Source: Prevotella sp. (lineage in GTDB: Bacteria; Bacteroidota; Bacteroidia; Bacteroidales; Bacteroidaceae). From it: a stretch of DNA of 62,993 nt. Both the position numbers and the translations under genes were made by a program. The DNA is taken from NCBI GenBank assembly GCA_017561825.1, contig JAFZBK010000027.1:1-62993 (forward strand), written 5' to 3'. A model generated the notes under the pieces. The model was not told the DNA's origin and made no database searches. It worked only from the letters and a program-made list of their open reading frames with translations. Below, piece by piece: positions 1-62,993 of the stretch (its first letter is position 1; every line of letters starts with the position of its first letter).

Positions 1-61
1 AATGACGCGGCACTCTTCTTTATCTAAGATGTATTCTAATGAACTTAGAAAACATCATAAT

Positions 62-1978
62 TTAATCGTCCCAGCCATCCTGCTTGAGGTTCGGGTTCAT
101 ATCCTTCACATTCTGCGGATATGGGAAGAGGCGGTGCTTCTCCTTCCAACCAACTTCGAAGCCCTTCTTTTCTGCCTCGTGGGTATGGATCAGGTAGAAA
201 CGATCCTCAGGATCTGAACCGTCAGCGCTATGCTGCCATACTGGCTTGTCACCATCAACCTGGTCTTCAATAGGCTCATTGGGGTTCTTACGGAAGACCT
301 TGTCCATCAGGTGAGGAATATTCTTTCCCTGATTCCTCAAGTGATCGAAGGCTTCTTTGATGTACTGCTCATTGCCGTCAGTCTTGCTCCAACGGAGCAG
401 GTCCTGATAGCGGCAGCCCTCGAACCAAAGCTCGAATGACTTCTCCTTCATCAGATCCACGATAGTAGGACTGCCAGAAGTAACGGTCTGTGAACCAGCA
501 CGCTCCTGGATCAACTTCAAGTATGTTCCTGCAGTTGCGGCATCACCTGTACGGATGCAGCACTCAGCATAGTTAAGGAGCACCTCAGCATAACGCATAA
601 CAATAATGTTGTTAAGACGCCAGTTTGTTCCGTAGTCACCCTTTGTGTTTCCACTCTCTGAAATATCGTCAACACGAATCACGTGTTTCATAGGAATCCA
701 GAATGACTGACCATAGTGACCTGATACCTGCTCGATACCGATCTTATCCCATGCAACCAGTTTCGCACGTGTGGTAGGAATATTCTTCAGTCTTGAATAA
801 TAGGTATCAATACGCTCATCACCTGTAGTACCATAGATAATGTCCTCGATGTTCATCATCGTAGCCTTCAGACGCTTAGAGTCACGGCCATCATTGGCAA
901 GGAATGCATCAGCATACCACTCGGGAAGACCGATAGAACCCCAACCTTCTGTACCGCCTGTATAAGCGCCCAATGGAGGCTTCTTGAAGTAACCGGTACG
1001 GATCTGGAAGCACTGAGACTCCATCCAAATACCGTGCTGGCCCCAACCACTACCGCTACCAGAAGACCACTGGTCGGAAGAAGGATTGTATCTTACGTTC
1101 ACCTCAAATACCTTCTCAGGACAACCGTCACCAGGAATATGGAAGAGGTCAGCCCACTCGTCACCGGAAACAAGGGCATACTTGCCAGAGTCGATCACTC
1201 TCTTCAGGCAGTCCTTAGCCTTGGCGAAATCACCGGCGAACATATAAGCCTTACCAGCCATAGCCAAAGCGAAGCCCTTAGTAACGCGGTATGTACCTTC
1301 CTTGTCAGCAGTAGAAGCACGCTCAGAGAGGTCATCGACAGCCATCATACACTCGTCACCAACCCATTTGAAGTACTCCTGCTGTGACTTCGGAGCATTC
1401 TCTGGTGCTTCCGGATCATCACTTCTCACAGGAATCACGTCAGCTGACAGGAGATGATCAACGAAGGGAGGTGTACCCCAGTAACAAGCGAGCAGGAAGT
1501 AGTTGTAAGCACGGAGCACACGAGCCTCGGCTACAGCCTGCTTCTGGAACGGAGTAGCATCTTCCTTGTTACCGAAATACTCGATAACGAGGTTATCAGG
1601 ATAGATGGAGAGATAGCAACCACTATACTGATACTTAATAGCTGTAGGTGTATGGAGGTAACGGAACTCATCGATAGAGCCACCGAACTCATGGTCACCA
1701 TAGAAAGCACCACCATAGTTTACATCATCACCCGGGTGGTTAGCCATCACCTTTGCAGGTGTGAAGATATCAGGAGCATCAGCGTCAACGGTTGTACGTC
1801 CCAGCGTGTTAATCTGGAAAGCCTCATATGCAGAAGCCAAGGCTTTCTCTGCGTCAGCATCCGTCTGATAGAAGGTCTCTGTGGTCAGACTGGCCTTCTG
1901 CGGGATGTCAAGCTTGTCCTCACATGCTGTTAAACCGAAAGCGGTACCCAGCAAAGCGATTATATATAACTTTTTCAT
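62..1978 (-). CDS. SusD/RagB-like outer-membrane nutrient-binding lipoprotein
   Basis: This is a surface glycan- or peptide-binding lipoprotein that caps a SusC-type TonB-dependent pore. The N-terminus is a lipoprotein signal ending LTAC (Cys19), followed at once by Glu-Asp, an acidic pattern that in Bacteroidetes favours export to the cell surface. The length (638 aa) suits the SusD/RagB family. The middle shows the helical repeats of the family (AKDCLKRVIDSGKYAL), and the C-terminal part has the usual RYAEVLLNYAE and RYQDLLRW segments. It lies 50 nt downstream of the susC gene on the same strand and is surely cotranscribed with it. No glycoside hydrolase or peptidase gene is visible beside it, so the substrate cannot be read from the window; such genes may lie beyond the left edge. 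The first 61 bases of the window, downstream of its stop, show no gene. Confidence 0.95.
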   Translation of the reverse strand: MKKLYIIALLGTAFGLTACEDKLDIPQKASLTTETFYQTDADAEKALASAYEAFQINTLGRTTVDADAPDIFTPAKVMANHPGDDVNYGGAFYGDHEFGGSIDEFRYLHTPTAIKYQYSGCYLSIYPDNLVIEYFGNKEDATPFQKQAVAEARVLRAYNYFLLACYWGTPPFVDHLLSADVIPVRSDDPEAPENAPKSQQEYFKWVGDECMMAVDDLSERASTADKEGTYRVTKGFALAMAGKAYMFAGDFAKAKDCLKRVIDSGKYALVSGDEWADLFHIPGDGCPEKVFEVNVRYNPSSDQWSSGSGSGWGQHGIWMESQCFQIRTGYFKKPPLGAYTGGTEGWGSIGLPEWYADAFLANDGRDSKRLKATMMNIEDIIYGTTGDERIDTYYSRLKNIPTTRAKLVAWDKIGIEQVSGHYGQSFWIPMKHVIRVDDISESGNTKGDYGTNWRLNNIIVMRYAEVLLNYAECCIRTGDAATAGTYLKLIQERAGSQTVTSGSPTIVDLMKEKSFELWFEGCRYQDLLRWSKTDGNEQYIKEAFDHLRNQGKNIPHLMDKVFRKNPNEPIEDQVDGDKPVWQHSADGSDPEDRFYLIHTHEAEKKGFEVGWKEKHRLFPYPQNVKDMNPNLKQDGWDD

Positions 1979-2028
1979 AATTTATTATTCTTATTATTTC
2001 AATTATTCAATTCTTCAATTTTCCAATC

Positions 2029-5000
2029 TTAGAACGTAACATTCAAGCCAAAGACAACCTTCTTGGAAGTCGGGTAGCTACCGTTATCCCAACCACGAGA
2101 AGCACCGCTGTCAACAGAAGCAGTCTCAGGATCAGCACCAGGATAGCTGGTGATGGTGAAGAAGTCATCAAGAGATACAGAGAAGCGCAGTGCGCTAACC
2201 ATAAACTTCTTCGTTAACTTAGCAGGAACAGTGTAACCTAACTGGATCTGCTTGAACTTGAAGAAAGCACCACTGAAGACGTTAGCTGAAGAGCTGAAGA
2301 ATGTCCAGTCAGAAGCCACAGCCTTCATGTCAGGATACTTGCCATAGGTGTAGTTGCCATTCTCATCCTTCTTGGAAGAATCCTTCCACCATACATCCAG
2401 ACCATTACCACGTGGACGGTCGGCAGATGTGATGACGGTATAGATCTTGTTGCCAGCTGCACCTGTACCGAATACGGTGAAGTCGAAGCCCTTATACTCA
2501 AGGTTCAAGGTAATACCATAAGTGAACTTAGGAATACCGCAACCGAGGTCCATCATGTCATTTGTCTCATCCGGAGCCAATGTGAGGTTACCATCCTTGT
2601 CATAATACAGAGCCTGACCATCATTAGACTTATCGTAAGTGTCACCAGCATAAAGGTTCTCGTTGTAAACACCAGCATACTTGAAGCCACGGAAGAACCA
2701 GATGGTATGACCAGTCTCGAATGTTGACTTCAGTTTGTTGTTGAAACCGCTGACACCACCCTGCGTATAGCGTGGCAACATAGAGTTCACGGCCTTAACC
2801 TCATTCTTCAAGGGGTTGAAGTTAGCTGCGATGCTGTAATGGAGGTCGCCAATCTGGTCGCGCCAACCGAGGTCGATATCGAAACCAGTGTTGAGGATCT
2901 CACCAGAGTTAACGGTCTGAGATGAGAAACCGAGCTCAGGATAAGGATGGATATCAATCAGAAGGTCCTTGGTCATCTTACGATACCAGTCGATACCTAA
3001 TGACAGACGGTTATTCAGGAAGCGGGCATCAAGACCGAGGTCGACCTGCTCTGAAGTCTCCCAAGTCAAGCTTGGATTAGAAACACCATTCGGCTGACCA
3101 CCTTCAGCTGCATAGTCGCCGGCATTATACTGGTCGGTGAAGTAGTAGTAACCACCGAGAGCGATGCTGGCATTGTATTTATATCCGTTCAGAACGTTCA
3201 CGTTACCGTTACGACCCCAAGATGCACGGAGCTTCAAGAAGGAAACGGCATCTGAGTTGACGGCGTTCTTGAAGAACGGCTCGTTGCTGATGGTCCAAGC
3301 TGCAGAGAATGATGGGAAGTAACCCCAACGCTGATCCTTTGACAACTTCGAAGAGTCGAAAGCATCGGCACGGAAGTTAGCCTGCAGGAAGTAACGGTCT
3401 GCGAAAGAATAAGACAGACGTCCGAAGTAAGCGAGCTCAGTAGCGTCACCAGGAGTGTTACCAACGGTCAGGTGAGCCTTACCATTGTCATTCAGACTGC
3501 TGATATAACGGAAGTTAGGAGCATGATCACCACGAAGAATCATCTGAGTATCTGAAGAAGATACGCTGGTGTTGTCAGAGTGGCTCTTGGTAAATGACAT
3601 ACCAACCATGGCACCTACGTTGTGCAAGCCAAACTGTTTGTTCCAGTTGGCGAAGTTCTCCCACTGATAGTAGAGACTTGCATTGGTATTAGCTGAGATA
3701 GAATAGTTATCACTCTTAGCCATTGAAGACAGGTAGAAGGGCTCGCCATAGCTGTGGCCATTGCCCTGTGCGATACGATAACCCAGACGTGAAGTGATTG
3801 TCAGACTCTTAATCGGCATGAAGTTAGCAGCCAAAGAACCACGAACGTTAACACCCTCATTGTAAGAATCAGTCAGGTCGCGACGTGCCAATGGGTTACC
3901 GGTAGCCTCTACATTATACTTTGATGTACCATACCAGATAGGATTATCTGCTGTGTAACCAGCAGGCAGGGGAACGAAACCGGTATTCAGACCGTTGTTC
4001 CATTGCTCAGCCACACCATCACCGAAGTCCTCTGTATCATAAATGTAGGCAGGAGTCAGCGGGTCGATAGAAACCACAGCGTTCAGGAATGAACCGTAAC
4101 CACGACCCAGAGCCTTTGTCTTATACTTCTCGATAGAGGTGTTGCTCTGAATGGTCAACCAGTCAAAGAACTTATAGTCGGCATTGATCTGACCTGTAAA
4201 GCGCTTGTAAACATCCTTGTCGCCCTTTACCATACCATCGTTGTTTACGATGCCGAGACCTGCGAGGAAGTGACCCTTGTCGTTACCACCCTCAACAGTG
4301 ATATTGTGCTGGAGGCTCCAGCTGCTCTCAAATACTTCATCATACCAGTTGGTATCGAATCTTTCTGTTCCAGCAACACCGACTGTCTTACCGTCGATTT
4401 CTGTTGTCTGTCCATAGTAACCTTTCTGAACAAGCTCAGCTTCAGTCAGGTCGCCCAGATACTTATGATACTCTACCCAGTCAGGTCCATTGAAGAGCTG
4501 TGCCTTCTTGCTCAGGCTTTGGCTAGCGGCCTTAAGGCTATAGGTTACGTGAGCTGTACCTTTCTTACCATTCTTGGTAGTGATCAATACAACACCATTA
4601 CCTGCCTGTGCACCGTAGATAGCTGCAGAAGCACCGTCCTTCAAAACCTCCATAGACTCGATGAGGGTAGGATCCAGATACTGGATACCATCAACCTTCA
4701 GACCATCAACGATGATCAGCGGACCAAGGTTACCAGAGTTTGAAGAATAACCACGAACACGGATGCTAGCTCCGGCGGTAGGATCACCAGAGGTATTGAT
4801 GATCTGCACACCTGAAACCTTACCCTGCATGGCTGCAGCTGCATCGGTCGTGCTCAAATTCTTGATCTCCTCACCCTTAACAGATGCAACGGCACCAGAG
4901 AGGTCGCTCTTCTTCTGAACACCATAACCGATCACAACCACGTCGCTCAGTGACTGAGCGTCTTCCTTCATGGTGATGACGAGGTTACTTTTACCTGCTA

Positions 5001-5262
5001 CGTTCACCCTCTGGGTAACATAGCCTACATAAGAAACTGATAACTGTGCGTTGGAAGCAGCATTAACGGAGAACTGACCATCCATGTCGGTGATAGCACC
5101 CGTGTTTGTTCCAACCACTTTCACTGTTGCACCGATAATCGGTTCACCAGCTTCATCATTTACTATTCCCTTAACTACGCCCTGAGCCCATGCTCCCATT
5201 GGAAGCAAACAGAGCAAGAATAGTAATACTAACGGCTTTTGTAACGATTTAAAGTTCATCAT
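2029..5262 (-). CDS. SusC/RagA-family TonB-linked outer-membrane transporter
   Basis: This is a TonB-dependent outer-membrane channel that imports oligosaccharides or peptides with the SusD-like partner encoded just downstream. It has a signal peptide (residues 1-26, ending GAWAQ). A carboxypeptidase-regulatory-like domain follows (about 28-105, with the GIVNDEAGEPIIGATVKVVG pattern). The TonB-box/plug start VVVIGYGVQKKSDLSGAV is near 108-125, with plug signatures (RVRGYSSN, VLKDGASAAIYG), and a long C-terminal beta-barrel ends in aromatic VVFGLNVTF. The 1077-aa length is normal. Either of two adjacent Met codons could start the protein. With no degradative enzyme beside it, this is a minimal SusCD pair. 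The hybrid two-component regulator at 16-20 kb could control it, but nothing in the sequence shows that. Confidence 0.96.
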   Translation of the reverse strand: MMNFKSLQKPLVLLFLLCLLPMGAWAQGVVKGIVNDEAGEPIIGATVKVVGTNTGAITDMDGQFSVNAASNAQLSVSYVGYVTQRVNVAGKSNLVITMKEDAQSLSDVVVIGYGVQKKSDLSGAVASVKGEEIKNLSTTDAAAAMQGKVSGVQIINTSGDPTAGASIRVRGYSSNSGNLGPLIIVDGLKVDGIQYLDPTLIESMEVLKDGASAAIYGAQAGNGVVLITTKNGKKGTAHVTYSLKAASQSLSKKAQLFNGPDWVEYHKYLGDLTEAELVQKGYYGQTTEIDGKTVGVAGTERFDTNWYDEVFESSWSLQHNITVEGGNDKGHFLAGLGIVNNDGMVKGDKDVYKRFTGQINADYKFFDWLTIQSNTSIEKYKTKALGRGYGSFLNAVVSIDPLTPAYIYDTEDFGDGVAEQWNNGLNTGFVPLPAGYTADNPIWYGTSKYNVEATGNPLARRDLTDSYNEGVNVRGSLAANFMPIKSLTITSRLGYRIAQGNGHSYGEPFYLSSMAKSDNYSISANTNASLYYQWENFANWNKQFGLHNVGAMVGMSFTKSHSDNTSVSSSDTQMILRGDHAPNFRYISSLNDNGKAHLTVGNTPGDATELAYFGRLSYSFADRYFLQANFRADAFDSSKLSKDQRWGYFPSFSAAWTISNEPFFKNAVNSDAVSFLKLRASWGRNGNVNVLNGYKYNASIALGGYYYFTDQYNAGDYAAEGGQPNGVSNPSLTWETSEQVDLGLDARFLNNRLSLGIDWYRKMTKDLLIDIHPYPELGFSSQTVNSGEILNTGFDIDLGWRDQIGDLHYSIAANFNPLKNEVKAVNSMLPRYTQGGVSGFNNKLKSTFETGHTIWFFRGFKYAGVYNENLYAGDTYDKSNDGQALYYDKDGNLTLAPDETNDMMDLGCGIPKFTYGITLNLEYKGFDFTVFGTGAAGNKIYTVITSADRPRGNGLDVWWKDSSKKDENGNYTYGKYPDMKAVASDWTFFSSSANVFSGAFFKFKQIQLGYTVPAKLTKKFMVSALRFSVSLDDFFTITSYPGADPETASVDSGASRGWDNGSYPTSKKVVFGLNVTF

Positions 5263-5321
5263 GTGAAATTTAAAGATTAATTAGTATTATTATTATTTGC
5301 TAAGTGTTCATGATTCGAGTG

Positions 5322-5329
5322 CAAATTTA
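5322..5329 (-). promoter_or_regulatory. Probable -7 element of the susC promoter
   Basis: The minus strand reads TAAATTTG here, matching the Bacteroidetes -7 consensus TAnnTTTG, about 60 nt upstream of the susC start. No TTTG is present at the expected -33 position, so this may be a regulated promoter that needs an activator. The A+T-rich stretch between here and the wbqC end (5463) holds no other feature I can support. Confidence 0.45.
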
Positions 5330-5462
5330 CACTATTAATTATTAATATCTGTTTCAGTTTGTAACGAAAACTTTATCAAATATTTCATTTACGATACAAA
5401 TGTGTTAAACCCAGCGTAAAATGGCACTATTTAAGGTATTCTTTTTAGCGATTTCATCGCAT

Positions 5463-6121
5463 TTAAAGGTAAAAAATGCTTTCGTTCCCCATGTTGAAAA
5501 GTAGGTCGAGAATACTCAAATTGGGTTGAAATCCCCACTTATTTTGATACACCTGATAATATTTTCGGGGGGTGAAATCGGGATCGGGCAGTGGATTTTT
5601 GGGCCTGATTACCTCACGGAAATCAAATGGAGAGTGGAGAGTGGAGAGTGAAGAGTATTCTCCCTCCTCTCTCCTCCCTCCTCCCTCCTCGAAGGAACAT
5701 ATTCCTCTGTAAACCTGATGGTGGGATGGATATCCAGGAGTTCGCAGAGTTTGTGGGTGATGGCCATGTTGAAATCGAACAGGTTCTCCCATCGTTGCTC
5801 AAAGAAGGGGCGGATATCATCTACATAATAATCAAAGAAAGGACTGTCGCCATAGGCGCTCATCAGGGCATTCCAGTGCAGGTGGCGCCAGTTGCCGTGG
5901 TTACTGATGCGGATATCGGTGATGGGTTGAGAGTTATTATGCTCTACAGGAACGGAAAGGGTTTGTAAGCCGTTGGTGGTGGCAATCACGCAACGGTTCC
6001 TATAGGTCTGCTTGATGAAGCTCTCACACCTTTCTATATATATATAAGGATACCGGTTCAGCTTTTGATACCACTGAACCGGTCCGAAATACGTTGTTGA
6101 GAGAAGTGCTTCATTCCACAT
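5463..6121 (-). pseudogene. WbqC-family protein, frameshifted in a 7-bp repeat
   Basis: WbqC-like proteins are linked to surface-polysaccharide and O-antigen loci; their exact reaction is not established. The frame from 6121 (MWNEALLSTTYFGPVQWYQ) carries the family N-terminus and core (NHGNWRHLHWNALMSAYG, SPFFDYYVDDIRPFFEQRW). It then runs into a low-complexity stretch and stops at 5609. The conserved family C-terminus (DFREVIRPKNPLPDPDF, then KYYQVYQNKWGFQPNLSILD) continues in another frame to 5463. The break falls in a purine/pyrimidine repeat (5629-5697). In the present frame, removing one 7-bp unit would fuse the halves. This is the last gene of dapB-lepB-wbqC and starts 3 nt after lepB. 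It could be a true pseudogene, a phase-variable gene in the off state, or a sequencing error in the repeat. Confidence 0.8.
5629..5697. repeat. 7-bp tandem repeat plus polypurine tract inside wbqC
   Basis: The plus strand has three perfect copies of GGAGAGT (5629-5649) and a fourth with one change (5650-5656), then a CTCCCTCCT-type pyrimidine run to 5697. Seven is not a multiple of three, so a change in copy number shifts the wbqC frame. The same purine-rich style (GGAGGAAGGAGTAAGGAG) recurs at other genes in the window. Confidence 0.9.
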
Positions 6122-6124
6122 TCC

Positions 6125-7582
6125 TCATTTTATTTTATCTACCCATCGGAATAGGCGATTCCATCGAACTCCACCGAACCCGCTGCGGTCAGGATCACTG
6201 CTCCACCACACGAAGATGGGCTTACCCACGATATGATCCTCAGGCACGAATCCCCAATAACGGGAGTCGGCTGAGTTATGACGGTTGTCACCCATCATCC
6301 AGTAGTAGTCGAGCTTGAAGGTGTATTCATCCGTTTCCTTACCGTTGATGAAGATCTTTCCGTTCTCCACCTTCAGCTCATTACCTTCGTATGCACGGAT
6401 GGGGCGCTCATAGATGGCGATGTTCTGCATGTTCAACTTGATACTCTTGCCCTTGGCGGGAATCCATACCGGACCGTAGTTATCACGTGTCCAGCCAGTG
6501 TTTCCATTCCTTGGATATACCTCACCAACAGGTGCATCCGTATTCAGACGGATACTCTCTACAATATCGGTTCTGCTTTCCAGACCTTTCTTGGCAGTCT
6601 GTGTGAGCGGCATGGTGCCAAACTGGTTCAGGTCGCGCAGCTGCTCTGTACTGATGCCGTATTCCTGCATCACCTCTTCAGGAATCGACTGCTTCAGCTT
6701 CACATAATAAGAATACTGCACATTATCCGGTTCCTTATTAGCCTTTCCATCGAGATATACGATATGATCCTTGATCTGAAGTGTTTGGCCGGGCAGACCC
6801 ACGCAGCGTTTCACGTAGTTCTCGCGGCGATCCGTAGGACGGGTGGATATTGTTCCCATCTTCAGGCCCTGACCGTTTTCGCGCAGATAGGCGCTTCCCA
6901 TGGCATACACCTTTTGATATAGGTCGTATATCAGCGTATCCGACATAGTAGAGAAATCAGGATTACCATATTTCTCCGTGTAGAGCATCTGACCGTAGTC
7001 GTATGCCAAGCGGTAATACTCGGTCTGATAAGGCAGTTCCGTGCAGATGGTATCACCTGCGGGGTAGTTGAACACCACAATATCGTTCAGCTTCACGTTA
7101 CCCAAACCCTTCACTCTGCGATAATCCCAGTGAGGCCAGTCGATATAGCTCTTGCACTCGATAACGGGCAGGGTATGCTGGGTAAGGGGCATGGTAAGCG
7201 GCGTCTGTGGGATGCGCGGACCGTATGAAACCTTCGACACGAAGAGGTAATCGCCCGTAAGCAGTGATTTCTCCAATGAAGAAGAAGGGATCACGTAGTT
7301 CTGGAAGAAGAACTGGTTGATGAAATACACGGCCACAAGGGCAAACACCAACGCATCCACCCACGACATGACGAACTTCACCGGTCCTTCACTCTCTTTC
7401 CACCACTGCCACTTGATCTTCTTGGTGATGTATATATCGAAGATGAACGGAACGACCAGCAGTCCCCACCACGACTTCACCCAGTAGAGGAACAGCAGGT
7501 ATAACACCAACACGGCAATGAACTTTGCCCATTGCACCTTCGGATTCAGCTTCTTCTTTGTCTTGTCAATCATAATTTTCAA
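6125..7582 (-). CDS. lepB: Signal peptidase I
   Basis: This is a membrane-bound Ser/Lys protease that removes signal peptides from exported proteins at the periplasmic face of the inner membrane. N-terminal hydrophobic segments lie at about 20-36, 40-52 and 72-92. The catalytic box VIPSSSLEKSLLTGDYLFV places the nucleophile at Ser102. The box with the general base, RRENYVKRCVGLPG, places Lys at 258. The final conserved box is GDNRHNSADSRYWGFVP. At 485 aa it is longer than proteobacterial LepB because of a large insertion between the serine and lysine boxes and another after the lysine box, which is common in Bacteroidales. It lies 14 nt downstream of dapB and 3 nt upstream of wbqC, an arrangement I recall as conserved in this order. 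Confidence 0.95.
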   Translation of the reverse strand: MKIMIDKTKKKLNPKVQWAKFIAVLVLYLLFLYWVKSWWGLLVVPFIFDIYITKKIKWQWWKESEGPVKFVMSWVDALVFALVAVYFINQFFFQNYVIPSSSLEKSLLTGDYLFVSKVSYGPRIPQTPLTMPLTQHTLPVIECKSYIDWPHWDYRRVKGLGNVKLNDIVVFNYPAGDTICTELPYQTEYYRLAYDYGQMLYTEKYGNPDFSTMSDTLIYDLYQKVYAMGSAYLRENGQGLKMGTISTRPTDRRENYVKRCVGLPGQTLQIKDHIVYLDGKANKEPDNVQYSYYVKLKQSIPEEVMQEYGISTEQLRDLNQFGTMPLTQTAKKGLESRTDIVESIRLNTDAPVGEVYPRNGNTGWTRDNYGPVWIPAKGKSIKLNMQNIAIYERPIRAYEGNELKVENGKIFINGKETDEYTFKLDYYWMMGDNRHNSADSRYWGFVPEDHIVGKPIFVWWSSDPDRSGFGGVRWNRLFRWVDKIK

Positions 7583-7600
7583 TTTTCAATTTTCAATTAA
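7572..7600. repeat. ATTTTCAATT short tandem repeat at the end of dapB
   Basis: Three to four units of (A)ATTTTCAATT lie between dapB and lepB. On the coding strand they begin at the dapB stop codon (TTTTAATTGAAAATTGA). This A+T-rich repeat family recurs at 8672-8692, 9038-9070, 37740-37782 and 42972-43012. Confidence 0.8.
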
Positions 7601-8358
7601 AAATCAAACATATCTGATATGGTAAGCAGTCCCTGATGGTTCTGCGTATATTCTGCTGCCAGCACTGCACCGAGGGCAAAGCCACGGCGGGAGTGTGCAT
7701 CATGAGTGATGGTGATCAGATCCTCCTCGCTGTCATAGCGGATGGAATGGATTCCTGGCACCTCATCGCGGCGGATGCTGTCGATGGAGAGCATCGAGGA
7801 ACTATTGTTAGCCTCATCACAACAGCTAACTGAACCGTCTGGGTTCACCACCTTACCAACGCACCAATCGTCCTTGCGGTCGAGAATATCGATAATCTGC
7901 TCTGCCAAGGTAATAGCAGTACCGCTGGGATGATCCAGCTTATGCACATGATGTACCTCTTCCATCGTTACATCATACTGCGGGAACTGGTTCATGATCT
8001 TGGCCAGATAGCGGTTTACGGCCGAGAAGATAGCTACGCCTACCGAGAAGTTCGAGGCCCAGAAGAGCGTTTTGCCCTCATCAGCACACATCCGCTTCAC
8101 GTCATCTCCATGTTCCTTCATCCAGCCCGTGCTACCAGACACCACCTTCACGCCCTTGGCAAAAGCTTTCAGGTAGTTGCCATAGGCAGCCTGCGGTGCT
8201 GTGAACTCGATGGCCACATCAGCAGAAGCGAAGGCTTCACTCTCAAAGTCTTCCTGGTTGTCAATATCTATGATACTTACAATCTCATGACCACGGCTTT
8301 TGGCGATCTCTTCGATCATCTTGCCCATCTTTCCGTAGCCGATTAATGCTATTTTCAT
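7597..8358 (-). CDS. dapB: 4-hydroxy-tetrahydrodipicolinate reductase
   Basis: This cytoplasmic enzyme reduces 4-hydroxy-tetrahydrodipicolinate with NAD(P)H on the way to diaminopimelate and lysine, so it feeds peptidoglycan synthesis. The Rossmann nucleotide-binding motif ALIGYGKMGKM is at residues 4-14. The active-site region VHHVHKLDHPSGTAIT carries the catalytic histidine pair (about 136-138) and Lys140. The 253-aa length fits the family. It is the first gene of the dapB-lepB-wbqC operon and has a clear promoter 23-53 nt upstream of the start. Confidence 0.96.
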   Translation of the reverse strand: MKIALIGYGKMGKMIEEIAKSRGHEIVSIIDIDNQEDFESEAFASADVAIEFTAPQAAYGNYLKAFAKGVKVVSGSTGWMKEHGDDVKRMCADEGKTLFWASNFSVGVAIFSAVNRYLAKIMNQFPQYDVTMEEVHHVHKLDHPSGTAITLAEQIIDILDRKDDWCVGKVVNPDGSVSCCDEANNSSSMLSIDSIRRDEVPGIHSIRYDSEEDLITITHDAHSRRGFALGAVLAAEYTQNHQGLLTISDMFDF

Positions 8359-8380
8359 TACCTTATTATTTTACGTCATG

Positions 8381-8411
8381 CAAAAGTAGTGTAAATCAAT
8401 CATATATCAAA
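8381..8411 (-). promoter_or_regulatory. dapB operon promoter
   Basis: On the minus strand TTTG (8411-8408) is followed after 19 nt by TACTTTTG (8388-8381), an exact match to the Bacteroidetes -33/-7 consensus. The predicted leader is about 15-20 nt. Confidence 0.75.
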
Positions 8412-8772
8412 ATAATACATAGTTTTTTAACTTTTTTCCTCTTTCTTTGAAAAGAAACATACTTTTTTTACCCTCTTTTTCTCTGGCGCAGAGAAAAGAG
8501 GCAAAAGAGACATCCACCCTAACCCATCCTTCCCCTATATGGGAAGGCTCAACCGCTCCTACTCGTCGCTCATTCATTAAGGTAAGCTCGCCCCATCAAA
8601 GGGGCGGCTTGTCTTTCTTTTCGGCTTGCGCCAGTGCCTTTGTGCCAATCACCACTGCGCCAGCTAATTTTCAATTATCAATTTTCAATTTAGCGAAGCG
8701 AGGGGTGGGGTCTTATTTGTAGCAAAAGTGGTTTACATTTGTAGAAAGGGGTAAAATACTGTTTCTTCCCTC
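8412..8772. other. Repeat-rich intergenic stretch without a gene
   Basis: No credible reading frame is present. The stretch contains a long hairpin (CCTCTTTTTCTCTG, 8472-8485, pairing with CAGAGAAAAGAGG, 8489-8501). It also holds a degenerate palindromic repeat around 8514-8555 (CCTTCCC with GGGAAGG) of the family seen at 26946 and 32897, a GCCCC/GGGGC hairpin near 8589-8606, and an ATTTTCAATT repeat at 8672-8692. Confidence 0.7.
8514..8555. repeat. Palindromic GC-rich repeat, degenerate copy
   Basis: The sequence begins CCACCCTAACCCATCC and contains CCTTCCC-CTATAT-GGGAAGG. It resembles the better copies at 26944-26972 and 32897-32932 in order and spacing of the C-rich leader and the central palindrome. 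It appears to be a diverged member of the same interspersed family. Confidence 0.55.
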
Positions 8773-8802
8773 TTGCAGGAAAGAAAATAGTTCATATCTT
8801 TG
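8773..8802 (+). promoter_or_regulatory. Promoter of a candidate small RNA
   Basis: TATCTTTG (8795-8802) matches the -7 consensus. Nineteen nt upstream is CTTG (8772-8775), one mismatch from TTTG. No protein-coding gene follows on this strand; a strong hairpin lies about 160 nt downstream. Confidence 0.55.
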
Positions 8803-8807
8803 CATCA

Positions 8808-9003
8808 AGAAATTCAAAAAATGTAGAAAAGAATACGCCCGAGAGGGAAGAAAGATATTATAGTTAACCAAGTTTAGTCGGGATATTTGTTAGTAATTAC
8901 AAATGTGTGTTATGCAATATTTGGTTAATAAACAACTATTCAATGTGTAAATAATGGTATATTAAATAAGGGACCTGTCGTGAGACAAGTCCCTTATTGC
9001 TTT
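8808..9003 (+). ncRNA. Candidate small RNA of about 195 nt, function unknown
   Basis: A consensus promoter directs transcription rightward into a stretch with no substantial open frame that ends in a strong hairpin (8965-8998). The only ATG-led frames are very short (12-15 codons). I tested the idea of 6S RNA by eye: the 5' and 3' ends do not pair into the long closing stem expected, so I do not assign it. The neighbour on the other side is convergent (peptide gene ending at 9073), so the hairpin may also end that operon. Confidence 0.45.
8965..8998. terminator. Strong hairpin with GTGA tetraloop, probably bidirectional terminator
   Basis: AATAAGGGAC (8965-8974) pairs with GTCCCTTATT (8989-8998). 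Inside, TGTC pairs with GACA around a GTGA (GNRA-type) loop. T-rich sequence follows on the plus strand and A+T-rich sequence on the minus strand. It can end the candidate small RNA and the convergent secreted-protein/peptide operon. Confidence 0.65.
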
Positions 9004-9072
9004 ATAGTATTTGAGATAACTCTTCTAGCGCTGTGATAATTTTCAATTTTCAATTATCAATTTTCAATTGAC

Positions 9073-9270
9073 TTACTCGTCACCCCAGAGATTGTTGGAG
9101 TCTTCGCCCCAAGTGTCTCCGAAAAGATCATCGTCGAATATCACGTTATTCTCCTTGGCATCGAACTCTGATTCCTCACCAATAGAGTCTGTTATGAAAT
9201 CCCTCTCCATGATGTCCCCCATTTTCAATTGAACAATCTCGGCCTGAGGTACTATATATATTCTTTTCAT
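9073..9270 (-). CDS. Small MK(K/R)xYxxP peptide, partner of cassette 1
   Basis: I do not recognise a named family. The 65-residue product begins MKRIYIVPQAEIVQLKMGD and ends NNLWGDE. The middle is strongly acidic (many Asp and Glu), and there is no signal peptide or membrane segment. It shares the start pattern M-K-[KR]-x-Y-[IV]-x-P and the tryptophan-containing acidic end with the peptides at 13303-13533 and 33925-34101. All three lie 17-30 nt downstream of a large secreted protein with a sorting-type tail; here the gap is 30 nt. The constant pairing argues for a real gene whose product works with, or is processed like, its partner. A precursor peptide, a chaperone and a secretion accessory all remain possible. 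Confidence 0.75.
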   Translation of the reverse strand: MKRIYIVPQAEIVQLKMGDIMERDFITDSIGEESEFDAKENNVIFDDDLFGDTWGEDSNNLWGDE

Positions 9271-9300
9271 CTGTTTATTCTCCCAATTTATCCTGAAACA

Positions 9301-12231
9301 TTATTTTACCAACACTTTCTTTCCATTGTGTATATACACACCCTTGGTGATAGGCTTATTAACCTTTACACCCTGCAAGGTATAGAACTCTCCGTCTTCC
9401 ATATCAGCATCCTCAATGGCCTTTCGGATAATTGTAGCGATACCGCCACCGAATTCTTCCTCTTCATACAAAAAATATATGAAGGAAATTTTTGAGTTGC
9501 CAATTACCTCCTCATAGATTTGAGCATCATAGTTACTAACACCACCCTGCTCGTTCTTCCAATGATAGAAATCTTTATACAACTTCAAGAAGGAATGATT
9601 AGGAGTGATTTTAGTATTATTCTTTGCTCGCAAGAACTTACCCGTCTTTGTTGAATTGGTTGTCTCTGAACGAGTTTCCAAATCATATACCTTAAAGCCA
9701 AAATTACGATAAATGATCTCATTGCCAGATTTATCTGTAGGACCAATTATTACCGTCTCATCGTTTGAAGGAACAAGCAAGTTACTGCTCTCAGCATCCC
9801 CTTGAACATCTTCTGTAAACGGATATTGCACAACATTTCCTGTATATTTTTGGAAATAGTATAATACACTACTCTCGGTAATACCCACCATGATTAATCC
9901 TGTATGATCAGGAATATATCCTTTTACTTCCCTTGCATATGCTTTCGTTTGGGGAGTAGTCGTAAGTAAATCAGCTCCTTGAGTATATCCATCATCAAAC
10001 TTCCAGATACGGTAGATTTTCACGATAGGCTGGCCTGAAGTACCATAAGTAGGCATTTTATACGGTGTAGCCGTACTGTACGATCTTAAGAAATCGCCAG
10101 TTACAGGAATCTCATTACCTGTTTTGGCAAACTGCTGCCAACCATTGGCGGGTTTATTTGTCAGATAGCCTATAGGATAACCATTATACTGATTTCCTTC
10201 ATGTTCTTTAGGTTTATTCTGATTGTCAACCAAATCTGCATTATTGCCAATACCAATGGGGATGTTTTCTATTACTTCGCTAGTATGATTACTTTCTCCA
10301 CGAATCGCCAGCAATTCTGTCTGTGTAAATCCAAATCCTTCTTTCCATGCACCTTTGTAGAATTCTTTTTCTTTATCTGTATTATTGAAATGCAAAGTGG
10401 CCATATTGTCGTAATTAGCAGGGTTAGTTTGGCCATCCATTGTATTAAAGTTGAATGCATTATATTCACATACTAATGCTTTCAAATCTGGATCCACAAA
10501 TACATAAACATCTCTAATAGAAGTACTCTCCTCAAATGCCTGAGACTTAATTACTAAAGGAGCAGCAGGCTCTGTAGCTGGTTCAAAAGTCACTTTTGTA
10601 AGACCAGTTCTTCCAAAAGCCATTGTCTCAATTAAGGTGGTTCTTACAGGAATCTCCACTTCTGTTAAATTTGAACATCCAATGAAGCAGCTTGATGTAA
10701 TAACCAATGCATCTGTTCCGCCTTTTTCAAACTTCACTGTCTTAATTGTAGTGTAATTAGCGAATCCACCATCTGCGTTGTGGTTACCAATTTGTGCAAC
10801 CTTATTGCCAATAGTGACATTCTCCAATGGTGGCTTATTGTTCCCATTAGCAATCTTATGAATTGTACCAGAACTGATTGTTAGGTCTGTAAGGTTCGTG
10901 CAATCATTACATAACTTATCATCCAAGGCGGTTGAAGGATCAACATACTTAGAGGTAATTGCAGTCGTTACATTAGCCCCCCAGTTCATAAATGACATTT
11001 GTTTATAGTCATACTCCTCTGGTACAGTGAAGTTGGTTGTCCATTCATCATTTACATACCTATATTCTTCGCCACCGACATATGCGAACTCATCCTTTTT
11101 TGCCGCAGGAGTCATATTATCTTCTGAAGAGAATTGATAATCAACCTTTTTATTATCGCCATCATTATATTGGATTTGATTCCAAATAATATTACCCGTT
11201 TTTACCTTCTTATAAATAGCCCAAGAAGTGACAAAGCGAATGTATTGGGGAGGATTACCAAAATCATTATAATGATTATTCCTGTCTCCTTCTTGCCAAT
11301 CAGGAGTATGAACAGTAGCATAAGATGGCACATCATCTTCTGTTATAGATGTCCACTTTTTACCTTCTTGCCATCTAAAATATGAATACGTTGATGGGAA
11401 TGCTACATAATCACCGATATTGTACTTATCAATAATATTTCCATTATTTTGGTAGTTTACATCTTCGGTTTCATACACGAATTCATTCTCCCCTTGCTCA
11501 ACTTCAATCCAAGTTTTAGACCCGTTGTTGTCTCTAAGTTGGAAATACTTATAGGTCAGAGGAACTTTAACACGCTCATTACCGCTGCCATTACCATTCA
11601 TGTAATCAGCTGCCACCGTATGAGCCTCATTATTGGCATCATCAGCTACCCATTTGTTGTCGTAATCCAATCTGTAATAGTTTGCAGCTGTGGCTATTCT
11701 CACATAAGCATTCACATTATGATCACCTGCATGTTCTGTATTGATGTTGTCAACCGTCCAACCATCAGAATTCTCATAATGATTATTATGAGGTCCTTCT
11801 TGCTGCTCAACCCACATCACTTCCTCTTGGCTCTGCCATAAGGTTCCACCAACTAAACACTTATCATTATGATTATCGTTTGTAAATGGAGTGCTATGAT
11901 ACAGTTTATAATTTTTCTCGGCACCTCCTACCTTCTTGACAAACTTTGCCTCAGACATGTCCACAGTTGACTGAGTGCAACAGTCAGCATCTTTCAAAGC
12001 TTTGAGGTCTTCATCATTGAATTTACCATCAAAAACAATGGTTGAAGCGTTTCTAATGGCTGCTTTCTGAGCATCACTAGCACCTTGCAGATAAGTCTTT
12101 AAGTCACCGGCTTTTGTCGTAGTAATGGTTACAACGCCATCAACCACAGAGACTTCGGCAGCAGCAAAAACATCCTGCGGCACCATCATTCCCACAAAAC
12201 ACATGACTACTAGAAGTAATAACTTTTTCAT
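9301..12231 (-). CDS. Secreted BspA-like protein with aromatic repeats and sorting-type tail
   Basis: This is a large exported protein (976 aa) with a signal peptide (residues 1-24, MKKLLLLVVMCFVGMM). Residues about 160-420 hold four or five divergent units rich in Tyr and Trp (NYYRLDYDNKWV, YSYFRWQEGKKWTSI, EYRYVNDEWT). Residues about 445-610 have leucine-rich repeat features of the BspA type (CTNLTDLTISSGTIHKIA, CSNLTEVEIPVRTTLIETMA). The last 30 residues (FYTLQGVKVNKPITKGVYI, then KKVLVK) resemble the C-terminal tail of type IX secretion cargo. A surface adhesin or host-interaction role is inferred. It has its own promoter (12353-12384) and is followed by a small peptide gene. Confidence 0.8.
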   Translation of the reverse strand: MKKLLLLVVMCFVGMMVPQDVFAAAEVSVVDGVVTITTTKAGDLKTYLQGASDAQKAAIRNASTIVFDGKFNDEDLKALKDADCCTQSTVDMSEAKFVKKVGGAEKNYKLYHSTPFTNDNHNDKCLVGGTLWQSQEEVMWVEQQEGPHNNHYENSDGWTVDNINTEHAGDHNVNAYVRIATAANYYRLDYDNKWVADDANNEAHTVAADYMNGNGSGNERVKVPLTYKYFQLRDNNGSKTWIEVEQGENEFVYETEDVNYQNNGNIIDKYNIGDYVAFPSTYSYFRWQEGKKWTSITEDDVPSYATVHTPDWQEGDRNNHYNDFGNPPQYIRFVTSWAIYKKVKTGNIIWNQIQYNDGDNKKVDYQFSSEDNMTPAAKKDEFAYVGGEEYRYVNDEWTTNFTVPEEYDYKQMSFMNWGANVTTAITSKYVDPSTALDDKLCNDCTNLTDLTISSGTIHKIANGNNKPPLENVTIGNKVAQIGNHNADGGFANYTTIKTVKFEKGGTDALVITSSCFIGCSNLTEVEIPVRTTLIETMAFGRTGLTKVTFEPATEPAAPLVIKSQAFEESTSIRDVYVFVDPDLKALVCEYNAFNFNTMDGQTNPANYDNMATLHFNNTDKEKEFYKGAWKEGFGFTQTELLAIRGESNHTSEVIENIPIGIGNNADLVDNQNKPKEHEGNQYNGYPIGYLTNKPANGWQQFAKTGNEIPVTGDFLRSYSTATPYKMPTYGTSGQPIVKIYRIWKFDDGYTQGADLLTTTPQTKAYAREVKGYIPDHTGLIMVGITESSVLYYFQKYTGNVVQYPFTEDVQGDAESSNLLVPSNDETVIIGPTDKSGNEIIYRNFGFKVYDLETRSETTNSTKTGKFLRAKNNTKITPNHSFLKLYKDFYHWKNEQGGVSNYDAQIYEEVIGNSKISFIYFLYEEEEFGGGIATIIRKAIEDADMEDGEFYTLQGVKVNKPITKGVYIHNGKKVLVK

Positions 12232-12352
12232 GTCAATACTATTTTATTAGAATTTATTATAAGTTTATTATTAATTCCTAAAACTCTTGAGTAACGAATA
12301 CTTGAAGTCCGTGAGCGCACACAAATGAATAACTTTGGTGCGAAAATCGGCG

Positions 12353-12384
12353 CAAAAGTACTACAACTTTTTGAAACAGCCAAA
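12353..12384 (-). promoter_or_regulatory. Promoter of secreted-protein cassette 1
   Basis: The minus strand reads TTTG (12384-12381), 20 nt, TACTTTTG (12360-12353). The spacer contains GTTTCAAAAA, and the sequence just after the -7 box contains CGATTTTC. Both features are shared with the cassette 2 promoter at 15814-15845, which suggests common control. The leader is about 115 nt. Confidence 0.75.
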
Positions 12385-12599
12385 TATAATAAGGTAAAAA
12401 TCAACGAAATGGGTGTATTTTATACAAATGCTATACGTTTTTGCTACATTTCGCAAAATAATAGCCATCCCTGGCTCGGCTCTGCCGCTTCGACTCGCGA
12501 AGAACTATCCATGAGTCCATGCTATGGTTTTGGGTTGTAAAAGCATAGATATTGGCGTTCAAAAGCATAGATAATGGTCAGAATTTCTCATTATCCTGA

Positions 12600-13123
12600 T
12601 TATCTCCTACTAAAACAGGCATAAACCGTTGGATGCCAAACTCTTGAACCAAAATCATCCCCTACTGGATCCCCTACTAACTCCCTACTTATTCCCTACT
12701 AATCTCCTACTGAAAAAGTATACATTAAACATTATACATTAAACATTAAAGATGAAAGATGAACTTTTGGAGCAGCGAGAGGAGAGCTAAACTTGCTTAT
12801 ATTATCCCGAGTCGTGACAAAAGTCATGGAACGGAGTTACATAAAGATGAGAGGAAAGATGGGGCACTTTCTCATAATAGATATGACACTAACTGAAAAA
12901 TTCTCACGAGAATTTATAAGTTAGCATGCATCTTTCCACCTGTAACTGCGTCACATTCTCACAAATTCTCGAGAAAATTTCAAAGCAACTGCGGCAACAA
13001 CGAATTGAGATTAGTAGTAGATTAGTAGGGAATAAGTAGGGAGTTAGTAGGGAATAAGTAGGAAATAAAAATGAACCAATTCGCTAATAATCAATCGTTT
13101 ACTTCGTTTTTAGTAGGAGATAA
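12600..13123. repeat. Symmetrical intergenic element 1: inverted ~11-bp iteron arrays around paired palindromes
   Basis: There is no gene here. A perfect 34-bp inverted repeat (12672-12705 against 13019-13052) is built of tandem units of about 11 bp (CCCTACTAACT, CCCTACTTATT, and so on). An outer 16-bp inverted repeat (12600-12615 against 13108-13123) flanks it. Between the arms are two 18-bp palindromes (AAATTCTC..GAGAATTT type, 12898-12915 and 12963-12980) whose starts are 65 bp apart. An interspersed repeat (12761-12840) is also present. The element lies 180 nt downstream of the peptide gene of cassette 2. Element 2 at 33.5-33.9 kb has the same plan and the same 65-bp offset. Confidence 0.85.
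12761..12840 (+). repeat. Interspersed repeat family R, copy 1
   Basis: The copy begins GAACTTTTGGAGCAGCGAGA and ends with CCGAGTCGTGACAAAAGTC and a short tail. The ends ACTTTTG and CAAAAGT are complementary, so the unit can fold on itself. Other copies are at 26988-27090 (minus) and 50458-50530 (plus). The DNA just before it is another A+T-rich repeat (ACATTAAACATT). Confidence 0.85.
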
Positions 13124-13302
13124 GCAAAGAATAGGAAAAAAACGGAGCTTGTCATCCCGACAAACTCCGACTCACAATTAACTCAAGTATTGAAAAGCTA
13201 TTTACTTCTATTAATTTTCAGTCTATTACATAAAACATAACTAACAAAAACATATTAATTTAATAATTACCCTATACGCAATATATAAATTTGAGTTATT
13301 TC

Positions 13303-13533
13303 TTACCAGTCACCCCAGAGGTCATACTCTTTTGCTGTTGAGGGAGGACCTGCATTTGGATCATCGATGTAACCGTTGAAATTTGGATCACCATTGCCTC
13401 CATTAGGATACTCGGTTCCAAAAGGTCCATCAGAGCCTACAACACCATTGGGGTCATTTTTGCTCGCGCAAATCATCTCGCCCATCTCAGCTGAATAGAT
13501 TTCTGAAACAGGACTTACATATATCTTTTTCAT
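13303..13533 (-). CDS. Small MK(K/R)xYxxP peptide, partner of cassette 2
   Basis: I do not recognise a named family. The 76-residue product begins MKKIYVSPVSEIYSAEMGEM and ends EYDLWGDW. The middle is rich in Gly, Asn, Pro and Asp (GNGDPNFNGYIDDPNAGPP), and there is no membrane segment. The start pattern and the final LWGD match the peptide at 9073-9270, although the middles are unrelated. It lies 17 nt downstream of the BspA-like gene and upstream of symmetrical element 1. The constant ends with a variable middle recall leader/core precursor peptides, but no modifying enzyme is nearby. Confidence 0.75.
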   Translation of the reverse strand: MKKIYVSPVSEIYSAEMGEMICASKNDPNGVVGSDGPFGTEYPNGGNGDPNFNGYIDDPNAGPPSTAKEYDLWGDW

Positions 13534-13550
13534 TTCTGTTTTTTCCTTTT

Positions 13551-15662
13551 TTATCTAATAACAATCTTCTTACCATTCACAACATACACGCCTTTCGACA
13601 ATCCATCGATGGATCCGCTGTTCTCACGAACAGCTTGTCCATTCAGGTTGTAAACCGCTGTGCTATTACTGCTTTTCTGAACTATAGCATTCTCAACTGC
13701 GGTAGTAATGCCGAAATCTTCTTCTATGATATTTGTGAAGCCCAAATCCATGTTCTTTGCATAAGAACTTGAATTAGACTCAGTTTTCCGAACAATGGAG
13801 GTAAAAGCTGTCCACTTTCCTTTCAGCTCTACTCTTGTTACATAGAATCCCAATGTTTCTGGTCTGTCGGGCCACATACCCAGATAGAAGGTGTTGGCAG
13901 GGATGTCGGCATCCTTATAGGTACCATTGAAAGTATAGCTGACACCCTGGATATACTGCAAGCCTCTTAGATTACCATTCACCAAGCCACCAGTAACCGT
14001 TTCCAGATGCTTTCCGCTTTCAACTTCTTCATTAGCTGCTTCTACATCCACGCCTGCTATGGTACGATGTACAGGAGCCTTAGCACCTGCTGCAGCAGCT
14101 CTTTGCGGTTCAATAGGAACGCTGCGTACTCCAGGGTGAATCATGTAAGGTCTTCCCTTAACTACATATACATCCTTGTTCTTGTCTTTCAACTCGGGTT
14201 TCTTGAGGAAAGTCACAGTACGGATTTCCTGTCCTTCGTCGTTGGTATGCTGATTTACATATGAGAACTCACGTACATCTGTACCTACTCCGTAAGCAGT
14301 CAGCAACTGGTTATATGTCATGTCGAAGGGGAAGACAGCAGAATACCAACGGCTTTCCACCAAACGACCGTCATGCCAGGTCTTCTTCTCCACGTCACCT
14401 ACAACGAGCATGAAGTTTCTCCAACCACCGTAAACACTATTGTCTACTTCAGGGCATTCTCCAAACATTGAACCTGCTTCCTTGAAGAATTTCTTTATCT
14501 TCCCATCAGCATCTGTCATGGTGACCCAATTATCTCTCTTGAATACATTATAATTCATACCATTATCGTAAGAACCCCACGATGGTGGTTGGATTCCATG
14601 CTTTTTGAACAATGCAGTAAACTTATCTCTTACTGTTTGATTACTATAAGCAGCATCAGCCTGATCATATAGTTCTTCCATATCAGGGTCATTCAACATT
14701 CTAAGATACGGATTTACATAATGCTCATAAGCAGTATCATTATCAGGAATATGCAGAATCAAGGGCTGGGCTGTTCCGGCACCATTATTATTTGTTGGCT
14801 TCCAATCCGAGAAATCAACATCGCCATTCTGCTGATATTTGAAATTGTAAGTCTCTTCCTGGTTGAATGCACCATCTTCAATTTCCACATAGTTACCCAA
14901 GACATACACATCAGTCATGCTTGTGTTCTTTTGGAAGGCACTATTACCGATCTTCTTTACTGAGTGAGGAATTGTAATGGACTTCAGATTCCTACATGAT
15001 TCAAAAGCATTCGGTCCGATTTCCTCCAAACTATTGGGGAAAGAAATGTTATCAAAGGCACATTTTTGAAAAGCGCCACTACCAATCTTTGTGATTCCAT
15101 CGGGGATTCGTGCTTCAACAAGGCTAGTACAACCCTTAAAGGCATCTATAGGGATCTCTGTCAAGTGAGGATCATTCTCATTATCGGGTTCCAACATAAC
15201 AACTTCCTCGATGGTTGTGTTTTCTTCAAACATCTTTGTTGGAATAGTTGTGGTAGTCTTTGGAAATATAAAATACGTAAGCTTTGTTAAGCCACCTGCA
15301 TTGCCTTTTGCGCAAGACATGAATACCAAATCATCATTGTTATCAAGATTTGCATCTCCCATGTCCAACGACTTCAACTGAGAAAAAACCGTACTACGGT
15401 TAGGATAAACAGGATCGTCTTTGGCTCCCATGATATGAGCCACATCATCCTTACTCAGTTTGTAATCACTTTCCGTAATCAGTTTCAATGAGGTAGCTGC
15501 CTTAACTTCGCTAGGCAGAGAGTTCCAATCATAGGTTGTGCCATCTGTCGTGTTGGTAAAGGTCAAGATGTATGATCCTGATCCAGCAGACTCAACCTTG
15601 ATTCCAGCTTGCATCTCAATCGTCCCGACGAGACACAACAATAGTAGTAAATACTTTTGCAT
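13551..15662 (-). CDS. Secreted BspA-like leucine-rich repeat protein with sorting-type tail
   Basis: This is an exported surface protein. I place the start at 15662 (MQKYLLLLLCLVGTIEMQAG, a good signal peptide) rather than ten codons upstream. Residues about 110-290 carry BspA-type LRR_5 repeats (IPIDAFKGCTSLVEARIPDG, LEEIGPNAFESCRNLKSITI, VKKIGNSAFQKNTSMTDVYV). The middle is a long domain I cannot name. The C-terminus (VYNLNGQAVRENSG, then SKGVYVVNGKKIVIR) resembles the tail of type IX secretion cargo. BspA-like proteins bind host matrix proteins in related oral species; here that role is only inferred. It is cotranscribed with the small peptide gene downstream. Confidence 0.85.
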   Translation of the reverse strand: MQKYLLLLLCLVGTIEMQAGIKVESAGSGSYILTFTNTTDGTTYDWNSLPSEVKAATSLKLITESDYKLSKDDVAHIMGAKDDPVYPNRSTVFSQLKSLDMGDANLDNNDDLVFMSCAKGNAGGLTKLTYFIFPKTTTTIPTKMFEENTTIEEVVMLEPDNENDPHLTEIPIDAFKGCTSLVEARIPDGITKIGSGAFQKCAFDNISFPNSLEEIGPNAFESCRNLKSITIPHSVKKIGNSAFQKNTSMTDVYVLGNYVEIEDGAFNQEETYNFKYQQNGDVDFSDWKPTNNNGAGTAQPLILHIPDNDTAYEHYVNPYLRMLNDPDMEELYDQADAAYSNQTVRDKFTALFKKHGIQPPSWGSYDNGMNYNVFKRDNWVTMTDADGKIKKFFKEAGSMFGECPEVDNSVYGGWRNFMLVVGDVEKKTWHDGRLVESRWYSAVFPFDMTYNQLLTAYGVGTDVREFSYVNQHTNDEGQEIRTVTFLKKPELKDKNKDVYVVKGRPYMIHPGVRSVPIEPQRAAAAGAKAPVHRTIAGVDVEAANEEVESGKHLETVTGGLVNGNLRGLQYIQGVSYTFNGTYKDADIPANTFYLGMWPDRPETLGFYVTRVELKGKWTAFTSIVRKTESNSSSYAKNMDLGFTNIIEEDFGITTAVENAIVQKSSNSTAVYNLNGQAVRENSGSIDGLSKGVYVVNGKKIVIR

Positions 15663-15663
15663 T

Positions 15664-15765
15664 ATAGTTGATAATAAATTTTTATGGCTCAAAAATGAGC
15701 GATAGTTGATAATAAGTTCCTTTTATATATAGATACTCAGTAAATGAGTAAATAGTTGATAATAT
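15664..15765. repeat. Three copies of ATAGTTGATAATA in the cassette 2 leader
   Basis: ATAGTTGATAATA recurs at 15664, 15702 and 15752 in the untranslated leader of the BspA-like gene, spaced 38 and 50 bp. It may be a regulator or RNA-binding site array, or another local low-complexity repeat. The rest of the gap up to 16007 holds the promoter (15814-15845) and A+T-rich sequence with no gene. Confidence 0.6.
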
Positions 15766-15813
15766 GTTAGCGCACACACCCAAAAGGGCGTAATCTGTTA
15801 GAAAAATCGGGTG

Positions 15814-15845
15814 CAAAAGTAGAATTTGTTTTTGAAACGTGCAAA
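15814..15845 (-). promoter_or_regulatory. Promoter of secreted-protein cassette 2
   Basis: The minus strand reads TTTG (15845-15842), 20 nt, TACTTTTG (15821-15814). The spacer GTTTCAAAAA and the downstream CGATTTTTC match the cassette 1 promoter at the same distances. The leader is about 145 nt. Confidence 0.75.
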
Positions 15846-16007
15846 TAAAGTGCTAGAAAAAAGTCTACAAAAACCTTACATTCTACAAATGAATACCCAA
15901 TTTTCTTCAAATGAAACCCATAATGCGTTAAAAATCCACGTATAAAATGTTATAATCCACCTTTCTTTCGGCTTGCGCCGTCCTTTGACCAAGTCCCTTT
16001 GACCTCC

Positions 16008-16040
16008 TTACTCCTTCCTCCTTACTCCTTCCTCAAGATC
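16008..16040. repeat. Purine-rich repeat supplying the 3' end of the regulator gene
   Basis: On the coding strand GAGGAAGGAGTAAGGAGGAA repeats through the last codons and stop. The same style (AGGAGTAAGGACGAAGGAGG) occurs in dusB (23668-23702), at the 3' ends of the lpxL-like gene (28915-28985) and miaB (31742-31765), and in wbqC. Confidence 0.7.
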
Positions 16041-19000
16041 GCTCGGATAACAGCCATACTCCTCCTTGAAATACTTTGAGAAGAGTTTCGGGTTATTGAA
16101 ACCAACCTCGTATGCCACCTGTGAAACAAGGATCGAAGGATCAGCCGTCAGGATCTGATGGGCACGGCGCAGACGAAGGGTGCGGATGAATACCAATGGT
16201 GTCTGTCCTGTGATGGCTTGCAACTTACGGTTCAATCCCGTTCGGTGCATTCCCAGTTCATTGGCCAACTGGTCCACGTTGAATTCTGGGTTCTGCATAT
16301 TGTTGCTCACAACCTCGAGCGCCTGCTGCAACAACTGTTCGTCAACAGTGGTAATGGTGATCTCAGATGGTTCGATATCCGGATTCATGCGGAACTTCTG
16401 ATGCTTCTCAGCTCCCTGCTCCAGCTGCTGACGGATACGCAGTCGCAACACATCAAAGTTAAACGGCTTCGTGATATAGTCGTTGGCACCAATCTGCAAA
16501 CCTGTCAGCTCATCCTCAGCCAGTGCCTTGGCAGAAAGCAGGATGACGGGTATATGACTGATGTTTACATCTTCCTTTATGGTGCGTGTGAGATCCAATC
16601 CGCCCATTCCATCCATCATCACATCACTGATAACCAAGTCGATTTCCACACTCCGTAGTATTTCGAGCGCCTGACGACCATCTGTTGCCTGGTAGATGGT
16701 ATAGTCGGCTGACAGCACACCACTCATATAAGAGAGCATATCAGCATTGTCCTCCACGAGCAACAGTTTCTTCCGCTCGTCAGTCTGCTCTTGCTCTGTT
16801 GTTGCAGGTATCGCAACAGCCGACTTCTGCGCCTCAGGAAGAACAATCGTAAAGACAGCACCCTTTGGCTGGTTATCCGTTGCCGTTACTGTTCCTCCAT
16901 GCAACTCCACATAATGCTTCACGATATTCAGTCCTAAGCCACTGCTACCACTGTTCGTAGCCCCGTCTTTCGCCACATAGTAGCGCTCGAAAAGCTTGTC
17001 GCGGTTGGCCTTGGGAATGCCACGACCCGTATCGCTCACCTTGATCTGCACCATGCCATCGACACCTTGGTTAACATCAACGCCAATGGAACCGCCATCA
17101 GGTGTGTACTTGAACGAGTTTGAGAGCAGGTTATTGATCACCTTTCGGATCTTGTCGACATCGATCACCATCGGCAGTTCCTTTACTGCAGCATTGAATG
17201 TAAACTTCATTTTGCGCTGCTGGGCCATCAGTTCATACGACTCACATTCGCTGCCGATCAGCTTCACCAGATCCGTTGTATCTAACGACAGCACATCATT
17301 CGTGCTTCCCAAGCGTTGGAAGTCGAGAATCTGGTTCACCAGCGAGAAGAGATGATGGGCGTTTCTGTTCACCACTTCCAGCACCTTACGTGTAGGCTCA
17401 GGCTGCTCGTTATTCAGCAGTTCCTCCACAGGTGTCATAATCAGTGTAAGCGGTGTACGGAGGTCGTGACTCACATTGGTGAAGAAGCGCACCTTCATGT
17501 CGTTCATCTCCTTATCCCGTTCAGCCTGCATCTCCATCTCGCGTACCTTTTTATTATACTCCATTCGGCGACGGTAGAAATTCAGCAAGGTAAAGAGTGC
17601 CGCAGCGATGATGGCCAGATAGCCCAGCCATGCCTGCCAGGTGTTCCAGAACGGCTGACGGATCTTGATGGAGAGCAGATCAAACTCTTCCCATTGATCC
17701 TGCTGATACACCTGTCGTCTGATTTTCAGCTTGTACTTACCAGGCGAGAGGTTCGACAGTCGTATGAAGTAGTTATCCATCGGTATCCATTGATCTGACT
17801 CCCCCTCCAGCTGATAATAGTACAGACTGCTTACCTGCTGATGGAAACCGCGGGGACGGCATTCGATCATGAGATTATTCTCGTTATAGTTAAGAACGAG
17901 GTTTTTCAAGTAGATGATATCACTGCGGAGAGAAGGATACCTGATGGTATCGACTGGTGACACCTCCTGATCGTTGATTCGCAGAGAGGTAATCAGCGGA
18001 CTCTCATGGATGATGGTCTGCTTCAGCATGTCAGGATACCGTTTGGTATTGATCAGGAAATAGCCCTCACTGGCACCAGATAGCAACCGTCCGTCTTTCA
18101 GGCAAATCAAAGCCTTTGTATTATAATAAGGTGATCTGCCGTAACTGCCACCACGATAGCAGTGCAACTGGAAGGTCGGAGCGGTAGTGTCTTCCACTAC
18201 CACACGCACCATACCCAGATCCGTGGTACACCACACATCGCCGTTACTGCCTTCGGTAATGCCTTCAATCACATATCGGGCAAGCTGATCCACACGGTAG
18301 GCCTTGTTCTTGGGAATATCATAGATGTGTACCTCCGAATGGTTCCTATGGCTCACCATCCACAACCAGCCACGGTGATCGATTGTCAGCGTCTTGGCAC
18401 CTGCTGCAATACTTGGATCCACGCCAAAGAGCTCCATGGGTATCTGCTCTATCTTCAGCGTACGAGTATCCACAACCATCAGATGCTCACCAGAGAGTCC
18501 ATACACCTTACCCTCGTAATAGGCAAGCTGCATCATCCAAAGCGCCCCCTCATATACAACAGCGGTCTTACCCGTTTCAGGCTCAACCATCCACAGACCT
18601 TGTCCGAGTAGGGATACGAACAAACGCCCCTGGCTATCCTCCACCATGGAGAAAGGCGACAAGCCCTTGAAGAACACGCGTCCATCGTTAGCATACAAAC
18701 CTTTGCCATACAAGCCAGCCCATAGTCTTCCCTTGGAATCCTGAAACACCATGGTGGCGGCACTGCCCGCATAGCGGTTTTCGAGAATCCGATGCGTTGC
18801 GTCGGCACTGACATGATAAACACCATTGTCTTCCGTTCCCACCCAGAAGGTGTTATCGCCTGCATCAGCCAGAGAGATGATATCCTCCTTCATGTAATAG
18901 GTGGCGGGCACGGCCACATGATGTATCTGGTAACTGTTCTCCTGATGACTGTATAACGACATGCCGCGTTTATGATAAGTAGTGATCACCAAGTCCTTGG

Positions 19001-19922
19001 TCTTGTCGTAATAGATGTGCTGGACATGACTGTTATGCAAACTGTTCACATCGGCTACCGACGATTCCAAATGGTTCGTCAGTTCACCACTCGCAGCATA
19101 TTCATAGATGCCATCGTTCGATGTTCCTATCAACACTTGTCCGTTGGGAATCGGGGTGATATCAACAACCATCGGCTGCACCACATCAAGAGGCGACCAC
19201 TGCTCCTTGCGCTTGTCGTAACGACAGCAGCTCAGACCATTGGAGAAGAACACATTCTGATTACCGTCGCGACATATAAACGTGGTGTTGTAATAAGAAG
19301 GAAGAGGGGTGGTAGCAACCCGGTTCAACTTACCATGATCAAAGGAGATGGAATAGATATCCTTATTAGTAACCACCAGCGCCTCATGCTCATTCACGTC
19401 GATCTCAATAACCCTTTCTACCGACTTAGGAAGCATATACAGCTGGGTGCGACCCGCTTTGAAGTCACGCACATACACCTTATTCTTATTACCTATCCAC
19501 ACTCGTCCTTGCTCATCCGTCTTATGGGCGAAATAGCCGTCAACATAGATGCCGAACCTCTTCAGGTAGTCGTTTGTGGAAGGAACCAGTTCGTTTGTCT
19601 GGGGCGAATAGATCATGACATCCATCGACTGCGTCTCCAGCCAGAGTCGTCCGAGGTTATCCTGATCAATCTTACGGATGATATCATTCAGTCGCGGATG
19701 ACGTTCATAGCTGAACGGGATGCGTCCCTCCAGCTGTGCATAGGTAATCAGTCCGTTGGAGGTGCCTAACCATGCAATATTGTCGGCATCGCGGAACACG
19801 CAAAACACCGCATATCCCTTGGTATCGATATAGTCAAAGTGCAGCGTTTCCTCAGCAGCATGGATTGGTAACGCCATGCCCCATAAGAGAAAAAGCAGTA
19901 TAAAAAATGGTATTTTTCTCAT
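16008..19922 (-). CDS. Hybrid two-component system protein (sensor kinase, receiver and AraC regulator in one chain)
   Basis: This is an inner-membrane regulator that senses a periplasmic ligand, usually an oligosaccharide, and controls transcription directly. It has a signal peptide (1-22). A periplasmic beta-propeller of Reg_prop type repeats follows (VFRDADNIAWLGTSNGLITY; GRLWAGLYGKGLYAN), then a Y_Y_Y domain. One membrane span lies near 760-782 (WLGYLAIIAAALFTLLNFY). The HisKA box is FFTNVSHDLRTPLT (His about 818), and ATPase boxes are INNLLSNSFKYTPDGG and SDTGRGIPK. The receiver has the phospho-acceptor in DLVISDVMMDG (about 1100). The C-terminus is an AraC-type double HTH (about 1215-1290, VAYEVGFNNPKLFSKYFKEE). 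The end (LEEGVRRKE) is encoded by a purine-rich repeat. No polysaccharide-use locus adjoins it. Confidence 0.95.
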   Translation of the reverse strand: MRKIPFFILLFLLWGMALPIHAAEETLHFDYIDTKGYAVFCVFRDADNIAWLGTSNGLITYAQLEGRIPFSYERHPRLNDIIRKIDQDNLGRLWLETQSMDVMIYSPQTNELVPSTNDYLKRFGIYVDGYFAHKTDEQGRVWIGNKNKVYVRDFKAGRTQLYMLPKSVERVIEIDVNEHEALVVTNKDIYSISFDHGKLNRVATTPLPSYYNTTFICRDGNQNVFFSNGLSCCRYDKRKEQWSPLDVVQPMVVDITPIPNGQVLIGTSNDGIYEYAASGELTNHLESSVADVNSLHNSHVQHIYYDKTKDLVITTYHKRGMSLYSHQENSYQIHHVAVPATYYMKEDIISLADAGDNTFWVGTEDNGVYHVSADATHRILENRYAGSAATMVFQDSKGRLWAGLYGKGLYANDGRVFFKGLSPFSMVEDSQGRLFVSLLGQGLWMVEPETGKTAVVYEGALWMMQLAYYEGKVYGLSGEHLMVVDTRTLKIEQIPMELFGVDPSIAAGAKTLTIDHRGWLWMVSHRNHSEVHIYDIPKNKAYRVDQLARYVIEGITEGSNGDVWCTTDLGMVRVVVEDTTAPTFQLHCYRGGSYGRSPYYNTKALICLKDGRLLSGASEGYFLINTKRYPDMLKQTIIHESPLITSLRINDQEVSPVDTIRYPSLRSDIIYLKNLVLNYNENNLMIECRPRGFHQQVSSLYYYQLEGESDQWIPMDNYFIRLSNLSPGKYKLKIRRQVYQQDQWEEFDLLSIKIRQPFWNTWQAWLGYLAIIAAALFTLLNFYRRRMEYNKKVREMEMQAERDKEMNDMKVRFFTNVSHDLRTPLTLIMTPVEELLNNEQPEPTRKVLEVVNRNAHHLFSLVNQILDFQRLGSTNDVLSLDTTDLVKLIGSECESYELMAQQRKMKFTFNAAVKELPMVIDVDKIRKVINNLLSNSFKYTPDGGSIGVDVNQGVDGMVQIKVSDTGRGIPKANRDKLFERYYVAKDGATNSGSSGLGLNIVKHYVELHGGTVTATDNQPKGAVFTIVLPEAQKSAVAIPATTEQEQTDERKKLLLVEDNADMLSYMSGVLSADYTIYQATDGRQALEILRSVEIDLVISDVMMDGMGGLDLTRTIKEDVNISHIPVILLSAKALAEDELTGLQIGANDYITKPFNFDVLRLRIRQQLEQGAEKHQKFRMNPDIEPSEITITTVDEQLLQQALEVVSNNMQNPEFNVDQLANELGMHRTGLNRKLQAITGQTPLVFIRTLRLRRAHQILTADPSILVSQVAYEVGFNNPKLFSKYFKEEYGCYPSDLEEGVRRKE

Positions 19923-19956
19923 CTGTTAATAGTTATCAAGTATCGTTATGCAATGT

Positions 19957-19988
19957 CAAAGGTAGTGTTTTTTCATGAATCCAACAAA
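19957..19988 (-). promoter_or_regulatory. Promoter of the hybrid two-component gene
   Basis: The minus strand reads TTTG (19988-19985), 20 nt, TACCTTTG (19964-19957), an exact consensus match about 35 nt upstream of the start. It is divergent from the DUF2851 promoter. Confidence 0.75.
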
Positions 19989-20002
19989 TTTTCCCGTATT
20001 TT

Positions 20003-20034
20003 TTTGTCTATTTCATCCGTTTTTCGTAGCTTTG
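20003..20034 (+). promoter_or_regulatory. Promoter of the DUF2851 gene
   Basis: TTTG (20003-20006) is followed after 20 nt by TAGCTTTG (20027-20034), 28 nt upstream of the ATG. It is back to back with the promoter of the hybrid two-component gene. Confidence 0.75.
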
Positions 20035-20062
20035 CACGGTTGTTAACGAACACCGTAGTATT

Positions 20063-21352
20063 ATGGAAATCCTACTTCACTATTGTTGGAAACATAAAAT
20101 CTTCCCACTGAGGGAATTAAAGACCACCGATGGCTATGCGGTGGAAGTGATTGATCCTGGTCTGCATAACCATCATGCAGGACCAGACTTCTTCAATGCC
20201 AAGGTGCGCATCAATGGTACGCTATGGGTGGGCAACGTGGAGATTCATGAGAAGTCGAGCGAATGGTATGCACATGGTCATCATCACGACAATGCTTATA
20301 ACAATGTGATCCTGCATGTGGCAGAGCTGATAGACACGGATGTGCAAACATCAGACGGACAGTTTATTCCGCAGATACAGTTTGAAGTGCCTTCAGAAGT
20401 AAAAGAGCATTATAGAGAGCTGTTGTCGGAAGACCAGTATCCGCCTTGTTATCGGATTATTCCTGGATTAACACGACTGTTGGTGCACTCCTGGATGAGT
20501 GCCCTACAGACTGAACGACTGGAGCAGAAAACAGAGGCTATCCGTCAACGGGTGCAGCAATGCGAAGGCTCTTGGGAGAACGGCTACTTTATGACATTGG
20601 CCAGGAACTTCGGGTTTGGCGTGAATGGCGATGCCTTCGAACTATGGTCGAAGAGTATTCCCTTGATGGCCGTGGCTCATCATCGTGACGACTTGTTTCA
20701 GATTGAGGCGATCTTTATGGGACAGGGTGGATTTCTGGAACTGGATATGATTCCCCTACGTTACCAGCAGGATGCACTCCAAGAAGGGTATTTCACAAAA
20801 CTTCGCAATGAGTATCTCTATCTGCAACATAAGTTCAATCTTACACCCATGAATGGATCGATATGGAAATTCCTGCGACTCAGACCGCAGAACTTCCCGC
20901 ATATACGTATCGCACAACTGGCCACATTGTATTATGAACAACGGGCAGGACTCAGTCAGCTGATTGCCTGCGAGAGCATCGAACAGCTACGGGATTGTCT
21001 GACCACCTATGTCACACCCTATTGGGAAACGCATTACACCTTCGGCAGTACCAGTTGTAAGATGGAGAAACACCTGTCACCATCATCTCTGAACCTGCTG
21101 ATGATCAATACCGCCATACCCATGCTGTTCGCCTACGGAAGATATCATTTGAAGGAAACGCTATGCGACCGCGCTTTCGACTTTCTGGAACAGCTCAAGG
21201 CGGAGAATAACCACATTACAAGGATGTGGCAGTCGTGTGGACTGGATGTGATGAACGCTGGCGACAGTCAGGCACTGATCCAACTCAAGAAAGAGTACTG
21301 CGATAAAAAGGATTGCCTACGGTGCAGATTCGGGTATGAATATTTGAAATGA
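20063..21352 (+). CDS. DUF2851 family protein
   Basis: This is a conserved Bacteroidetes cytoplasmic protein of unknown function (429 aa). The N-terminal half carries the family pattern NHHAGPDFFNAKVRINGTLW followed by GNVEIHEKSSEWYAHGHHHD, rich in His, Asp and Glu, which could bind metal, though no activity is known to me. The C-terminus has a cysteine cluster (CDKKDCLRCRFGYEYL) that may bind zinc. There is no signal peptide or membrane span. It is the first gene of the rightward group that includes dprA. The thioesterase gene behind it has its own promoter inside the DUF2851 3' end. Confidence 0.85.
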   Translation: MEILLHYCWKHKIFPLRELKTTDGYAVEVIDPGLHNHHAGPDFFNAKVRINGTLWVGNVEIHEKSSEWYAHGHHHDNAYNNVILHVAELIDTDVQTSDGQFIPQIQFEVPSEVKEHYRELLSEDQYPPCYRIIPGLTRLLVHSWMSALQTERLEQKTEAIRQRVQQCEGSWENGYFMTLARNFGFGVNGDAFELWSKSIPLMAVAHHRDDLFQIEAIFMGQGGFLELDMIPLRYQQDALQEGYFTKLRNEYLYLQHKFNLTPMNGSIWKFLRLRPQNFPHIRIAQLATLYYEQRAGLSQLIACESIEQLRDCLTTYVTPYWETHYTFGSTSCKMEKHLSPSSLNLLMINTAIPMLFAYGRYHLKETLCDRAFDFLEQLKAENNHITRMWQSCGLDVMNAGDSQALIQLKKEYCDKKDCLRCRFGYEYLK

Positions 21353-21374
21353 TTAAAAAAATGTATTAACTTTG
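21343..21374 (+). promoter_or_regulatory. Promoter of the thioesterase-dprA-dusB group
   Basis: TTTG (21343-21346, inside the last codons of the DUF2851 gene) is followed after 20 nt by TAACTTTG (21367-21374), 17 nt upstream of the thioesterase ATG. This exact consensus match implies a very short leader. Confidence 0.7.
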
Positions 21375-21391
21375 CACACACATTATTATAT

Positions 21392-21793
21392 ATGGAGTAT
21401 ATTTTTGAAACTAAGATGATGGTTCGCGACTATGAGTGCGACATCGAAGGCATTGTGAACAATGCCAACTACCTGCATTATATTGAACACACAAGACACC
21501 TCTTCCTGAAGGAACGCGGACTGAGTTTCGCAGAGATGCACAACAAAGGAATAGATGCCGTGGTGGCTAGAATCAATATGCAGTTCAAGGTGCCACTGCG
21601 TTGCGATGATGAATTCTACTCACGACTCTCCCTGAAGAAAGAGGGCATCAAATATATCTTCTACCAGCAAATCAATAGGGCATCCGACAATAAACTCTGC
21701 TTCCGCGCAAACGTGGAACTGGTGTGCCTGGTGAATGGAAAACTGGGGACGAGTGAGGAGTATGATAAGGCGCTATTATCTGTTGACCGTTGA
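21392..21793 (+). CDS. Acyl-CoA thioesterase, 4HBT hotdog-fold family
   Basis: This small cytoplasmic hotdog-fold enzyme is predicted to hydrolyse acyl-CoA or acyl-ACP thioesters. The active-site region DIEGIVNNANYLHYIEHTRH has the Asp, Asn and Tyr pattern of the YbgC/FadM group. The 133-aa length fits the family. The true substrate cannot be read from the sequence. The last codons and stop (GTTGACCGTTGATAGTTGAC) belong to a short repeat that runs up to the dprA start 13 nt further on. Confidence 0.85.
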   Translation: MEYIFETKMMVRDYECDIEGIVNNANYLHYIEHTRHLFLKERGLSFAEMHNKGIDAVVARINMQFKVPLRCDDEFYSRLSLKKEGIKYIFYQQINRASDNKLCFRANVELVCLVNGKLGTSEEYDKALLSVDR

Positions 21794-21806
21794 TAGTTGA
21801 CAGTTC

Positions 21807-22934
21807 ATGAACGAGCAGGAGATTATCTATACGATGGCGCTGACGCGCATCAACTACTTCAACTTGGCAGGACTGCTACAGCTCTACAGGGAATTGGGGA
21901 GTGCCACGGCGATTATAGAGAATAGACAGCATATTCGCGAGATGGTGCCCGAGGCGTCACCGCGACTGATAGCAGGATTAAACAATATCGGGGAGGCACT
22001 GAAAAGAGCGGAAACGGAATGGGAGTATGATCTAGCACATCAGATCCAACCCATCACCATGAACGACAGTCGTTACCCGCAACGACTGAAAGAGTGCGAC
22101 GATGCTCCGCTGATGTTGTTCTACAAAGGCTCTGCCGACCTGAACCAGCAACGGGTGATCAACATCGTGGGAACACGGCATTGCACCACCTACGGGCAGG
22201 ATGTTATCCATCGTTTCGTGCAGGATCTGCGGAAACATTGTCCACGGGTGCTCATCGTGAGCGGCATGGCCTACGGCGTAGATATCCATGCACATCGGGA
22301 GGCACTGCAGAACGGGTATGAGACGGTGGGAGTGCTAGCGCATGGTCTTGACTACCTCTACCCGCATCAGCATAAGCCTACCGCCAACGCCATGCTGACA
22401 CAGGGGGGATTGCTGACGGAGCACTTCACCCAGACCAATGCCGACAAGATGAACTTCGTGAGAAGGAATCGTATCGTGGCAGGGATGAGCGATGCCTGCA
22501 TCCTCGTAGAGAGCGCAGCCAAGGGTGGAGGACTAATTACCTGTCGTCTGTCGCGTGAGTATAACCGCGATGTGTTCGCCTTCCCTGGGCGTATCGGCGA
22601 TGAGTACTCAGAGGGGTGTAACAACCTGATACGCGACAATGGTGCGGCACTGATCAATAGCGCGGAGGATTTCGTCAACGCTATGGGATGGGAGGAGGAT
22701 GCCGCACTGATGAATGCGCAACAGCAAGGGATAGAACGTGACTTCTTTCCAATGCTGTCACCCGATGAAACCGAGGTTTTTGATGCACTGAGGAAAGAAA
22801 ACGACCAGAACGTAAACCGATTGGCGGTCAACACGAACCTCTCCGTGGGTCGCCTCACCTCCCTCCTCTTCGAGATGGAGATGAAGGGGGTGGTGAGGAC
22901 GATGGCAGGGGGAGTGTATCATGTATTAATATGA
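21807..22934 (+). CDS. dprA: DNA-processing protein DprA
   Basis: DprA binds incoming single-stranded DNA during natural transformation and loads RecA. The Rossmann-like core shows INIVGTRHCTTYG, SGMAYGVDIHAHREA and the DNA-binding stretch FVRRNRIVAGMSDACILVES. A C-terminal winged-helix-like domain (about 305-375, LAVNTNLSVGRLTSLLFEME) follows. The 375-aa length is normal. The stop overlaps the dusB start by 4 nt (ATGA), so the two are translationally coupled. In many Bacteroidetes dprA sits among housekeeping genes, so its presence alone does not prove competence. Confidence 0.95.
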   Translation: MNEQEIIYTMALTRINYFNLAGLLQLYRELGSATAIIENRQHIREMVPEASPRLIAGLNNIGEALKRAETEWEYDLAHQIQPITMNDSRYPQRLKECDDAPLMLFYKGSADLNQQRVINIVGTRHCTTYGQDVIHRFVQDLRKHCPRVLIVSGMAYGVDIHAHREALQNGYETVGVLAHGLDYLYPHQHKPTANAMLTQGGLLTEHFTQTNADKMNFVRRNRIVAGMSDACILVESAAKGGGLITCRLSREYNRDVFAFPGRIGDEYSEGCNNLIRDNGAALINSAEDFVNAMGWEEDAALMNAQQQGIERDFFPMLSPDETEVFDALRKENDQNVNRLAVNTNLSVGRLTSLLFEMEMKGVVRTMAGGVYHVLI

Positions 22935-23980
22935 AGATAGGAAATATAGATTTTGGAGAAAAGCCTTTGTTCCTGGCACCAATGGAAGATGTGACAGATA
23001 TCGGATTCCGTCACCTCTGCAAACGATTCGGTGCAGCAATGGTCTATACGGAGTTTGTCAGTGCCGAAGCACTGGTTCGTTCCGTAAAGAGCACCGTGAG
23101 CAAGCTGACCATCGATGATGCGGAACGCCCTGTAGGCATACAGATCTACGGTCGTGACGTGCCACAGATGGTGGAGGCTGCACAAATCGTGGAACAAGAG
23201 GCGCATCCGGATGTCATCGACCTGAACTTCGGCTGTCCTGTAAAAAAGGTGGCCGGCAAAGGGGCTGGTGCGGGCATGCTGCAGAATATCCCGCTACTGC
23301 TGGACATCACCCGCGAGGTGGTAAAGGCGGTAAAGACGCCGGTAACGGTGAAAACACGTTTGGGATGGAACAAAGAACAGTTGGTGATTACCACCTTGGC
23401 AGAGCAGTTACAGGACTGCGGTATCCAAGCACTCACCATCCACGGGCGCACCCGTTCACAGATGTACACAGGGGAAGCTGACTGGTCGTTAATCGGTGAG
23501 GTCAAGGCGAACCCGCGCATCCATATCCCCATCATCGGCAACGGTGACATCACTACTCCTGAACAGGCCCGACTGGCGTTTGAACGCTATGGGGTGGATG
23601 CCGTGATGATCGGTCGTGCCACCTTTGGAAGACCGTGGATATTTCAGGAGATTGGAGATTATTTGAACTCGAGGAAGGACGAAGGAGGAAGGAGTAAGGA
23701 GAATAGTACTAATCTCTCACCACTTACGAACTCTGAGAAGTTGGATGTGCTGATTGAGCAACTGCATATCAACATCGAGCGCATTCATGCCATCAAGGGC
23801 AAGGATCCCAGTGAGGATGAGTACCGCGGTATCCTGCATACCCGTCGGCACCTGGCTGCCACCCCGATCTTCAAGGGCATTCCTGATTTCCGTCAGACCC
23901 GCATTGCTATGTTGCGGGCGAATACGTTGGAGGAATTGCTGCCGTTTCTTGAATCGTGCAGGCAATTAATTAATAATTAA
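22931..23980 (+). CDS. dusB: tRNA-dihydrouridine synthase, DusB-like
   Basis: This FMN enzyme reduces specific uridines in tRNA to dihydrouridine. The TIM-barrel shows FLAPMEDVTDIGFRHLC, the catalytic cysteine in NFGCPVKKVAGKGAGAG, VKTRLGW and the FMN phosphate region GNGDITTPEQA with IGRATFGRPWIF. Between LNSR and NSEKLD (codons about 247-266) lies an unusual polar stretch (KDEGGRSKENSTNLSPLT). The DNA of the stretch is the purine-rich repeat seen elsewhere in the window, so an in-frame repeat insertion is likely. It sits in the linker before the C-terminal helical domain, where it should be tolerated. The stop lies in an A+T-rich repeat. Confidence 0.93.
   Translation: MKIGNIDFGEKPLFLAPMEDVTDIGFRHLCKRFGAAMVYTEFVSAEALVRSVKSTVSKLTIDDAERPVGIQIYGRDVPQMVEAAQIVEQEAHPDVIDLNFGCPVKKVAGKGAGAGMLQNIPLLLDITREVVKAVKTPVTVKTRLGWNKEQLVITTLAEQLQDCGIQALTIHGRTRSQMYTGEADWSLIGEVKANPRIHIPIIGNGDITTPEQARLAFERYGVDAVMIGRATFGRPWIFQEIGDYLNSRKDEGGRSKENSTNLSPLTNSEKLDVLIEQLHINIERIHAIKGKDPSEDEYRGILHTRRHLAATPIFKGIPDFRQTRIAMLRANTLEELLPFLESCRQLINN
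23668..23735 (+). repeat. Purine-rich repeat inserted in frame within dusB
   Basis: GAGGAAGGACGAAGGAGGAA and the following GGAGTAAGGAG, then a pyrimidine-rich part (CTAATCTCTCACC), interrupt the conserved dusB frame. The same order (purine tract, AATA, pyrimidine tract) is seen in wbqC, where the insertion breaks the frame. Confidence 0.7.
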
Positions 23981-24012
23981 AGATTAAAAATTTAGAATTG
24001 AAAAATCTTTTA

Positions 24013-25029
24013 ATGATAAGTGCGATGCACACTGACGTGATTCCGCTGTGGGGATGGATCGTGTTCTATATACTCGTGATCCTCATGCTGCTGGCCGACC
24101 TGAAGATGTTCGGGAGGAAGGGTCAGCATGAGGTGAACATCAGTGAGGCACTGAAGATGACGGCCGTATGGATTATCGTATCACTGATCTTCTGTGCGGG
24201 CATCTATCTGTTCTACCCCATCGAGAGTCATGAGAAAGCCATGGAGTTCCTATCGGCTTACCTCATCGAGAAATCGTTGTCGATGGACAACCTCTTCGTG
24301 TTCCTGATGCTGTTCTCGTTCTTCGGCATAGAACGCAAATACCAGCATGAGGTGCTCTTTTGGGGCATCTTCGGGGCGCTGGTACTAAGAAGTGTCTTTA
24401 TCTTTGCAGGCGTGGCCGTGGTGCAACGCTTTGAATGGGTGTTGGGAATCTTCGGACTCTTCCTGCTCTATACGGGCGCAAAGATGTTCGGTCATCAGGA
24501 TGAGCAGAACCCCGATCTGTCGAAGAACGTGGTTGTGAGATGGTGCAACCGCCTCTTCCCTGTTACCATGCAACTGCATGGCGACCGCTTTACGGTGAGG
24601 GAGAACGGGAAGCTGATGGTGACACCACTGCTGATCGCCCTGATCACCATCGAGACCTCGGATGTGGCCTTTGCCGTGGATTCCATCCCTGCCGTGTTCA
24701 GTGTTTCGCGCGATTCGTTTATCTTGATTACCAGTAATATCTTCGCCATTCTCGGCTTGCGGGCACTCTATTTCGCCTTAGCGGCCATCGCCAAGTATTT
24801 CCAGTACCTGAAGTATGGTTTGGGGATTATCCTGATGTTCGTGGGTGTGAAGATGCTGCTGACTATGGACGAGTATGTGAATGCATTACTCTCATGGCTC
24901 GGTGTCCCCGTTACCATGCCGCATATCGAGATCTCTACGGGGCTCTCCCTTGGCATTATCTTTGGGACGTTGCTGTTATCGATGATTGGTTCCATGTTGG
25001 TGACGAGGAGGTTGGACATTGAACATTGA
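24013..25029 (+). CDS. TerC/Alx family integral membrane protein
   Basis: This inner-membrane protein has about nine hydrophobic spans. Members of the family are linked to tellurite resistance and manganese export. Signature segments are SMDNLFVFLMLFSFFGIE and LITIETSDVAFAVDSIPAVF, whose acidic residues in the membrane are the proposed metal site. I place the start at the ATG at 24013; a TTG at 23998 lies in a repeat, and an ATG at 24025 is also possible. The last codons (RRLDIEH and stop) are encoded by the repeat CATTGAACATTGAAC. It follows dusB after a short A+T-rich repeat. Confidence 0.9.
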   Translation: MISAMHTDVIPLWGWIVFYILVILMLLADLKMFGRKGQHEVNISEALKMTAVWIIVSLIFCAGIYLFYPIESHEKAMEFLSAYLIEKSLSMDNLFVFLMLFSFFGIERKYQHEVLFWGIFGALVLRSVFIFAGVAVVQRFEWVLGIFGLFLLYTGAKMFGHQDEQNPDLSKNVVVRWCNRLFPVTMQLHGDRFTVRENGKLMVTPLLIALITIETSDVAFAVDSIPAVFSVSRDSFILITSNIFAILGLRALYFALAAIAKYFQYLKYGLGIILMFVGVKMLLTMDEYVNALLSWLGVPVTMPHIEISTGLSLGIIFGTLLLSMIGSMLVTRRLDIEH

Positions 25030-25056
25030 ACATTGAACATTAAACATTAAAAAATA
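25012..25056 (+). repeat. CATTGAACATTGAACATT repeat spanning the terC stop codon
   Basis: Several 9-bp units of (A)CATTGAA/CATTAAA run from the last codons of the terC-like gene to the next start. The same unit encodes the end of the glycosyltransferase gene on the other strand (27091-27117) and occurs at 12721-12752. Confidence 0.85.
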
Positions 25057-25057
25057 G

Positions 25058-26953
25058 ATGTTTCGTATCGTTAAGAGTTTGCTGGGCATCCACCTGCTGG
25101 GGTTGTTGGTGCTCTCCATTTACCGCTGCATCGAGTTCTTCGTGTTGCGGGGAATGATTACGGATCAGTCAGCAGATATAGCACCTGCGTTTATCCGAGG
25201 ACTGTGGTTCGATAATGTGATGGGGTGCTATGTGATGATCATTCCGTTGGCACTGGTGCTGATTGCTGCCAGTTTAGGCTACTCCAAGAGATGGATGATG
25301 CGGATAATAGCGGTTTGGTTCTGCGTCTTTTACGCACTGATGATGATGGCCTCGGCAGCAAACATCCCCTACTTCGCCTATTTCTTCAAGAACATCAACT
25401 CATCCATCTTCGAATGGTTCGGTTATACGGGAACAACAGCAGGGATGGTGTTTCAGGAGAAGACATGGTGGATCTATATCGCGCTCTATTTCGTGCTGAC
25501 CATCGTGTTCTGCTGGTTGGTGTGGCGGATTACAGAGAGTACAGTCCCACAAAAAACTAACAGGAAACACTGGCTCCCCTCATTGCTAATCACGGCAGCA
25601 TTGGTGGCTCTCTGCCTATTCGGCATCCGTGGCAGAACGGGCTATAACCCCATCAAGATCAGTCAGGCGTACTACTGTAACGACCCGTTCCTCAATCAGT
25701 TAGGAATCAACCCGGGCTTTAACCTGATGACCAGTGCCCTGGATGACATGCGGAAGGAGAATGCAGAACTGATGCTGATGCCGTATAACGAAGCCATCAG
25801 CTATGTGCGCGAATCGTTGGGTATTACTGGCGTTGCCGACTCCACCCGCATCCTGTTCCGACAGATGAGGAATACGGGAGATATAGGGCTGACCACCACG
25901 AAGCCGAACATCGTCATCATCCTCATGGAATCAATGTCGTCGGCACTTATGGGAAAAGGATATACGCCCGTGCTCGACAGTCTGAAGACACAATCGCTCT
26001 ACTTCAGTAACTTCTTCTCTGCCGGCATTCATACCAACCATGGCATGACCGCCACACTCTATTCGTTCCCTGCCCTGATGAAAAGGAACCTGATGAAGGG
26101 AACGGTTACACCCAAGCGCGACGGATTGCCTACGGTGCTGAAACAGAATGGCTGGCATAACCTGTTCTTCATGACACATGAGGCGCAGTATGATAATATG
26201 AATGCGTTCTTCCGCACCAACGGCTATGACGAGATCTATGCACAGGAGGACTATCCGAGTGAGGAGATCGTGAACAGTTTCGGGGTGTCTGACCATTTCC
26301 TCTTTGACTTCGCGTTAGGGAAACTGAACAAACTACAGGAATCACCGTTCATGGCCACTCTACTCACCATCAGTAACCACCCGCCGTATATCATTCCTGA
26401 GTGGTTCAAACCTACTTCCAAAGATCCAGAGACACAAATTGTGGAGTATGCCGACTGGTGTATCGGGGATTTCCTTCACAAGGCGCAAAAGGAGAGGTGG
26501 TACGACCATACCGTATTTGTGATCTTGGCCGACCATGGAAAGCTGGTGGGAACGGCCGACTCCGAGCTGCCACAGTCGTATAACCACATCCCGCTGATGA
26601 TCTTCGGCGCAGGCATCCAACCTCAGGAATATACCCAATTGGGTATGCAGGTAGATGTGATGCCCACTTTATTAAATATGTTAGGTATCAACTACGACTA
26701 TAACGGTTTCGGTACGGATCTGCTGCATCAACCGCGACAGATGGTGTTCTATTCGGCCGATAACCAGATTGTGGCAAGGGATTCCGCACGCTGCTTCCTC
26801 TATCATCCGCAGATGAAGAAGAGTTTCTGCTATGATATAGGGAATGACGGACGGTTGATACAGACAAATGAAGAGCAACCCTTTAGTGCATTACGACGTT
26901 ATGTGTTTGCCATGGAGCAAACGGCGGAATACTTATATAGGAGCCACCCCTAG
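25058..26953 (+). CDS. LtaS-like membrane sulfatase-fold phosphoglycerol/phosphoethanolamine transferase
   Basis: The protein has five N-terminal membrane spans (about 5-25, 50-72, 80-102, 127-150 and 165-185) and a periplasmic alkaline-phosphatase/sulfatase domain. The first metal-site motif is NIVIILMESMSS. The likely nucleophile Thr lies in FFSAGIHTNHGMTATL, and later metal ligands lie in DHTVFVILADHGKLVG and SYNHIPLMIFG. Family members transfer phosphoglycerol or phosphoethanolamine head groups from phospholipids to envelope glycans or lipid A. In a Gram-negative cell, lipid A or glycan decoration is more likely than lipoteichoic acid. It ends next to a palindromic repeat that may act as terminator between it and the convergent LPS operon. 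Confidence 0.88.
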   Translation: MFRIVKSLLGIHLLGLLVLSIYRCIEFFVLRGMITDQSADIAPAFIRGLWFDNVMGCYVMIIPLALVLIAASLGYSKRWMMRIIAVWFCVFYALMMMASAANIPYFAYFFKNINSSIFEWFGYTGTTAGMVFQEKTWWIYIALYFVLTIVFCWLVWRITESTVPQKTNRKHWLPSLLITAALVALCLFGIRGRTGYNPIKISQAYYCNDPFLNQLGINPGFNLMTSALDDMRKENAELMLMPYNEAISYVRESLGITGVADSTRILFRQMRNTGDIGLTTTKPNIVIILMESMSSALMGKGYTPVLDSLKTQSLYFSNFFSAGIHTNHGMTATLYSFPALMKRNLMKGTVTPKRDGLPTVLKQNGWHNLFFMTHEAQYDNMNAFFRTNGYDEIYAQEDYPSEEIVNSFGVSDHFLFDFALGKLNKLQESPFMATLLTISNHPPYIIPEWFKPTSKDPETQIVEYADWCIGDFLHKAQKERWYDHTVFVILADHGKLVGTADSELPQSYNHIPLMIFGAGIQPQEYTQLGMQVDVMPTLLNMLGINYDYNGFGTDLLHQPRQMVFYSADNQIVARDSARCFLYHPQMKKSFCYDIGNDGRLIQTNEEQPFSALRRYVFAMEQTAEYLYRSHP

Positions 26954-26972
26954 CCCCTCCAAAGGGAGGGGA
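26944..26972. repeat. Palindromic GC-rich repeat, good copy
   Basis: CCACCCCTAGCCCCTCC-AAA-GGGAGGGG begins in the last codons of the LtaS-like gene. The core CCCCTCC/GGAGGGG forms a tight hairpin. A second good copy is inside miaB (32897-32932) and a diverged one is at 8514. It may act as a bidirectional terminator between convergent genes. Confidence 0.8.
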
Positions 26973-26987
26973 AACAAAAGAAGCCAG

Positions 26988-27090
26988 CACGATGGCTCTC
27001 GCTGCTCCAAAAGTTCAATGTTAACTACGTTGACTTTTGTCACGACTCGGCCAAACGTGCCAGCACGATGGCTCTCGCTGCTCCAAAAGT
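26988..27090 (-). repeat. Interspersed repeat family R, copy 2 (plus a partial second unit)
   Basis: Read on the minus strand, GAACTTTTGGAGCAGCGAGA is followed by GCCATCGTGCTGGC, CCGAGTCGTGACAAAAGTCA and AGTTAAC (27078-27019). A partial unit then repeats the first half (about 27017-26983). It fills the gap between the two convergent genes. Confidence 0.85.
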
Positions 27091-28131
27091 TCAATGTTCA
27101 ATGTTCAATGTTTGCAGTATTCTGCTTACGGCCTCTTTGAGATATTCACCTTTCGCCATGCGGGAACAGACGATGCTTACTCGCTGTCGCATCTCTGATA
27201 GCTGCTGGGGTGTGATAGAGGGGAGTAAGTGGTTCAGCTCCTCAATCGAATCAATGCATAAACCTATTCCTTCCTGCTCGACGATGGGGGCCACGGCCGA
27301 CTGTCGCCAAACGATCATGGGGAGTCCGGCACGGATATAAAAAGAAACCTTATGTGGGGTGTTCCAACGGAGGTATTCGCCGAAATGACCGCTACAGGTG
27401 TTGAGGGAATCACCATCCCATACCAAACCGAAGTCACCTTCTACCTCACGGATAAACGTATCAGCAGAAAGGAAAGGATTCACCTTGATACGTCCGTTAC
27501 CTTTCAGGCGCGGTAATCCCTTGTGCTTACCGTAGATCACCAGTTCGTAGTTGCTTACCTGTGCGGCCATGTCCATCAAGAACGCATTCTTTCGCACCGC
27601 AAGCGTTCCTGCATAGACAACCTTCAAAGGGGTATGCTGCTTAGGCGTTCTGGGCTCGGAATCCGAGAGGTAGTCGTGTAGTCCTAAGTAATCCAACGGC
27701 TTGGTATAGCCTTTCTCCTCCAACCACTGCATCATGACCGCATTGGAGGCGATGACGGCATCTGCATGCATCAGACGACGGATCTCCTGCTGTTCCGTGA
27801 GCTTCTTCCTACGCATGCAACCTAAATCGTGTATCAATGCCACAGTTTTCGCACCGCGTTTATGGGCAATGCGGCATATCAGACTGAAGTATTTCTTGAC
27901 AGGGTATTGCAGCAGGATGACATCACCCGACTGCACCTTGTGCGACATCCGTATGATGCCCATGAGGTTGCGCACAAAGGAAACGACCTGACTAGTGGAA
28001 AACGTGGTCTCTAATCCGAGATTCGTTGCCCCCATGTCACGCAGGATGCGTTCATAATCGGTTTTCGCCTTGTTACCTGCACTATTAACGCCACGGTAGT
28101 TGCGTGAAATATAACACAGTCGGTTCATCAT
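27091..28131 (-). CDS. Glycosyltransferase, Gtf3/galactofuranosyltransferase-like
   Basis: This is a cytoplasmic GT-B-fold sugar transferase (346 aa). The N-terminal domain shows ISRNYRGVNSAGNKAKTDYE and LIHDLGCMRRK. The C-terminal nucleotide-sugar domain shows VVYAGTLAVRKNAFL, FGLVWDGDS and LRWNTPHKVSFYIRAGLPMI. These match the Gtf3/WbbI-like group, whose members add galactofuranose or glucose to polysaccharide or glycoprotein acceptors; donor and acceptor cannot be read here. It is the last gene of the miaB-ABC-acyltransferase-kinase-GT operon, 20 nt after the kinase gene. Its final codons (TLNIEH and stop) are made of the CATTGAACATT repeat. Confidence 0.82.
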   Translation of the reverse strand: MMNRLCYISRNYRGVNSAGNKAKTDYERILRDMGATNLGLETTFSTSQVVSFVRNLMGIIRMSHKVQSGDVILLQYPVKKYFSLICRIAHKRGAKTVALIHDLGCMRRKKLTEQQEIRRLMHADAVIASNAVMMQWLEEKGYTKPLDYLGLHDYLSDSEPRTPKQHTPLKVVYAGTLAVRKNAFLMDMAAQVSNYELVIYGKHKGLPRLKGNGRIKVNPFLSADTFIREVEGDFGLVWDGDSLNTCSGHFGEYLRWNTPHKVSFYIRAGLPMIVWRQSAVAPIVEQEGIGLCIDSIEELNHLLPSITPQQLSEMRQRVSIVCSRMAKGEYLKEAVSRILQTLNIEH

Positions 28132-28151
28132 CGTTACATTCTAATTCATCG

Positions 28152-28907
28152 TTACAACTCCAAATCAAACATCACCTCGTGCTTCTTCTGATAACGCGTC
28201 CAGAAACGTGTACGAGCCGCTAAGGCAATGCTCAGAGCCTCATCCTCGTTGAAATGGCGGTTTTTTGCGTATGCACGGATCAACTGACAGAAGAATTCCT
28301 TCGGGCCCCACAAACGTGCGAAGTTCTCACATCCCTGCTTCATGCCCACCTCACCGAAATACATGCGGTTGATATCCACCACAGAGAACTGATAGGTACC
28401 GTCAACCACATCCCACAGCACATTACCTGGTGAGAAATCACGGTGCATGAGCTGTTGTTCATGGACCTTGGCAGCGAAGGCGGCCAACGGTTCCACCATC
28501 GGTTGCCACTGCTCCTGGGGTGCATTGCCGAACTCATACAAGGTGTGTTGCAGCTTGCTCTGCACGGTAAGCAGGTAGGAATAGGTGATGAGACCTCTTT
28601 TCCTGTCCTCGATATAGGCTATTGGCTCTGGTGTCTCCACCCCCTTTTCCAACAAGAGGCGCGGATACTGATAACCCCGCAGACCTTTAGGCTTGCGGAT
28701 TCCCAAGGAATAGACGAGGCGATTGATACCTGCAGGTACCCGATAACGTTTCACGTTGATCTGCATGTCGTGAGGCGCATCAAACACCTTGATGAGGTTA
28801 CGACCCTGATAGATGGTCTTTCCCTCATCTTCAAACCTTCTGGGAATCTGTGCCACATACTCCCTCAGGTTCTTGTATTTCTCCCTAAGAATCAGTTTTC
28901 TGCTCAT
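28152..28907 (-). CDS. Lipopolysaccharide core (Kdo/heptose) kinase-like protein
   Basis: This is a small protein-kinase-fold enzyme of the KdkA/WaaP/InaA group, predicted to phosphorylate sugars of the LPS inner core. The catalytic loop HRDFSPGNVLW (Asp and Asn) and the Mg-binding region FSVVDINRMYFG are present. The N-terminal lobe lysine is probably in MQINVKRY. The 251-aa length fits. The start abuts the stop of the acyltransferase gene upstream. The context (lipid A acyltransferase, MsbA-like exporter, glycosyltransferase) supports a role in LPS assembly at the inner face of the inner membrane. Confidence 0.85.
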   Translation of the reverse strand: MSRKLILREKYKNLREYVAQIPRRFEDEGKTIYQGRNLIKVFDAPHDMQINVKRYRVPAGINRLVYSLGIRKPKGLRGYQYPRLLLEKGVETPEPIAYIEDRKRGLITYSYLLTVQSKLQHTLYEFGNAPQEQWQPMVEPLAAFAAKVHEQQLMHRDFSPGNVLWDVVDGTYQFSVVDINRMYFGEVGMKQGCENFARLWGPKEFFCQLIRAYAKNRHFNEDEALSIALAARTRFWTRYQKKHEVMFDLEL

Positions 28908-29897
28908 TCAACTTTTCTCCTTCGTACTTTCTCCTTCCCGAAGGGAATCCATCGTCCTTCCTCCTTCGTCCTTACTCCTTCTTTGAAACTCCTCATGCGT
29001 CCTCTTCCATCTGTTATGCGTCCAGAGGTAGTATTGCGGGGCACGTTGTATCGTTTCTTCGAGCATCTGGAAGAACTGATGCGTGAGCGCATATTCCTCC
29101 AATTTACCAGGTTCACGCGTCATCAGTCGGAAAGTACATACATACTTTCCTCGCTGAGGTCGTTCCATCTCTACATAGAACACCGCATTGTTCATCTTTC
29201 GTATGATGCGTTCCGCACCAGTAAACACAGGAGTGTCGTGATTCAAGAATGGTAGCCACAAGTGGATATTCTCCCATTTCGGGTTCTGGTCAGCGATATA
29301 GCCGAACAACGACATCCGTTGCTCCTTTCGGTATTTGGCCAAGTAGCGGAGGATGTCTTTCTTGGGGATGCAGGTGCCTTGTTTACGCTGACGGAGCTGG
29401 ATGAACAACTGGTCGAATACCTTGTTTCGGAGCGGATGGTAGATGAGTCCCATCACGGCCGACTTATGTTCGTTATTGCTCTCCTTCCATCGTGTTAAGG
29501 AAAGGGCGGTGGCTGACAGTAGTTCCCAGTTGCCGTAGTGTCCGAGCATGGCGGCACAAGCCTGACCGTCATCGAAGCACTGTTCCAACGCTTCCACATT
29601 CCTGAACTCGATATGTTTCAGCAGCGTTGCATCCGATACGCTGAGCAGTTTCAGCGTCTCCACGAAGTAGTCGCACAGCCAGTGGTAGAACTTCTTCTCT
29701 ATCTTCCTCAGCTCCTGCTTTTCTTTCTCAGGGAACGAGGTGGATAGGTTCTTTCTGACCACCTTCTTTCGGTAGCCCACCACATAATATACTAATAGGT
29801 AGAAGACGTCCGAGAGCACATATAAGAGACTATACGGCAGTAACGATACCGCATAGGTACAACCATATAGCAACTTATATCCGATTCCCCCTTTCAT
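28908..29897 (-). CDS. Lipid A acyltransferase, LpxL/HtrB family
   Basis: This membrane-anchored acyltransferase is predicted to add a secondary acyl chain to lipid A. A hydrophobic N-terminal anchor (about 8-35) is present. The catalytic H-x4-E motif lies in MLGHYGNWELLS, and IADQNPKWENIHLWLPFLN and ERIIRKMN fit the family. The usual sequence ends near HNRWKRTHEEF. About 28 further residues (QRRSKDEGGRTMDSLREGE and a few more) are encoded by the purine-rich repeat, so the natural C-terminus has been extended by repeat DNA. It lies 3 nt downstream of the ABC transporter gene. Confidence 0.9.
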   Translation of the reverse strand: MKGGIGYKLLYGCTYAVSLLPYSLLYVLSDVFYLLVYYVVGYRKKVVRKNLSTSFPEKEKQELRKIEKKFYHWLCDYFVETLKLLSVSDATLLKHIEFRNVEALEQCFDDGQACAAMLGHYGNWELLSATALSLTRWKESNNEHKSAVMGLIYHPLRNKVFDQLFIQLRQRKQGTCIPKKDILRYLAKYRKEQRMSLFGYIADQNPKWENIHLWLPFLNHDTPVFTGAERIIRKMNNAVFYVEMERPQRGKYVCTFRLMTREPGKLEEYALTHQFFQMLEETIQRAPQYYLWTHNRWKRTHEEFQRRSKDEGGRTMDSLREGESTKEKS

Positions 29898-29900
29898 TCC

Positions 29901-31736
29901 TTATGATTGCATCTCATGGAGTTTCTTGTAATAGCCGTCGCTGTTGAGCAACTGCTCATGCGAGCCTCGTTCCACGATGCGTCCCTCATGGAGCACACAG
30001 ATCTCATCCGAGTTCTTGATGGTACTCAACCGGTGCGCAATGGCCACCGTGGTACGTGTCTTCATCAGTCGTTCGAGCGCATCCTGCACCAGTCGTTCAC
30101 TCTCTGTATCCAATGCAGAGGTAGCCTCATCGAGAATCAGTATCGGCGGGTTCTTCAGGATGGCACGAGCGATGCTCACACGTTGCCGCTGACCGCCACT
30201 GAGGCGGTCGCCACGATCGCCGATATTCGTATCATACCCCTGCTCAGCAGCCATGATGAACTGATGGGCGTTGGCAATCTTTGCCGCCTGCTCCACCTCT
30301 TCGCGTGTGGCATTCTCCACGCCGAAGGAGATATTGTTGAAGAAGGTGTCGTTGAAGAGGATAGCCTCCTGGTTCACGTTACCGATCAGCTTACGCAGGT
30401 CGTGAATACCCAGATCCTTCACGTTGATGCCATCAATCAGCACCTCTCCTTCCTGAACATCATAATAGCGAGGAATCAGATCCACCAACGTGGATTTACC
30501 GCCACCGCTCTGTCCTACCAAGGCAATGGTCTTACCCTTCTCGATCACTAAGTTGATGTCGCGCAGCACCCATTGGTCGGCATACTTAAACGACACATGA
30601 CGGAACTCTATCTGGTGTTCAAAGCTATCAATATGCTTGGGGTTCTCAGGCTCCTTGATGTTGTTCTCAGCCAGCAGGATCTTATCCACACGCTCCATCG
30701 AAGCCAATCCCTTGGGGATGTTATAGCTGGCCTTGGAGAACTCTTTCAGGGGATTGATGATACTGTAGAGGATGACGAGGTAGTAGATAAACGTTGGTCC
30801 GCTGATGGAGGCGTTGTTCAGCACCTGGATACCACCGAACCAAAGCACGATGACGATCATCACCGTTCCTAAGAACTCACTCATGGGGTGCGCCATCTGC
30901 TGACGGATATTCACTCTCATGATATCATTCCTATACGAGGAATTGACATGGTCGAAACGGCGGTTCATCTTCTCCTCAGCGTTGAAAGCCTTGATGATAC
31001 GCAGTCCGCCAAGTGTTTCTTCCACCTGACTCATCGTATCGCTCCACAACGACTGTGCCTTGATACTCTTCGCCTTCAGTTTCCTTCCCACGAAACCCAT
31101 GAACCAACCGAAAAGCGGGGCGAAGATGATGGTGAAGAGGGTGAGTCGCCACGAAACAATCAGCAACGTGGTGAAATAGGCAATGATGAGGATGGGGTTC
31201 TTGAACAACATGTCAAGACTCGCCATGATGGAGGTCTCTATTTCCTGCACATCACCACTCATGCGTGCAATGATGTCGCCTTTGCGTTCCTCACTGAAGA
31301 AGCCCAACGGCAGGGAGGTGATCTTCTGGTAGAGCTGGTTGCGGATATCACGTACCACACCCGTTCTGATGGGGATGATGGTGGCAGATGACAAGAAGTA
31401 AGCACCCGTCTTCAGGAAGGTCATGAACGCCAGAAAGAGTCCGATAACCAGCAACGAGGTGGTAGCACCCCAATTCAGCACCATATCCTGAACCAAACAG
31501 TTTGCGTTGTTGCTCACCACCTCAGTGCAGTTCTTCAGGTTCATCTCACCCCACTCTATCCATTCCGTTTCGCGCATCCCTGATTCCGTCTGGAAAAGGA
31601 TGTTGAGCAACGGGATGATGGTCATGAACGAGAAAATATTCAATATCGCACTGAGGATATTGAAGAGCACCGTCAGGAACAGGTATTTCCGATACGGCGG
31701 TATGAATCGTCTTAATACTTTGATAAATTCTCTCAT
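29901..31736 (-). CDS. ABC exporter (fused permease and ATPase), MsbA-like
   Basis: This half-transporter (611 aa) has six membrane spans in about residues 20-340 and a C-terminal ATPase. Walker A is VGQSGGGKST, the signature is LSGGQRQR and Walker B is ILILDEATSALD, with switch His in AIAHRLST. The position between miaB and a lipid A acyltransferase, with LPS kinase and glycosyltransferase genes following, suggests that it flips lipid A-core across the inner membrane. A large periplasmic loop with two cysteines (LKNCTEVVSNNANCLVQD) between the first spans is unusual for MsbA and could form a disulfide. A different lipid or peptide substrate cannot be excluded. Confidence 0.88.
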   Translation of the reverse strand: MREFIKVLRRFIPPYRKYLFLTVLFNILSAILNIFSFMTIIPLLNILFQTESGMRETEWIEWGEMNLKNCTEVVSNNANCLVQDMVLNWGATTSLLVIGLFLAFMTFLKTGAYFLSSATIIPIRTGVVRDIRNQLYQKITSLPLGFFSEERKGDIIARMSGDVQEIETSIMASLDMLFKNPILIIAYFTTLLIVSWRLTLFTIIFAPLFGWFMGFVGRKLKAKSIKAQSLWSDTMSQVEETLGGLRIIKAFNAEEKMNRRFDHVNSSYRNDIMRVNIRQQMAHPMSEFLGTVMIVIVLWFGGIQVLNNASISGPTFIYYLVILYSIINPLKEFSKASYNIPKGLASMERVDKILLAENNIKEPENPKHIDSFEHQIEFRHVSFKYADQWVLRDINLVIEKGKTIALVGQSGGGKSTLVDLIPRYYDVQEGEVLIDGINVKDLGIHDLRKLIGNVNQEAILFNDTFFNNISFGVENATREEVEQAAKIANAHQFIMAAEQGYDTNIGDRGDRLSGGQRQRVSIARAILKNPPILILDEATSALDTESERLVQDALERLMKTRTTVAIAHRLSTIKNSDEICVLHEGRIVERGSHEQLLNSDGYYKKLHEMQS

Positions 31737-31737
31737 C

Positions 31738-33168
31738 TTATAATCTCCTTTCTCCTTCCTCGATGCACCCTTTCAAGGTGGCGCTCGAGCTATCTGTTAT
31801 CCTTACTTGAACTGTCTCTCCTATATGATGACCGTTTTTGTCGAACACCACGGCCTTGTTCTGTCCGTTACGTCCCATCAACTGTTCACGGGAGCGTTTA
31901 CTGAATCCTTCCACCAACACATCGAACACCTTACCCACATCCTGTGCGTTACGTTCAGCCGAGATCTGTGTCTGCAGGGCTATCAGCTCGTTCAACCTTC
32001 GGATCTTCTCCTCTTCAGGCACATTATCATTTAAATGCTTAGCGGCATAAGTACCAGGACGTTCCGAATATTTGAACATAAAGGCTGAATCAAACTGCAC
32101 CTCGCGCACCAATGAGAGTGTCTGCTGGAAATCCTCTTCCGTTTCATCGCAGTAGCCCACAAAGATATCGGTTGAAAGACCGCAATCAGGAATAATTCTT
32201 CGGATGGCCTCCACCTTGTTCAGGTAATCCTCCCTTGTATATTTGCGGTTCATCAGTTTCAAGATGTGGTTACTGCCGCTCTGGGCAGGAAAATGGATAT
32301 GATGACACAGATTAGGTTCCTCAGCAATGGCATGGAGGATATCCTCGCTCATGTCCTCGGGATTGGAGGTGGTAAAGCGGACCCGCATCTCGGGAACTGC
32401 TTGTGCCACAATACGCAACAGTTGTGCGAAGCTGGTTCCATCGGGAAGAGGCTTTCCACTGGGTGACAGACCGTAGCTGTTCACGTTCTGCCCCAACAGT
32501 GTCACCTCCTTGAAGCCCCGCTGCTGGAGGTCGTGTACCTCCATGAGAATACTCTCCACATCCCTTGAGCGCTCCCTGCCTCGGGTATAGGGCACGATGC
32601 AGTAATGACAAAAGTTATTACAGCCACGCATGATGCTCACGAAGCCGCCCACCTTGGCCGTATGTAAACGTTGCGGAATGATATCACGGTAGGTCTCGGT
32701 GGTGGAAAGTTCGATGTTCATAGCCTTCTGACCCAACTCGCACTGCGCAATCAGATCGGGCAAGGAGAGATAGGCGTCAGGGCCAGCCACCAGATCCACA
32801 TGATGGTTGGTAATCAAGTCATCCTTCACACGTTCCGCCATACAGCCGAGAACGCCGATGATTAATTGAGGAGTGTGGAGGGTGGAGGGTGGAGTGAAGC
32901 CACCCCTGGCCCCTCCATAAGGAGGGGTATTGTGCAGTGCGGAATGAGATTGGGATTTGTTTTTGCGCAACGCGTTCAGCTCTTCCAGTCGATGGTAGAT
33001 CTTTTGTTCCGCATTGTCGCGAACGGAGCAGGTGTTGAGGAACACGGCATCCGCTTCCTGAATGTCCTGGCAGACCTCATAGCCCGCCATCTGCATCACA
33101 GAAGCCACGACTTCTGAGTCGGCCACATTCATCTGACACCCGTATGTCTCTATATAGAGTTTCTTCAC
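31738..33168 (-). CDS. miaB: tRNA-2-methylthio-N6-dimethylallyladenosine synthase MiaB
   Basis: This radical SAM methylthiotransferase modifies A37 of tRNAs. I start it at GTG 33168 (MKKLYIETYGCQMNVADSEV), the usual MiaB start. The TTG seven codons upstream overlaps the promoter -7 box and is unlikely. Cluster ligands are in ETYGCQMN, LNTCSVRDNAEQK and GVLGCMAERVK; the radical SAM motif is RGCNNFCHYC; a TRAM domain ends the protein. Between NALRKNK and IIGVLGCMAE lies an extra segment of about 30 residues (including NTPPYGGARGGFTPP) encoded by a palindromic repeat and a CCACCCTCCA repeat inserted in frame. It heads the LPS operon and has a strong promoter. Confidence 0.95.
   Translation of the reverse strand: MKKLYIETYGCQMNVADSEVVASVMQMAGYEVCQDIQEADAVFLNTCSVRDNAEQKIYHRLEELNALRKNKSQSHSALHNTPPYGGARGGFTPPSTLHTPQLIIGVLGCMAERVKDDLITNHHVDLVAGPDAYLSLPDLIAQCELGQKAMNIELSTTETYRDIIPQRLHTAKVGGFVSIMRGCNNFCHYCIVPYTRGRERSRDVESILMEVHDLQQRGFKEVTLLGQNVNSYGLSPSGKPLPDGTSFAQLLRIVAQAVPEMRVRFTTSNPEDMSEDILHAIAEEPNLCHHIHFPAQSGSNHILKLMNRKYTREDYLNKVEAIRRIIPDCGLSTDIFVGYCDETEEDFQQTLSLVREVQFDSAFMFKYSERPGTYAAKHLNDNVPEEEKIRRLNELIALQTQISAERNAQDVGKVFDVLVEGFSKRSREQLMGRNGQNKAVVFDKNGHHIGETVQVRITDSSSATLKGCIEEGERRL
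32866..32955. repeat. Palindromic repeat inserted in frame inside miaB
   Basis: The CCACCCCTGGCCCCTCC-ATAA-GGAGGGG palindrome (32897-32932), preceded by a GGAGGGTGGAGTG-type repeat (32867-32896), interrupts the conserved MiaB N-terminal domain without breaking the frame. The palindrome is close to the one at 26944-26972. Confidence 0.85.
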
Positions 33169-33186
33169 AATCTTACTATTTGATGA

Positions 33187-33218
33187 CAAAGGTACGGATA
33201 AGTGAGCGAAAAACCAAA
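33187..33218 (-). promoter_or_regulatory. miaB operon promoter
   Basis: The minus strand reads TTTG (33218-33215), 20 nt, TACCTTTG (33194-33187), an exact consensus match. The spacer contains CGCTCACTTATCCG, shared with the tRNA-Leu promoter. Transcription would start near 33180, giving a leader of about 12 nt before the GTG start. Confidence 0.8.
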
Positions 33219-33357
33219 CAAAAGTTCATTTTTGTTTGTTTTTCCGAGCGGGAGTACTTTCGGCGAAGCCAGAGGTACGGATAAGTGAGCACAAAACCAA
33301 AGGAATACCTATTTTTCTTTGGTTTTGTCGAGCGGGAGTACTTTCAACGAAGTCAAA
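33187..33357. repeat. Tandem duplication (~83 bp) of the miaB promoter
   Basis: A block beginning GGTACGGATAAGTGAGC occurs at 33191 and again at 33274, each followed by a stem-loop made of the -33 region and by GAGCGGGAGTACTTTC. The distal copy has TACCTCTG in place of TACCTTTG, so its -7 box is weakened. The stems differ in sequence but still pair in both copies. From 33358 to about 33470 there is A+T-rich DNA with no gene. Confidence 0.8.
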
Positions 33358-33474
33358 GATACACATTATTTTGCGCTTGTGCAAATAATTCCACGGAGAG
33401 AAGATAATTATTTCGCACTTATCTACTATATCTTTTCAACAAATTTGAAAAAAATTGTAGTTTCTGGGATTTAC

Positions 33475-33924
33475 CTACATGTTTTACCTTATTTTGCTAT
33501 TCCTCAATTTGTTACGTGAATTTCAAACTACATGGAAACTACATATAACTACATGCAAACTACATGTTTTGCCACAAATTGCCGTATAAAACCATAGAAA
33601 CTGTGGCACTAAAAGGCAGAATGTACGTCACTTTCTGACAGTCAGAACGTCACTCTTACATAAATTCTCTAGAGAATTTGTGCGCATGTAGCATGTTTAC
33701 TACTAGTAAGTGACGCAGTTATTCATAAATTCTCTAGAGAATTTCATGGTAAACAACATAGATACTTATCGAGAACGCCATGGTTTTGGTCGTTTATACC
33801 CATCATACCATGTAGTTTGCATGTAGTTATATGTAGTTTCCATGTAGTTTGCATGTAGGTTAACTTATCTGCAATTCGCTGTGTTATAGTTGGTTAAAGC
33901 AAAACCATGTAGTTATGTAGGTAA
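33475..33924. repeat. Symmetrical intergenic element 2: inverted ~11-bp iteron arrays around paired palindromes
   Basis: There is no gene here. A perfect 43-bp inverted repeat (33524-33566 against 33809-33851) consists of tandem CTACATGCAAA-type units about 11 bp apart; further single units lie outside (33475, 33853 and 33906). Two identical 18-bp palindromes, AAATTCTCTAGAGAATTT, lie between the arms at 33662-33679 and 33727-33744, 65 bp apart. The 11-mer GTGACGCAGTT between them is the inverse of AACTGCGTCAC at the same place in element 1. The element adjoins the stop codon of the cassette 3 peptide gene. Confidence 0.85.
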
Positions 33925-34101
33925 TTACCATAAATCAAGCCATTCGTCATCACCTGTACTCGGATCTTCCTCGATATCGATGATATTATTATCGTCCGCT
34001 TCTTCATTATCAACTGCATAGCCTGGTTTTGAACGCGCAAGGATGTGGGTAACCTCTAGCGGGGTTATCCACATCTCCGGTGCTATGTACTTCTTCTTCA
34101 T
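33925..34101 (-). CDS. Small MK(K/R)xYxxP peptide, partner of cassette 3
   Basis: This 58-codon gene begins MKKKYIAPEMWITPLEVTHI and ends DDEWLDLW, with an acidic middle (NEEADDNNIIDIEEDPS). It fits the pattern of the peptides at 9073-9270 and 13303-13533: the same basic-aromatic-proline start and acidic, tryptophan-containing end. It lies 25 nt downstream of a large secreted protein gene with a sorting-type tail. No membrane segment or signal peptide is visible and I recognise no named family. The recurrence of gene order and spacing is the main support for it being real. Confidence 0.7.
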   Translation of the reverse strand: MKKKYIAPEMWITPLEVTHILARSKPGYAVDNEEADDNNIIDIEEDPSTGDDEWLDLW

Positions 34102-34126
34102 CCTCTTTAAACCGCTATGCTATAAA

Positions 34127-36619
34127 TCACTTCACAAAGAATTTCTTCCCCCTCACAATATACATGCCTTTGGGCAAAGAAGTTCCAAGTGTACCCACCT
34201 TACGACCTGTTAGATCATAGACTGGTTCGTTATCATTGAACAACAGTATGCGTGGTAGGTCAATATCTGTGGTTATAGATACTACTGGTTCTTTGTCAAA
34301 CATTCCATATACTTCCATAGAAAAATCCTTGGCCTGCTGACCAACTGGCTGATCCAGATTAATCCATCCTCGGAAACCCTTGATACGGGTATCTCTATTT
34401 AAATGGAAGATGGTAGCTTTGTTGGTAGTGGAGCTGTAACTCACAGCGTAAGAACCCTTGGGGGCATAGATATCGGTTTCTGTTTGTCCGTTATAGATTC
34501 CGTTTTTCACACTGAAGTTTTCGAAGTCAGGTGTCTGTACATAGACTACTGATGCTACACCATTATGATTCCCATCAAGCGACTCAATGGTCTCACTGCT
34601 TTCCATTACTGTTGTTCTCGAGAGTTTGAAATGCTGATAATCTTGTCCTTCATCATTCACAGAGAAAAATTTACGTCCCAGTTCGTAATATTCTCTCTCA
34701 CTGCCCTTTGGATCATCGCCTTTGATGGGAAACAATGTTGGCTTCAGCAAATAGAAATGTCCTGGAATCACAACAGGATCAGAGGTACGCAAAGATATCG
34801 ACTTGAAGTCGATGACATTCGCATCAAGTGACATCTTTCCGACACTATGGATTCCAGCCAGCATTGCATCTTCACCAAAAGCATTTCGTATCTGCTCGCC
34901 AGTAAGCGGCATCGGAAAACTGAACGTGTTCCACTGGTTGGGCTTCAAAGAACGCTCTATACATATTGCACCTCCATATTGTCCTGTGGGCGAAGCTGCC
35001 CAATACTGTTTGCTGTTATTTTCGCTGGGAGTCAAATAGTCGAGACTTTCCTCGTCTTCATAGAAGAACGCCGGGCGAAGTCCAAGATACGACATGCGGA
35101 AATCATCAACGCACACCCAGTCAGTGTCGTAATAGTAGTCTTTTCCATTATTCCTTTTAACACTGCTCTGTGTTGCTTCATCCTTACCTACACCTATCTG
35201 CAATGTTTTATGGCCTGAATTAAACTGCTCATCCGTCACACATATCCAAACTGCGTACTTATATTTCTCTCCGTTCTTTGTAAGTTCCTTGCCTACAGCA
35301 AGACAATTTTCTCTTGCGTTCTTACCAGTATATGTTCCTGCATCTACCTTCTTGAGGTTTATTTTCGACTCACCTCCCGTTGATGATGTTTCGTTGCTTC
35401 CCTTTACCCTGGCAAATAAGTAAGCATCATGCCCCTGGTCGCTTTGCACGAATCCATAACATTGAACAAGATACCATCCTGCTCTTGGCACTTCCACCTC
35501 AGTGTATGTGCGTCCTACGCCTTCAAAAGAAAGGAAACCATATTTAGCATTCTTCCATCCATAATCCACTGTCACATTAGAGCCATCTTCATAAGGTACC
35601 ACGTCATTATTATTTTTCTTTTCAAAGACATGTTTCAATCTTATTGGTTTGTTCCATGCCTCATTATTGTACGTTTCTTGTTTTGCTGAAGTATTCCCTA
35701 ATGAACCATAAGTATATCCTAAACGGTAATCGGTATAGCCTGCGCCTGCTTTTTCCTCCACCAACCATGAATCGCTGAAGACTAGTGAATTACGTGTGAA
35801 GTCACGGTCGTTAATGAAAATGGAAACGCTAGGATTCAGTCCAATATCTTCATTATCAAGCATACCTATGAATTGTTCTTCTGAAACTAAACGCCACTGA
35901 TAGAGTTCATCTAAAGTTATCATGTCACCGTTTACTTTATACTTTTCCTGTACACGTCGCGGGTCAATGCTTGTCCAAGTAGCACGGTCATCATCCAAAA
36001 GTACTAGTGTTCCGTTTTCTTTCCATCCATCAGCATGACATTCCCCGTATGCCGCACCGAGAAAATACTTTTTATTGTTTTTTTCCTCATACATATAGTA
36101 AGTATAAGTGTCACCGGTTTCACCCTGAATTCGATCGAACTTCCACCCATTATACACACCGTTAACTTTGCGCTTGTCTTTTCTGGCATCCATCATAATA
36201 GTGAAACTATATTTGTTCCACTCAGTCCATTTTCCGTCATGAAATACGCCCGGAATGTTGCAACCAAACAAAACCTTATTACCACCACTAGTACTCTCTT
36301 CTACCCCACTCAATATAAGTCCATTCGACAACAGAGATAACGGACGTCCGAATGTCTCATGAAAAAGTCTGCCCTCCATTCCAAAGTTACCACCCTCAAT
36401 AATGAAACGGCCTGTTCCCACATTATACAAGAAGATTGTCTTTCCTGTTGTTGCGTATTCACTGTGGTCAATGACATCGTCCTTGTTAATGCCTTTCCAT
36501 TTAAAGCTTGAGGCATGGGCATGCGTATCCTCTGTTTCCTGTGCAACCATGTGGCACAAGGATAAATTGCTCAGGAATAGGATGATGAAGAATATAGAAA
36601 AACGTTTCTTCCTGTACAT
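34127..36619 (-). CDS. Large secreted protein with sorting-type C-terminal tail (cassette 3)
   Basis: This is an exported protein of unknown function. I place the start at 36619 (MYRKKRFSIFFIILFLSNLS, a signal peptide ending near MVAQE), 15 codons inside the longest frame. About 830 residues follow. A segment near 360-400 (EVPRAGWYLVQCYGFVQS) looks like part of a beta-sandwich carbohydrate-binding or jelly-roll domain. The C-terminus (VYDLTGRKVGTLGTSLPKG, then MYIVRGKKFFVK) matches the tails of the two BspA-like proteins at 9.3 and 13.5 kb, so all three probably use the same export and anchoring route. No leucine-rich repeats are seen here. It is followed after 25 nt by a small peptide gene. 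Confidence 0.78.
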   Translation of the reverse strand: MYRKKRFSIFFIILFLSNLSLCHMVAQETEDTHAHASSFKWKGINKDDVIDHSEYATTGKTIFLYNVGTGRFIIEGGNFGMEGRLFHETFGRPLSLLSNGLILSGVEESTSGGNKVLFGCNIPGVFHDGKWTEWNKYSFTIMMDARKDKRKVNGVYNGWKFDRIQGETGDTYTYYMYEEKNNKKYFLGAAYGECHADGWKENGTLVLLDDDRATWTSIDPRRVQEKYKVNGDMITLDELYQWRLVSEEQFIGMLDNEDIGLNPSVSIFINDRDFTRNSLVFSDSWLVEEKAGAGYTDYRLGYTYGSLGNTSAKQETYNNEAWNKPIRLKHVFEKKNNNDVVPYEDGSNVTVDYGWKNAKYGFLSFEGVGRTYTEVEVPRAGWYLVQCYGFVQSDQGHDAYLFARVKGSNETSSTGGESKINLKKVDAGTYTGKNARENCLAVGKELTKNGEKYKYAVWICVTDEQFNSGHKTLQIGVGKDEATQSSVKRNNGKDYYYDTDWVCVDDFRMSYLGLRPAFFYEDEESLDYLTPSENNSKQYWAASPTGQYGGAICIERSLKPNQWNTFSFPMPLTGEQIRNAFGEDAMLAGIHSVGKMSLDANVIDFKSISLRTSDPVVIPGHFYLLKPTLFPIKGDDPKGSEREYYELGRKFFSVNDEGQDYQHFKLSRTTVMESSETIESLDGNHNGVASVVYVQTPDFENFSVKNGIYNGQTETDIYAPKGSYAVSYSSTTNKATIFHLNRDTRIKGFRGWINLDQPVGQQAKDFSMEVYGMFDKEPVVSITTDIDLPRILLFNDNEPVYDLTGRKVGTLGTSLPKGMYIVRGKKFFVK

Positions 36620-36793
36620 AGGTGTTTCTTTGTCTTGAATTAATAGCGTTGATAAATCATGCAAATATACGCTTTATTTGCATACGTTATACCTATTTAT
36701 TCAAGAAATTAAGATTTATTAACCCTGAAATCGCCTCTTTTAAGATGATTGTTGGTCAGAAGTTTATGATGGTAATCTCTTGCCTCTTGCTTC

Positions 36794-37750
36794 TTACATC
36801 TTGCTTCTTTTTATTCCTTGAACTAACCCCCAATAAAGCAACGCTCCCGTAATCAGTCCTGCTATGGCATCAATAGCATAGTGTGCCTGGATATATACCG
36901 TAGCGAAGAACATCAGGATAAAGAAGGGAAGGAGGATGAAGAAGAGTCGTTTACTCTTGCTGTGCCAAGCGAGGAACATCAATACAGTAGTGATACCCAC
37001 ATGACTGCTGGGAAAGGCTGCTGTAGGACGCTCTCCTGCATTATGCGCATCTTCCACCATCTGGTAGAAAATGCCGTTGGCGTATCCAGGACTGGTCATC
37101 CGTTCCATCGAATGGTTGAAATAATCGTGTACATTGGGAAATACACCCTGTGCCACCTGATCTATTCCAATGGCTCCGTAGTAGTATTGCGGACCCGTTA
37201 CAGGCAGGAAGATAAATATCACATAGTATATGAAGAAGGCACCGAGAATGATGAACACAGTACGATGAAACTCTTCATAACGGAAGAAGAAATAGAAGAT
37301 CACCACCGTAACAATCATGGGGAAATACGATACATAACCCAGATCCATCAGTTCGCTGAACCACGACCACGGCATCTCTTGAGAGAATAGCAGGGCAGGA
37401 TGACAGCCGAAGATTTGCTGTTCCCATTGTGCAAAGAGATGATCAAGATTAGGGAAGATACGATTGATCTCGTAGGTATCAGGATACCACAAAGAGAGGA
37501 ATGCCAGCTGCAGGGCTGCCCTTGCCAAACGCGTAAAACGACACGGTATCAACCTATAGACAAGAATCATGGCGGCTGTGGTGACAATTAACCGCAGTCG
37601 ACCCCAAATCATTGCCTGCGCGTTGGGCAGTTTGGTATAACAGAAGAATATGACGATGAAGGTGAGCAACAGATATGCTGCCACCACCCACTCATACGCA
37701 AACAGTCCTTTACAGGGCTTCTTCTCTATCTTAAACAAATTAATTTTCAA
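36794..37750 (-). CDS. PAP2-superfamily membrane phosphatase/phosphotransferase
   Basis: This inner-membrane protein (about 318 aa, six to seven spans) has the PAP2 active-site motifs TAAFPSSHVGITT and VYIQAHYAIDAIAG. Members dephosphorylate lipid phosphates or transfer phospho-inositol and similar heads (inositol phosphoceramide synthase-like). A lipid substrate is likely, but which one is open. The only available start is a TTG at 37750 (or 37738) lying in an A+T-rich ATTGACAATTGAAAATTAA repeat, so repeat DNA may have replaced the original start. The 3' end (KRSKM and stop) lies in an AAGAAGCAAGATGTAAGAAG repeat. It follows the epimerase gene on the same strand. Confidence 0.85.
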   Translation of the reverse strand: MKINLFKIEKKPCKGLFAYEWVVAAYLLLTFIVIFFCYTKLPNAQAMIWGRLRLIVTTAAMILVYRLIPCRFTRLARAALQLAFLSLWYPDTYEINRIFPNLDHLFAQWEQQIFGCHPALLFSQEMPWSWFSELMDLGYVSYFPMIVTVVIFYFFFRYEEFHRTVFIILGAFFIYYVIFIFLPVTGPQYYYGAIGIDQVAQGVFPNVHDYFNHSMERMTSPGYANGIFYQMVEDAHNAGERPTAAFPSSHVGITTVLMFLAWHSKSKRLFFILLPFFILMFFATVYIQAHYAIDAIAGLITGALLYWGLVQGIKRSKM

Positions 37751-37782
37751 TTGTCAATTGTCAATTATCAATTATCAATTGG
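37739..37782. repeat. AATTGTCAATTATCAATT repeat between the epimerase and PAP2 genes
   Basis: Four to five 9-bp units (TCAATTATC/TCAATTGTC) fill the gap and supply the likely TTG start of the PAP2 gene. They belong to the same broad family as the repeats at 7572, 9038 and 42972. Confidence 0.8.
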
Positions 37783-37783
37783 A

Positions 37784-38779
37784 TTAAATCCAACCTTTCT
37801 CTTTATACCACGCAATGGTTTCTTTCACTCCCCGCTCCAACTGATACTGTGGCTGATAGCCCAATTCATCGATGGCGGGCTGGATATCACACTGCCAGTT
37901 GCGTTGTTTCAGGATATGATACTTATCGTTGTTCAAAGCGGAAATCTTTCCAGTTATCTTTCCTACTTGCTCACCGAAGAAGGTCACGAGGCGCAACACC
38001 CAAATGGGGGCCTTGATACGCAGGCACCAAGGGTTGCCTAATTCGCGGATGATCAGATCACTGAAGGTAGATGACTGATATACCTGACCGTCACTTAGGA
38101 AATAGCACCTGCCGCTCTTACCGCGCTCCATAGCCAGGAAGACTGCCTGCACCACATCCTTTACATAGACGAAGGTGATATCCTGACGCTTGAAGCCCAC
38201 GGAGAAATCAGTATGCGACTGGATACTCTTGACCATCAGGAAATAGTCCTTTTCTCGAGGACCATAAACGCCTGTAGGACGAAGAATGACGTAAGGGAAA
38301 GCCACCCCTTCCTTGAAGATTGCTTCTGCAGCTAACTTGCTCTTGCCGTATTCCGTGTTCGGCTGAGGCACATCGGTTTCGCGGATGGGTTGATAGGGCT
38401 GCTCTTCGCGGATGGCACCGAAGATGCTGAGACTGCTCAGATAGACGAAACGCTTCAGGGGCATCTGTAAGGCAAGCAACGCTTGAACCAGATGACGGGT
38501 GCCTTCTGTGTTCACCTTGTAGAACTGCTCCTTTCTGAGACATTTGGTCACACCTGCCGCATGTACCACATAGTCGAAGACATGATCCTTCAGCTGGTTT
38601 TTCAGGTAGTCTTCAGAAGAGAGGTTCAGCTCAATGAAATGAATACGTTCATCCTGCAGCCACTCACGCGAACTGCTTTTCCGTACGGCTGCCCACACCT
38701 CCATGCCTCGTTGCAGGGCCTCTTCCACGATAAAACTCCCGATGAATCCGGAAGCTCCAGTAATCAATACTCTTTCCAT
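37784..38779 (-). CDS. NAD(P)-dependent epimerase/dehydratase (extended SDR)
   Basis: This is a cytoplasmic extended short-chain dehydrogenase fold protein (331 aa). The nucleotide-binding motif is LITGASGFIGSFIVEEA (residues 4-20). The catalytic Tyr and Lys are in NTEYGKSKLAAE, and YVVHAAGVTKC and PTGVYGPREKDYFLM fit the family. The substrate is probably a nucleotide sugar or a sterol-like or lipid-linked compound; it cannot be decided from sequence. It pairs with the PAP2 membrane protein downstream, which suggests an envelope lipid or glycan role. Confidence 0.88.
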   Translation of the reverse strand: MERVLITGASGFIGSFIVEEALQRGMEVWAAVRKSSSREWLQDERIHFIELNLSSEDYLKNQLKDHVFDYVVHAAGVTKCLRKEQFYKVNTEGTRHLVQALLALQMPLKRFVYLSSLSIFGAIREEQPYQPIRETDVPQPNTEYGKSKLAAEAIFKEGVAFPYVILRPTGVYGPREKDYFLMVKSIQSHTDFSVGFKRQDITFVYVKDVVQAVFLAMERGKSGRCYFLSDGQVYQSSTFSDLIIRELGNPWCLRIKAPIWVLRLVTFFGEQVGKITGKISALNNDKYHILKQRNWQCDIQPAIDELGYQPQYQLERGVKETIAWYKEKGWI

Positions 38780-38857
38780 TCAGTGCGCGAAATTACATAA
38801 AAACGGGCGAAATGCAAAATAAACGTAACAAAAAACACATCTTTCGCGGAAATTATA

Positions 38858-38865
38858 TATATTTG
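38858..38865 (+). promoter_or_regulatory. Probable -7 element of the rnr promoter
   Basis: TATATTTG matches TAnnTTTG, 28 nt upstream of the rnr ATG. No TTTG lies at the -33 distance, so support is partial. Confidence 0.4.
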
Positions 38866-38893
38866 CAACATATTCTATTAAACCGCAATAACT

Positions 38894-41083
38894 ATGGCAA
38901 AAGGAAAGAACAAAGGCAAGCGCCTCACCAAGAAACAGCTGAGTGAGATGCTGCAGACCCTATTCCATCAAAATCCCAACGAAACGTTTACCATCAAGCA
39001 GATATTCCGTATTCTGCACCTGGATACCCATCCCACGAAGATGCTCGCCATGGATATCCTCGAGGATATGAGCTGGGATGATTTCCTCAGTAAGCCCGCA
39101 GAGCACAGCTACCGTCTGAACCTGCAGGGACAGGTGGCCGAAGGTATCTTCATCCGTAAGGCCAACGGAAAGAACTCGTTCCTCGCCGATGGTAGTGATA
39201 AGCCCGTATTCGTGGCAGAACGTAACTCGATGTTCGCCCTTAATGGCGACCGTGTGAAGGTTACGATGATGGCGCGGCGCGAGAAACATATCAAGGAGGC
39301 CATGGTTACGGAGATTATCCGAAGGGCACATGATCAGGTGGTAGGACGACTGCAGGTGGAGCGCGACTTCGCTTTCCTCATCCCTGACGGAAACCTGTTC
39401 GTACATGATATCTTCATCCCCAAGAAGAAACTCAAGGGGGGTAAGACGGATGACAAGGCTGTGGTGAAGATCACCCAGTGGCCGTCAAAAGAATCGAAGA
39501 ACATCGTAGGTGAGGTGCTCGATGTATTAGGAAAGATTGGCGAGAACAATGCCGAGATGCATGCCATCCTTGCCCAATACGGACTGCCTTACAAATATCC
39601 CAAAAACGTGGAGGAGGCAGCTAACAAAATCGATCCGGGTATCACTCCGCAGGAGATTGCCCGCAGAGAGGATTTCCGTGATGTCACTACCTTCACCATC
39701 GACCCGAAGGATGCCAAGGATTATGATGATGCCTTGTCCATCCGTCGTCTCTCACCCAAGCTATACGAGGTTGGCGTTCATATCGCGGATGTCTCTCATT
39801 ACGTCAAGGAAGGAAGCATCATCGACAAAGAAGCACAGAAGCGGGCTACCAGCGTTTATCTCGTTGACCGCACCATACCTATGCTGCCCGAACGACTCTG
39901 TAACTTTATCTGCTCCCTTCGTCCTGATGAGGAGAAGTTGTGCTATAGCGTGATCTTCGTGCTTGACGGCGAGGCGAACATCAAAGATTGGCACTTGGCA
40001 CATACGGTCATCAAGAGTAACCGTCGTTTTGCCTATGAGGAAGTGCAGGAGATTCTGGAGAAGAACGGTGTGAAGGAGGGAACAGGCGAGCCTGCTCCTG
40101 CCAAGAAGAGCTACGATGGGGAATATGCGTGGGAACTGGTCACCTTAGATGCGTTGGCCAAGGAGCTGCGGAAGAAACGCTTCAAGAACGGATCTGTGAA
40201 GTTCGACCGTGAGGAGCTACATTTCGATGTCGACGAGAAGGGTAAACCCACACGTGCTTATTTCAAGAAATCAAAGGATGCCAACAAGCTCATTGAGGAG
40301 TTCATGTTGCTGGCTAACCGACAAGTGGCTGAGTCGATAGGTAAGGTGAAGCGAGGCGAAAAAGCTAAGACCCTGCCCTACCGTATTCACGACCAACCCG
40401 ATCCTACCAAACTTGAACGACTACGTGAGTTCATCACTCATTTCGGCTATAAGGTGAAGACCACGGGCTCCAAGGAAGAAATCTCAAAGAGCCTTAACAA
40501 ATTGATGGATGATGTGAACGGTAAACGCGAGCAGAACGTGATTGAGAGTGTGGCGCTGCGGGCCATGATGAAGGCAAAGTATAGCGTGTTCAATATCGGA
40601 CACTACGGACTGGCCTTTGATTACTATACGCATTTCACCTCTCCCATCCGTCGTTATCCCGACACGATGGTTCACCGTCTGCTTACCCGCTATCAGGAAG
40701 GAGGACGCTCTGCCAACCGTGATCACTACGAGGAACTTTGCGAGCACAGCAGTGATATGGAGCAGATTGCACAGAATGCAGAACGCGACAGCATCAAATA
40801 TAAGATGGTGGAGTTTATGGCCGATTTCATCGGTGATGAGTTCGATGCGCATATCAGTGGTATTACGGCCTTCGGCATCTATGCCGAGATCGACGAGAAC
40901 CACTGCGAGGGAATGATTCCTTTGCACGACCTCGATGATGACTACTACGACTTCGATGAGCGTAACTACCAGTTAGTAGGTCGCCGCCGTCATAACAAAT
41001 ATATGTTAGGTGATCCTATCCGCATCAAGGTGGCAAAGGCGAACATCGAAAAACGTCAGTTGGATTTCACCATTGCGGATTAG
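38894..41083 (+). CDS. rnr: Ribonuclease R
   Basis: This processive 3'-to-5' exoribonuclease degrades structured RNA and takes part in rRNA and tmRNA quality control. The order is an N-terminal winged-helix-like region (about 10-80), cold-shock domains, the RNB catalytic domain with the metal-binding aspartates in IDPKDAKDYDDALSIRRL (about 275-292) and HFTSPIRRYPDTMVHRLL, and a C-terminal S1 domain ending near residue 729. The length is typical. It converges with murI, with only 7 nt between the two stop codons and no hairpin between them, so the two transcripts must overlap at their 3' ends. Confidence 0.96.
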   Translation: MAKGKNKGKRLTKKQLSEMLQTLFHQNPNETFTIKQIFRILHLDTHPTKMLAMDILEDMSWDDFLSKPAEHSYRLNLQGQVAEGIFIRKANGKNSFLADGSDKPVFVAERNSMFALNGDRVKVTMMARREKHIKEAMVTEIIRRAHDQVVGRLQVERDFAFLIPDGNLFVHDIFIPKKKLKGGKTDDKAVVKITQWPSKESKNIVGEVLDVLGKIGENNAEMHAILAQYGLPYKYPKNVEEAANKIDPGITPQEIARREDFRDVTTFTIDPKDAKDYDDALSIRRLSPKLYEVGVHIADVSHYVKEGSIIDKEAQKRATSVYLVDRTIPMLPERLCNFICSLRPDEEKLCYSVIFVLDGEANIKDWHLAHTVIKSNRRFAYEEVQEILEKNGVKEGTGEPAPAKKSYDGEYAWELVTLDALAKELRKKRFKNGSVKFDREELHFDVDEKGKPTRAYFKKSKDANKLIEEFMLLANRQVAESIGKVKRGEKAKTLPYRIHDQPDPTKLERLREFITHFGYKVKTTGSKEEISKSLNKLMDDVNGKREQNVIESVALRAMMKAKYSVFNIGHYGLAFDYYTHFTSPIRRYPDTMVHRLLTRYQEGGRSANRDHYEELCEHSSDMEQIAQNAERDSIKYKMVEFMADFIGDEFDAHISGITAFGIYAEIDENHCEGMIPLHDLDDDYYDFDERNYQLVGRRRHNKYMLGDPIRIKVAKANIEKRQLDFTIAD

Positions 41084-41090
41084 ATAGCAT

Positions 41091-41912
41091 CTATTCCAAT
41101 GTTATACTCTCCACCTCTTCCACTTCTTCATGGAGGAAGAGTTGGGCGTGCTTGCGGAAAGCATCGGGATTCTCAGTGGTGAGGTAGCGACAGGTGGCAT
41201 TCTTGGAACAACGTCCTTCTATATCGGGGTGGCGCAACAGATAGTCCTTTAAGCTGTTGGCCACATACTCACCTTGTGGGATGATTCGGATGCCTGGATC
41301 GGTGTATTTGATGATCTTGGGCATGAGCAACGGATAATGGGTGCAGCCCAAGATGATGGCATCGATCTGCGGATCGAGACGCATCAACTGATCAATGCGC
41401 TTCTTGACGAAATAGTCGGCCCCAGGACTGTCGGCCTCGTTGGCTTCAACGATGGCTGCCCAAAGGGGACAGGCCACGCCTGAAACCTGAATGTCGGGGA
41501 ATAGCTTGTGGATCTCAAGGTTATAGCTCTCGCTGCGGATGGTGCCCTCAGTGGCAAGGATGCCTACATGACGGGAACGGGTGAGATCGCCTATCACCTC
41601 GGCCGTAGGACGGATGATACCCAACACACGACGATCAGATCCTACAAGTGGCAGATCCTTCTGCTGAATGGTACGCAACGCCTTGGCAGAAGCGGTGTTA
41701 CAACCTAAGATGACCAGTTGACAGCCTTGCTCGAAGAGCTTCATCACAGCCTGACGGGTGAACTCATAAACCACATCAAACGACCGTGACCCATAGGGCG
41801 CACGCGCATTATCGCCCAAGTACAGATAGTCGTACTGGGGCAATAGCTGACGAACCTGATGCAGAATGGTTAGGCCGCCATAACCGCTGTCGAAAATACC
41901 AATGGGAGACAA
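41091..41912 (-). CDS. murI: Glutamate racemase
   Basis: This enzyme converts L-glutamate to D-glutamate for peptidoglycan. Both catalytic cysteine regions are present: LVILGCNTASAKALR (about 75) and IILGCTHYPLLMPKI (about 190), together with the N-terminal GIFDSGYGGLTIL. The 273-aa length fits. It is the last gene of the bamA-ompH cluster, an order common in Bacteroidetes, and lies about 33 nt downstream of the third OmpH gene with a short TATAGATTATAGATAATAG repeat in between. Confidence 0.95.
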   Translation of the reverse strand: MSPIGIFDSGYGGLTILHQVRQLLPQYDYLYLGDNARAPYGSRSFDVVYEFTRQAVMKLFEQGCQLVILGCNTASAKALRTIQQKDLPLVGSDRRVLGIIRPTAEVIGDLTRSRHVGILATEGTIRSESYNLEIHKLFPDIQVSGVACPLWAAIVEANEADSPGADYFVKKRIDQLMRLDPQIDAIILGCTHYPLLMPKIIKYTDPGIRIIPQGEYVANSLKDYLLRHPDIEGRCSKNATCRYLTTENPDAFRKHAQLFLHEEVEEVESITLE

Positions 41913-41945
41913 ACCAGTTTATAGATTATAGATAATAGTATATAG

Positions 41946-42446
41946 TTATTTCAACTGGTCTTTCAAGAGGGGGGTGATGTCCTCGCTGACGGAGGGATCG
42001 AGATACGGACAAGCATCGTTGTCGGTATTAAGAATCAGGGCGTAGCCACGCTCCTCGCCTATCTTCCTGATGGCTGTCTTGAGTTTCTCTTTTATCGGCA
42101 GGTAGGCATCGCGGCGTGCCGCTTCGAGCAGCCGCTGTGCCTCCTGCTTGAATGAGAGGTTCTTCTCCATGAGCTCCTGCAGCTCTGCCTGGCGCTTCTG
42201 ACGAATAGGCATGGCAAACTCCTGCATTCCCTCAAGGAACTCTTCGTATTTCTTGTTGAATTCTTCCTCTGCACGCTTCATCTCTGCCTCAAACTGACTT
42301 TGCAGCTGGGTAAGGTTTCTTTCGGCAATGGAATACTCAGGCATGGCGCGGAATACCTCACCATAGCTGAAATAGCCGTACTTTGCCTGTGCACTCGCTA
42401 ACAAGGGTGCGGCAACGAGAAGAAGGGAAAGAAAGAGTTTCTTCAT
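41946..42446 (-). CDS. OmpH/Skp-family periplasmic chaperone (third copy)
   Basis: This periplasmic chaperone guides unfolded outer-membrane proteins to the BAM complex. It has a signal peptide (1-19, ending LLASAQA) and a long coiled coil (about 35-125, rich in Gln, Glu and Lys, e.g. LTQLQSQFEAEMKRAEEEF). The 166-aa length is typical. It is the third of three consecutive OmpH-like genes directly downstream of bamA. The product differs clearly from the other two, ending with SVSEDITPLLKDQLK. Confidence 0.92.
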   Translation of the reverse strand: MKKLFLSLLLVAAPLLASAQAKYGYFSYGEVFRAMPEYSIAERNLTQLQSQFEAEMKRAEEEFNKKYEEFLEGMQEFAMPIRQKRQAELQELMEKNLSFKQEAQRLLEAARRDAYLPIKEKLKTAIRKIGEERGYALILNTDNDACPYLDPSVSEDITPLLKDQLK

Positions 42447-42457
42447 ATACGAGTGGA

Positions 42458-42973
42458 TTACTTCATTTTGTTCAGCTCAGCCTTCACGTCAGAGGTGACA
42501 TCCTTGCTGAGGGTCTCGCTGATATAGATGGGCTGACCCACACCTCTTTCCATGATATAGACATAGCCACCAGCCTTAGCCACGTTCTCGATGGCCTTCA
42601 TGATCTTCTCCTGGATGGGCTGCATCTTCTCGGCCTGAGCCTTCTGGAAAGCCTGCTGGTTGTCCTGAAGAGCCTGCTGGTACTTCTGGAACAGCTGATT
42701 GATAGCGGCCTCTGTTTCCTGCTGCTTGGTAGCATTCATCGTGCTCTTGGTCTTCTGATACTCCTCATCCTTGCGGTTGATCTCATCCTGCATGGCCTGC
42801 AGCTCGTTCTGATACTGCTTGCCAAGGGCTTCCAACTCACCGTTCACCTTGCTTACCTCGGGCAGCGACTGGATGATGGCCTGTGTATCAACATGTCCAA
42901 ACTTCTGTGCGAATACTGCTACAGGTGCGAGCAGCATCAACATAACAATAATCTTTTTCATCTTTTCTTTCAA
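42458..42973 (-). CDS. OmpH/Skp-family periplasmic chaperone (second copy)
   Basis: It has a signal peptide (about 1-22, ending VAVFAQ), then a coiled coil (about 45-120, LGKQYQNELQAMQDEINRKD). The C-terminal part YIMERGVGQPIYIS is typical of the family. It is 171 aa long and sits between the two other OmpH genes, 11 nt upstream of the third copy. Like its neighbours it should act as a holdase for outer-membrane proteins in the periplasm. Confidence 0.92.
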   Translation of the reverse strand: MKEKMKKIIVMLMLLAPVAVFAQKFGHVDTQAIIQSLPEVSKVNGELEALGKQYQNELQAMQDEINRKDEEYQKTKSTMNATKQQETEAAINQLFQKYQQALQDNQQAFQKAQAEKMQPIQEKIMKAIENVAKAGGYVYIMERGVGQPIYISETLSKDVTSDVKAELNKMK

Positions 42974-43012
42974 TTATTAATTTTCAATTCTCAATTTTCA
43001 ATTTTCAATTCG

Positions 43013-43525
43013 TTAACGGGCGTAGCCCAACTTTTTAAGTACTTCGTTACTGATATCAATCTTCGGACTGCCGTAGATGATGCCGGAATCAGTAGAGCGG
43101 TCGAGCACCATGCTGTAGCCATGGAGCTCACTGAGATCCTTCACGGCATTGTATATCTCGTCCTGAATCGGTGTCATCAGCGCCTCGCGTTTCTTGAAGA
43201 GCTCGCCCTCAGGACCGAAATACTTCTTCTTCAGCTCGCTGGCATCCTTCTCCTTCATCATGATCTCCTCCTGCTTGGCTTTCTTCTGCTCTTGCGAGAG
43301 GAACACCACCTCGTTCTGGTAGTTCTTATACATGGTTTGTGCCTCTGTATTGAGTGCTTCTACCTCAGCCTGCCATTTCTTTGACACCTGGTTGAGCTGT
43401 TCGTTGGCACGTTCGTAAGCGGGAACATTCTTAAGAATGTACTCCATGTCGATCAGCGCGAACTTCTGCGCATTGGCCGTCATCGCTACTATAGCGAAGA
43501 GGGCGATCATCATTATCTTCTTCAT
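43013..43525 (-). CDS. OmpH/Skp-family periplasmic chaperone (first copy)
   Basis: I place the start at 43525 (MKKIMMIALFAIVAMTANAQ), a good signal peptide; a longer frame upstream adds 14 unlikely residues. A coiled coil follows (about 40-115) and the C-terminal part SMVLDRSTDSGIIYGSPKID fits OmpH. It is the first of three tandem OmpH genes and lies 158 nt downstream of bamA; the gap holds a TAATTATTAATCTTTAATCC-type repeat. The gap to the next copy is filled by the ATTTTCAATT repeat (42972-43012). Confidence 0.92.
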   Translation of the reverse strand: MKKIMMIALFAIVAMTANAQKFALIDMEYILKNVPAYERANEQLNQVSKKWQAEVEALNTEAQTMYKNYQNEVVFLSQEQKKAKQEEIMMKEKDASELKKKYFGPEGELFKKREALMTPIQDEIYNAVKDLSELHGYSMVLDRSTDSGIIYGSPKIDISNEVLKKLGYAR

Positions 43526-43683
43526 AGGCATTAAAACTATTAGTTCAACGTTTATATAGACGATCATGAAAACAAAAAGTTAATGCATCGCCTTGTAATT
43601 TAACACTTTTCAGTTCTTTCTACTTAACTTAATTGCGAATTATTAATTATTAATCTTTAATCCTTAATTTGGCGCTTGCGCCA

Positions 43684-46386
43684 TTAGAACTCCTGTCCCA
43701 GCACGAAGTGGAACTGACTGCCACCTCTGCGGTAGGCACCATTCTCATATACCTTATCGAAACCATAGGCCCAGTCGATACCCATCAGACCAACCATCGG
43801 CAGATAGAGGCGCACGCCCACACCTGCAGAACGTTTCATGTTGAACGGGTTGAAGTTCTTCGGGTTATACCACGCATTACCAGCCTCAGCAAAGGCCACG
43901 CCGTAGATGGTGGTGTTACCCAGCAGGAACGGATAGCGGATCTCGAGCGCCAGACGGTCGTAAGCATAAGCATTGGAACCGCTACTGCCACCCTCTCGCG
44001 CCGCTGTATAGGAGAGAGATCCGTTTTCGTAACCACGGAGTCCGATGGTCTCCTCAGCATAGCTGGTAGAGTAACCACTCATACCGTCACCACCCACATA
44101 GAAGGTCTCGAACGGAGATTTCTTATATTTGTTGTAAGAGCCAAGGATACCGAATTCCACACGTGTAACCAGCACGAAGCACTTGGTGGCGTTGGTGAGT
44201 GCGGTATAGGTCTTGCTCTTGAACTTCCACTTGTGGTATTCAACCCAGCGGTACTTATCCTGCATCTGCTGGGTATAGTCGGCAGCCTGGTAGTCGGTAG
44301 CCAGGTGCTCATAGTCTTTCTTGTCCCAAGCCGACCATGGCGGAGTAAATGTGACGGATGCCATGAACTCTGAACCGGAACGGGGGAACAGCGGGTTGTC
44401 GGTAGAGGCACGTGAGATGGTGATACCGAAGTTCAGGTTGTTACAGTTACCATTCTGAATCAGGAAGTAACGCCAGTTCTTCAACATATAGCGGGTATAG
44501 GCCAGCTCCAGGCTCAGATGGAAGTAGTCATCCGGCCAACGCAAGCGCTTGCCCCATCCCAGACTGGCACCGAAGAGTTTCACGTACGTGTCGGGGTCCA
44601 TAAAACTCTCCATGCTGTAGCCGTAGTTACCGTAGCCGCCATAGCCATAGTTACCGTAGCCGTACATGTAGTTATACATATTGTACTGATAGGCGGTATT
44701 GTAGTAGTTGCTCGACACGTCACTCTGCTTAGAGTAGAAGGCACCCACCGTGAACTGGATGGGACGCTTGCCACCGAACCATCCTGTGGAGTAAGAGGTG
44801 TTGTACGACTGATAGTAGCGGGCGTTGGTCTGCGCGCCAATCGAGAGCACCTCACCGTCACCAATAGGCATAATGCCACGGTGTTCCTTGTTCTTGTTGA
44901 ACAGGTTAGCCATGGAGAAGTTATTCAGTTTCAGTCCTACACGAGCAATGACACCCGTCTGACCCCAACCTAAGGAGAGCTCTACCTGATCGTTTGACTT
45001 CTGTACGAGATTCCAGTTGATATCCACAGTACCATCCTCACCGTTCGGCTGCACGTCAGGACTCACCTGCTCAGGGTCGAAATGACCGATAGAGGCAAGC
45101 TCACGGGCAGTACGCATCAAGGCCTCCTTCGAGAAAAGGTCACCAGGCTTGGTACGCAGCTCACGACGGATCACGTTCTCGTAAAGACGGTCGTTACCAT
45201 TGATGCGCACATGACTTAGACGTGCCTGCGGTCCTTCTTGCACACGCATCTCGAGATCGATGGAGTCGCCCACGATGTTCACCTCGGTAGGATCGATGTT
45301 GGAGAACACATAACCGTTGTTCCAATACAGGTTACCCACAGCATCATCATCGCCGCGCAGACGCTTTTCCAGCAGAGTCTGGTTATACACATCACCACCC
45401 TTCATGGTGAGCACCTCGTTCAGACGGTCGGTGGTATAAACGGTGTTACCCACCCACTTGATGTCGCGGATATAGTATTTCTGTCCTTCATCCACCTTCA
45501 CATACACATTCACGTGCTTGTCGTCGTAGTTCCAGACACTGTCCTCAAGGATGGTAGCATCGCGGTAGCCGTTCTCGTTGTATTTGGCAATCAGCTTCTG
45601 CTTATCCTCCTTCCACCGTTCAGGCGTATATTTCTTCTTCTTCAGGAACGTTGACAGCTTGCCAGCCTCGTGGGTAGATGCCAAGGCACCTTTCTTGAAC
45701 AGTCCGCCCTTGATCTTCTTGTCGGAAATCTGCTCATTACCCTCGATGGTGATCTCGTGCACCCTCATCTTCATCTTCTTATCCACGGAGATGTCGAGGT
45801 ACACCTGGTTCTTGTTGGCCACATCATCACGCTGCATGATGTTGATCTCAGCATTCTTGTAACCCTTGTCGTCGAAGTATTTCTTGGCAAGGATCTTGGC
45901 ACGGTCGATCATGTTCGGCGTAATCTGACTGCCCTTCAGCAAGCCCAGCTTCTGCTCCATGTCCTCGCGTTCGCTTTTCTTCAGACCGATATAGTTGATG
46001 TCTGTAACACGTGGACGCACTGACAAATGGATGTGCAGGTAGATCTTATCGCCAATCAGGGAGTCGGCAGAGATAATCACCTGTGAGAACAGTCCATTGC
46101 GCCAATAGCGCTTCACGGCTTCGGTAATCTCGTTACCAGGTACGGATATCTCCTGTCCTACCGACAAGCCGGAAACACCTGTGAGGACATAATCCTCATA
46201 CCCTTCCACACCAGATACAGCAATGCCTGCAATGGTACATTCCCTGGGCATGCCAGCATAGGTGATATCGGGATTGATGATCTTCTCCTGAGCAAAGAGA
46301 GAGTTTAAGGATAATGGAGAGATGATGAATGACAAACCGATCACCCATCTTTTCCACACCTTATTATATATATACTTTCTTATCAT
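43684..46386 (-). CDS. bamA: Outer-membrane protein assembly factor BamA
   Basis: This is the essential outer-membrane insertase. I place the start at 46386 (MIRKYIYNKVWKRWVIG), 4 nt after the uppS stop, followed by a signal peptide ending SLFAQE. Five POTRA domains (about 50-440, e.g. VNIVGDSIDLEMRVQEGPQA) precede the 16-strand barrel, which ends with the aromatic motif FHFVLGQEF. The surface-loop region near residue 600 has a Tyr/Gly-rich stretch (MYGYGNYGYGGYGNYGYS), longer than usual and likely to lie on the outside. Three chaperone genes for its clients follow, forming one biogenesis operon with uppS upstream. Confidence 0.96.
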   Translation of the reverse strand: MIRKYIYNKVWKRWVIGLSFIISPLSLNSLFAQEKIINPDITYAGMPRECTIAGIAVSGVEGYEDYVLTGVSGLSVGQEISVPGNEITEAVKRYWRNGLFSQVIISADSLIGDKIYLHIHLSVRPRVTDINYIGLKKSEREDMEQKLGLLKGSQITPNMIDRAKILAKKYFDDKGYKNAEINIMQRDDVANKNQVYLDISVDKKMKMRVHEITIEGNEQISDKKIKGGLFKKGALASTHEAGKLSTFLKKKKYTPERWKEDKQKLIAKYNENGYRDATILEDSVWNYDDKHVNVYVKVDEGQKYYIRDIKWVGNTVYTTDRLNEVLTMKGGDVYNQTLLEKRLRGDDDAVGNLYWNNGYVFSNIDPTEVNIVGDSIDLEMRVQEGPQARLSHVRINGNDRLYENVIRRELRTKPGDLFSKEALMRTARELASIGHFDPEQVSPDVQPNGEDGTVDINWNLVQKSNDQVELSLGWGQTGVIARVGLKLNNFSMANLFNKNKEHRGIMPIGDGEVLSIGAQTNARYYQSYNTSYSTGWFGGKRPIQFTVGAFYSKQSDVSSNYYNTAYQYNMYNYMYGYGNYGYGGYGNYGYSMESFMDPDTYVKLFGASLGWGKRLRWPDDYFHLSLELAYTRYMLKNWRYFLIQNGNCNNLNFGITISRASTDNPLFPRSGSEFMASVTFTPPWSAWDKKDYEHLATDYQAADYTQQMQDKYRWVEYHKWKFKSKTYTALTNATKCFVLVTRVEFGILGSYNKYKKSPFETFYVGGDGMSGYSTSYAEETIGLRGYENGSLSYTAAREGGSSGSNAYAYDRLALEIRYPFLLGNTTIYGVAFAEAGNAWYNPKNFNPFNMKRSAGVGVRLYLPMVGLMGIDWAYGFDKVYENGAYRRGGSQFHFVLGQEF

Positions 46387-46390
46387 TGCA

Positions 46391-47197
46391 TTATTTATCG
46401 TTCTGAGACATGATCTCACGTTCTATCTGGGCTTCTGTCTTACCAAAACGGCGCTGACGTTTCTGGTAGCTGATGATGGCCTGGTGAAGGCACTCCTCGT
46501 CGAAGTCGGGCCAGTAGGTATCACAGAAGTAGAGTTCACTGTATGCTATCTGCCACAACAGGTAGTTGGAGAGACGCAGTTCTCCGCCTGTACGGATCAG
46601 CAGATCGGGATCGGGCATGAAACTGGTCTGCAAATGCTGATTGATAAAATCCTCTGTGATATCCTCGGCACGGATACCACCCGTCTTCCAGTTCTTGAGG
46701 ATTTTCTGGGGCAGCTCCTCCATGTCGTGCACCTCGGTCACGATCTTGCGTACAGCCTGTACAATCTCCCAACGAGAAGAATAACTCAAAGCAATTACCA
46801 TGGTCATGGTCTTGTTATTTGCTGTATGCTCCTTTACCTCCGTGAGCTTCTTCTGAACATCATCGGGCAAACGGTCGAAGTCACCAATCACTTCAAAGCG
46901 CACGTCATTCTTCATGAACAGCTCTTCCTCCAGAGCAGTGATAACCAATCCCATCAGGGCTGTCACCTCATCGGTCGGTCGGTTCCAGTTCTCCGTAGAG
47001 AAAGTGTAAAGTGTAAGGTACTTCACGCCTAAATGGCTACATTCTTCCGTGATACGATAGATAGCATCCACACCAGCTTGATGTCCGAAGCTGCGCTCCT
47101 TACCGCGCTGCTTTGCCCAGCGTCCATTGCCGTCCATGATAATGGCGATGTGCTGCGGTATGCGGGTCATATCCAACTGATCAGTCATCTTTGTCAT
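46391..47197 (-). CDS. uppS: Isoprenyl (undecaprenyl) diphosphate synthase
   Basis: This cis-prenyltransferase makes the C55 lipid carrier for peptidoglycan and O-antigen. The catalytic Asp lies in [16 protein letters not shown] (residues about 16-31). Downstream signatures are [15 protein letters not shown] and [17 protein letters not shown]. The start overlaps the DUF6089 stop by 17 nt; a second Met (47188) shortens the overlap. The gene is coupled to bamA behind it. Confidence 0.95.
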
Positions 47198-47876
47198 TAT
47201 TACAAGTTTTACATTTTGCCATAAAGCTATAAGTCAGCGTCAGCTGTAACGCAGAGAAACAGTCGCGGTTCTTAAAAAGACCCGTGCTCTTGATACCATA
47301 GGGGTCAACCACGCCGTCAAGCTTGTCGGAAGCGGAGAAATGCATCGCCCACTCCACGCCTAAGTTCAGACGGGGCCCCATCTTATATTTGATACCTGCA
47401 CCGATGGGCAGGTTACCTGCAAACACGCTTCCATCCTTGGTGTCGGCATACGAAACACCCAATCCGATGAACACGAAGGGGGTGAGACGTTTGGCACCGC
47501 GGTAGTCGAGACCTGTGCCATAAGGCCAGAAGTTATACTCGTAGCGGACACCCAGATCGACCAACTGATGACTGAAGGATACTGGGAGTTCCTGATTGGC
47601 TGGATAGTAGGTCTCCACATCACGGAGACTGCCTTTCAGCTTACCGTACGATACTGTTGCCGCCAATGCCATATAGGGATTGAAAACCCTTCTGAGCAGC
47701 ACCGAGGCCATAGGCTCCATGTTTGAGGTGATGCTACCGTTATAGTCACCTTGGTAGCTCATCATGCCCACGCCACCACCAAACTCCATGCGATACTCAT
47801 CATCCCACTGGGCAAACATGGCCACAGCAGTGATCAGGAGGATCAGGGTGCAAAGGGATCGGCGCAATGTCATCAT
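47181..47876 (-). CDS. DUF6089 family outer-membrane beta-barrel protein
   Basis: It has a signal peptide (about 1-22, ending VAMFAQ). An eight-strand-type small barrel follows, with alternating strands such as [20 protein letters not shown] and [12 protein letters not shown]. The protein ends with a soluble cysteine pair, [11 protein letters not shown]. Family members sit beside uppS and bamA in many Bacteroidetes, so a role in outer-membrane maintenance is likely though not proven. It is 231 aa long. Confidence 0.85.
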
Positions 47877-47908
47877 CGGCTATTCTCTGTTTTCCTCGAC
47901 ACGAGGAG

Positions 47909-49333
47909 TTATTGATAATACTTCTTCTGTATGCTTGTCCAGCCCAGACGGTTCAGTCGTCCGCGCCATACCTGTCCGCTACCGGAGATGATCCACAGAC
48001 AGTTGTTGGCGTCCACCGCTGAGGTGAACGACTGACTCATGCCTGCCAATTCTTCGGGTACGGTATAGGTGCTGGTGCCTTTCCAGGTGATACCACCGTC
48101 AAGACTAACATAGATCTTCGAGAAAGCACTCTCTGTGCAGGCTCCGATTCCGTTGCCGCCAAAGGCAAGGAGGACATCCCCATACATGCAGATCATGACA
48201 TCTGAAAGACGGGGCAGACAATAGTAGCTGTCTGAAGTCTGGGTGTAGAACATCCAACTGTTGTCTTCTGCATCACCCGACAAATCCTCTGTCTTACTCC
48301 ATACCACTGCATAGCGGTCGTTGGGATAGGCTTCCACGTTGCGGTTACCCGCAATGAGCACGCGTTCGATATCCTCATTCGTGCGCAAAGGCATACAGGC
48401 ATAGCTGATATTTCCTTCGGGCAGCCATTCAGACGAGGTGTCCATCTTCTCATCTGTCCATGTTGTACCATTGTCGGCAGAGGCCATCATTGTTCCTGAG
48501 GTACTGATTCCATACAGCTTCTTGGTTCCTGCGGCCACCAAACGACTCAAGTTCGTGGTGCTGACAGTTTCCCAATTAGAACCATCAGCGGAATGCAGCA
48601 GCTGCTGGTCCTGCAGGATATAGAGCACACCATCTTTGGACAGGATGTTCTGGTAGGCGTTGAACGACTGTGAAAGACTCTCGGGAAGGGAGAGCTCATT
48701 CCAGGTTCTACCATCATTGTTGTCGGTAGCATAAGCCACCAGCTGACCGTCTTTCTGTCCGAAGGTGTATAGCTTACTGCCACAAGCAACGGTCTTCATG
48801 CCGTTCATGGCAGCGAAGGGTTCCTGTCGGCCCATATCCGACCAGTTGAAGACATCGCCTTCCTCCTGATGCACATTCACGCGCACGGTATAGAAACGGT
48901 AAGCCTTGGCACTGTTTGCGTAGGCCACCATCTGACGCGGAGTGGTGAAATCAATGGAATCGGTACTGGAATAAGAGAATATGGAATCGCTGGTAAGACT
49001 CTTAATACCTACCAGACCACCGTTCTTGGCTGCAACCGTGCATACCACATGCTTTACATCTGTTCCACAGGGAAGGGAGTCGGGATTGTATATCTCGCGC
49101 TTTTCCTGATCGATATAGAACGTATAGTCAGAACCACTTATCGTTGCCTGATAAGTACTGTCAACACCCTGCGATGACAGGGTGTGCATGGTTCTGTTCA
49201 GGTCGCCTAAAACAAACGACGTGATTCCTGAATCATCATAATAGGTTACCTCCTTATCGTCTGAGTTCAGACAAGAAGAGAAGACCATCACGGTTGAAAG
49301 TAATATCGTGAAAGGTATGAAAATCCTTTTCAT
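47909..49333 (-). CDS. DUF6242 domain lipoprotein with BNR/propeller-like repeats
   Basis: I place the start at 49333 (MKRIFIPFTILLSTVMVFSS, lipobox Cys in SSCLNSDD); a longer GTG-led frame to 49501 is not credible. The N-terminal domain (about 20-160, NVHQEEGDVFNWSDMG at its end) matches DUF6242. The rest has propeller-type repeats (TDNNDGRTWNELSLPESL, SADNGTTWTDEKM, SLDGGITWKGTSTYTV). The protein is probably surface-exposed; its ligand is unknown. It stands at the head of the DUF6089-uppS-bamA group, 32 nt upstream. Confidence 0.83.
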   Translation of the reverse strand: MKRIFIPFTILLSTVMVFSSCLNSDDKEVTYYDDSGITSFVLGDLNRTMHTLSSQGVDSTYQATISGSDYTFYIDQEKREIYNPDSLPCGTDVKHVVCTVAAKNGGLVGIKSLTSDSIFSYSSTDSIDFTTPRQMVAYANSAKAYRFYTVRVNVHQEEGDVFNWSDMGRQEPFAAMNGMKTVACGSKLYTFGQKDGQLVAYATDNNDGRTWNELSLPESLSQSFNAYQNILSKDGVLYILQDQQLLHSADGSNWETVSTTNLSRLVAAGTKKLYGISTSGTMMASADNGTTWTDEKMDTSSEWLPEGNISYACMPLRTNEDIERVLIAGNRNVEAYPNDRYAVVWSKTEDLSGDAEDNSWMFYTQTSDSYYCLPRLSDVMICMYGDVLLAFGGNGIGACTESAFSKIYVSLDGGITWKGTSTYTVPEELAGMSQSFTSAVDANNCLWIISGSGQVWRGRLNRLGWTSIQKKYYQ

Positions 49334-49522
49334 TATCGGTTCTTTTTGAATTTTGAGTGCAAATTTACTGAGAATTCCGCAAAAAGGAATCCTTTTAAGT
49401 GCTTTATTATGCAAAATATTGATTAAATGTGCATTTTTTAAGTTATGTTTAGAGTTTGGAGAGAAAAGGGCAAAAAAAAGAGGACGATATGAATCACTCA
49501 CGTCGGCCTCCTGAAAACAATT

Positions 49523-49618
49523 CTAATGGATGTTGGTGTTAACCAAAGTGACAATACTAAGTACCGTCATAACAAATGTTACCGCCAGCATCATAGTTGT
49601 TTCAAAATCTAATAACAT
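49523..49618 (-). CDS. Predicted 31-residue single-span membrane peptide
   Basis: The frame reads MLLDFETTMMLAVTFVMTVL and ends VNTNIH. It is one hydrophobic helix of about 20 residues with a short acidic N-terminus. An exact consensus promoter (49693-49724) directs transcription into it with a leader of about 70 nt, which is the main reason to believe it. I recognise no family. It could be a small membrane regulator or a type I toxin-like peptide, or it could be chance. The lipoprotein gene starts 190 nt further on and might share the transcript. Confidence 0.45.
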   Translation of the reverse strand: MLLDFETTMMLAVTFVMTVLSIVTLVNTNIH

Positions 49619-49692
49619 AATCTTTACCTTAAATCTATCAAACTACTAACCTATGAAAACTTTAACGGAATGCATTCTCACGAATGCGAGTG

Positions 49693-49724
49693 CAAAGGTA
49701 ATGCATTTTTCTCAAATAAACAAA
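49693..49724 (-). promoter_or_regulatory. Strong promoter upstream of the 31-codon frame
   Basis: The minus strand reads TTTG (49724-49721), 20 nt, TACCTTTG (49700-49693), an exact consensus match. The nearest annotated-size gene on this strand starts 360 nt away, so a short gene or RNA in between is expected. Confidence 0.7.
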
Positions 49725-49826
49725 CAAAAACAGATGATTCTTTTTCGGAAGCGCCTATTTTTTGATTTATGTCAAATCAGATGTCTATTTTATGTAAGCT
49801 TGCTTAAGAAAATATTGTGATAAAAA

Positions 49827-49858
49827 TTTGTTTGTTTCAAAAATAATCTCTATCTTTG
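49827..49858 (+). promoter_or_regulatory. greA promoter
   Basis: TTTG (49827-49830), 20 nt, TATCTTTG (49851-49858), an exact consensus match. The start of transcription would be near 49865, leaving a leader of about 100 nt before greA. Confidence 0.75.
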
Positions 49859-49889
49859 CCGCGGATAATTAAAATAAGAGAAGAGTAAG

Positions 49890-49931
49890 GGATTCCGACA
49901 CTGACGAAGATTGTCGGAATTCTTTCTATTT
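49890..49931 (+). terminator. Attenuator-like hairpin in the greA leader
   Basis: ATTCCGACA (49892-49900) pairs with TGTCGGAAT (49912-49920), extended by G-U and G-C pairs, and is followed by TCTTTCTATTTT. It lies between the promoter and the greA start, so it should stop part of the transcripts and release a leader RNA of about 65 nt. Confidence 0.55.
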
Positions 49932-49967
49932 TGCATCTTTGTGAAAACAATTAAAAAACAATAGATT

Positions 49968-50435
49968 ATGGCATATATGTCACAAGAAGGCTACGATAAG
50001 CTGGTAGCTGAACTAAGAAGATTGGAAAGCATTGAGCGCCCGAAGGCTTCTGCAGCCATTGCTGAGGCCCGCGATAAAGGCGACTTGAGTGAAAATAGCG
50101 AGTACGATGCAGCCAAGGAGGCACAGGCAAACCTCGAGGATAAGATCAACCGACTGAAGGTTCAGATCTCAGAGGCAAAGGTGGTGGATGTGTCGCGCTT
50201 GAGTACTGATGCTGTGCAGATCCTCTCAAAGGTGGAGATGACCAATCTGGCCAACAAGGCTAAGATGACCTATACCATCGTGAGCGAGAGCGAGGCAAAC
50301 CTGCGTGAAGGAAAAATCTCCATCACCACCCCTATCGCCCAAGGTCTGCTGAACCACAAGGTGGGTGACGAAGTGGAAATCACCATCCCCCGCGGCACCA
50401 TCAAACTGCGTATTGACAAGATTACAGTAGGCTAA
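49968..50435 (+). CDS. greA: Transcription elongation factor GreA
   Basis: GreA rescues backtracked RNA polymerase by stimulating transcript cleavage through the secondary channel. The N-terminal coiled coil has the acidic tip in EARDKGDLSENSEYDAAKEA (about 40-60), and the C-terminal FKBP-like domain ends PRGTIKLRIDKITVG. The 155-aa length is typical. Its leader carries an attenuator-like hairpin, which would let elongation state feed back on greA expression; that link is inferred. Confidence 0.95.
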   Translation: MAYMSQEGYDKLVAELRRLESIERPKASAAIAEARDKGDLSENSEYDAAKEAQANLEDKINRLKVQISEAKVVDVSRLSTDAVQILSKVEMTNLANKAKMTYTIVSESEANLREGKISITTPIAQGLLNHKVGDEVEITIPRGTIKLRIDKITVG

Positions 50436-50457
50436 TGCTTTTTGAACTTTGAACTTT

Positions 50458-50530
50458 GAACTTTTGGAGCAGCGAGAGCCAACTTGCTTGCATGATTGGC
50501 CGAGTCGTGACAAAAGTCAACGAAGTTAAC
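50458..50530 (+). repeat. Interspersed repeat family R, copy 3
   Basis: GAACTTTTGGAGCAGCGAGA, then about 20 variable bases, then CCGAGTCGTGACAAAAGTCA and AGTTAAC. It is flanked by GAACTTTGAACTTTGAAC and TTTAAACTTTAAA short repeats and fills the gap between greA and the HIT gene. Confidence 0.85.
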
Positions 50531-50545
50531 TTTAAACTTTAAATT

Positions 50546-50935
50546 ATGGATATATTTAGTATGATTGCTGCTGGTGAGATTCCCAGCTACAAATGTGCAG
50601 AGAACGAGGAGTTCTATGCCTTCCTTGATATCAACCCGATGGTGAAGGGTCATACTCTTGTAATCCCTCGTCGGGAAGTAGATTACATCTTCGATATGGA
50701 TGATGATGAGATTGCCCGCTTCCAGGTATTTGCCAAGCAGGTGGCAAAGGCCATCAAGGCCGCCTTCCCTTGCAAGAAGGTAGCCCAGGTGGTATTGGGA
50801 TTGGAAGTGCCTCATGCACACATCCATCTCATTCCTATGCAATCGGAGAAAGATGTTGATTTCCGTCGTGAAAAACTCCAGCTCACGGAAGAGGAGTTTA
50901 AGGAAATCGCAGGAAAAATCCAACAGAATTTTTAG
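50546..50935 (+). CDS. HIT-family nucleotide-binding hydrolase
   Basis: This small cytoplasmic nucleotide hydrolase or transferase has the histidine triad in HAHIHLIP (about 93-100) and the N-terminal pattern MIAAGEIPSYKCAENEEFYA. The 129-aa length fits. HIT proteins act on adenosine-linked phosphates and phosphoramidates; the natural substrate here is unknown. A repeat separates it from greA, and a strong terminator follows. Confidence 0.92.
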   Translation: MDIFSMIAAGEIPSYKCAENEEFYAFLDINPMVKGHTLVIPRREVDYIFDMDDDEIARFQVFAKQVAKAIKAAFPCKKVAQVVLGLEVPHAHIHLIPMQSEKDVDFRREKLQLTEEEFKEIAGKIQQNF

Positions 50936-50946
50936 TCAGAAACAGA

Positions 50947-50996
50947 ACTGCCGCACAAGTCAATATCATCAATCACTTGTGCGGCAGTAATTTTTT
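50947..50996. terminator. Bidirectional terminator between the HIT gene and manC
   Basis: ACTGCCGCACAAGT (50947-50960) pairs perfectly with ACTTGTGCGGCAGT (50975-50988), a 14-bp stem. It is followed by AATTTTTT on the plus strand, with weaker T-rich sequence on the minus strand. It lies between two convergent genes. Confidence 0.85.
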
Positions 50997-51015
50997 AATG
51001 TTTAATCTTTAATGT

Positions 51016-52107
51016 TTAAACGAACTCATCCCCATACTTAATCTGCACCTCACTGATATATTTTCGCACCAGTGCCGAGGAGTCTTCCTTCTTGCAGATA
51101 AGGAGTACGTTGCCCTGTTCGGCCACGATGAAACCCTCAAGACCGTGGATGATGCCTAAGTGATCCTTGGGGAGTTTCACGATGTTGTCACGACTGTTCT
51201 CGATAATGATCTGATCCGTGATCACCACATTATCGTCATCACTCTTCTTCATGCTCTCGTAGATGGAGTGCCACATACCTAAGTCGGCCCAGCCGAAATC
51301 GCAGTTCATCACATACACCTCATCATTGCTATCGAGCAATCCTGAATCGATAGACACATTGGGGTACGAAGGGAACTTCTCCTCGATATACAACAGCTCT
51401 TCTTCAAGCGTTACCTGACGGTTGTCCTCTATCTGACGGAGCACCTTGGGGAAGATATGGTGGAGACATTCACGCAGATGCTTCACGTTCGACAGATAGA
51501 TACCGGTGTTCCACAGGAACTCTCCACTCTCCATGAACATCTGGGCAAACTGACGGTCGGGCTTCTCCGTAACCGACTTCACCTCGAACACTTGTTCATT
51601 CTCCGTCGGCTCTCCTTTCTGAATATAGCCGTAACCGGGTTCCGGTCGTGTGGGCTTCACACCCATGGTCAGCACAATATCCTTTTCAGCCACTAAATCA
51701 AGACCTTCACGGATATTCTCCAAGAACATCTCCTCCTTGAACACGGCCTGATCCGAGGGAACGATGGTCATGCGGGCATTCTCGTTCCTTCGCCAGATAC
51801 GATAGGTAGCCCATGCCACACTGGGAGCCGTATTACGGTGAATGGGTTCGCTCAGCACATTCTCTGGTGGCAAGTCAGGTAACTGTTCCAGCACGAAATG
51901 CGCATACTCGTGGTTCGTACTCACATAAATGTTCTCTATGGGAATCAATTTGGAGATCCTGCTGAAGGTGCTCTGTAATAATGTCTGACCCGTTGAGAAG
52001 AAATCAACAAACTGTTTGGGCTTTCTCGAGCGACTGCAGGGCCACAATCGGCGTCCTTTTCCGCCAGCAAGGATTACACAATAATTGTCTTTGTTATATG
52101 TTGTCAT
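51016..52107 (-). CDS. manC: Mannose-1-phosphate guanylyltransferase
   Basis: This cytoplasmic enzyme makes GDP-mannose for glycans. The nucleotidyltransferase signature is VILAGGKGRRLWPCSRSRKP with KQF (residues about 12-33). Further motifs are HRNTAPSVAWATYRI, IVPSDQAVFKEE and VTEKPD. At 363 aa it has only the transferase part and lacks the C-terminal mannose-6-phosphate isomerase cupin found in longer bifunctional forms. It is a single gene between a terminator and the tRNA-Leu. Confidence 0.93.
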   Translation of the reverse strand: MTTYNKDNYCVILAGGKGRRLWPCSRSRKPKQFVDFFSTGQTLLQSTFSRISKLIPIENIYVSTNHEYAHFVLEQLPDLPPENVLSEPIHRNTAPSVAWATYRIWRRNENARMTIVPSDQAVFKEEMFLENIREGLDLVAEKDIVLTMGVKPTRPEPGYGYIQKGEPTENEQVFEVKSVTEKPDRQFAQMFMESGEFLWNTGIYLSNVKHLRECLHHIFPKVLRQIEDNRQVTLEEELLYIEEKFPSYPNVSIDSGLLDSNDEVYVMNCDFGWADLGMWHSIYESMKKSDDDNVVITDQIIIENSRDNIVKLPKDHLGIIHGLEGFIVAEQGNVLLICKKEDSSALVRKYISEVQIKYGDEFV

Positions 52108-52211
52108 GATAACGATAGGTTAATGTAGGTATTATTACGCTACTAAGATACATAATAATAACGGAGCATGCAAGCATTTCGTATGTTTTTTAGAAAAATT
52201 GTGCTTTTTAT

Positions 52212-52242
52212 TTTGTATTTCGCTCACTTATTTGTACCTTTG
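52212..52242 (+). promoter_or_regulatory. tRNA-Leu promoter
   Basis: TTTG (52212-52215), 19 nt, TACCTTTG (52235-52242). The spacer contains CGCTCACTTAT, the same as in the miaB promoter. Only 13 nt separate the -7 box from the mature tRNA 5' end. Confidence 0.8.
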
Positions 52243-52255
52243 CACCCGCATTGAA

Positions 52256-52337
52256 GCCCAGATGGCGGAATCGGTAGACGCGCTGGTCTCAAACACCAGT
52301 GGGGCAACCCGTGCCGGTTCGACCCCGGCTCTGGGTA
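52256..52337 (+). tRNA. tRNA-Leu (anticodon CAA)
   Basis: The acceptor stem GCCCAGA pairs with TCTGGGT. The anticodon arm CTGGT-CTCAAAC-ACCAG gives anticodon CAA (codon UUG). A long variable arm (class II tRNA) and the T arm GCCGGTTCGACCCCGGC follow. CCA is not encoded (the DNA reads ACGA). The change to A+T-rich DNA with mobilisation genes begins just beyond its 3' end, so it probably serves as an integration site. Confidence 0.95.
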
Positions 52338-52389
52338 CGAAAGTACCACATGTGAGGCTAAAAAGACGCACTGGCTCAAAGAAAGCAAG

Positions 52390-52427
52390 GTGCTGTAAGA
52401 CAACAACTTACAGCACTTTTTCTTTTT
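52390..52427 (+). terminator. Rho-independent terminator after tRNA-Leu
   Basis: GTGCTGTAAG (52390-52399) pairs with CTTACAGCAC (52407-52416) and is followed by TTTTTCTTTTT. If the island begins at the tRNA end, this terminator is either island-borne or marks the pre-existing tRNA 3' flank. Confidence 0.85.
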
Positions 52428-52810
52428 ATAGAACCAAAGTTTTTCTCTCGAAATTTTCCCCACATTTTCCCCACCGATGCAAATTTGATGTAATTGAATG
52501 GTAGATTTTGGTGCGGGAAATCCTTGTTTTCATGAATTCGTATAGATTGGTAGATATCTATTATATGATTCTGTAATTCGAGATTTGCGTTTGTCGATCT
52601 GTTGGGTCTAATTCGACAAGTACACTTGCTGTATTAAATTCATCGATTGTGACCGATGAATTTGGATCAAGCATTTGCCAATTCTCGTAGAACTTCCATA
52701 TATTCGATCTCACAGACATGCTATGAGTTAATAATTCTCAGCTCCTGCATTAGTATTCTCTTAATGATTATAAATTCTTTAATTGACAGATTGAGCATAC
52801 TATTTATCAA
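52428..52810. other. Intergenic region at the island left end
   Basis: I see no convincing gene. A perfect 10-bp inverted repeat (AAATTCATCG at 52636-52645 with CGATGAATTT at 52654-52663, 8-nt loop) could be a weak terminator for the operon to the right or a protein-binding site. CCCCACATTTTCCCCACCG near 52459-52477 is a short direct repeat. The rest is A+T-rich and may hold decayed sequence. Confidence 0.5.
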
Positions 52811-53593
52811 CTACCAATTAGCAACAATCTTCGTTAATCTATTTGTAGCATCTCCTTTATATGAAGACGGGTGTATTAAAACTAGAAACCTTCCATGAGG
52901 AACTTCGTCAGGTATTATCTTTCGTTTCAGATAATATATATCGTTATTTTCTGTATAGCCCGAAAAGATTTCTTTGTTTCTTGCTGTATAAACAACATTT
53001 TTAACCTTGTCTGTAGGACTAATATATATTCCTTCATAAGGAAAATCATCCAAAGTTGACCAATTTCCTAAGAATGGCCAATAACACACCTTCACATCCT
53101 CCCAAGAATAGATTTCCACTTCACCAGGCACGTCATCAACAAAACACGTTGTGTTTTTAAAGAAATCAGGATAACTGAAACCTGTATAATGTTTTATCCA
53201 TGATGCAGAATTGAGTTTATTATTAAAAGTATCTTTATTGCGAGCGAATGATTCCACATCTGAGACATCTGCCTCTAATGCATTTATAGTTTCCTCGATT
53301 GTTGAAGGGGCTTTCTTGCTCATATTTAAGAAAACAAAACCTATGATGGCAAAAATGATCAAACCAAGTCCATAAAAGATTAACTTTTTATTCTTTTGGA
53401 AGAAAGAATCATTTCTCAAAGCATTCTCTGACGACATTTGACTACAATCATTCCCATGTGATTCTTCACTAACATTAGAATTACTATTACCAAGTATTTT
53501 CTTCTTTTCTACCTCAATTTCTTCCTTGGTTAGTATACCTTTCTCATAGAGTTGTTTCAACTCTAGCAATTTGTCAATGATTGATTTTGTCAT
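52811..53593 (-). CDS. SHOCT-domain single-span membrane protein
   Basis: This product of unknown function has 260 aa. Residues 8-34 form a SHOCT-type helical hairpin at the N-terminus (LELKQLYEKGILTKEEIEVE). A charged linker follows, one membrane span is at about 71-90 (LIFYGLGLIIFAIIGFVFLN), and a 170-residue soluble C-terminal domain that I cannot name ends the protein. The SHOCT module is nearly identical in DNA (41 identical nt) to that of the next gene upstream. SHOCT hairpins are usually C-terminal and are thought to promote oligomerisation or nucleic-acid contact. It is the last gene of the seven-gene island operon, 22 nt after its neighbour. Confidence 0.8.
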   Translation of the reverse strand: MTKSIIDKLLELKQLYEKGILTKEEIEVEKKKILGNSNSNVSEESHGNDCSQMSSENALRNDSFFQKNKKLIFYGLGLIIFAIIGFVFLNMSKKAPSTIEETINALEADVSDVESFARNKDTFNNKLNSASWIKHYTGFSYPDFFKNTTCFVDDVPGEVEIYSWEDVKVCYWPFLGNWSTLDDFPYEGIYISPTDKVKNVVYTARNKEIFSGYTENNDIYYLKRKIIPDEVPHGRFLVLIHPSSYKGDATNRLTKIVANW

Positions 53594-53615
53594 ATTAGAA
53601 TCATATATCTTCTTT

Positions 53616-54974
53616 TTACCTCATTCCATCTATAATATTTTTTGCCTCTTCTGTCATATAAGGCATTATTTTCTCATAAGGTATCGTTATGCTTACTTGT
53701 CTAAGAGCCCCTGGTCCAATTTCGTAATGCTGATAGTCAAATTGTACTCCATTTTTCACTAAGTGAATTATACCAGCCATAGGAGATGACTCGAATTCTT
53801 CATTGACACTTTCATAATCGTCTCCTAATTTATTCTTTACAGCGGTAATAATCAATTTATGCAGTCCTTTATCATTGATAGATCTAATAATATTTATGTG
53901 CTTCCCATCTACCTTTCTAAAAGTAGAGGCGTCGCAAAATTCGTTACTAACTCCACCGTGAAAGTAGTATGAGTGAGCACATAAAGAAACACAATACTCA
54001 TTTTCGAAATCTTTTGTAAACTCGATAGTCTCTATATAAGCAGAAGCCCCCTCATAAGCATTTTCTTTCCATTCACTATCTAAGCCATCATATTTCCTCT
54101 TTCCATAACTATTAATAACGGTATTACCATCATTCAAGCTCCCTCCATATTCATTTATGCTGAACATAGCAGCAATAACCCCACTTACATATTTCCTTGT
54201 GTTTTGCAATAAAACATGGGATCCTTTAATGGGATAATCGACAGATAATTCAACAATTGCGCTAGACGTATTTTTTTTGTAAACGATCTTTTTAGTCTCG
54301 AATTGCTTCTCTTCTTCCTCAATTCTTGCCAAATCCGCTTCACTTAAAACTCTTGCAGTAAAAGACATGTTTTTACCTTTCGAGTTAGTGAAAGTACCCG
54401 AATAAACATTATCCTCTATTATACCTTCGAAAACACCTGCTTTTGTGTTCCCGTCGTACTCGTATAATACCATTTTCCCATCATCACTATTAATTCCTTT
54501 TATCACTATGTTAACATCTTTCTTTTGATTATCATAGTGCTCTGTCCCCTCAATATCTGTACCTTCGGCAGTAAGGCGCATTGTAAAACCTATCTTGTCA
54601 TTAATGGATCCTTTTAATGCAAGGGTATTGATTTCTGGAATAGAATCATCGTCAGATACAGGAACGGAAGGACGTGTTATTATCTTAGGCACAAATATAA
54701 TACCAGCCATCACAATTAACAAAGCAATTCCGCCAAAGATATAGCTCTTGTATTTCTGAAAGAATGGTTTAACGGGTTCTTCTATTTCAATTTGTTGCTG
54801 TGATTCGGATGAGATTGTCTTTTCTTGCCTCAATATCTCTTTGGTTGTCTCGATATCCATACCAAGAATTTTTCGTTTTTCAATCTCCATTTCCTCCTTG
54901 GTTAGTATACCTTTCTCATAGAGTTGTTTCAACTCCATCAGCTTTTCAATCTGCGTTTTTTGTGAATTATCCAT
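53616..54974 (-). CDS. SHOCT-domain membrane protein with DUF3298-like C-terminus
   Basis: This 452-aa protein has an N-terminal SHOCT hairpin (about 10-37, KQLYEKGILTKEEMEIEKRK). A membrane span lies at about 78-97 (YIFGGIALLIVMAGIIFVPK). A middle domain of about 100 residues may be a beta-sandwich (YDNQKKDVNIVIKGINSD). The C-terminal part (about 225-450) resembles DUF3298/RsiV-type domains (SLCAHSYYFHGGVSNEFCDA, IPYEKIMPYMTEEAKNII). RsiV is a lysozyme-sensing anti-sigma factor, so an envelope-sensing role is possible but only inferred. The start overlaps the upstream gene by 8 nt. Confidence 0.78.
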   Translation of the reverse strand: MDNSQKTQIEKLMELKQLYEKGILTKEEMEIEKRKILGMDIETTKEILRQEKTISSESQQQIEIEEPVKPFFQKYKSYIFGGIALLIVMAGIIFVPKIITRPSVPVSDDDSIPEINTLALKGSINDKIGFTMRLTAEGTDIEGTEHYDNQKKDVNIVIKGINSDDGKMVLYEYDGNTKAGVFEGIIEDNVYSGTFTNSKGKNMSFTARVLSEADLARIEEEEKQFETKKIVYKKNTSSAIVELSVDYPIKGSHVLLQNTRKYVSGVIAAMFSINEYGGSLNDGNTVINSYGKRKYDGLDSEWKENAYEGASAYIETIEFTKDFENEYCVSLCAHSYYFHGGVSNEFCDASTFRKVDGKHINIIRSINDKGLHKLIITAVKNKLGDDYESVNEEFESSPMAGIIHLVKNGVQFDYQHYEIGPGALRQVSITIPYEKIMPYMTEEAKNIIDGMR

Positions 54975-56001
54975 TATTCTTTTTATTGATCCTTTTTGTT
55001 ATCAAATAATATGCAAGTAATATAATCGCCAGAACTCCAATGGCACAAGCAATAATAATTTCCTCCTCTATCCAATAATCTGTGTAAACATAGTTCTCAT
55101 GAAATATAATTATACCTATAACGAAGATAACGATAAATGAAACAGGAAACAAGTACTTTTTCATCCTAGCATTTTTTATTTTTGCCTTTCTTTTCTTATT
55201 GCTTATTGATTTTACAAGTTTAGTTCCATTTTTAGTATAGGGTTTTAGAAAATTCATCTTGTCACGATACGAATTTGCAATCTGATTCTGAGTACTATAA
55301 TAATTGCCTGATACCTTCCAAAACAAAAAAGAAGAACAACGAATATTGCAGTTTATCCCATGCGACCAGGCTTTAACAACTAATTCGTCAAACCGATTCT
55401 TTCCAAATAGATTGACAATTGTATCACCGAGAGTATAGCCAATTTGCCCAGCAGCAATAACATCATCAGCTCTCTTGTTTGCAGCATTTTTCGTTTTTGA
55501 ATGAAGATTGTAATTTTCAACAGCTACATCAAAGAACAGTTCTCCGATTTTTATAAGTCTGTTTGTTATTTCAGTAAGGCATGAATTCAGCACTTCTTCA
55601 TCGGTAGTACTATCCTTAAGCAACTTTAGTACAGACTGCGTATTATCATTAATCTTTGATGCCTCATACGCAAAATCAATTATATCCTTATCCATTGTTG
55701 CAAAATATAGCGAATAAAAGCATGCTTCCCAACTATTAGGATCTTCTTGATGTATCATTCGATAATATTTTGCAGCTTCCTCATAATTATCCGAATCCTT
55801 TGCTCTATGGGCGACTTGATATAGTCTATTCAACTCGTTAGTAGAAGAATGTATGGTTTGTCTTTCATAATTTTGATGATATGAATTATTGGTATCAAGA
55901 ATTTTTTGTTTCTCGATCTCCATTTCTTCCTTAGTCAGTATGCCTTGCTCATAGAGTTGCTTAAGCTCTAATAATTGTCCAATTTGAGATGTAATTGCCA
56001 T
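54967..56001 (-). CDS. SHOCT-domain protein with helical middle and two C-terminal membrane spans
   Basis: The 344-aa product begins with a SHOCT hairpin (about 8-35, KQLYEQGILTKEEMEIEKQK). A tetratricopeptide-like stretch (about 55-110, RLYQVAHRAKDSDNYEEAAK with YYRMIHQEDPNSWEACFYSL) and a long helical middle follow. Two membrane spans are near 284-300 and 314-333 (FIVIFVIGIIIF; IIIACAIGVLAIILLAYYL). Unlike the two downstream SHOCT proteins, the membrane part is at the C-terminus. It starts 2 nt after the upstream stop and overlaps the next gene by 8 nt, so all are tightly coupled. I recognise no function. Confidence 0.78.
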   Translation of the reverse strand: MAITSQIGQLLELKQLYEQGILTKEEMEIEKQKILDTNNSYHQNYERQTIHSSTNELNRLYQVAHRAKDSDNYEEAAKYYRMIHQEDPNSWEACFYSLYFATMDKDIIDFAYEASKINDNTQSVLKLLKDSTTDEEVLNSCLTEITNRLIKIGELFFDVAVENYNLHSKTKNAANKRADDVIAAGQIGYTLGDTIVNLFGKNRFDELVVKAWSHGINCNIRCSSFLFWKVSGNYYSTQNQIANSYRDKMNFLKPYTKNGTKLVKSISNKKRKAKIKNARMKKYLFPVSFIVIFVIGIIIFHENYVYTDYWIEEEIIIACAIGVLAIILLAYYLITKRINKKNNG

Positions 56002-56003
56002 TT

Positions 56004-57566
56004 TTAATTGTTGTCGGATAATAATGCCTTCTTATGGAAATCAAATTCTTCTTGAGATAAGATGTGTGCATCAAGTAGAGATTTCATTTCTTCAAGGATT
56101 TCATATTTTGTCTTGTTCTTGTCCCAAGGTATCCATTTATTACTAAGTGTTGATTGTTTTTCTTTTCTATACACTTCTGGAGTAATAACCCCTGCATCCA
56201 ATAAAAGTTTCAAATTGTTAAGAGTAACTATCTTTTCATCCTCACCTTTTGCTAATGGAATAGCGGCTTTTGCCAACTTGTTTTTTAGTTCCATGAATTC
56301 TTCTTCTGATAAAACACCAAATCTGATTAACAATTCAAGATTTGATATAGTATCTTTTATTGATTCTGACCAAACTTTTGTTTGTTCATTTGATAATACT
56401 GTCTTTTTGTGAAAGTTAAATTCTTCTTTTGTCAAAATGCCTGCATCAAGTAGATAATTCATTTCTATAAGTATTTCTATTGGTGTCATATTCTTACCCC
56501 AAGGGATAGAGACCAAACTAAGAGTTGACAGTTTTTGTTTCCGAAATTCTTTGGGTGTTAACACTTCTGAGTCAAGCAATAACTTTAAATTATGTAGAAT
56601 AGAAATCTTATTGTTCTCGACTTTTGCATCCACTGTTCTTTGTGGAGGTGTTTGAATGGCAGATTGAACGGTAGAAGGTGTTATTTTGTTTTTCTGCTCA
56701 GCATACTCTTCCTCTGTCAGAATACCTGCTGTCAATAACTCATCAAGTTTTACAAGATTATCTTTATCAGAATCTGATGACTCGGAATTATTCTGTTTTT
56801 CTAATTCATGTGTTTGGTGGGCAATCTCTTTATTTTGCTCGAATTGTGGGATTTTTCTTTGATAGTTTTCTTTCAATTTATCCATCTTGTCAAGAGGTTT
56901 GTCGACTCCGACAAACGGATTTCCTGCCCTATAACTTGAATGACGGAATGTTGATATTGACATATTCTCAAGATCGTCTGCTTCTTGGCTTTTATTGTGA
57001 GACTTTACCCCACTATTGACTGTGATAAATAAGGCTGGTAAGCCTATTATAAAAAGAAGCCACCAAAGCAAGTATTCAGATTGGCCAGATAGATGGGTAA
57101 GGCAATAGAATGCACAAGGAGCGCAGATGATGCCAGCAATAATGGCAGTGACACGAGATGAACTAGCTTCACCACGTATATCTTCTATCAAGCAGGTTTT
57201 TTGCCATTTTAGGACAAAATCAGTGGTAAAATCTACTCCTTTTTCATATGTTCTTTTCCAGAGATTTCCACAATAGGGACACTTAAATTCAAAAGGAGTT
57301 GAATCAAAGGTGGTTTGAACAAAAGAGTCACTAACTTGATCTGCTTTCTTTTCTATATAAGCAGCAATAAAAAACGCAACAATTAATCCAAGAATTGTAC
57401 CGACAACGGGAAAAATGACATTTCCCATAACAATTGTTGCAATATACAATAGAACTTTCTTGGTTGCAAAGCGTGTCCCGGTTCTTACCCCTTGTTGTTT
57501 CAATTCATAGACAGGAATTCCTTCTGTGATTTTTCCACATTTAGGACATTGTTCGAATATATCCAT
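56004..57566 (-). CDS. Zinc-ribbon membrane protein with an array of six SHOCT-like hairpins
   Basis: Cysteine pairs CPKC (7-10) and CPYCG (96-99) flank a hydrophobic hairpin (about 38-70), giving a split zinc ribbon. Further spans lie near 140-157 and 165-184. The C-terminal half (271-515) is a run of six SHOCT-like helical hairpins, starting at about 271, 323, 363, 408, 448 and 488 (e.g. KLDELLTAGILTEEEYAEQK). Two of these form a 75-residue double unit that is repeated (about 321-395 and 446-518), each with a conserved IPW-K linker. Proteins with so many SHOCT modules are unknown to me; a scaffold that gathers the other SHOCT proteins is an attractive but untested idea. Confidence 0.8.
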   Translation of the reverse strand: MDIFEQCPKCGKITEGIPVYELKQQGVRTGTRFATKKVLLYIATIVMGNVIFPVVGTILGLIVAFFIAAYIEKKADQVSDSFVQTTFDSTPFEFKCPYCGNLWKRTYEKGVDFTTDFVLKWQKTCLIEDIRGEASSSRVTAIIAGIICAPCAFYCLTHLSGQSEYLLWWLLFIIGLPALFITVNSGVKSHNKSQEADDLENMSISTFRHSSYRAGNPFVGVDKPLDKMDKLKENYQRKIPQFEQNKEIAHQTHELEKQNNSESSDSDKDNLVKLDELLTAGILTEEEYAEQKNKITPSTVQSAIQTPPQRTVDAKVENNKISILHNLKLLLDSEVLTPKEFRKQKLSTLSLVSIPWGKNMTPIEILIEMNYLLDAGILTKEEFNFHKKTVLSNEQTKVWSESIKDTISNLELLIRFGVLSEEEFMELKNKLAKAAIPLAKGEDEKIVTLNNLKLLLDAGVITPEVYRKEKQSTLSNKWIPWDKNKTKYEILEEMKSLLDAHILSQEEFDFHKKALLSDNN

Positions 57567-57578
57567 TTAATCAAAAAA

Positions 57579-58541
57579 TTATTTTTTAAAGCCCTTAAAT
57601 TTTGTGATTACTGAGTTGACGTCCACATTTTTGGGGATTTTGGGGAGGCCCCAACCGCTTTCACCTTTCTCTTCTTCTTTTTTTGCTGCTAGTTCTGCCT
57701 TCTTTGCTGCTTCAATTTCTTCTGGAAATTCAAACTTGATGGGATTTGTACGCAGCCAATTGCATGTTTCTGTCTGTTCCCATTTCATTGCCTCATAAAC
57801 CCGAACTGGAGTATAAGGATGATCTGCATCGTAATCTGCCATCCAATGAACAATTTTGTTCCAAGCCGTTCCGTCTCTTAATGCCTCGAAATCCTCACCC
57901 TGTTTTGCCCATGCATTAAAGTCCATCGTTTCCACAATGTTTTTGGGTATCATGTCTAATCTAGCCAACACCCTTGACAATGTGCTTACAGGAGAAATGA
58001 TACAGGCGACACGATCTGCAGTCAGTTCAGATGCTCTACTCCAGAGCATCAATGCTTGTCTGATAGGTTTCATTGCAATATTACCTATCATGCCTACAAA
58101 AGAATCAGCTATAGCATCTCCAAATGTGAAGATAGCATTTGCCAATGTCTGGTATAACACATGTTGACACAAAATATGGCCGCATTCATGTGCAAGAACA
58201 GCATCTAGTTCCTCTCCCTTAACTCTTCTGATTAATCCAAGAGTAACAACAATGTACACCTTCTTGTGTCCAGAAGTCCATGCATTTGGGATTGAACTCA
58301 TTTGCAAATATAGTTCTGGTACAGGTATCCCTAATCGTTCACAAATTGGAGGTAAACGGTTATAGATCTCTGGCATTTGTGTTTCGGAAAGGCGCAAATT
58401 GGTAGTGACATTGTCGCTCCATGCAAGTTCGTCATAGCCATACTCAAAAACTTTCTCCATTAGTTTTGGCAAACCTGGAACATTTTTCAACGCTTTTAAT
58501 GCTTTCGCATCTGCAGGATGTATAAGTTCTTCAATATTCAT
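57579..58541 (-). CDS. M48-family zinc metalloprotease
   Basis: Residues HECGH (118-122) in LDAVLAHECGHILCQHVL form the zinc-binding HExxH motif, and SRASELTADRVACIIS gives the third ligand (Glu172) and the supporting Asp176. The N-terminal part (PELYLQMSSIPNAWTSGHKK) matches the substrate-groove region of M48 peptidases. There is no clear membrane span, only one moderately hydrophobic helix after the zinc site, unlike HtpX. The C-terminus is Lys-rich. It is 320 aa, the third gene of the island operon, and lies 12 nt upstream of the zinc-ribbon/SHOCT gene. It could cleave a partner protein when triggered. Confidence 0.88.
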   Translation of the reverse strand: MNIEELIHPADAKALKALKNVPGLPKLMEKVFEYGYDELAWSDNVTTNLRLSETQMPEIYNRLPPICERLGIPVPELYLQMSSIPNAWTSGHKKVYIVVTLGLIRRVKGEELDAVLAHECGHILCQHVLYQTLANAIFTFGDAIADSFVGMIGNIAMKPIRQALMLWSRASELTADRVACIISPVSTLSRVLARLDMIPKNIVETMDFNAWAKQGEDFEALRDGTAWNKIVHWMADYDADHPYTPVRVYEAMKWEQTETCNWLRTNPIKFEFPEEIEAAKKAELAAKKEEEKGESGWGLPKIPKNVDVNSVITKFKGFKK

Positions 58542-58543
58542 AA

Positions 58544-58765
58544 TTAAAAGATTTTTGTTACCTTCAAATAGATACCATTGAGAGCTCCCCCCTTTCTGAT
58601 ATCAATGCCATAGATACGTTTGAACGCATCCACTACACACTGGCCACCATTAGTATGAACAGGATCACTATACGAATTGGTGACCACCTCAACACTCATG
58701 CCTGGTTCCAAACGAACACCATTGGTGTTAACCCTCCTTATGACAGTTATTCTAAATAATGGCAT
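58544..58765 (-). CDS. DUF6140-like small protein
   Basis: This 73-aa soluble protein has a beta-rich pattern (ITVIRRVNTNGVRLEPGMSV, then QCVVDAFKRIYGIDIRKGGA) that matches my memory of the DUF6140 family from Bacteroidetes. Its function is unknown. It ends 2 nt before the metalloprotease start, so it is coupled to it and may regulate or present the protease. Confidence 0.7.
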   Translation of the reverse strand: MPLFRITVIRRVNTNGVRLEPGMSVEVVTNSYSDPVHTNGGQCVVDAFKRIYGIDIRKGGALNGIYLKVTKIF

Positions 58766-58826
58766 ATTATAAATTCCCTTGTTGAACTATTATTGCTTTA
58801 TCATTCACAAATAACGATTATTATTT

Positions 58827-59597
58827 TCATTTATACAATGATGCCATTTTAGTTAAATGCTTCGACAATCCTTCTCCCAATTTTTCTGTAATCATTCTTT
58901 CAGGTGAAACATCTTTGAAGAAAGAATTTGATTTTGTCGAATAGATTGCGTTTCCATCGTCTCCATAAAAAAAGAAGATATTATTACTATAAGAAACATT
59001 ATTTATGGAACTCCATTCCAATTTGATTGTTTTTGCAGATTTGTCATCTATTTCCCTGACGTAAATTGCCTTCTCTGTAATTACAAGTCCATAGGAACGA
59101 GTATCCCAAAATGACGTATCCCGTGCAAATAGCACTTCTTCCCCTAAGCCAATTTTGAAGTTATTATAATACTGTTCCAAAGTTTCTGGAGAATCAAATC
59201 CCCTTCTCCTTTGAAAACTTAAATACGTGCTACAATCATGATCATTGTGCTCGTTGAACCAATAGGAAAGATGCCTTTTAAAATACGAACTGATGGCATT
59301 ATTTGATTGTTCAGAAAACAATTCTATCGCTCTTCTAGCCCAAAAAGATGATTGCTCTTTATTTTCTTCCAAAAGCATAGTACCGTTGCGATAACGTAGT
59401 GATAATTCTAAACAAGCTTGGGGATTACCAGACGTTGCCCATTCTTTTATCTTTTTTGATTCAATGTCGTCATATGGTCGTTTATCAAAATACTTATCAT
59501 ACAACTTGTTTTTTTGTTCCTCCTCTGCTGAAGAATTGGCATCTGCCCCACTCATTTCCTCAACAACATGGGCCAATAAATGCAGAAAATAGCTCAT
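58827..59597 (-). CDS. Sel1-like/PH-like domain protein, first gene of the island operon
   Basis: This is a 256-aa soluble protein. Residues about 55-95 resemble a Sel1-type repeat (SGNPQACLELSLRYRNGTML). The C-terminal half (about 150-245, EEVLFARDTSFWDTRSYGLV; SINNVSYSNNIFFFYGDDGN) has the strand pattern of bacterial PH-like domains, which often occur with SHOCT modules. The first residues (SYFLHLLAHVVEEMSGADAN) are an amphipathic helix rather than a signal peptide. It is 61 nt upstream of the DUF6140 gene. A convincing promoter was not found upstream. Confidence 0.7.
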   Translation of the reverse strand: MSYFLHLLAHVVEEMSGADANSSAEEEQKNKLYDKYFDKRPYDDIESKKIKEWATSGNPQACLELSLRYRNGTMLLEENKEQSSFWARRAIELFSEQSNNAISSYFKRHLSYWFNEHNDHDCSTYLSFQRRRGFDSPETLEQYYNNFKIGLGEEVLFARDTSFWDTRSYGLVITEKAIYVREIDDKSAKTIKLEWSSINNVSYSNNIFFFYGDDGNAIYSTKSNSFFKDVSPERMITEKLGEGLSKHLTKMASLYK

Positions 59598-59646
59598 ATA
59601 TCAGTAACATTTAGAATTAATAAAGTTTTTGCTTAATATACAAAAA

Positions 59647-59727
59647 GTGCAGGCTTACGCCATCCTCTGTCCGACGCCCAGGTCTCGCATTACCTCAATA
59701 GTCGGGACAGCAATGCGAAACCTGCAC
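59647..59727 (-). ncRNA. Candidate structured leader/terminator RNA upstream of the SHOCT operon
   Basis: GTGCAGG (59647-59653) pairs with CCTGCAC (59721-59727). Inside, two stems compete: TGTCCGAC (59669-59676) with GTCGGGACA (59701-59709), and CGCATT (59686-59691) with AATGCG (59712-59717). On the minus strand the outer stem is followed by TTTTTG, as in a terminator. A 64-codon frame ending RDLGVGQRMA crosses it, but I doubt that it is a gene. The arrangement fits a switch between readthrough into the operon and termination. Confidence 0.4.
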
Positions 59728-60331
59728 CGATATGAAGATAAAGCGACATCTAAAGAATAAGATGGCACTAATAAAATCATACCAGAGAGGTATTCCACAT
59801 TTGCGTCATTGACTATTGATTCTTCCAAATTGCGAGTTTGGGGCGTCAAATCAGCGTTTGTAAAACACCAATCATATATATACAGACCTCTCCTCCCTAC
59901 AACAGAGGATTTAGTTTGCGGGCATAAAATTACGAATAATTATTTGAATGACCAAAACATCTTTTTAAAAAAAACGTTGTTAAGGCACACAATTTGAACA
60001 AATAAGAAAGAACTATGCCATTTCACAGATGTTTTCCTCTTAAAGATGGTTAAGCTATGCAATATTATTTGTCTTTTCTGTTTGATGACTATTTGTTTCT
60101 TACCTTTTATGAAAACGAGCCACAAATGTGATATTTGCTAATCCACTCATATGATATTTAATCATTTCATTCTTTGTTTTATTCACGATACATAGATATT
60201 AAAGAAGTGTGCCTCTATCATCACACCTTATAAGAATTATATCTATTATGGCAAGAAACATAAAGGTGCAAAGACCGCAAAGTTTAGGTATGTATAAAAC
60301 AGGTTCGTACTCAACAATAATCATTTTCTAA
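59728..60331. other. Long A+T-rich stretch without a supported gene
   Basis: I see only short frames, among them a 27-codon plus-strand frame at 60249 (MARNIKVQRPQSLGMYKTG) and a 64-codon minus frame that ends in the structured region. None has a promoter or a recognisable product. This is where a relaxase gene would be expected downstream of the MobC-like gene, so loss or replacement of DNA here is possible. Confidence 0.5.
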
Positions 60332-60748
60332 TTATCGGTGTATTATCTTCTTTACAATCTGCTGCTGTTCGTCTTTGATCTCGCAAATCAGTTCCTGGAT
60401 TTCCATTATCCGTGGGTATAGGAGATTGGCATAATAGAATTGATCCAGTTTTCCAATTATTGCAAGCTCGTTGGCTCGTTTAACAGCCTGGTTCAGGTTG
60501 CCTCCAATCCAGCTGAGTTCTTGCTGATATTTTTTGTATAAGGCTGTCATTTCATTCAGAGCATCAATTCTCCGTAGGGTACCGATGTCGTTAAACTGCT
60601 TCACGGCATCACGAATGAATGGCCCCCAATTCTTATAAAGTATTGCTTTCTTTTCAAAAAGGGCAGCATCTTTTGGACTCAGATAAATCTCTATCCTCTT
60701 ATAGTTGTACTTTGCTTTGTCTTCTCTTCTCATTTTTTCCATGAACAT
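60332..60748 (-). CDS. MobC-like relaxosome accessory protein
   Basis: This 138-aa product matches the MobC-type mobilisation family. Residues about 18-50 fit a ribbon-helix-helix DNA-binding part (YKRIEIYLSPKDAALFEKKA). The hallmark LSWIGGNLNQAVKRANELA is near 78-96, and a helical tail follows. Such proteins bind oriT and help the relaxase nick DNA. An oriT-like inverted repeat lies 45-90 nt upstream of its start. The relaxase normally follows directly, but here only A+T-rich DNA and then the SHOCT operon follow. Confidence 0.75.
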   Translation of the reverse strand: MFMEKMRREDKAKYNYKRIEIYLSPKDAALFEKKAILYKNWGPFIRDAVKQFNDIGTLRRIDALNEMTALYKKYQQELSWIGGNLNQAVKRANELAIIGKLDQFYYANLLYPRIMEIQELICEIKDEQQQIVKKIIHR

Positions 60749-60792
60749 TTTTCCGAGTTGCGAGGACTATTACCCCAGCTTCTCCGAAGTTG

Positions 60793-60838
60793 GCAAGTCG
60801 ACTTTTTGACGGGATTACCGGTAAAAAGTACAACTTGC
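60793..60838. other. Candidate oriT: nested inverted repeat upstream of the MobC-like gene
   Basis: GCAAGT (60793-60798) pairs with ACTTGC (60833-60838), and inside it ACTTTTT (60801-60807) pairs with AAAAAGT (60823-60829), with GACGGGATTACCGGT in the loop. Nested inverted repeats just upstream of mobilisation genes are typical of oriT. The nick site is not known. Confidence 0.45.
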
Positions 60839-60979
60839 TATTCTGTTTTCAAAAACCTCTATTATAAAATTACCATAATATGATAATATACTAAGATGAT
60901 AATTGCGTATTTGTATAATTACAGTTATCCAAGTGGCTGGAGCTTGCTCTTCTCACAGCCACCACTCCCTCCCAAAATT

Positions 60980-61019
60980 GGACTTTTGGGGAATTAGGCT
61001 TCCCCATGGAAAAAAGTCC
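60980..61019. other. Long hairpin between the winged-helix gene and the oriT region
   Basis: GGACTTTTGGGGAA (60980-60993) pairs with TTCCCC (61000-61005) and AAAAAGTCC (61011-61019), interrupted by ATGGA. It may end transcription from the replication-type genes or form part of the transfer origin. No strong T run follows on either strand. Confidence 0.5.
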
Positions 61020-61037
61020 ATAGGCGGGCAAGCCCTT

Positions 61038-61394
61038 TTAAGGGGAATTGTCCATGATTTCGGGGCTGGTTTCCTGTGGGACATAAGCAAGGTTTAAGAT
61101 ACGGATTTCGATGTTACAAGAGGCTCTTTTGACTTCAAGAACACCCATATTATGAAGGGCCTTTAGGAATGACATGACAGTCTTTCTATCCCATCCCCAA
61201 CGCTCGGCCAGTTGGTTGTATGTGGCACCAAAAGGAATGTTGACGCCATACTTCAGAAGGGCATCGAAGTGGTCTGTCTGGCACTCATACAAGTATAGGA
61301 ATGCATCAAATCTTGATGTCCTATTGGGCAGAGATTTGGCCAAGAATTGGAATAACTCTGCGTTCAAATTAGTGAAAATAACGTTTGGCCTCAT
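61038..61394 (-). CDS. Winged-helix protein of a mobile element
   Basis: This 118-aa product has a central winged-helix motif (GATYNQLAERWGWDRKTVMS, then FLKALHNMGVLEVKR) and an N-terminal helical part. It resembles small DNA-binding proteins found beside replication and mobilisation genes of Bacteroidales mobile units; an exact family is not assigned. It starts 3 nt after the 218-codon gene and lies before the oriT-like region. Confidence 0.65.
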   Translation of the reverse strand: MRPNVIFTNLNAELFQFLAKSLPNRTSRFDAFLYLYECQTDHFDALLKYGVNIPFGATYNQLAERWGWDRKTVMSFLKALHNMGVLEVKRASCNIEIRILNLAYVPQETSPEIMDNSP

Positions 61395-61397
61395 CTT

Positions 61398-62054
61398 CTA
61401 ATTGTTTGATTTCAGTATCCTATTCAATGTCTCAGTAGGGGCATATTTCCTGTTGTATTCTTCGAGTGAGATGCCAGGAACTCTTTCTTTCTCGCCTTCC
61501 TTTTCTTTCAATTTCTGCTCGTATGCCTCAATGATTTGCTGCCGTTCACGGAGGAAACTTGGTATACTTCTGATGATTGTTTGTGGGTCAAAGTAGCTAT
61601 AGAAGCGTTCATAGAAGCCTGCCTTGAAATTGAAAAAGAATAGCATCTGTTCACTTGCTTTCAACCATTTGTATCTACCAGACATGGCAGTGGCAGTGAA
61701 TAGTAATTGGTCTTCAGAAGCATCTTCTTTCAAACCACAATTCAGACTTACATCCGCAATAAAAGGAATAAGCCATTTGACAGAAGTGAAGTCACCATAC
61801 ATGATATCCAACTGGGTTAAAGTTGGGGATAGGCCGAGGACGCATGATGCGGGATTCTGACAAATATAGACTTGTTGCCTGACATTGAAAACTCGGAAAA
61901 ACGCATCAGGTGTTGGGTATTTCTGACGCAGATATTCCATTTGTGGGGTCAATAAAAGCTGGGCCGACGTTGGCAATGGCTTTGACAGCTGAATTATAAA
62001 CGTTCCGTTGTCTTTGATCCTTTTCATCAATTCTTGGTTTAATGTTGTTTCCAT
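61398..62054 (-). CDS. Mobile-element protein of unknown function
   Basis: I do not recognise this 218-aa protein. It has a mixed alpha/beta pattern in the first 130 residues (YLRQKYPTPDAFFRVFNVRQ; SPTLTQLDIMYGDFTSVKWL) and a long charged helix near 165-190 (QIIEAYEQKLKEKEGEKERV). It is soluble, with no signal. The frame overlaps the 3' end of the DUF6291 gene by 149 nt; a start at internal Met codons (62027 or 61940) would shorten the overlap. The close coupling with the winged-helix gene suggests a shared role in element replication or maintenance. Confidence 0.6.
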   Translation of the reverse strand: METTLNQELMKRIKDNGTFIIQLSKPLPTSAQLLLTPQMEYLRQKYPTPDAFFRVFNVRQQVYICQNPASCVLGLSPTLTQLDIMYGDFTSVKWLIPFIADVSLNCGLKEDASEDQLLFTATAMSGRYKWLKASEQMLFFFNFKAGFYERFYSYFDPQTIIRSIPSFLRERQQIIEAYEQKLKEKEGEKERVPGISLEEYNRKYAPTETLNRILKSNN

Positions 62055-62685
62055 CTTGTTCTGTGTTTAAAGGGTGAATCTCCCAGTATCTTTCTGAGAG
62101 GAAATTATTGAAATACTTACGATACCTTATTTCAGGCGTTTTGGCGACATAACCGGGTATGTATGCGAGGATGGCGACATGTTCTTGTTTAGAGAGTCCG
62201 TCCCATATCTCTTTTGCTGATTTTATATCCCCTACAGTCTTACCATACATCTCCAAAACATCATCAAAAGAGACATCAGATCCACTATTGATGAATAACG
62301 CGTTAGCGGTATCATTATCATTGTCTTTATAACTATCATTGTTATTCTTATTATCATTATCATTTAGGCATCCATCCGTTTGCGGTGGCTTGCCATCGAT
62401 AGCGATTGGTTGCGATTGCTCGTTTTGGCCTTGATTCGTATGACGTTTGCGTGCGTTAGCACTGTTTCGCTTGCAACGCTCTTCATACTTCTTGTGGTCA
62501 CGGTCTATCTGTGCACACAGGATAGAAAACAAGGCAATCAGAGCCGTATCTGAGGTTTCGAGCTGCTGGCCATCCTTCGCATAGCGGAGTACCGCTTTGA
62601 TCAGGATGCCAGCCTGCTCGTCTGTCAGATGCTCAATGGCAACAAGGCTATCAAGATAAAGAATAATACTCTTGATTTCTTTCAT
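61906..62685 (-). CDS. DUF6291 domain protein, replication-organiser-like
   Basis: The N-terminal 85 residues (YLDSLVAIEHLTDEQAGILI; IALFSILCAQIDRDHKKYEE, then RCKRNSANARKRH) match the DUF6291 pattern seen in proteins next to phage and mobile-element replication genes. A low-complexity Asn/Asp linker follows (about 108-128, NDNDNKNNNDSYKDNDND). The C-terminal half (AKEIWDGLSKQEHVAILAYI; YRKYFNNFLSERYWE) is typical of such replication organisers. It is 259 aa and lies 9 nt downstream of the Xis-like gene. Confidence 0.7.
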   Translation of the reverse strand: MKEIKSIILYLDSLVAIEHLTDEQAGILIKAVLRYAKDGQQLETSDTALIALFSILCAQIDRDHKKYEERCKRNSANARKRHTNQGQNEQSQPIAIDGKPPQTDGCLNDNDNKNNNDSYKDNDNDTANALFINSGSDVSFDDVLEMYGKTVGDIKSAKEIWDGLSKQEHVAILAYIPGYVAKTPEIRYRKYFNNFLSERYWEIHPLNTEQDGNNIKPRIDEKDQRQRNVYNSAVKAIANVGPAFIDPTNGISASEIPNT

Positions 62686-62694
62686 AGCCTACGC

Positions 62695-62993
62695 TTATTT
62701 CCCATTCACCAGTCGCTTGATATCGGATGAACGATACATCACACGTCGCCCAATCTTTATTGGTACCAGATAGTTTTTCTTCCCCCACAGCCATAGGGTC
62801 GTGTCACTGACGCTAAACTTGTCCTTCACATCTTGCTTGGAAAGAAGGACGTCTTCATCAGACGGAGTATCTTCAGGCAGATCTACAAACCCCATGTAGT
62901 CATGGATGGCTTTGGCAATAGCAGAAATCCCCTTACCTGTTAACATGATAGTGATATGATCACCACACTTCTCGATGTTAGAAAGCAGCTGAC
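62695..62993 (-). CDS. Xis-like helix-turn-helix protein (5' end outside window)
   Basis: The C-terminal half is an excisionase/MerR-type HTH (LLSKQDVKDKFSVSDTTLWL, then KIGRRVMYRSSDIKRLV). A Met at 62946 could start it, but the frame stays open to the window edge, and the residues upstream (QLLSNIEKCGDHITI) read like real protein leading into MLTGKGISAIAKAIHDY. I therefore treat the gene as partial, with its true start beyond 62993. Such proteins control excision or expression of mobile elements and often sit at the head of the replication/mobilisation genes. Confidence 0.75.
   Translation of the reverse strand, partial: QLLSNIEKCGDHITIMLTGKGISAIAKAIHDYMGFVDLPEDTPSDEDVLLSKQDVKDKFSVSDTTLWLWGKKNYLVPIKIGRRVMYRSSDIKRLVNGK

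Follow-up and report, generated by a model that had tools for sequence, protein, structure and literature searches.

A mobile seven-gene Prevotella operon that may couple SHOCT-scaffolded envelope sensing to an M48 protease

The window, the whole analysed stretch of 62,993 nucleotides from Prevotella sp., carries seven tightly spaced genes (A to G) at one end of an integrative element. We read these genes, at a probability of roughly 0.4, as a mobile modular membrane operon that would couple envelope sensing to proteolysis through a SHOCT-scaffolded sensor and a cytosolic M48 protease, perhaps in defence. The reading builds on what the sequence shows of the catalytic motif, the hydrophobic spans, the ectodomain family, the sharing of modules and the recurrence of the parts. 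The operon is an assembly of separately recurring pieces.

Organization of the operon

The open reading frames bear out the gene order and spacing (-8 to 61 nt) of the initial annotation, with all seven genes on the minus strand (Table 1) and separated by 61, 2, 12, 2, -8 and 22 nt. In a simple hydropathy scan, hydrophobic spans were present in D, E, F and G and absent from A, B and C. The assignments of B to DUF6140 (103.4 bits, Pfam cut-off 27) and of C to the M48 metallopeptidases (5.7e-18; 65.8 bits, Pfam cut-off 20.3) are certain. A had been described as 'Sel1/PH-like', of which the PH-like part persists as a sub-threshold bPH_3 match (E=0.0049) and the Sel1 part gave no Pfam match at E<=1.

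Table 1. Features of the operon and of the adjoining mobile element
Feature	Position	Strand	Description
Gene A	58827..59597	-	256 aa; span-free; weak PH-like (bPH_3) match in the C-terminal half
Gene B	58544..58765	-	73 aa; DUF6140 (PF19637), Pfam 6.6e-30
Gene C	57579..58541	-	320 aa; M48 metallopeptidase, HECGH and SELTADR; span-free by hydropathy
Gene D	56004..57566	-	520 aa; zinc-ribbon/membrane part followed by six SHOCT hairpins
D SHOCT array	56007..56765	-	residues ~268-520; two 3-hairpin units
Gene E	54967..56001	-	344 aa; N-terminal SHOCT, soluble core, two-span C-terminal tail
Gene F	53616..54974	-	452 aa; N-terminal SHOCT, one span, DUF3298/PdaC-like domain at residues ~217-450
Gene G	52811..53593	-	260 aa; N-terminal SHOCT, one span, C-terminal domain without family assignment
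tRNA-Leu (caa)	52256..52338	+	last 21 bases (52318-52338) repeated on contig C31 near integrase
27-base motif	52451..52477	+	21-base core with one other genomic copy (<=2 mismatches), beside the C31 integrase
Terminator-like stem	52387..52419		between tRNA-Leu and operon 3' end; both strands
Further element genes	60332..62946	-	weak MobC-like (E=0.066), weak HTH_Crp_2-like, DUF6633, DUF6291 and weak HTH_17-like; reach contig end

The expectation that the gene set recurs as a whole held in part: the DUF6140-M48 pair, the zinc-ribbon membrane module and a SHOCT anchor/client pair are found elsewhere, but the complete set was not seen a second time in the loci examined. This, together with a G+C content of B-C (0.405) unlike that of the remaining operon genes (0.32-0.35), would suit an accidental cargo of unrelated genes gathered by element turnover without joint function. 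We regard such an origin as scarcely probable, as the genes are tightly spaced, the SHOCT hairpins of E, F and G are under purifying selection (see below), and the same types of parts adjoin M48 genes elsewhere.

DUF6140 and the M48 protease

The HECGH motif and the SELTADR glutamate of C (H118, E119, H122 and E172) were invariant in 13 aligned sequences. M48 matches at E<=1e-5 occurred in 41 other genomes, from which 19 neighbourhoods were read, the remainder being lower-scoring; three of these (L063, L064 and L070) end just after or before the M48 gene. In all four loci (the window among them) whose M48 protein shares 61% or more identity with C, DUF6140 sits 2-3 nt upstream of the protease gene, and in both loci readable further a gene for a zinc-ribbon membrane protein follows. 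Residues 1-200 of D match this protein in one of them (L062) at E=4e-7 and 23% identity.

The intact catalytic residues of C and the tight linkage to B in 4/4 close loci would also be expected if C were a toxic protease that is harmful when free and held at the membrane by the other proteins. This is very unlikely in our view, since the next eight M48 relatives lack an adjacent DUF6140 gene and no toxin-antitoxin match was obtained in Pfam or PADLOC. These eight relatives (~36-46% identical) form a second group, in which the protease gene is followed, in 7/7 readable loci, by a gene for a small hairpin protein (84-92 aa) and one for a membrane protein with a C-terminal zinc ribbon, the part types that D combines. 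For the 84-aa hairpin proteins, the likeness to SHOCT stops at a 51% profile match, and the one member scanned gave no Pfam SHOCT match.

The initial annotation had proposed to look for the gene set in islands beside known defence genes. TIR genes were found in 4/8 loci of the second M48 group against 0/71 control loci, which were DUF6140 neighbourhoods, with a TIR model that was derived from the TIRs of M48 loci and therefore favours finding them there. The counts cover M48 neighbourhoods and controls other than the window. No TIR gene occurred in the 11 other M48 loci (the three closest DUF6140-M48 loci and eight more distant ones), which gives 4/19 M48 loci overall; Pfam confirmed the TIR domains in L065 and L069. 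None of the seven was confidently matched to a named defence system in PADLOC-DB 2.0.0, the best match being that of A (residues 140-205) to BnzA at E=0.0018, and no system with this gene set was found in the literature searched, in agreement with the initial annotation.

DUF6140 proteins are encoded in 65 of 399 genomes of the family, the own genome included; on DUF6140, nothing was found in the literature searched. Of 78 parsed neighbourhoods, 57 contained DUF6140 and 21 were left uncounted; among the former are L062-L064 and L088, which were reached via M48 or D, their genomes being listed in the DUF6140 search as well. The zinc-ribbon membrane module shared by D and L062 lies in the same gene run in 7/57 of these loci (L139 only at 5.8e-9), with five weak, drifted matches uncounted and with E-values flattered by a model iterated on its own matches. 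DUF6140 runs in other genomes also hold LeoA/LeoBC-like dynamins and GmrSD_N proteins. Counted over the first 25 families of each list, GmrSD_N occurred near DUF6140 in 4/106 and was absent from the control list, LeoA occurred in 3 vs 1 and Dynamin_N in 4 vs 2. DUF6140 neighbours matched 105 PADLOC families vs 40 in the control, and 105 vs 145 Pfam families. The excess is modest, and no significance is claimed because the sets were drawn differently (cluster representatives vs random genes).

SHOCT hairpins and their possible pairing

In the N-terminal part of D, two CxxC pairs flank a hydrophobic stretch, called as one span but possibly a hairpin, and two more spans follow. The six SHOCT hairpins that had been noted in D were recovered by motif; in Pfam three stretches score individually, and the total of 74.5 bits against a cut-off of 27 places D within the family. 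The array consists of two 3-hairpin units that share 49% identity, and one other close copy of the array lies within 100 nt of a contig end. The sharing of modules was likewise borne out, as the N-terminal hairpin is almost the same in E, F and G. The three copies reach 16.5-17.2 bits, below the Pfam cut-off of 27, with the profile covered over its full length. Their codons differ at 0.51-0.79 of synonymous vs 0.15-0.20 of nonsynonymous sites, by which measure the hairpins are under purifying selection and represent more than a chance likeness. A single-sequence model of F gave two helices for the hairpin (pLDDT 82-91 over residues 11-40), the rest of the model being unusable.

In three other loci, a membrane protein ending in SHOCT (9.7e-9, 1.6e-10 and 2.1e-7) is encoded upstream of a single-span protein with N-terminal SHOCT, at gaps of 3-6 nt. 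The window expands this anchor/client pair to six hairpins in D and three clients, E, F and G. The hairpins differ by position: N-terminal ones carry a helix-1 Tyr with M, I or L after the acidic pair (6/6 placeable by pattern), and array or C-terminal ones a non-aromatic helix-1 residue with F or Y after the acidic pair (23/23 distinct placeable). A cut piece of D, listed as an N-terminal hairpin, was counted with D, the 21 viral SHOCT matches are not all independent, and the SHOCT match G497:C1 lies outside the inspected set. The pattern allowed some helix-1 letters only and left out the viral loci L238, L241, L243, L249, L251 and L252; the three distinct viral hairpins of these six loci misfit its helix-1 part, one family having Tyr at neighbouring helix-1 positions together with a helix-2 Phe. 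The aromatic swap may merely repack each hairpin, and the N-terminal hairpins may descend from a common single ancestor.

A bolder view, which we consider unlikely, is that there are two complementary SHOCT classes, an anchor (C-terminal or array, helix-2 Phe/Tyr) and a client (N-terminal, helix-1 Tyr), which pair heterotypically, like plug and socket, and that mobile operons can in this way equip a platform in the membrane with exchangeable sensors; the window would then hold a six-socket, three-plug version driving an M48 protease in cell defence. The hairpins outside the pattern lower the odds of this view. In the accessible portions of the literature searched, oligomerisation and membrane anchoring are proposed for SHOCT and no function is demonstrated. 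As one protein of the operon bears six hairpins and three neighbours bear a single one each, the hairpins falling into two sequence classes, the pairing hypothesis becomes directly testable; if true, it would place DUF6140 and the soluble M48 clade in membrane-linked conflict systems of gut Bacteroidota.

Ectodomains and a possible role in envelope maintenance

A profile of the F ectodomain matched the structures 3s5t (4.9e-15) and 3cyg (9.4e-14), the latter being, according to the accessible text of PMC5014341, the structure that the lysozyme receptor RsiV matches best. All 12 aligned family members match DUF3298, F itself at E=0.0048, under the curated cut-off, and RsiV scored only E=0.1 against the F profile. 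The same text states that lysozyme binding is not shared by all DUF4163/DUF3298 proteins (PMC5014341).

Relatives of F at E<=0.001 were found in 74/170 genus genomes, own included, most of the listed matches covering residues ~217-450. So common an ectodomain family, and the homology of the E core to a zinc-ribbon protein whose gene adjoins a band-7 (SPFH) gene in another genome, may point to envelope maintenance rather than conflict. In that case a phage-shock-like complex below the membrane would employ a soluble HtpX relative to clear damaged membrane proteins, with the SHOCT, zinc-ribbon and PH parts as anchors. In the accessible part of PMC11237479, a system is described in which PspA-PspAA is combined with a membrane-associated metallopeptidase and PspAB, joined in some cases by a SHOCT-like gene; SHOCT-like domains are predicted there as inner-leaf anchors. 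Against this, the cargo is mobile, low in G+C and patchy, PspA, PspC and Toastrack were unmatched among the seven proteins in Pfam at E<=1, and TIR genes neighbour some of C's relatives. We regard envelope maintenance as conceivable though doubtful.

The mobile element at tRNA-Leu

That the operon is mobile cargo at a tRNA was upheld. The G+C content drops from 0.47 to ~0.34 at tRNA-Leu, and an integrase and the tRNA 3' end repeated at both ends mark an integrative element in this gene, given that contigs C31 and C45 are adjacent, as a 385-bp overlap at 97.7% identity suggests. The window is the entire contig C45, past which the element continues, apparently to a second end on C31. As to a housekeeping position of the far end, sdhB was found in none of the 19 genus loci read around tRNA-Leu (up to ~1.5 kb on each side), and a ManC-like gene was present in 16 of them, so that these loci gave no proof of an empty site. 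Terminator-like sites numbered 5 in the stretch vs 3.9 expected by chance.

The element carries an integrase and holds the operon at its tRNA end, and the anchor/client pairs of L087 and L227 lie, by inspection, near phage- or element-like genes. These findings raise the question whether the operon serves the element itself, guarding it or the host at the envelope against other mobile elements by superinfection exclusion or competition. We judge this improbable, since no relaxase was seen among the element's genes and B, C, E and F had no relatives in six viral_contigs scans; a phage origin of these four genes was likewise rejected on scans covering them. A match to 56% of B came from a single phage record, at the very edge of that record. 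The L227 client had no match in phages or viral_contigs, and neither the L087 client nor F had a match among plasmids. C matched 55 plasmid records, all at <60% identity. In PHROGs, C fell to one family without known function, and the SHOCT-bearing families are without known function as well.

Proposed function

In the preferred reading, the zinc-ribbon/transmembrane part of D would lie in the inner membrane as a platform, with its six hairpins in the cytosol as docking sites for the single N-terminal SHOCT of each of E, F and G. F, with its DUF3298 domain, and G would face outside the cytosol, and E would lie on the cytosolic face. A signal from outside, e.g., a lytic assault on the cell wall from a phage, rival or host, may alter this assembly, which would then position or release the soluble protease C to cleave a membrane-located protein. 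B is a candidate partner of the M48 type of C, and A may contribute membrane or partner binding. The placement of the proteins in the membrane, the docking of SHOCT on SHOCT, the sensing step, the activation of C and a part in conflict are all proposals. C lacks a SHOCT, so nothing ties it physically to D, and the accessible text of the SHOCT paper (PMC3581485) reports a test of its own that did not support SHOCT self-association. C may be the effector, as the initial annotation suggested, and phage defence may be its purpose; a role in envelope stress is nearly as likely.

Comparison with known systems

HtpX has membrane spans around its catalytic domain. C resembles HtpX and other M48 proteins in HExxH and the third glutamate, and its best NCBIfam matches are HtpX models; it differs in its score (62.5 bits against a cut-off of 341, below equivalog level) and in the lack of a span by hydropathy (maximum over 19 residues 1.21, simple scan), by which C was ruled out as HtpX.

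As in the window, the PspA-PspAA/PspAB operons in the accessible part of PMC11237479 unite a metallopeptidase and, in some cases, a SHOCT-like gene within one membrane-linked operon. Unlike these, the window showed no PspA match and adds the six-hairpin array, N-terminal SHOCT clients, DUF6140 and an RsiV-like ectodomain. The accessible text on the RRDM island (PMC12255303) places an M48 gene within a functional anti-phage defence island, with a restriction system, DarTG and RptR as neighbours, unlike in the window.

The layout of F follows that of RsiV (PMC5014341, accessible text): a short module at the N-terminus, then a single span, then a DUF3298/PdaC-type ectodomain. RsiV is a lysozyme-sensing anti-sigma factor, whereas in F a SHOCT replaces the sigma-binding part, and none of the seven proteins matched a sigma-factor family in Pfam. 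With the SHOCT proteins covered in the accessible portion of PMC3581485, the window shares the hairpin and its association with band-7, PH-like and membrane parts; it goes beyond them in its six-hairpin array, its three N-terminal copies and the class-specific aromatic swap.

A seven-gene operon carried by a putative integrative element

The seven genes, here termed A to G, are all co-directional and tightly spaced, confirming that the operon proposed in the initial annotation is real. They encode a weakly PH-like protein (A), a DUF6140 protein (B), an M48 peptidase (C), a zinc-ribbon membrane protein with an array of SHOCT hairpins (D) and three membrane proteins with N-terminal SHOCT hairpins (E, F and G). 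The host genome comprises 2.98 Mb and is 88% complete; the window spans all 62,993 bp of its contig C45. G stops short of a stem beside tRNA-Leu that is terminator-like on both strands; such sites are no commoner than chance across the stretch.

Mobility of the operon, also proposed earlier, is supported by a drop in G+C content, an integrase and a duplicated tRNA-Leu 3' end. G+C is 0.467 over positions 1-52000 of the window vs 0.32-0.41 across genes A to G. A motif within the element (see table) has a core that recurs at a single other genomic site, on contig C31. Beside sdhB (by inspection), that site holds a tyrosine integrase, a 21-bp repeat of the tRNA-Leu 3' end and a second terminator stretch, 89% identical to the one in the window. 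The ends of C31 and of the window's contig, C45, share a 385-bp overlap at 97.7% identity; if the two are joined, the element would span about 15.1 kb, its tRNA end carrying the operon and its opposite end the integrase. An integrative element of this size in tRNA-Leu(caa), divided between both contigs, is probable. The integrase end also carries a Schlafen AlbA_2 protein; no relaxase was seen among the genes listed for the element.

Coordinates of the operon, the element and related features
Feature	Locus	Positions	Strand	Remarks
Genes A to G	window	59597 to 52811	minus	gaps 61, 2, 12, 2, -8, 22 nt
Putative element, tRNA-Leu end	window	52318-62993		remainder in L184 (G000:C31)
Motif	window	52451-52477
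Second DUF6140 gene, same genome	L030 (G000:C57)	184-450		divergent; contig edge; DEDD-exonuclease-like gene nearby (by inspection)
PP-binding (acyl-carrier) domain protein	L088	714-2222		Pfam
PP-binding domain protein	L090	9171-10070		by inspection
PP-binding domain protein	L018	5789-6613		by inspection
DUF6140-like protein, 80 aa	L090	10072-10314		by eye; adjoins D-type zinc-ribbon protein; Hsp70-like gene in run (by inspection)
TIR-domain gene with fused SIR2-like domain	L069	5325-6659		near M48 relative

The M48 peptidase and its neighbours

In the alignment C has every catalytic residue of an M48 peptidase, and hydropathy gave no span. Assignment as an HtpX equivalog was rejected, as the score fell far under the corresponding cut-offs. 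C was matched in 42 of 201 genomes of the family (E<=1e-5, own included), and 19 other M48 neighbourhoods were read from this search. The closest M48s, at three of these loci (L062-L064), share 61-67% identity with C, and there as in the window DUF6140 lies 2-3 nt upstream (4/4). Two of these four loci escape truncation at a contig end, and both have a zinc-ribbon membrane protein downstream: D in the window and, with one gene intervening, a 790-aa protein at L062. The N-terminal parts of these two proteins align (E=4e-7).

The next eight relatives show 36-40% identity in the alignment, from which L066 is absent, or 39-46% over the matched part in the search, and none has an adjacent DUF6140. 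Flanks are readable at seven of these loci, and at each one M48 precedes an 84-92 aa short-hairpin protein and a membrane protein with a C-terminal zinc ribbon, the latter belonging to one family at six loci and to a different one at L072. The short hairpin has a weak SHOCT likeness (51% profile match; no Pfam SHOCT match for the one scanned). The strongest case for joint action of C and D is that D unites in one protein the types of parts that trail M48 elsewhere.

TIR genes occurred in four of these eight loci (L065, L067, L069, L071) vs 0 of 71 control loci, by a model built from the TIRs of these M48 loci and hence biased to them; Pfam independently confirms L065 and L069. L062-L064 and the eight more distant M48 loci yielded no TIR gene, which leaves 4 of 19 overall. 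By inspection, distant relatives at L077, L078 and L080 belong to extended operon-like runs, which include GTPase-like genes at L077 and L080 and vWA-, phosphatase- and kinase-like genes at L078.

DUF6140 is present in 65 of the 399 genomes searched at family level and in 11 of the 295 at order level (own included). Among 57 parsed neighbourhoods, M48 occurred in four and the zinc-ribbon module in seven (iterated model, six at E<=8e-17, L139 at 5.8e-9). Other partners vary and include, some by inspection, tandem dynamin-like GTPases with LeoA/LeoBC matches, GmrSD_N, AAA ATPases, DUF697-like membrane proteins and exonuclease-like proteins. GmrSD_N was found in 4 of 106 neighbour representatives and is absent from the 25 listed families of the 106 control genes; LeoA occurred in 3 vs 1 and Dynamin_N in 4 vs 2. 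These families are in line with conflict operons without arguing strongly for them. At L137, L146, L150, L157 and L162, DUF6140 precedes tandem dynamin-like GTPases, in most cases with a small coiled-coil-like protein in between; LeoA/LeoBC families were matched among the scanned neighbours. PP-binding domains occur on zinc-ribbon/DUF697-like membrane proteins of DUF6140-type operons (see table).

Putative anchor and client SHOCT hairpins

In D, two CxxC pairs flank a hydrophobic stretch, called as one span but possibly a hairpin, followed by two further spans. Its six SHOCT hairpins form two units 49% identical to each other, and the array has a near relative (75% identity in the best segment) in an uncultured Prevotella. 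E carries a two-span tail preceded by nine K/R within 15 residues, F and G one span each. Membrane proteins were oriented by the positive-inside rule, which would place the SHOCTs in the cytosol and the C-termini of F and G outside, on a small charge difference (3 vs 2 for F, 4 vs 2 for G).

Outside the window, N-terminal-SHOCT proteins (clients) were seen at three loci (L087, L091, L227), each immediately preceded, at 3-6 nt, by a membrane protein ending in a SHOCT above the Pfam cut-off (anchor), which at L091 is a TM2 protein. The order of D before E, F and G is the same. In all six hairpins of the N-terminal class, helix 1 contains Tyr and the acidic pair is followed by M/I/L. Of the hairpins in arrays or at C-termini, 23 distinct ones were placeable by pattern (six of D, three of partner proteins and 14 viral), and every one has a non-aromatic helix-1 residue and F/Y after the acidic pair. 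Phe occupied the second place in all 21 viral matches, retrieved with a pattern permitting Phe, Ile, Met or a single Leu codon there; 6 of the 21 viral loci fall outside the helix-1 pattern, and in one of the families concerned Tyr occurs at adjacent helix-1 positions. The aromatic differences between the classes may result from intramolecular repacking, and the client hairpins may be alike through common ancestry. SHOCT codons of E, F and G differ by 0.51-0.79 at synonymous and 0.15-0.20 at nonsynonymous sites, indicating an old duplication under purifying selection rather than a recent copy; outside the SHOCT, F and G are weakly alike (24% identity, E=0.002).

Overall reading and relation to known systems

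The operon is modular. Its parts recur, but no second instance of all seven together was seen. Our best reading, with a probability of roughly 0.4, is an envelope sensor scaffolded by SHOCT hairpins and equipped with an M48 protease. A role in envelope maintenance ranks next and is only somewhat less likely.

The literature search returned nothing on DUF6140, and no system made up of these parts emerged from combined searches, so that, as far as searched, the operon remains undescribed, as initially stated. The word SHOCT is missing from the accessible portions of two conflict-system papers (PMC7159879, PMC8195603).

Within the genus, E was matched in 4 of 170 genomes, counting its own; its residues 53-250 align with a zinc-ribbon protein at L228 (36% identity), which adjoins a band-7 (SPFH) gene (9.9e-46). 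F was matched in 74 of 170 (own included, E<=0.001), most listed matches covering about residues 217-450. All 12 members of its ectodomain profile match DUF3298, weakly for F itself, and seven match PdaC. The profile retrieves 3s5t (4.9e-15), 3cyg (9.4e-14), 4e72 (0.001) and RsiV, 5jen (0.1). According to PMC5014341, lysozyme binding is not a property of all such domains, and the best structural match of RsiV, a lysozyme receptor, is 3CYG.
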